From assembly GCA_902469555.1 (NCBI GenBank), contig CABRDB010000031.1, positions 1 to 17,787 of the forward strand: a DNA stretch of 17,787 nt, written 5' to 3'. The first letter of the stretch is position 1; each line of letters opens with the position of its first letter. Made by a program: the position numbers and the translations under genes. Positions 1 to 17,787 of the stretch are shown here, in pieces. The stretch comes from an uncultured Collinsella sp. (GTDB lineage: Bacteria > Actinomycetota > Coriobacteriia > Coriobacteriales > Coriobacteriaceae). Under the pieces are notes generated by a model. It was given only the letters and a program-made list of their open reading frames with translations. It ran no database searches and was not told the DNA's origin.

Positions 1-472
1 CGACGAAGTCACGCACCGCCTGCTCGTCGGCGTCGGAGACGGGCCTGCCGGACGGCAGCGAGTCCCACGGGCTACGGGCGCGCTCACGCTTGACGACCAT
101 GGCGCTCAGCTCCGAGGCCGACAGCGCTTTGTTCGAAGTCCCCACGCGGGTGAAGTAGCGTCCGTCGGCGGAGTAGGGGGCGTCGGCACCTGAGAAGGCA
201 ATTTTGATGTATCGCAGCCCATCATCGGCGTCGAGGCACTCGACCGTCGGGAACACCGCGGGCTCGATCTTGTCGGACACCCACGACGTCACCTGGCGCA
301 GCGTTGCGTCGCTGACATCCTGGCCGATGACATCGCCGTTGTCCTTCACGCCGAAGTAGAGCTCGCCGCGGCCGTGCTTGTTCAGCATGGCGCTGATGGC
401 TTGCAGTGCTTCTTTATGCTCGCCAGTGGACTTCTTGAACTCGACGGTCTCGCTCTCGCTGCCCAGGTTCAT
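1..472 (-). CDS. AlbA_2/Schlafen-type putative DNA-binding protein, 5' part only
   Basis: This open frame reads from an ATG at 472 and leaves the window after 157 codons without a stop, so only the N-terminal part is seen. The start is supported by GGGAAAGG eight bases upstream. The protein begins MNLGSESETVEFKKS, followed by HGRGELYFGVKDNGDVIGQD and then RYIKIAFSGADAPY and GRYFTRVGTSNKALS. That order (ESETVEFK, a glycine-rich G-x-L-x-x-G-V-x-D-x-G strand pair, RVGTSN) is the signature of the AlbA_2 (Schlafen AlbA_2, PF04326) domain, common in proteins annotated as putative transcriptional regulators or RecG-like ATP-binding proteins. The usual C-terminal ATPase-like and winged-helix parts would lie outside the window. 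It is transcribed divergently from the pel-like operon; no functional link is implied. The family is clear, the molecular role is not. Confidence 0.85.
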   Translation of the reverse strand, partial: MNLGSESETVEFKKSTGEHKEALQAISAMLNKHGRGELYFGVKDNGDVIGQDVSDATLRQVTSWVSDKIEPAVFPTVECLDADDGLRYIKIAFSGADAPYSADGRYFTRVGTSNKALSASELSAMVVKRERARSPWDSLPSGRPVSDADEQAVRDFV

Positions 473-509
473 CCGCGCTGCCTTTCCCGTTCGTTGCTTG
501 TCTCGTTGG

Positions 510-537
510 ATTATACCGTGGTCACCATGGGCGAAAA
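510..537 (-). promoter_or_regulatory. Promoter for the AlbA_2 gene
   Basis: On the minus strand a perfect -10 hexamer TATAAT lies at 515-510. A weak -35 (TTTTCG at 537-532) sits 16 bases upstream of it. Transcription would start near 503, giving a leader of about 30 bases before the ATG at 472. The -10 is convincing; the -35 is poor. Confidence 0.55.
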
Positions 538-714
538 CGTGGAAGCGCGCTTGCTTGCCTCTACCATGTTCTCATGCGCCTTAATGCCCTTTGTGAAGAA
601 TCATCCCATTGGGAAACGGGTCCCTATGGAACGATTTTGGTATCAGGCATAGGGGGGCGCTATCGTGGATGTCGTCACCATTGCCTGCGCCCTCGATCCA
701 GAGATGTAATTACA

Positions 715-835
715 GAAGTGCGGGGAAAAATCGAAAACCTTCGAGCACAACGCGGTTTTTTTGTATCAAAACCGCAGGTCGCGGAAGCCTAAAACGGGGG
801 TCTGGTCAGCATTCCTTTGGTTTTCCCCGCACTTC
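715..835. repeat. 121-base element with perfect 15-bp terminal inverted repeats
   Basis: The left end GAAGTGCGGGGAAAA (715-729) is the exact reverse complement of the right end at 821-835. Inside lies a second perfect inverted repeat, GCGGTTTT at 752-759 and AAAACCGC at 768-775, around an eight-base loop. Its T-run could act as a terminator-like hairpin. The element is non-coding. Its form suggests a MITE-like or REP-like dispersed repeat, but no second copy lies in this window and no target-site duplication is obvious. The inverted repeats are directly seen; calling it mobile is inference. Confidence 0.6.
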
Positions 836-1050
836 CGAATTTGGCCTCTCGCCACATCCCGATTACGTCTTAAAGTGGCGCAAAAAGCCGTGTGCTCTGC
901 TTGATTTTGCTCAGGAATTATGCCTGAGGGGTAGTGGATTCGCCTTTCTCCGCCGTGCAGCGGCACGTGTAGGGCTCTCTGGCTCAGGCGCGAGTCGCTT
1001 CCCGTCTGAAAAAGTTCTTAAAACAGCTTTAAAGTTGCCTTTGGCCTACA

Positions 1051-1080
1051 TTGACAGCGTACAATACGCATGTTTACCAT
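1051..1080 (+). promoter_or_regulatory. Promoter of the pel-like operon
   Basis: TTGACA, a perfect -35 hexamer, lies at 1051-1056. TACCAT, a good -10 hexamer, lies at 1075-1080 with an 18-base spacer. An A/T-rich tract upstream (about 1010-1036) could help as an UP element. Transcription would start near 1087, just ahead of the GGGGAGGGGG ribosome binding site at 1097-1106. An alternative -10 (TACAAT, 1060-1065) has only a poor -35 (TTGCCT, 1035-1040, 19-base spacer). Confidence 0.65.
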
Positions 1081-1114
1081 GGCAAAAGCTAAATTTGGGG
1101 AGGGGGAGCGCACG

Positions 1115-3253
1115 GTGGAAGTGCTGGTTGTTGGCAATACCGCGTATGTCGATGACGACTTTTGTGCCAAGGCGTTTCCCGGTGACCATGTTCAGGTCGT
1201 GGCGGCCAACGAGGCGCGCCGCGACGGGTCGTCGCTCCATGCGTCTTGGAAAGAGCTGCTGCAGCACCTGGACCAGGCTTACGAATTCGACCGTGTGGTC
1301 TACCTCTCTACCTATCTCACGCCGCATACCGAGGCCGTTGGCGACATCGAGCTGCTGCGCTCCGTCTTTCGAGCTTGCATGGGTCGCCAGATTCAGCTGC
1401 TGTTTGTGACTGGTCCCATGGGAGCGGACGGTGCGGTGGACGTTGCGGGGCAAAACGGCAAGGGCATCATTGCCCGTGCGGCCAACGACCTGTGCCGCTA
1501 CTATGCGGTCCGCGACGGCATTCAGGCCAAGATCTTGCGCGTGCCGTATCTGTACACCGCCTCGCCCACGCTGGAAGACCCGATTTTGACCCCGCTGTTC
1601 GAGGCGTGCTCGCAAGGCTCTGCTGTCATGAGGGCTGGGGCGGACTCACCGCTCGGTGCCCTCTGCGCCGAGGAGCTGGCCGTTCTGGTGCGTCGCATCT
1701 TCGACAGCTGGGATGCCACATTCGAGGAACTCGAGGTTCCGGATAGCTTTGCCCACACCGTGGGAGACCTGGGCGAGGCGCTCAAGGGCTTGTTCCCGGG
1801 GCTCGACATTACCTACGACGGGGACGCCGTCGTCTCCATTGCTCCGAGCGATACCGTCCGCACGCGCTACGGGTGGTTCCAGCGCTATGACGTGCTGCGC
1901 GATCTTTCGACCATACACGCCCGCTGGGAGCAGACCCTCGCGGGCAAGCGCCATCCGCTGCGTGCCGCCATCGACCGCATGCGCGGGCGGACACTGCCCA
2001 TCAAATGCCTGGAGACCGCGCTGGCCTGGGTGCTCTTTGAGGGCCTGGAGCTGGTGTTTTCGCAGTCTGCTCAGCTTAACGTGCTCGACTACCGCCTGCT
2101 GTACGTGGTACTGATCGGCACGCTGTATGGGCTCGATTTTGGCCTGGTTGCGGCGCTGCTGGCGTCGGTGGGTTTGGCCGCGAGCTACTTTACTCAGTAC
2201 GGTTATACCTTCCAGGGTCTCTTTTACGAGCCGTCCAACTGGCTGCCGTTTATTGCGTACTTTGTGGTGGGTGCCGTGTGCGGCTATGTGCAGCTGCGCA
2301 ACAGCGAAGCCATTAGGGCGGAGCGCGATCAAAACGAGCTCGTGCGTAATCGCAATACGTTCCTCACACAGCTTTACCACGACGCGATCGAGGACAAGCG
2401 CGCGTACAGGCGCCAGATTGTGGGTCGCCACGACAGCTTTGGCAAGATCTTTGCCGTGACGCAGGAGCTCGACGTACTCAACCCACGCGACATCTATCGC
2501 AAGTGCTGCGAGCTTCTGGGCGAGATCCTCGAGAACGATTCGGTGGCGATCTACCATGTTTCGGGCGGGGCATTTGCACGCCTGGTGGCAGCAAGTCCCG
2601 CGATTGCCGAAAATGCCGCACGCTCGCTCACGCTTGAGCAGCTTGCACCTCTTTTGGGCGACGGGGGTCGTTCGAACCTGTGGGTGAACCGTGAGCTGAC
2701 GCCGGGGTTTCCCATGTTTGGATACGCGATCGAGCGCGACGGGGCACCCGCCGTGTTGATCTTTGTGCGTAGTGCGGCCGAAAACCAAATGACCCTCTAT
2801 TATCAAAACCTGTTCCGCATCTTGTGCGGGCTGGTCGAAAGCGCGCTGGGCCGTGCCTTTGACTATGAGGCGGTGGCGCAGGATAAACGCTGCGTTGACG
2901 GCACTTGCGTGCTCAAGCAGGCGGCCTTTGGCCAAGAGCTCGCGGCGGAGCAGGCGCTGGCAGATAGCAAGATGGGGAGTTTTTTGCTCCTGCGCGTGGT
3001 ACCGGGCATGGAGCCTGTCGGCGAGCTGGTGGGCGCAATTGGGTCGGCAATCCGCGAGAGCGACGCGGCGGGCTTGGTCGACGGCAACGTGCTCTACCTG
3101 CTTATGCGCCAGGCAAAGGCGTGCGATCTTCCCATTATCCGTAAGCGCCTGAGCGCAAAGCATATTGCGGTGGAGCCCGTCGACGGCGAGGGCATCGTGG
3201 CGCTGCTGCAGCGCATCGCTTACACCGGTGACGGTGAGGGGGGTGCCGCTTGA
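1115..3253 (+). CDS. pelD: PelD-like c-di-GMP receptor with N-terminal SDR-like domain
   Basis: This is the first gene of the operon, 712 residues from GTG 1115. The start was chosen because a strong purine-rich ribosome binding site (1097-1107) precedes it; the upstream in-frame ATGs at 1070 and 1079 lie in the promoter. Domain order: residues 1-265 resemble a degenerate NAD-dependent epimerase (SDR) with the late ILRVPYLYT strand but no clear GxxGxxG or YxxxK; 294-392 hold about four membrane segments; about 395-435 is charged and helical; 440-590 is GAF-like; 605-705 is a degenerate GGDEF domain. In the last, R647-E-S-D650 lies five residues before D656-G-N-V-L in the GGDEF position. So the c-di-GMP inhibitory-site RxxD is kept and the cyclase site is lost, as in Pseudomonas PelD. 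Known PelD binds c-di-GMP and activates Pel synthesis. The SDR fusion makes this longer than Pseudomonas PelD. The stop overlaps the pelE start. Confidence 0.85.
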   Translation: MEVLVVGNTAYVDDDFCAKAFPGDHVQVVAANEARRDGSSLHASWKELLQHLDQAYEFDRVVYLSTYLTPHTEAVGDIELLRSVFRACMGRQIQLLFVTGPMGADGAVDVAGQNGKGIIARAANDLCRYYAVRDGIQAKILRVPYLYTASPTLEDPILTPLFEACSQGSAVMRAGADSPLGALCAEELAVLVRRIFDSWDATFEELEVPDSFAHTVGDLGEALKGLFPGLDITYDGDAVVSIAPSDTVRTRYGWFQRYDVLRDLSTIHARWEQTLAGKRHPLRAAIDRMRGRTLPIKCLETALAWVLFEGLELVFSQSAQLNVLDYRLLYVVLIGTLYGLDFGLVAALLASVGLAASYFTQYGYTFQGLFYEPSNWLPFIAYFVVGAVCGYVQLRNSEAIRAERDQNELVRNRNTFLTQLYHDAIEDKRAYRRQIVGRHDSFGKIFAVTQELDVLNPRDIYRKCCELLGEILENDSVAIYHVSGGAFARLVAASPAIAENAARSLTLEQLAPLLGDGGRSNLWVNRELTPGFPMFGYAIERDGAPAVLIFVRSAAENQMTLYYQNLFRILCGLVESALGRAFDYEAVAQDKRCVDGTCVLKQAAFGQELAAEQALADSKMGSFLLLRVVPGMEPVGELVGAIGSAIRESDAAGLVDGNVLYLLMRQAKACDLPIIRKRLSAKHIAVEPVDGEGIVALLQRIAYTGDGEGGAA

Positions 3254-4155
3254 TCTCGCTTGTCGTTGCTGCCGTCTTGCTGCTGATTCATTCGCTGGTT
3301 TGCCTGATGCTGTGGACGCTCATGAAGCTGGGCCTGCTGCCGGTGCGCGGGCACATGCTGGCTGTAATAGTGCTGGTGCCGCTGTGGGGCCCGTTGCTGG
3401 TGGTTTTGCTATCGGTGCGCAGCGCGGTGCTTGGCGAGTGGCTGAAAGAGTCTGCGCTGGAGTCGCTGCGCTTCAACGACGACCTGCATCGTAGTATGTC
3501 GGTACCGAGCGGTGAGGACGATGCAGGCGTAGTGCCGCTCGAGGAGGCGCTTATCGTCAACGACCCGGCATACCGGCGCCGCCTAATGCTCTCCATGCTC
3601 ACCGAGGAGCCCGACGCGTACCTGGCGCAGCTGCAGGCGGCTAAGCTTAACGACGACGTTGAGGTGGCGCACTATGCCGCGACGGCGGTGGCGCAGATCT
3701 CCAAGGAGTCCGACCTTAAACTGCAGCAGCTGGAGCGTGCCTTTAAGACGGACCCGAGCGCGCAAAACCTCAACGAATACTGTGATTTTCTTGGTGAATA
3801 CTTGGGCTCGGGCTTGGCTGAGGGGCGCGTTGCTCAGATTCAGCGCCAACAGTACGCGCGCCTGCTTGCGCGTCGCTGCGAGCGCGAGGATACCCTTGAG
3901 CTGCGCATTCGATACGCGACGGCGCTGGCCGATGTCGGACAGATCGACGAGGCGCAGGCCGTGACCGACCAGCTGGTACTCGACGTGCCCGAGGAGCAGG
4001 AGGTTTGGATGCTTTGCCTGCGCCTAGCCGTGATGCGCCGCGACGGTGACGAGGTCCACTGTGTGATCGATGCGATTGACAAGCAACGTGTGTATTTGAG
4101 CGCCGACAACCGCGAAAAGTTGGCGTTTTGGCGCGATTGGGAGGAGGCCCGATGA
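3250..4155 (+). CDS. pelE: PelE-like membrane protein with helical-repeat tail
   Basis: A TTG start at 3250 overlaps the pelD stop in the string TTGA, behind a GAGGGGGG-type ribosome binding site. The 301-residue product has two hydrophobic segments (about residues 3-27 and 36-57), then an alpha-helical region to the end. The helical part contains VPLEEALIVNDPAYRRRLMLSML and later TPR-like stretches such as YATALADVGQIDEAQAVTDQL. Two membrane helices followed by tetratricopeptide-like helices is the layout of PelE, an inner-membrane partner of PelD and PelG whose exact role is little known. Sequence similarity alone would be weak. The call rests on architecture plus position between pelD and the pelA-type deacetylase, the order seen in Gram-positive pel clusters. 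It overlaps the next gene by ATGA. Confidence 0.75.
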   Translation: MISLVVAAVLLLIHSLVCLMLWTLMKLGLLPVRGHMLAVIVLVPLWGPLLVVLLSVRSAVLGEWLKESALESLRFNDDLHRSMSVPSGEDDAGVVPLEEALIVNDPAYRRRLMLSMLTEEPDAYLAQLQAAKLNDDVEVAHYAATAVAQISKESDLKLQQLERAFKTDPSAQNLNEYCDFLGEYLGSGLAEGRVAQIQRQQYARLLARRCEREDTLELRIRYATALADVGQIDEAQAVTDQLVLDVPEEQEVWMLCLRLAVMRRDGDEVHCVIDAIDKQRVYLSADNREKLAFWRDWEEAR

Positions 4156-6032
4156 GCGTGGCGCAACATATCCGAGACCGTGTGGGCCGCTTTCGTTGGA
4201 TGGGACTCCTCGTGGTGTGGGCGGTCTTTATTGCCATGGCCGCCGTGCTGCTGGTGGAGCGTGCCGGCGTGCAGTACAGTGCGGGCCAGCATAGGCTGGG
4301 GATGCTTGCCGCCAACGACGCGGTGCCGGCCTCCTCGGCAATCTTTGGCCAAAAGCCCACGTGCCTGGTCATTACAGACTCGGACCAAGATGGCGTCGAC
4401 GACGTCAAAGACCAGTTCGACCAGATTTTGCTGGACATGAAGATCGCCCATCGCGACGTGGATCTTGCCCTGGATGGTGCGGATGCCATTCCCTCGCTGA
4501 CCTCCTTCGATCGCGTGATTTTGCTCATGCCGTCGCTCGATGGGCTCGGTACGCACCTGAGCGACATTATGAGTTGGGTGAGTGTGGGCGGCTCACTCAT
4601 GCTGGGCATGACGCCAGATAACTCGAACTGCCTGCAGGCTATTGCTTCCAAGCTTGGGATCGAATCGGCCGGATATGACTATGCGAAAGCCGAAAGTATC
4701 GTTCCGAGTGAGGACTTTATGCTGGGCGGGGGAGAGCGCTACGAGTTCTCGGATCCCTTCGATTCTTCACTTTCGGTTTCATTGCGCGAAACGGCGCACG
4801 TCTGGGCAAAGACCGGCGATGCGGGCACGCCGCTCATTTGGTCTAACGATTGCGGAAGTGGTCACACCGTGGTGTGCAACATTGGCATCTACGACAAGGT
4901 CATGCGTGGGTTCTATGCTTCTGCCTTAAGCTTGCTGGGTGAAGCCACGGCCTATCCGGTCATCAACAGCGCCGTGTTCTATTTGGACGACTTTCCTAGC
5001 CCTGTGCCCTCGGGCGACGGCACCTACATCAAGCGCGACTACGGGCTTTCCGTCGCCGATTTTTATGTCAAGGTCTGGTGGCCCGATCTGCAAAAGCTTG
5101 CGCAAAAATACGGCATTCGCTATACCGGCGTGATGATCGAAAACTACGAGGACGCGGTCAACCAGACCGAGCCTGCGCGCCAGGCCGATACCACACAGTT
5201 TCGCTACTTTGGCGGCATGCTGCTGCAGATGGGCGGAGAGCTGGGCTTTCACGGCTACAACCATCAGCCTCTGGCGCTCTGGGATACCGACTATGGCACG
5301 CTGTATGACTACAAGACCTGGAAGAACAAGGAAACGCTCGTCGCATCGCTCAACGAGCTTATCGCTTTCCAGGACGAGGTGCTGCCTAATGCGCACGGCT
5401 CGGTCTACGTGCCGCCGTCGAATATCCTTTCGGCCCGTGCGCGCAAGCTTATCAGCACCGACGTTCCGCGCATTAAGACTATTGCCAGTACGTACTTTGA
5501 GGACGGTACCGACCTGCCCTACGTGCAGGAGTTTGGCGTGGCGAGCGATGGTATTGTGGAGCAGCCGCGTATTGTCTCGGGCGGCATGGTCGACGATTCC
5601 TATATGCGCCTGGCTGCCGTGTCCGAGCTCAACATGCACTACGTGAGTACGCACTTTATGCACCCGGACGACCTGCTCGATCCCGATCGCGGCGCCAAGG
5701 AGGGCTGGGAAGTCTACAAGGGAGGCCTGACCGACTACCTGGACTGGCTCACCAAGTCTGCGCCCGACCTGCGCCGCCAGACCGGCTCGGAGTGCTCCGG
5801 TGCCATCCAGCGCTTTTCGTCGGTTACGGTGAGCGTGGATACCAGTGCGGATGCCTGGACGCTCAGCCTGGGCAATTTCCACGACGAGGCGTGGCTCATG
5901 TTCCGCGCCAATAATGGCGAGCCGGGTGCGGTGACGGGTGGCGAACTGACGCACCTTACAGGCAATCTGTATCTGCTCAAGGCAAATGATAAGACCGTGA
6001 CGATCGAGCGCAAGGAGGGTGGCGACAAATGA
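4152..6032 (+). CDS. pelA: PelA-type membrane-anchored polysaccharide deacetylase (DUF2194)
   Basis: The ATG at 4152 overlaps the pelE stop (ATGA) and follows a GAGGAGG site at 4141; the upstream in-frame TTG at 4128 is inside pelE. The 626-residue protein has one N-terminal membrane anchor (about 15-37). A Rossmann-like domain (about 65-260) follows, then a NodB-like deacetylase domain (about 270-515). Visible catalytic motifs are Y277-L-D279-D280 (base and metal aspartates), H367-G-Y-N-H371 (metal HxxxH), V420-P-P and S-T-H501-F-M-H504. A beta-rich tail follows. It lacks the glycoside hydrolase domain of Pseudomonas PelA, matching the deacetylase-only PelA of Gram-positive clusters. The inferred job is removal of acetyl groups from the N-acetylated Pel-like polymer at the outer membrane face. 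An Asp-rich loop (D76-x-D78-x-D80-G) is present early in the Rossmann-like domain. Confidence 0.8.
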   Translation: MSVAQHIRDRVGRFRWMGLLVVWAVFIAMAAVLLVERAGVQYSAGQHRLGMLAANDAVPASSAIFGQKPTCLVITDSDQDGVDDVKDQFDQILLDMKIAHRDVDLALDGADAIPSLTSFDRVILLMPSLDGLGTHLSDIMSWVSVGGSLMLGMTPDNSNCLQAIASKLGIESAGYDYAKAESIVPSEDFMLGGGERYEFSDPFDSSLSVSLRETAHVWAKTGDAGTPLIWSNDCGSGHTVVCNIGIYDKVMRGFYASALSLLGEATAYPVINSAVFYLDDFPSPVPSGDGTYIKRDYGLSVADFYVKVWWPDLQKLAQKYGIRYTGVMIENYEDAVNQTEPARQADTTQFRYFGGMLLQMGGELGFHGYNHQPLALWDTDYGTLYDYKTWKNKETLVASLNELIAFQDEVLPNAHGSVYVPPSNILSARARKLISTDVPRIKTIASTYFEDGTDLPYVQEFGVASDGIVEQPRIVSGGMVDDSYMRLAAVSELNMHYVSTHFMHPDDLLDPDRGAKEGWEVYKGGLTDYLDWLTKSAPDLRRQTGSECSGAIQRFSSVTVSVDTSADAWTLSLGNFHDEAWLMFRANNGEPGAVTGGELTHLTGNLYLLKANDKTVTIERKEGGDK

Positions 6033-7456
6033 GGATCTGCTTGGTACTCGAGGGTTGCTACCCCTATGTGCACGGCGGCGTATCTACCTGGATGCATGGC
6101 TATATCCAGGCCATGCCCGAGCACGAGTTTGTGCTGTGGGTGATCGGCGCGCATGCTGCCGACCGCGGCAAATTTGTCTACGAGCTGCCCGGCAACGTGG
6201 TCGAGGTGCACGAGGTGTTCCTGGACGATGCCCTGCGGCTTTCGGGCGAGCAACATGAAGCCAGTTTTAACGACCGCGAGCGCGAGGCGCTACGCCGCCT
6301 GGTGTCGCTCTCCAATCCGGACTGGGACGTGCTGTTCGATATCTTTCAGCGCCGTCGCGTGCATCCGCTCTCGTTTTTGCAGAGCCGAACGTTTATGGAC
6401 ATCTTCCGCGACGTGTGCCTGGCCGAGTACCCCTACACGCCCTTTGCCGATGCATTCCACACCATGCGCTCCATGTTGCTTCCCGTGCTCTACCTGTTGG
6501 GCGGCGAGGTGCCGGTGGCCGATGTGTACCACGCCATCTCGACCGGCTACGGTGGCCTGCTCGCCTGCCTGGGCTCAAGCGTTTCCCATGCGCCAGTGCT
6601 GCTGACCGAGCACGGCATCTATACCCGCGAGCGCGAGGAAGAGATCATTCGCGCCGATTGGGTGGTGCCGTCGTTTAAGGACCGCTGGATTCGCTTTTTC
6701 TACCTGCTTTCTGAGGAGATCTATCGCCGCGCCTTCCGCGTGACCAGTTTGTTCCATAACGCCCGCAAGACCCAGATCGATATGGGCTGCGATGCGGACA
6801 AATGCCTGGTTATCCCCAACGGCATCCAGTTCGACCGCTTTAAGGATATTCCCTTAAAGACCGAGGACGGCTGGGTGGACATTGGCGCGGTGGTGCGCCT
6901 GGCGCCCATCAAGGATGTCAAGACCATGATTTATGCCTTCTTTGAGCTGCACGAGCGCCTGCCCAAGGTGCGCCTGCACATCATGGGCGGCGTGGACGAC
7001 GAGGAGTACGGCGCCGAGTGCCACGCGCTGGTCGAAACCCTGGGCGTGCGCGACCTGATCTTTACCGGCCGCGTCAACGTGGTCGAGTACATGGAAAAGC
7101 TCGACTTTACCATTTTGACGAGCATCTCCGAGGGCCAGCCGCTTAGCGTGCTGGAGTCGCTTGCAGCGCGCCGTCCCTGCGTGACGACCGAGGTGGGCTG
7201 CTGCCGTGAGCTGCTCGAAGGCGCCCCGGGTGACGACTTTGGCGTGGCGGGTTTTGTGACGCCGTCCATGTATCGCAAGGGCTTGGCCGATGCCATGGAG
7301 CGCATGTGCGTGAGCCGCGCCCGTCGCATTGAGATGGGGGAGCGCGGCCAGCGTCGCGTTGCCACGTACTTCTTGCACGAGCAGATGCTCGCCAACTATC
7401 GCACCCTGTATGACGAGACGGCGCAAGCGTTTGACCTGCCCAGAGAGGGGGAGTAG
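6029..7456 (+). CDS. pelF: PelF-like GT4 glycosyltransferase
   Basis: The ATG at 6029 overlaps the previous stop (ATGA). The product has 475 residues, close to the usual PelF length, with no membrane segment, so it is cytosolic. The N-terminus MRICLVLEGCYPYVHGGVSTWMH contains the glycine loop of a GT-B fold and matches the PelF/DUF3492 N-terminal domain. Further landmarks are H195-G-I-Y-T-R-E-R-E, IPN264-G265-I, and the donor-binding EX7E motif E368-G-Q-P-L-S-V-L-E376 in the Rossmann C-terminal half. PelF is the soluble polymerase of the Pel system and uses a UDP-sugar donor. Here it would act at the membrane complex of PelD, PelE and PelG. This is the most securely identified member of the cluster. 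Confidence 0.92.
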   Translation: MRICLVLEGCYPYVHGGVSTWMHGYIQAMPEHEFVLWVIGAHAADRGKFVYELPGNVVEVHEVFLDDALRLSGEQHEASFNDREREALRRLVSLSNPDWDVLFDIFQRRRVHPLSFLQSRTFMDIFRDVCLAEYPYTPFADAFHTMRSMLLPVLYLLGGEVPVADVYHAISTGYGGLLACLGSSVSHAPVLLTEHGIYTREREEEIIRADWVVPSFKDRWIRFFYLLSEEIYRRAFRVTSLFHNARKTQIDMGCDADKCLVIPNGIQFDRFKDIPLKTEDGWVDIGAVVRLAPIKDVKTMIYAFFELHERLPKVRLHIMGGVDDEEYGAECHALVETLGVRDLIFTGRVNVVEYMEKLDFTILTSISEGQPLSVLESLAARRPCVTTEVGCCRELLEGAPGDDFGVAGFVTPSMYRKGLADAMERMCVSRARRIEMGERGQRRVATYFLHEQMLANYRTLYDETAQAFDLPREGE

Positions 7457-7459
7457 CCG

Positions 7460-9004
7460 GTGGCCGGAATTGGTTTTGAGCTCAAGCGCCTGTTTAGGCG
7501 CAAGGGCCTGTTTGCCACGATGCGCGCTTACGGCTACGCCGGCATTGTGTGCACGGGTCCCATGCTGTTGGGCGTGCTACTCCAGGTGGGTATCTTGGTG
7601 CTGTGCGGTCTGTGGGGTGTGGGCCGTGCCAACCAGGATCTGCTGGTGTGTATGGTGACCTACACACTGCTGGCCTCGCTTTTGCTCACGAGTTTTTTCT
7701 CTATGCCGGTCACGCGCTTTTTGGCCGATATGCTGTTTGCCGAGCGCGAGGACGAGATTCTGCCTTCGTTTTGGGGCTCCAACGCTATCATGCTCGTTGC
7801 GGGCACGGTGCTCTACGGTGTCTTTCTGCTGTTCTCGGGCGTCACACTGCTGCAGGGTCTGCTGTGCCTGTGGCTGTTCAACATTATGATTGTCAACTGG
7901 AACGGCATGAGCTACCTCACGGCCATCAAGGATTACCGTGGCATTCTGTGCAGCTTTGCGGCCGCCATTGGCGTGGCGTGCTTGTGCGCCCTGGCCGCGC
8001 TGGCACTGGGGCTGCCGCCGGTCGAGGGCCTGTTGGCGTCAATTGCCCTGGGCTACGGCGTCATGCTCGTCTGTGACGTGGTGCTGCTGTACCGGTATTT
8101 TCCTCAGAGCGACCGCAGCCCCTGGCCCTTTTTGCAGTGGGTCGATCAGTTTATGCCGCTGGCGCTCACGGGTCTGTTAACCAATCTGGGACTCTTTGCA
8201 CACCTGGTGATTATTTGGGCTGGTCCCATTGGCGTGCGGGTCAAGGGCTTGTTTTATGGTGCGCCCTACTACGATGTGCCGGCGCTCATCGCGTTTTTGA
8301 CGATCCTGGTCACGACCGTCAACTTTGTGGTCTCGGTCGAGGTCAACTTCTATCCGCGCTACCGCGACTACTACAGCCTGTTCAATGACGGCGGCGTGGT
8401 AGGCGACATTGTGGTGGCCGAGGAGGAGATGCTCTCCACGCTTAACAGCGAGCTGCGCTTTTGTGCGCTCAAGCAGCTGTTTGTGACCGCGGCGGTCATT
8501 TCGCTCGAGACCACGGTGCTGTCGGCCCTACCGTTGGGCTTTAACAACCTTATGCACGGGTATTTTCGCACGCTGTGCGTGGGCTATGGCCTGTATGCCG
8601 TGGGTAATACGGTGATGCTTATCTTGCTGTACTTTACCGACTATAAGGGGGCCGTGCTGGCTTCGGGCCTGTTTGCCGGTGTGGCCGGGCTGGCGACTGC
8701 CGTTTCGTTGCTTTTGCCGCAGCAGTTTTTCGGCTTTGGTTTTTTGTTGGGTGCGGCGGTGTTTTTTATCGTGGCGCTGCTGCGGCTCGATACCTATACC
8801 GCCAACTTGCCGTATCGTATCCTGAGCCAGCAGCCCATTGTGGCGACCGACAAGACGGGTCGCTTTACACAGCTGGGCCGCTTGCTCGACCGTGCCGAAC
8901 AGCGCTATGAGGAAGGCCGACATAAGGGCGTGCCGCACGGCGCGTTTGAGCGCGCAGTAGCTCGCGTGTATCGCAAGCATTGGGGAGGTTCTGATGACCG
9001 ATAG
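7460..9004 (+). CDS. pelG: PelG-like polytopic membrane transporter
   Basis: The GTG at 7460 lies three bases after the pelF stop, with AGAGGGGGAG upstream. The 514-residue product starts MAGIGFELKRLFRRKGLFATMRAYGYAG, the characteristic PelG opening, and contains about twelve hydrophobic segments to about residue 455. PelG belongs to the MATE/MVF-like superfamily and is thought to move the Pel polymer across the membrane together with PelD and PelE. The last 60 residues or so are polar, include TQLGRLLDRAEQRYEEG, and form a cytosolic tail beyond the last membrane helix, making the protein somewhat longer than the Pseudomonas protein. It overlaps the next gene by 11 bases, so the CotH-family gene is translationally coupled to it. 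Confidence 0.9.
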   Translation: MAGIGFELKRLFRRKGLFATMRAYGYAGIVCTGPMLLGVLLQVGILVLCGLWGVGRANQDLLVCMVTYTLLASLLLTSFFSMPVTRFLADMLFAEREDEILPSFWGSNAIMLVAGTVLYGVFLLFSGVTLLQGLLCLWLFNIMIVNWNGMSYLTAIKDYRGILCSFAAAIGVACLCALAALALGLPPVEGLLASIALGYGVMLVCDVVLLYRYFPQSDRSPWPFLQWVDQFMPLALTGLLTNLGLFAHLVIIWAGPIGVRVKGLFYGAPYYDVPALIAFLTILVTTVNFVVSVEVNFYPRYRDYYSLFNDGGVVGDIVVAEEEMLSTLNSELRFCALKQLFVTAAVISLETTVLSALPLGFNNLMHGYFRTLCVGYGLYAVGNTVMLILLYFTDYKGAVLASGLFAGVAGLATAVSLLLPQQFFGFGFLLGAAVFFIVALLRLDTYTANLPYRILSQQPIVATDKTGRFTQLGRLLDRAEQRYEEGRHKGVPHGAFERAVARVYRKHWGGSDDR

Positions 9005-10763
9005 GATGATGTCTCGCCGCTGCCTGATCGAGGCGGCTGCCGGCGCGCTGTTGCTTTCGGGCTGTTCGTCTCAGGACGAATCCTCGACTAAAAAGGTCAA
9101 AAAGCAGGACAAGATTAAAAAGGCCGATTCCTCGGACGGTACCAAGCATCTGCGCGATAAGGATGAGCTGTACGAGGTCTACGACGACTCGGGCATTGTG
9201 ACCATGTACCTGACGGTCTCGCGTGGCAACAGCTCCGAGAACACTGATCATAGCTGGGCCGAGATCAACACGTACTCGGTGTATGACTATGCCGACATGG
9301 GCGTGACGCGCTATCAGGTTATGGGCCTGCTGCAGCCGGGCGACGAAGACGGCCCGGTGGCCGGCGAGGTTGGCTATGGCGAGGAAGCGCCCAATGCCAC
9401 CGTGCAGGTGCGCGGTCAGACATCGAGCATGAACTCGCAAAAGAATTACAAGGTGGAGCTCAAAAAGGGCAAGGGTACTTGGCACCAACAGCGCGCGATT
9501 GCGCTCAACAAGCACATGGGCGAGGGTATGCGTTTTCGCAACAAGATGGCCTATGACCTTATCCGTGGGATTCCCCAGATGATGGGTCTGCGCACGCAGT
9601 TTGTGCATCTGTGGGTGTGCGACCAGACCGAAAAGACCAACGACACCTTTGAGGACTACGGCCTATTTACGCAGGTGGAGCAGCTCAACAAGACGGCGCT
9701 TAAGGCACATGGCCTGGATAAGAGCGGGCACCTGTACAAGGTGAACAGCTTTGATTTCCATCGCTACGAGGACACCATTAAGCTCGCCGACGATCCCGAC
9801 TACAACCAGGCTAAATTTGAGGGCATGCTCGAGATTAAGGGCGATTCGGACCACACCAAGCTCATCGAGATGCTCGATGCGCTCAACGACGAATCGCAAA
9901 AGATCGACGACGTGCTCGGCACCTACTTTGATACCGAAAATCTGGTCTATTGGCTGGCGTTTCAGATCCTGACGGGCAACTGCGATACGCAGAACCGTAA
10001 CTGCTATCTGTACAGCCCGCTCAACTCAAATACCTGGTACTTTTTAGATTGGGATAACGACGGCATGCTGCGTAAGCTGGAGCTTTCTCTTACCGGGTTT
10101 TCGGACTACGCGAGCTGGGAGCGCGGCGCAAGTAACTACTGGGGCAACGTGCTGTTTAACCGCGCGTTGCGCAGCAAGTCGTTCCGCAGCGAACTCGACC
10201 GTGCCGTCAAGGACTTGCGCTCGTATATGACCGAGGCACGCTTGAGCAAGATGATCAAGCACTACCGCGATGTGACTGAATCCCTGGTCTTTGCTTCGCC
10301 CGATATCGACAATCTGCCTGTCACTAAGGACCAATACGAGCAGATCGCCGCGGCGATTCCCTCCGAGATCGAGGAGAACTACAAGAGCTTTCGTGAGAGT
10401 TTTAAAAAGCCCATGCCGTTCTACATCGGCGTGCCGCAGATCGATAACGGTAAGCTGCGTATTAATTGGGATGCGTCCTACGACTTTGAGGCGCGCGACA
10501 TTCGCTACACCGTAGAGCTTGCGCGCGACTATGCCATAAGCGACGTGGTCTTTAAGGCCGAGGACGTGCTGCTTCCCGAGGTGACCTGCGATGCGCCCGA
10601 TACCGGCCAGTATTTTGTTCGCGTGCGTGCCACCAACTCCGACGGCCATACGCAAGATGCGTTTGACTACTATGTAACCGACGACGGCAAGCACTACGGC
10701 ATGAAGTGTTTTTACGTGCAAGGCGGCGGTAAGGTCGTGGAGGACACGTATGAGGAGGGCTAG
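8994..10763 (+). CDS. CotH-kinase family lipoprotein
   Basis: The ATG at 8994 is chosen over ATGs at 9006 and 9009 because GGGGAGG lies five bases upstream. The 589-residue product begins MTDRMMSRRCLIEAAAGALLLSGC, a lipoprotein signal with lipobox LSGC and lipidated Cys24, so it is predicted to sit on the outer face of the membrane. The CotH fold (PF08757) is visible as V-R-G-Q-T-S-S followed by QKNYKVEL, WLAFQILTGNCD331TQNRN336, and YFLD352WD354ND356, the aspartate-rich metal motif. A beta-sandwich, fibronectin-like domain (about residues 475-575) ends the protein. CotH of Bacillus spores is a secreted atypical protein kinase. The substrate here is unknown; a protein or the exopolysaccharide are both possible. 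It overlaps pelG at the 5' end and the VTC gene at the 3' end. Confidence 0.85.
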   Translation: MTDRMMSRRCLIEAAAGALLLSGCSSQDESSTKKVKKQDKIKKADSSDGTKHLRDKDELYEVYDDSGIVTMYLTVSRGNSSENTDHSWAEINTYSVYDYADMGVTRYQVMGLLQPGDEDGPVAGEVGYGEEAPNATVQVRGQTSSMNSQKNYKVELKKGKGTWHQQRAIALNKHMGEGMRFRNKMAYDLIRGIPQMMGLRTQFVHLWVCDQTEKTNDTFEDYGLFTQVEQLNKTALKAHGLDKSGHLYKVNSFDFHRYEDTIKLADDPDYNQAKFEGMLEIKGDSDHTKLIEMLDALNDESQKIDDVLGTYFDTENLVYWLAFQILTGNCDTQNRNCYLYSPLNSNTWYFLDWDNDGMLRKLELSLTGFSDYASWERGASNYWGNVLFNRALRSKSFRSELDRAVKDLRSYMTEARLSKMIKHYRDVTESLVFASPDIDNLPVTKDQYEQIAAAIPSEIEENYKSFRESFKKPMPFYIGVPQIDNGKLRINWDASYDFEARDIRYTVELARDYAISDVVFKAEDVLLPEVTCDAPDTGQYFVRVRATNSDGHTQDAFDYYVTDDGKHYGMKCFYVQGGGKVVEDTYEEG

Positions 10764-11541
10764 CGCGCTGCTTGAGCGCTTGGCGGCCCCGCCTATGCGT
10801 GTCACGCAGGAGCGTTGCCGCCACGAGCTCAAATATCTCATTAACGAGGGCGAGCACGCCGCGCTTGCCTGTCGCATGGCGCCGGTGTTTAAGCTGGACA
10901 AGCATGCGCGGGCAGGCGGTTACACCATTCGCAGCCTGTACTTTGACGACTACTGCAACTCGGCCTACGAGGAAAAAGGCGCCGGTATTCTCATGCGCAA
11001 AAAGTATCGCGTGCGCATCTATAACGGCAGCGACAAGGTGATTAAGCTCGAGCGCAAAAAGAAGTACGGCAGCTGGATCTACAAGGAGGACGCGCCGCTC
11101 ACGCGCTGCGAGTTTGAGCAGATTCTGGCCGGCGACTACGGCTTTTTGCTGAGGAGCCCCTATCCGCTCTGCCGCGAGTTCTACATCGAGTGCATCTGCA
11201 ACATGATGCGCCCGCGGACCATCGTGGACTACGAGCGCGAGCCGTGGGTGATGGACGAGGGCACCGTGCGCGTTACGTTTGACATGAACGTGCGTGCCGC
11301 GGTGGGAAGCTTCGATATCTTTGACGCGACGCTGCCCGCGCTGCCGGTCCTGGAGCCCGGCAAGCTGGTGATGGAGGTCAAGTTTACGGAGTTTTGCCCG
11401 CAGCTGGTGCGCGATATGGTGCCGCCGGGAGCGGCCGAGCTTACGGCGGTCTCCAAGTACTGCCTGTGTTACGAAAAGACCGCCTACCTGCGCGGTTTTA
11501 ACTATTGGGAATCGGATTTTGAGAACCGAGGGGATATTTAG
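10750..11541 (+). CDS. VTC-domain (polyphosphate polymerase-like) protein
   Basis: The ATG at 10750 overlaps the CotH-family gene by 14 bases, with GGAGG at 10739-10743. The 263-residue soluble protein carries the landmarks of the VTC domain (PF09359), a triphosphate-tunnel fold: R24-H-E-L-K28-Y, I-R61-S-L-Y-F-D66-D, R83-K-K-Y-R87-V-R89-I-Y, K99-L-E101-R-K103, V-D-Y-E-R-E-P-W, R-V-T-F-D, L-V-M-E-V-K-F and S-K-Y-C-L. The alternating basic and acidic pairs that line the tunnel are kept, so a phosphate- or nucleotide-binding catalytic role is plausible. In yeast Vtc4 the domain makes polyphosphate from ATP. For bacterial VTC proteins beside CotH and DUF4956 genes the reaction is not established. 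No membrane segment is seen, so it is likely held at the membrane by the DUF4956 partner. Confidence 0.88.
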   Translation: MRRASALLERLAAPPMRVTQERCRHELKYLINEGEHAALACRMAPVFKLDKHARAGGYTIRSLYFDDYCNSAYEEKGAGILMRKKYRVRIYNGSDKVIKLERKKKYGSWIYKEDAPLTRCEFEQILAGDYGFLLRSPYPLCREFYIECICNMMRPRTIVDYEREPWVMDEGTVRVTFDMNVRAAVGSFDIFDATLPALPVLEPGKLVMEVKFTEFCPQLVRDMVPPGAAELTAVSKYCLCYEKTAYLRGFNYWESDFENRGDI

Positions 11542-11544
11542 ACC

Positions 11545-12210
11545 ATGAGCACCAGGGACTTTTTTAAGAACTCCGTCTTGGAGGCGTTTGGCCAGGTCGA
11601 CCCTGCCAAGATTGGCCTTTCGCTGCTCGTGGCGCTCGCCATGGGCATCCTGATCTATTACGTGTACAAGCGCTTTTTTACCGGTGTGGTGTATTCGCGC
11701 AGCTTTGCCGTGACACTCGTGGGCATGTGCGTGCTTACCTGCATGGTCACGCTCGCGATTTCGACCAACGTGGTCATCTCGCTCGGTATGGTCGGTGCTC
11801 TGTCAATCGTCCGCTATCGTACGGCGGTTAAGGACCCGCTCGACCTGCTGTATCTTTTTTGGGCCATTACCACAGGCATTACGGCAGGCGCCGGCATGTA
11901 CGCGCTCGTGGGGCTTACGGCAGTGGTGATTGTGGTGATGATTGCCGGCTTTGCGAGCCACCAGGACAAGGCGCGCGTGTACATGATGGTCATTCACTAC
12001 ACGGGCCAGACCACCGGCGACGATATCGTTCGCGCGTTTGGGCGCACCAAGTTTACCGTCAAGTCCAAGACCATGCGCGGCGACAAGGTCGAGATGGCCG
12101 TGGAGGTGTTCTCGGACGGCGTTGACATGCCCTATGCGGACGCCATTCGCGCGCTCGATGGCGTGGAGGACCTGACGCTCATCCAGTACAACGGCGAGTA
12201 CCACGGCTAA
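11545..12210 (+). CDS. DUF4956 membrane protein
   Basis: The ATG at 11545 lies three bases after the VTC gene stop, with CGAGGGGA upstream. The 221-residue product has about four membrane segments (around residues 24-45, 52-74, 76-92 and 105-138) and a cytosolic C-terminal domain of about 80 residues. The central motif GMVGALSIVRYRTAVKDP (residues 81-98, with R90 and R92) and the LFWAITTGITAGAG that follows are the hallmark of DUF4956 (PF16316). Family members are repeatedly found beside VTC-domain and CotH genes, so a membrane complex with the VTC protein is likely, comparable in outline to the yeast VTC complex. Function is unknown. This is the last gene of the operon; no strong terminator follows. 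Confidence 0.88.
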   Translation: MSTRDFFKNSVLEAFGQVDPAKIGLSLLVALAMGILIYYVYKRFFTGVVYSRSFAVTLVGMCVLTCMVTLAISTNVVISLGMVGALSIVRYRTAVKDPLDLLYLFWAITTGITAGAGMYALVGLTAVVIVVMIAGFASHQDKARVYMMVIHYTGQTTGDDIVRAFGRTKFTVKSKTMRGDKVEMAVEVFSDGVDMPYADAIRALDGVEDLTLIQYNGEYHG

Positions 12211-12411
12211 CTTTGTCCCGCGTTTTAACAAACGCCGGACCGCTCGACGCTGCGCGGGCATCTGCCGGGCGATCTGCCGCTCAAACCGTCGCTCGCGTAC
12301 ATAAAGTACGCTTCGCTCCTCTTTCGCGGCACCTCGCCACGGCAGCTGCCCGCTCGCTGGCGTATGCTCGACCTGGGTGGGCCGATTTGGTTCGTATGCC
12401 GTCTTCACGGG
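12211..12411. other. GC-rich structured gap after the operon
   Basis: This gap carries no credible gene. It shows GCGTTT/AAACGC at 12220-12235 (four-base loop), an imperfect direct repeat GGGCATCTGCCG / GGCGATCTGCCG at 12256-12279, and GCGTAC/GTACGC at 12295-12311 (five-base loop) set in CGCTCGCGTAC...GTACGCTTCGCT. None ends in a T-run, so none is a standard terminator. The pattern suggests a structured dispersed element or the remains of one. Confidence 0.35.
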
Positions 12412-12417
12412 TATCAT
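12387..12417 (+). promoter_or_regulatory. Promoter of the LacI-family gene
   Basis: TATCAT at 12412-12417 is a good -10 hexamer. TTGGTT at 12387-12392 is a fair -35 with a 19-base spacer. The predicted start, near 12424, falls inside the operator at 12420-12433. Confidence 0.45.
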
Positions 12418-12419
12418 GG

Positions 12420-12433
12420 TGAAAGCGATTTCA
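12420..12433. promoter_or_regulatory. LacI-type operator in front of the repressor gene
   Basis: TGAAAGCGATTTCA is palindromic apart from its centre (TGAAA-N4-TTTCA) and fits the LacI/GalR-family consensus TGNAANCGNTNNCA. It lies directly downstream of the -10 hexamer, where a bound repressor would block initiation. Autoregulation is therefore likely. It differs from the two sites at 13518 and 13544 at only two of 14 positions. Confidence 0.75.
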
Positions 12434-12448
12434 ATGACAGGGGTGCTC

Positions 12449-13429
12449 GTGGTAAAGATGAAAGATGTGGCCGAGCTTGCGGGCGTTTCGAGCGCCGCCG
12501 TCTCGCGCTACCTCAACGGTGGATATATCTCGGCGGACAAGGCCGAGCGCATTAAGCAGGCAATCGAGTTGACCGGATACGTGCGATCCAGCCAGGCTCG
12601 CGCGCTGCGCACCGGTTCCACCAAGCTCATCGGCGTCATCGTGCCTAAGATCAACTCGGAATCCGTGAGCCGCATTACCGCTGGCATTGGCCAGGTGCTC
12701 GGTCGCCGTGGCTACCAGATGCTGCTTGCCAACACCGACAATGCGCCCGATCGCGAGCTCGAATACCTCGATTTATTCCAAAACCATCCGGTTGATGGCA
12801 TTGTGCTGGTGGCAACCATGATCACCGACGAGCACCGTCGGGCGATTGACTCGTGCCGCGTGCCCATTGTGCTGATCGGTCAGCATGTCGAGGGCGCGGC
12901 GTGTGTCTATCACGACGATTACGAGGCTGCCTTTGAGCTGGGCCGTGCGCTTGCGGGTCGCGTGGACGGCAAGATCGCCTACATTGGAGTTTCCGAAGAG
13001 GACCGCGCGGCCGGTTTCGACCGTCGTCGCGGTTTTGAGGCCGGCTTGCGCGCCGCGGGCGCGGTGCTTGATCCGAGCCTGATTCGCCAGGGGTCATTTA
13101 CGCTCGACTCGGGCTATCGCGCTGCGCGCGAACTGCTCTCCGTCGATCCCGATGTTTCGTTTATCGCGTGCGCGACCGACACTATGGCGGCCGGCGCCCT
13201 GCGCGCTTTTGACGAGCTGCGCGGCGTGGGCGAGGGCGTGCGTCGCGTGAGCGGTTTTGGCGACAACGCGTTTTTGCGCGCGCTGACGGGCGGCATTCCC
13301 ACCGTGCATTATGGCTACCTGACCAGTGGCGTCGAGGCGACCAATATGCTGCTCGACGCGCTCGATGGCGAGGAGGGGGAGAGCGGCCTGCGGACGCTCA
13401 AACTTGGACATCAGCTCATGAATGTCTAG
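12449..13429 (+). CDS. scrR: LacI-family transcriptional repressor of the sucrose locus
   Basis: The GTG at 12449 is preferred because AGGGGTG precedes it by about five bases and the upstream in-frame ATG at 12434 abuts the operator; an ATG at 12458 is a possible alternative. The 326-residue product has the usual LacI length. The N-terminal helix-turn-helix reads MKDVAELAGVSSAAVSRYLNG, the hinge helix QARALRTGST follows, and the rest is a periplasmic-binding-protein-like sensor domain (from LIGVIVPKI on). It stands directly upstream of the sucrose PTS and GH32 genes, and matching operators precede itself and the PTS gene. The inducer is likely sucrose-6-phosphate or a fructose derivative; this is inferred from context only. 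Confidence 0.85.
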   Translation: MVKMKDVAELAGVSSAAVSRYLNGGYISADKAERIKQAIELTGYVRSSQARALRTGSTKLIGVIVPKINSESVSRITAGIGQVLGRRGYQMLLANTDNAPDRELEYLDLFQNHPVDGIVLVATMITDEHRRAIDSCRVPIVLIGQHVEGAACVYHDDYEAAFELGRALAGRVDGKIAYIGVSEEDRAAGFDRRRGFEAGLRAAGAVLDPSLIRQGSFTLDSGYRAARELLSVDPDVSFIACATDTMAAGALRAFDELRGVGEGVRRVSGFGDNAFLRALTGGIPTVHYGYLTSGVEATNMLLDALDGEEGESGLRTLKLGHQLMNV

Positions 13430-13517
13430 TCCTTGGACGCGTCTGCCTGCCTTTGAGTCCCCAGATTTTGTCTCAAAACTACCATTCGCCGGCTTTTTCC
13501 TACCGTTCACCCTACTG

Positions 13518-13531
13518 TGAAAACGATTACA
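13518..13531. promoter_or_regulatory. LacI-type operator 1 of the PTS gene
   Basis: TGAAAACGATTACA matches the LacI-family consensus TGNAANCGNTNNCA and is identical to the site 26 bases downstream. It lies 83 bases before the PTS start codon. Flanking CTG and G extend the dyad to CTG...CAG. Confidence 0.8.
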
Positions 13532-13543
13532 GACATATGAAAC

Positions 13544-13557
13544 TGAAAACGATTACA
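13544..13557. promoter_or_regulatory. LacI-type operator 2 of the PTS gene
   Basis: This is a second exact copy of TGAAAACGATTACA in the same orientation, centred 26 bases (about 2.5 helical turns) from the first. The promoter probably lies among these sites, but no clear -35/-10 pair could be picked. The best weak pair is TTACAG at 13527 with GATTAC at 13551. Confidence 0.8.
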
Positions 13558-13613
13558 GTGTAAGTGCCAAAGATGGCCGGGTGCAGATGCGCCCGTTGGA
13601 GGAAAGGGAAGTC

Positions 13614-15014
13614 ATGGACTACCGCAAATCAGCCCAAGAGGTGCTCGACAACATCGGTGGCGCCGGCAACGTTGTTTCGGCCGCACACTGCGCCACGCGT
13701 CTGCGCCTGGTGATTGCCGATAACGCCAAGGTCGACAAGGAAGCCCTCGAGAACGTCGACGGCGCCAAGGGCGTCTTTGAGGCCCAGGGCCAGCTGCAGA
13801 TTATTTTTGGCACCGGCACCGTCAACAAGGTCTACGAGGAGTTCATCGCGCTCAGTGGCGTCGAAGCTGCTACCAAGGCCGAGGTCAAGGAGGCCGCGGC
13901 GCAGCAGCAGAACATCTTTATGCGTGCCATTAAGGTGCTCGGCGACGTCTTTGTCCCCATCATCCCCGCCATCGTGGCTTCGGGCCTGCTGCTGGGCATT
14001 ATGAGCGCCCTCAACTTTATGGCCTCCAACGGCTTTATCGCGCTCGACACCAATAACTTTATCTATAAGATCGCCGACCTGGTCTCGGGAACGTCCTTTG
14101 GCATTCTGCAGATCCTGATCGGTTACTCCGCCGCTAAGGCCTTTGGCGCCAACCCGTATCTTGGTGCCGTCGTAGGCGGTGCGTTCATCAACTCCTCGCT
14201 GCAGAGCGCCTACACGGTTGCCTCCGAGGGCGTGCAGACCATGGTCACCGTCATTCCCGGCGTCTACAGCTTTGAGTGGGTCGGTTATCAGGGCCACGTT
14301 ATCCCCATCGTTATCGCCTGCGCCATTCTGGCCTTCCTCGAGAAGCGCCTGCACAAGATCGTTCCCGAGATGTTCGACCTCTTTGTGACCCCGCTCGTCT
14401 CGGTGTTCGTGACCGTGCTCGTGACGCTCGTTGCCGTCGGCCCCATCTTTGTCTGGGCCGAGAACGCCATCCTCGGTCTGATCCAGGCCCTGCTGACCCT
14501 GCCCTTCGGCATCGGTTCCTTTATCGTCGGCCTGTTCTATGCCCCCACGGTCGTTACCGGTATCCACCAGATGTACACCGCCATCGACCTGGGCCAGCTC
14601 GCCCAGTACGGCGTGACCTATTGGCTGCCCATCGCCAGCGCTGCCAATATCGCCCAGGGTGGCGCCGCGCTCGCTGTTGCCTTTAAGACCCGCGATGCCA
14701 AGATCAAGGGCCTGGCGCTCCCTTCGGCCCTGTCCGCCTTCATGGGCATTACCGAGCCTGCCATCTTTGGTGTGAACCTTCGCTTCTTTAAGCCCTTCAT
14801 CGCCGGCTGCATCGGCGGCGGCTGCGGTGCCCTGGTCTGCGCGCTCACCTCGCTTGCTGCTTCCGGCACCGGCGTTACCGGTATCTTCGGTATCCTGCTG
14901 TGCCTGGCCCAGCCCGTGCAGTACGCGATCATGTTTGCGGTCGCCGCGCTGGTTTCCTTTGGCGTCTCGTTTGTCCTGTACAAGGACGAGCCCAAGGCTT
15001 CCGAGCAGGCCTAA
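13614..15014 (+). CDS. scrA: Sucrose-type PTS permease, EIIBC
   Basis: The ATG at 13614 follows an excellent GGAGGAAAGG site at 13598-13607, so the in-frame ATG at 13581 is rejected. The product has 466 residues. The EIIB domain (about 1-90) carries the phosphorylated cysteine C26 in SAAHCATRLRL. The EIIC domain (about 105-460) is polytopic, with VPIIPAIVASGLLLGI, GIHQMYTAIDLGQ and the conserved GITEPAIFGVNL. This is the glucose/sucrose-superfamily layout of ScrA/SacP, which takes up sucrose and releases sucrose-6-phosphate inside. There is no fused EIIA domain, so EIIA must come from elsewhere in the genome. A neighbouring GH32 gene favours sucrose over trehalose or beta-glucosides. Two LacI-type operators lie upstream. 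Confidence 0.88.
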   Translation: MDYRKSAQEVLDNIGGAGNVVSAAHCATRLRLVIADNAKVDKEALENVDGAKGVFEAQGQLQIIFGTGTVNKVYEEFIALSGVEAATKAEVKEAAAQQQNIFMRAIKVLGDVFVPIIPAIVASGLLLGIMSALNFMASNGFIALDTNNFIYKIADLVSGTSFGILQILIGYSAAKAFGANPYLGAVVGGAFINSSLQSAYTVASEGVQTMVTVIPGVYSFEWVGYQGHVIPIVIACAILAFLEKRLHKIVPEMFDLFVTPLVSVFVTVLVTLVAVGPIFVWAENAILGLIQALLTLPFGIGSFIVGLFYAPTVVTGIHQMYTAIDLGQLAQYGVTYWLPIASAANIAQGGAALAVAFKTRDAKIKGLALPSALSAFMGITEPAIFGVNLRFFKPFIAGCIGGGCGALVCALTSLAASGTGVTGIFGILLCLAQPVQYAIMFAVAALVSFGVSFVLYKDEPKASEQA

Positions 15015-15032
15015 GAGCTTTTGATTGAGGGG

Positions 15033-15062
15033 TGCCCGCGGGTTGTATGCTCGCGGGCATTT
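15033..15062 (+). terminator. Hairpin between the PTS and GH32 genes
   Basis: TGCCCGCG (15033-15040) pairs perfectly with CGCGGGCA (15052-15059) around an 11-base loop. Only three T follow, so it is at best a weak terminator. It could stabilise the PTS mRNA end or reduce GH32 expression relative to the permease. Confidence 0.4.
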
Positions 15063-15120
15063 CCCGTATCTGGTGCCGATCTCTGGTGCCTTGTAACTTT
15101 CGATCCGTTAGGACTTTGAT

Positions 15121-16662
15121 ATGTCTAATGCACTTGGTCGCGACCTTGCAAAGCTGGTTGCCGCAGTAGACGCCGCCGCCTCTGAGTGCGGTCATGGCGC
15201 GTATGGCCAGCACTTTCATATTATGCCGCCGGCGGGTTGGCTCAACGACCCCAACGGTCTCTGCCAGGTGGGTGGCGTGTTTCACGCGTACTTCCAGTAT
15301 GCCCCGTTTGATGTGAACGGTGGCGTAAAGATGTGGGGCCATGCCACAAGCCGCGACCTTATGAACTGGGAATATGTTGGCGCTCCACTGCTGCCCGACG
15401 AGCCGTTCGATTGCCACGGCGTGTATTCGGGCTCCGCGCTTGCCGAGGACGGCCGCATTCGCGTACTGTACACAGGCAACGTTAAACTCTCCGATGCAGA
15501 CGGCACGTACGACTACGTCAATACCGGCCGCCGCGCCGATACTGTTTATGTCGAGAGCGTTGATGGCCTTGCCGGTCGGGAGTTCAGCCAAAAGCGCGTG
15601 GTGCTGGCGTCCGAGGATTATCCCGAGGATTTGACCTGCCACGTGCGTGACCCCAAGGTGTGGCGCGATGATGATGGGCGTTATCACATGGTGCTGGGCG
15701 CGCGTCGTCGAGTTGACGGGCCGCACGTCGAGAGCCGTTTTTGCGCCATGCATGGCGAGGGTGCCGGGCGCGATGTGGGCGAGATCCTGGTGTATGGCTC
15801 GGCCGATATGCTGAGCTGGGAGCTCGAGAGCCGCGTGTCTACGCCCGAGCGTTTTGGCTTTATGTGGGAGTGCCCGGGGTATCTGGAGATTGAGACGGAT
15901 GGCGGTGTACCGGCGAAGTGGCTGTCCTTCTCGCCTCAGGGGCTCGAGGGCGGTCGTTGGGACCGCGGCAATGTGTATGCCGCTGGCTACATGCCTGTAA
16001 CGGGCGACATCACTGGTGGTGACGGTGCCTATGAGCTGGGCGATTTCCGTCTGTGGGACGCCGGTTTTGACTTCTATGCTCCGCAGGAGTTCACGGCCGA
16101 GGACGGTCGCCATATTCTAATCGGCTGGATGGGCATGCCCGATGAGCCGACCTATGGCAACGCGCCTACCGTGGCGTGCGGCTGGCAGCACTGCATGACG
16201 GTGCCGCGTGAGCTTACAGCCGGTGCCGGCGGCGTAGTGCTGCAGCAGCCGGCGCGCGAGATTGAGCACCATTATGCCTCGGTGCGTGTGGGGGCGGGCT
16301 CGTTGGAGGTTGACGGCGATACCTGCTTTGACGTTGTTGTTGGCGACGTCGACGGCGCATTTACCGCGACCGTTGATGGCGGGCTGAAGCTGGCGTTTGT
16401 GCCCGCCGAGGGCAACCTGCCCTCACGCTTTGAGATGCGATTTATCGATGAGGGTCGCGCTTCTGCCGGCTGCGGTCGTACCGTGCGTTGGGAGCCCGTC
16501 GACGAGGTTTGTAACGTGCGCATTGTTGGTGATGTCTCGTCGGTCGAGGTGTTTGTGAACGATGGCTCTCTCGTGTTTTCGACGCGCATCTATCCCGAGG
16601 CCTATGGCGTGACCGTTGACGCTCCGGGCGCGAATGTGACCTACCACGCGCTCAACATCTAG
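15121..16662 (+). CDS. scrB: GH32 sucrose-6-phosphate hydrolase
   Basis: The ATG at 15121 has a modest TAGGA site seven bases upstream and lies 106 bases after the PTS gene. The 513-residue cytosolic protein has no signal peptide. GH32 landmarks are in order: HIMPPAGWLND43PNG with the nucleophile, F-Q-Y-A-P-F, the W-G-H-A-T-S and YSGSA strands, the transition-state motif R176-D177-P178, and W-E250-C-P with the acid/base glutamate. A C-terminal beta-sandwich includes VEVFVNDGSLVFSTRI. The family hydrolyses beta-fructosides. With a sucrose-type PTS directly upstream, sucrose-6-phosphate hydrolysis to glucose-6-phosphate and fructose is the best call. A cytosolic fructan-oligosaccharide hydrolase is the alternative. 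Confidence 0.9.
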   Translation: MSNALGRDLAKLVAAVDAAASECGHGAYGQHFHIMPPAGWLNDPNGLCQVGGVFHAYFQYAPFDVNGGVKMWGHATSRDLMNWEYVGAPLLPDEPFDCHGVYSGSALAEDGRIRVLYTGNVKLSDADGTYDYVNTGRRADTVYVESVDGLAGREFSQKRVVLASEDYPEDLTCHVRDPKVWRDDDGRYHMVLGARRRVDGPHVESRFCAMHGEGAGRDVGEILVYGSADMLSWELESRVSTPERFGFMWECPGYLEIETDGGVPAKWLSFSPQGLEGGRWDRGNVYAAGYMPVTGDITGGDGAYELGDFRLWDAGFDFYAPQEFTAEDGRHILIGWMGMPDEPTYGNAPTVACGWQHCMTVPRELTAGAGGVVLQQPAREIEHHYASVRVGAGSLEVDGDTCFDVVVGDVDGAFTATVDGGLKLAFVPAEGNLPSRFEMRFIDEGRASAGCGRTVRWEPVDEVCNVRIVGDVSSVEVFVNDGSLVFSTRIYPEAYGVTVDAPGANVTYHALNI

Positions 16663-16684
16663 GCGATTCGTCGCATATCGGCGC

Positions 16685-16690
16685 TATACT
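16685..16690 (+). promoter_or_regulatory. Possible -10 box upstream of the terminator hairpin
   Basis: TATACT matches the -10 consensus well, but no acceptable -35 lies 16-18 bases upstream. A start near 16697 would place the hairpin at 16701-16731 at the very 5' end of the transcript of the next gene. Confidence 0.3.
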
Positions 16691-16700
16691 GCAGCCGTTG

Positions 16701-16736
16701 CCCACGATGCGGGAAACATCTGCATCGTGGGTTTTT
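16701..16736 (+). terminator. Intrinsic terminator after the GH32 gene
   Basis: CCCACGATGC (16701-16710) pairs perfectly with GCATCGTGGG (16722-16731) around an 11-base loop, followed by TTTTT. This is a clear Rho-independent terminator for the sugar locus. Its T-run ends only 22 bases before the next start codon, so it may also act as an attenuator for that gene. Confidence 0.85.
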
Positions 16737-16758
16737 GCTTATGAAGGGACGGTGCCAC

Positions 16759-17748
16759 GTGGATGTGCAACAGCTAGAAGAGGCCTGGGCTGCAAGGGCC
16801 GGCGCGCGTGAGGCGCGTCTTGTTGCGGCCCTGCATGTGCCGGCAGGGCTGTCGCAGCTGGGGATTGTGCGTCCCGGTGACCGCCTGGTGGCCTTTGCGG
16901 ACGACTTTGTCGATGCGTTTGCGAGCGGCTTTGATTGCTGCGATGTCGCGCTGGTGGGCTCGTCGTCCGCCGAGGCGTTTGCCGCTGCGTCCGAGGGCTT
17001 TGATGCTTCGTTTGATGCCGAGGGGCCGCACCTGTGGTGGTTCGTCAACTCCATCGGCGGGTTTGGTCTGCGTGTGCCCGATCTGCGTGCGCTGGGTCGG
17101 GCGGCGCGTGAGGCCCATGCGCTGCTGGTTGTTGACAACACCGTGGCGTCGGCTTTTGGCTGCGATCCGCTGCGGCTGGGTGCCGTGCTGTCGCTCGAGG
17201 CGCTCGACCGCGTGTGCGCCGGCAAGGCTCCGCGCAAGTTGGTTGCAGTATCGGTCGCGCGCTCGCAGCTCAAGCGCCATCGTGTGGATGCTGCTGCCGA
17301 GTGCGCGCATGCCCTGCTTGAGGGCTGTGGCTTGGCCAAGCTTGATATGCCTGCTGACGAGGCCGGTGTGCTGGAGCGCGGGCTGGACTCGCTCGATGTC
17401 CGCATGCAGGCGCATTTCGATCGCGCCCGTGCGCTGGCCGAGTATCTGGCCGCCAACGAGATGGTGCGCAACGTACGCTATCCCGGGCTGAGCTCGCATC
17501 CCGACCATGCTGTTGCAACGGGAATCCTCGAGCACGGCTTTGGCCCGGCAGTTGAATTTGATCTTATCGAGCGTAGTGCGGGCGAGCTGTTCGATGCTTT
17601 GTCCGGGGAGTTTCGCACATCGCCCGCCGGCGGCGCAACGACGCGCCTTTCGGCTCCACGCGGCAAGCAGGGGAGCACCGTCCGCCTCTTCGCCGGCACC
17701 GACGACCCCTTGATCGTGGCCGCCACCCTGGACAACGCCCTCCGATGA
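16759..17748 (+). CDS. Degenerate cystathionine gamma-synthase-like protein lacking the PLP lysine
   Basis: The GTG at 16759 is preferred: AAGGGA lies nine bases upstream, while an in-frame ATG at 16741 has no ribosome binding site. The 329-residue product belongs to the Cys/Met-metabolism PLP enzymes (PF01053), as shown by VVD126-N-T, DPLRLGA, GLDSLDVRMQAHFDRARALAEYLAAN and VRNVRYPGLSSHPDHAVA. It is some 50-70 residues shorter than usual and lacks the N-terminal SGMAAI and YGGT regions that contact PLP phosphate. Counting from the aspartate that pairs with the PLP ring, the Schiff-base lysine of the SxTK motif aligns without gaps to R151 (L-E-A-L-D-R). It therefore probably lacks ordinary PLP catalysis and may be a regulatory or structural paralogue. 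A broken enzyme is less likely, because the frame is intact. Confidence 0.75.
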   Translation: MDVQQLEEAWAARAGAREARLVAALHVPAGLSQLGIVRPGDRLVAFADDFVDAFASGFDCCDVALVGSSSAEAFAAASEGFDASFDAEGPHLWWFVNSIGGFGLRVPDLRALGRAAREAHALLVVDNTVASAFGCDPLRLGAVLSLEALDRVCAGKAPRKLVAVSVARSQLKRHRVDAAAECAHALLEGCGLAKLDMPADEAGVLERGLDSLDVRMQAHFDRARALAEYLAANEMVRNVRYPGLSSHPDHAVATGILEHGFGPAVEFDLIERSAGELFDALSGEFRTSPAGGATTRLSAPRGKQGSTVRLFAGTDDPLIVAATLDNALR

Positions 17749-17777
17749 TTTTTCTGGGACGGGGATTAAAAAATCAT
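17745..17777. terminator. A/T-rich hairpin after the last gene
   Basis: ATGATTTTT (17745-17753, overlapping the stop codon) pairs with AAAAATCAT (17769-17777) around a 15-base loop containing CTGGGACGGGGATT. The A/T stem is not a typical GC-rich terminator. It may be a bidirectional terminator or one end of a repeat that continues past the window. Confidence 0.35.
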
Positions 17778-17787
17778 TAGGTACACA

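Follow-up and report, generated by a model that had tools for sequence, protein, structure and literature searches.

Operons that join the Pel genes to genes for a CotH-family protein, a VTC (triphosphate-tunnel) protein and a DUF4956 protein (hereafter the trio) were described in 2020 in streptococci, clostridia and bifidobacteria, with a phosphorylation role proposed for CotH (PMC7112168). In Streptococcus intermedius Pel depends on pelDEAFG, and deletions published in 2025 indicate that loss of CotH or of the DUF4956 counterpart changes the amount of Pel and aggregation (PMC12345266). Specifically, deletion of CotH lowers Pel, and loss of the DUF4956 counterpart raises it and lowers aggregation. 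For deletion of VTC we found no phenotype reported in that account, which, taken with the effect of the DUF4956 counterpart, suggests that the trio is not one linear pathway. The account further states that the trio is restricted to Pel loci (PMC12345266).

An eight-gene Pel operon in Collinsella

The window analyzed here is a stretch of 17,787 nucleotides from an uncultured Collinsella sp., in which ORF calls define eight co-directional genes on the + strand between 1115 and 12210:

pelD, 1115..3253, + strand: degenerate SDR/epimerase-like N-terminus, membrane helices (DUF4118-like) and a C-terminal degenerate GGDEF domain with RESD
pelE, 3250..4155, + strand: hydrophobic N-terminus and TPR-like repeats
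pelA, 4152..6032, + strand: deacetylase type (DUF2194), by Pfam and a solved-structure match
pelF, 6029..7456, + strand: GT4 glycosyltransferase, by Pfam and an NCBIfam equivalog
pelG, 7460..9004, + strand: membrane exporter (PF16933)
CotH, 8994..10763, + strand: CotH-family kinase-like protein, by Pfam, with lipobox LSGC and with D331 and D354 present
VTC, 10750..11541, + strand: triphosphate-tunnel protein, by Pfam, with residues common to yeast Vtc4
DUF4956, 11545..12210, + strand: by Pfam, membrane helices and an ACT-like domain, with R90 and R92 invariant

The ORFs and junction sequences bear out to the base the gene order and all seven spacings of the preliminary description: the pelD/pelE, pelE/pelA and pelA/pelF overlaps are of 4 bases each, a 3-base gap separates pelF from pelG, the pelG/CotH and CotH/VTC overlaps are of 11 and 14 bases respectively, and a second 3-base gap lies between VTC and DUF4956. 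The GTG start of pelD lies 3' of the stretch GGGGAGGGGGAG, in a reading frame already open from 1070, and at the pelE/pelA junction, which reads ATGA, GGGAGGAGG stands 5' of the pelA start. A single + strand promoter-like site is present directly 5' of pelD and none between the eight genes, with promoter- and terminator-like sites occurring in this region at chance frequency. A search for a riboswitch 5' of pelD gave no Rfam match at E 1 or below anywhere in the window. The next gene after DUF4956 encodes a LacI regulator.

Sequence profile analysis assigns several of the core proteins with high scores. PelA matches DUF2194 (572 bits) over residues 34-616 of 634 aa (translated from 4128), which is the deacetylase domain only, and matches the solved structure 9zau (E 3e-60). 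PelF combines DUF3492 (270 bits) with a GT4 domain, above the Pfam cut-off, and scores 321 bits against the NCBIfam PelF equivalog (cut-off 100); PelG scores 459.7 bits against PF16933 (cut-off 29). The DUF4118 match of PelD (27.9 bits) and the TPR_19 match of PelE (23.3 bits) fall slightly below the respective Pfam cut-offs of 28.4 and 25; PelE occupies the same place in related operons, and a home-made profile agrees with this assignment. Compared with solved structures, PelD alone recovered no PelD match, and the best 60 of 180 matches of a PelD alignment were all epimerases. The RESD of PelD is an RxxD motif (R662 and D665, numbered from the 1070 start), which we take to be the c-di-GMP I-site, and its R and D are retained in 14 of 15 aligned PelDs. 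By its kept I-site PelD is predicted to be a c-di-GMP receptor; GGDEF proteins are present in 12 of 12 genomes tested.

In genes and order the operon matches the Gram-positive pelDEADAFG-cotH-PPP-DUF4956 operons (PMC7112168; S. intermedius SIR_1594-1592, PMC12345266), and like them it has a degenerate SDR domain on PelD and a deacetylase-only PelA. It differs in that its PelD retains a degenerate GGDEF domain with an I-site, whereas streptococcal PelD does not, and in having the LacI regulator 3' of the trio instead of a DUF4832 or PDE-DGC gene. The pelDEADAFG operon of Bacillus cereus (PMC7112168) has the core Pel genes and the degenerate GGDEF domain of PelD in common with the window, to which the extended class adds the SDR domain and the trio. 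The coupling of Pel to the trio had already been reported, together with the proposed role of CotH (PMC7112168). The main text of that paper does not mention Collinsella and, judged by its genes and their order, the window is a Coriobacteriia addition to an already known kind of operon. Coriobacteriia, which are common in the human gut, thereby join the Pel carriers known to have the trio.

The CotH, VTC and DUF4956 proteins

All three trio products score above the Pfam cut-offs (CotH 226, VTC 104 and DUF4956 44 bits). In CotH, D331 and D354 are presumably the catalytic aspartates. They are kept in 71/72 and 72/72 sequences respectively, and each is matched by an aspartate in an alignment to the CotH structure 5jd9 from B. 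cereus. The lipobox of the window CotH indicates a lipoprotein-type signal, and among 31 Pel-linked CotH genes a crude motif recovers a lipobox-like sequence ahead of the kinase-like domain in 22. By Pfam, PelG and CotH lie in one reading frame in 4 of 28 PelG ORFs (L071, L092, L116 and L117), which belong to two distinct regions of the tree; inspection by eye found no clear ribosome site 5' of the junction, and in-frame ATG/GTG codons occur there. Because a home-made PelG profile can pick up CotH through these fused frames, loci were labelled with stricter, domain-limited profiles. Such fusions constitute a physical coupling and offer a direct handle on the role of CotH.

Twelve VTC residues (R24, K28, R87, R89, E101, K103, K112, R163, R174, E209, K211 and K236) are presumably the catalytic residues of the tunnel domain. 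They are kept in 97 of 97 sequences and align identically with yeast Vtc4 of the eukaryotic VTC complex (PDB 3g3q, 8i6v); K85 is also kept in 97/97 but is not common to Vtc4. While Vtc4 has its own membrane helices, the bacterial membrane part sits on a separate protein, DUF4956, and by simple hydropathy the VTC ORF lacks any such helix in two near-identical Collinsella loci, L059 and L060. In DUF4956, R90 and R92 are present in 108/108 sequences. Fold-search matches of this protein were limited to its C-terminal ACT-like part, with no Vtc1-like match among those listed; sequence comparison with solved structures gave just two chance-level matches (E > 1), and Pfam at E 0.001 gave no MgtC match. 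VTC adjoins DUF4956 in 78/80 named loci and in 78/80 Clostridia places; the two are a near-constant pair, the surface partner of which is CotH or Cthe_2159. Our literature searches found no biochemistry for a bacterial VTC-DUF4956 pair, no relevant paper on a PelG-CotH fusion among the matches listed, and no paper combining CotH kinase with exopolysaccharide. VTC as the sole polyphosphate enzyme of Collinsella was rejected: a PPK1-family polyphosphate kinase is present in 40/43 genomes, and VTC is thus not needed for polyphosphate as such.

The trio with and without Pel

PelG occurs in 11 of 43 Collinsella genomes; CotH adjoins it in 11/11 and DUF4956 then follows in 10/11, which makes the Pel-trio link more than chance. 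Whether the trio stands beside pel in this strain only had been raised as a point against a single system; it does so in other Collinsella, Clostridia and Bacilli too, with the gene order conserved, and the single-system idea was not refuted by this test. Departures include a Collinsella Pel locus without DUF4956 (L031), a Pel locus with VTC and DUF4956 but without CotH (L073), two members of the Pel lineage with neither Pel nor CotH despite long flanks (L079, L080), and 4 of 11 PelG-bearing Clostridia genomes without the trio beside Pel. There is one Pel-linked lineage, and Pel apparently acquired the module once.

Of 112 loci in which DUF4956 is flanked on each side by 7 kb or more, 30 carry the trio without PelA, F or G. 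The trio is therefore not dedicated to Pel, and the comparison, which matters more than the window itself, removes the published premise of a restriction to Pel loci (PMC12345266). The earlier view of the eight genes as one system stands in part: conserved order, the four PelG-CotH fusions and the published deletions (PMC12345266) favour it, whereas the trio's occurrence without Pel does not. In a hand-picked set of Clostridia loci, where a partner but no synthase is present, the partner is the carbohydrate-binding Cthe_2159 in 33/55 and CotH in 22, as against CotH in all 10 synthase-linked loci; with near-copies removed the comparison becomes 8/8 against 22 CotH and 28 Cthe_2159 (p 0.005). 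Cthe_2159 is not a kinase family. Its frequency as partner, and the lack of a reported phenotype for VTC deletion (PMC12345266), make the phosphate transfer proposed in the preliminary description no more than a possibility. In 15 Clostridia loci without either partner the scanned neighbours (5 proteins) were ordinary genes.

A second operon type combines the trio with a PgaC-like GT2, a HEAT protein and a glycosidase-like protein. The last, of 740 aa, has no Pfam match in three members and resembles a glycoside hydrolase (GH157), a likeness that is weak to moderate because the model is poor (mean pLDDT 59.5). The PgaC-like synthase operon apparently acquired the trio separately from Pel, and the comparison suggests that the trio is a portable kit, often without Pel, taken up independently by a second polysaccharide machine. 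This allows the same functional question to be asked independently of Pel. A separate GGDEF protein was found by single-sequence search in 0/9 second-operon loci against 7/71 others, so that any c-di-GMP link of this type rests on EAL proteins and the Coriobacteriaceae loci. A polysaccharide deacetylase was rejected as a general part of it (1/9 loci against 1/71 others, plus L030). The C. perfringens locus NELoc-2 (PMC2879425) also has VTC, CotH and a 222/226-aa neighbour, named tubulin/FtsZ there, adjoining a HEAT protein and a protein of 685 aa; the locus further contains a chitin-synthase ORF. It is not Pel, and its likeness to the second operon type is judged from the names and lengths of the proteins.

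Potential functional mechanisms

ATP is not expected outside the membrane. The reading that we tentatively prefer is of a Gram-positive extended-class Pel operon, in which CotH acts outside at the exit of Pel, and VTC-DUF4956 would build a phosphate chain and carry it out of the cell. PelD, PelE, PelF and PelG would make and export a GalNAc-rich polymer, which PelA would deacetylate. CotH, a predicted lipoprotein outside the membrane, would work where the polymer leaves PelG, acting on the polymer or on a protein that keeps the polymer on the cell; phosphoryl transfer is the likeliest reaction, if CotH is an active kinase here. Cytosolic VTC and the membrane protein DUF4956, with its ACT-like putative sensor, could make a phosphate chain from nucleotide and pass it outward, as a source of phosphate for CotH or a counter-ion for the polymer. 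From gene content, order, fusions and residue conservation, which are seen directly, we infer the activity and substrate of CotH and the polyphosphate product and its export. The chain-making and export step is weakened by the lack of a reported phenotype for VTC deletion (PMC12345266). A bolder form, which we regard as distinctly unlikely, makes VTC-DUF4956 a bacterial phosphate-chain synthase and exporter feeding CotH outside, this portable kit for extracytoplasmic phosphorylation having been taken up at least twice (by Pel and by the PgaC-like GT2/HEAT/glycosidase-like operon) and in Pel being tethered or fused to PelG, phosphorylating the polymer or its anchor on exit. If the pair does export such a chain, this would explain the phosphate supply of secreted bacterial kinase-like proteins outside the cell.

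Alternatively, though this is somewhat unlikely, VTC-DUF4956 might make no polymer and instead restrain Pel output as a cytosolic sensor of phosphate or nucleotide (tunnel domain, MgtC-like membrane part and ACT-like domain). Against this, the complete retention of the twelve Vtc4-shared residues exceeds what binding alone would call for, and loss of VTC alone has no reported phenotype (PMC12345266). CotH might instead phosphorylate one of the Pel proteins and in this way regulate synthesis, as proposed in PMC7112168; this fits the lowered Pel of the CotH deletion (PMC12345266) and the fusions bringing PelG and CotH together, but is unlikely given that PelD and PelF should have their regulatory parts inside the cell, whereas CotH, by its lipoprotein-type signal, should sit outside and could reach only PelA or the outer loops of PelG. 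It is improbable that the trio serves the envelope independently of Pel and merely shares the pel promoter. The loci in which it occurs without PelA, F or G speak for this view, but it is weakened by the effects on Pel of the published deletions of CotH and the DUF4956 counterpart (PMC12345266), and the one Pel-linked lineage and the PelG-CotH fusions also count against it.

The Pel operon of the window and its published relatives

Open reading frames and junction sequences place the eight genes of the window operon exactly where the preliminary description had them, overlapping or 3 bases apart, and family profile matches return the same assignments:

Upstream, divergent: AlbA_2-domain gene
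1115-12210, forward strand: pelD, pelE, pelA, pelF, pelG, CotH, VTC and DUF4956
Downstream, after a 166-base gap: LacI regulator, then PTS EIIBC and a GH32 gene, a separate sugar-use cluster

The window DUF4956 is 99% identical to that of an uncultured Collinsella record (L061) and 98% identical, over 73% of its length, to a protein recorded under Collinsella sp. (P0060); together with kin genomes, these matches assign the window to Collinsella. Upstream of pelD lies a 22-base inverted repeat (708-729 and 821-842; 86% complementary, 91 bases apart), at which no Rfam family matched. The spacer 3' of DUF4956 (12240-12380) holds the palindrome-like CGTACATAAAGTACG, and the 20-base pattern around it was not found in the 230 fetched loci.

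The observation is thus confirmed, and the class of system is already known. In the accessible part of PMC7112168, the pelDEADAFG genes of streptococci and clostridia are reported to form one contiguous run with those for CotH, DUF4956 and a poly-phosphate polymerase, as are those of bifidobacteria, where a DGC/PDE is added; the paper notes that the trio coincides with an extra epimerase-like domain on PelD, and proposes a phosphorylation role. Together with the Streptococcus intermedius cluster of PMC12345266, this means that the joint Pel-trio operon, the main claim of the preliminary description, had been published. According to the accessible part of PMC12345266, each cluster gene was deleted: Pel decreased on loss of SIR_1594 (CotH) and increased on loss of SIR_1592, and with either deletion aggregation was reduced but not abolished, the drop exceeding one half in one medium. 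For SIR_1593, which has a polyphosphate polymerase domain, that part states no change, and no effect was seen on deletion of the glycoside hydrolase SIR_1591. The name DUF4956 does not occur in the paper; we equate SIR_1592 with it because the gene order and the described membrane-plus-ACT architecture match.

The trio outside Pel clusters

The wider comparison is at odds with a single published statement, that of PMC12345266 tying the trio to Pel only, and adds new handles on the system. By profile search we do find the trio without Pel: 30 of 112 loci carry it with no PelA, F or G within at least 7 kb on either side of DUF4956, in a set comprising 32 loci from whole genomes and 80 named records picked by similarity to several DUF4956 types, with two duplicate pairs. 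These 30 include three (L029, L030, L049) that represent or are related to the second operon described below, some genes of L029 and L030 being broken. By profile search DUF4956 occurs in 25 of 246 Actinomycetota and 146 of 291 Clostridia genomes.

In the named loci VTC adjoins DUF4956 in 78 of 80, and the surface partner within 4.5 kb is CotH in 54 and Cthe_2159 (PF14262) in 14; the other 12 have neither, several of them being cut at contig edges. A comparable picture emerges from 80 Clostridia places among the score-sorted matches listed, a non-random set chosen by contig-start distance with some genomes repeated: VTC adjoins DUF4956 at 78 of them and lies 1.8 kb away at one more, and within 4.5 kb there is CotH in 32, Cthe_2159 in 33 and neither in 15. 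Of these 80 places Pel is present at one, and a GT2 synthase together with a HEAT protein at nine; the Pel count is an underestimate, since Pel-linked DUF4956 scores lower with the Pfam model. PelG exceeds the cut-off in 11 of 291 Clostridia genomes, where the trio directly follows pelG in five, CotH is followed by the contig end in one, the contig is cut in one and the trio is absent in four. In Clostridia Pel operons that lack the trio (L221, L224, L226), pelE and pelA are separated by about 2.7-3.1 kb. At L051, L053, L054 and L055 VTC-DUF4956 stands beside several genes matching an early, loose PelF profile, and the CotH protein of the first three is very large, at 1230-1288 aa.

A second operon with a GT2 synthase

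Nine Clostridia loci (seven once near-copies are removed) and two of Coriobacteriaceae share the order VTC-DUF4956-CotH-740 aa-HEAT-GT2:

Clostridia: L183, L187, L196, L201, L203, L204, L205, L207, L208
Coriobacteriaceae: L030, L049

The GT2 of L183 is nearest to PgaC/IcaA (160.7 bits, below the cut-off of 422). Among the matches listed in Clostridia, the 740-aa protein is found in 9/9 second-operon loci vs 0/71 others, and an EAL-domain protein in 6/9 vs 1/71 (5/7 after near-copy removal, p = 8e-6). In a poor model the 740-aa protein appears to resemble GH157 enzymes. A separate GGDEF protein (single-sequence search; 0/9 vs 7/71) or a deacetylase (1/9 vs 1/71) was also considered as a general component, and these counts, again among the listed Clostridia matches, speak against both. 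L208 encodes a deacetylase that carries S-layer domains, and a deacetylase-like ORF is present in L030; GGDEF genes lie beside the second operons of genomes G022 and G095, and in G019 the sole GGDEF match of the genome adjoins it. The gene order listed for Clostridium perfringens NELoc-2 in the accessible part of its source, compared by names and sizes alone, looks similar; beyond these lists we found no description of the second operon as a unit in the literature searched.

Evolutionary history of the pair and its partners

In a first tree, computed from paired VTC and DUF4956 domains (99 rows), the Pel rows share a single group of 32 rows with four partnerless and two CotH-only rows. Contig ends truncate three loci of this group (L067, L068, L076), but in two others (L079, L080) the long flanks contain neither Pel nor CotH; an HD-domain gene stands before VTC in L079. 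In a second tree of 84 rows, partnerless rows excluded, the 25 Pel rows group together with a support of 94, just short of the starred level, and the 11 GT2 rows make up a separate group (support 99), inside which the contig-edge row L216 also falls. Forcing the two together was rejected (p = 2e-44, in a test chosen after the tree was seen).

On an 86-row tree CotH and Cthe_2159 switch at least five times, four of these forced by well-supported branches; thus VTC-DUF4956 forms the constant core, with a swappable surface partner. Among the listed Clostridia matches CotH accompanies 10/10 synthase-linked loci vs 22/55 partnered others (p = 4e-4), or 8/8 vs 22/50 without near-copies (p = 0.005), statistics in which wider relatedness is still present.

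Physical coupling of PelG and CotH

PelG runs on into CotH in 4 of 28 PelG-bearing frames, giving proteins of 1035-1088 aa. Three are from Paenibacillus and group on the tree and that of Claveliimonas bilis lies elsewhere, so that, if all are real, there were two fusion events. The two parts are separated by a hydrophobic segment with a lipobox-like cysteine at its end, and hence post-synthesis cleavage is possible. Tandem CotH occurs as two genes in L074, L075 and L077, and an extra CotH follows the fusion in L071. In Eisenbergiella porci (L072, 6171-10636) PelA shares a frame with PelF, and part of PelG one with DUF4956; this looks like an internal deletion.

Possible functional mechanisms

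Twelve VTC residues (R24, K28, R87, R89, E101, K103, K112, R163, R174, E209, K211, K236) are kept in 97/97 sequences and are all identical in yeast Vtc4. DUF4956 is predicted to combine membrane helices with an ACT-like domain (mean pLDDT 80) and has R90 and R92 in 108/108, and CotH bears a lipoprotein signal. ATP is expected to be absent outside the cell. A model in which VTC-DUF4956 would export a phosphate chain fits the residues, the DUF4956 architecture, the CotH signal and this expected lack of ATP. We hold it with low confidence because of the missing VTC phenotype, the exchange with Cthe_2159 and the presence of PPK1; its main rival is that VTC-DUF4956 might act as a sensor.

Distribution in Collinsella and potential c-di-GMP control

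A genus search recovered PelG in 11, CotH in 12 and DUF4956 in 13 of 43 Collinsella genomes, and in a class-wide draw PelG exceeded the cut-off in 3 of 119 genomes, all Collinsella. By coordinates CotH adjoins PelG in 11/11 PelG-bearing Collinsella, with DUF4956 then in 10/11. The remaining Pel locus (L031, genome G095) has PelG, CotH and VTC without DUF4956, none being found in the 1 kb searched around the VTC end. Two additional ORFs separate its pelF and pelG (6665-9011), and the genome carries another, GT2-linked module with an interrupted CotH frame.

In an alignment judged by eye, the N-terminal domain of the window PelD lacks the SDR glycine motif. This is in line with the published degenerate state of that domain. 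The same protein has RESD at the I-site position, with R and D kept in 14 of 15 aligned PelDs, and for this reason c-di-GMP control of the window Pel system is plausible, unlike for streptococcal PelD. GGDEF proteins are present in all 12 Collinsella genomes tested, 10 of them PelG-bearing.
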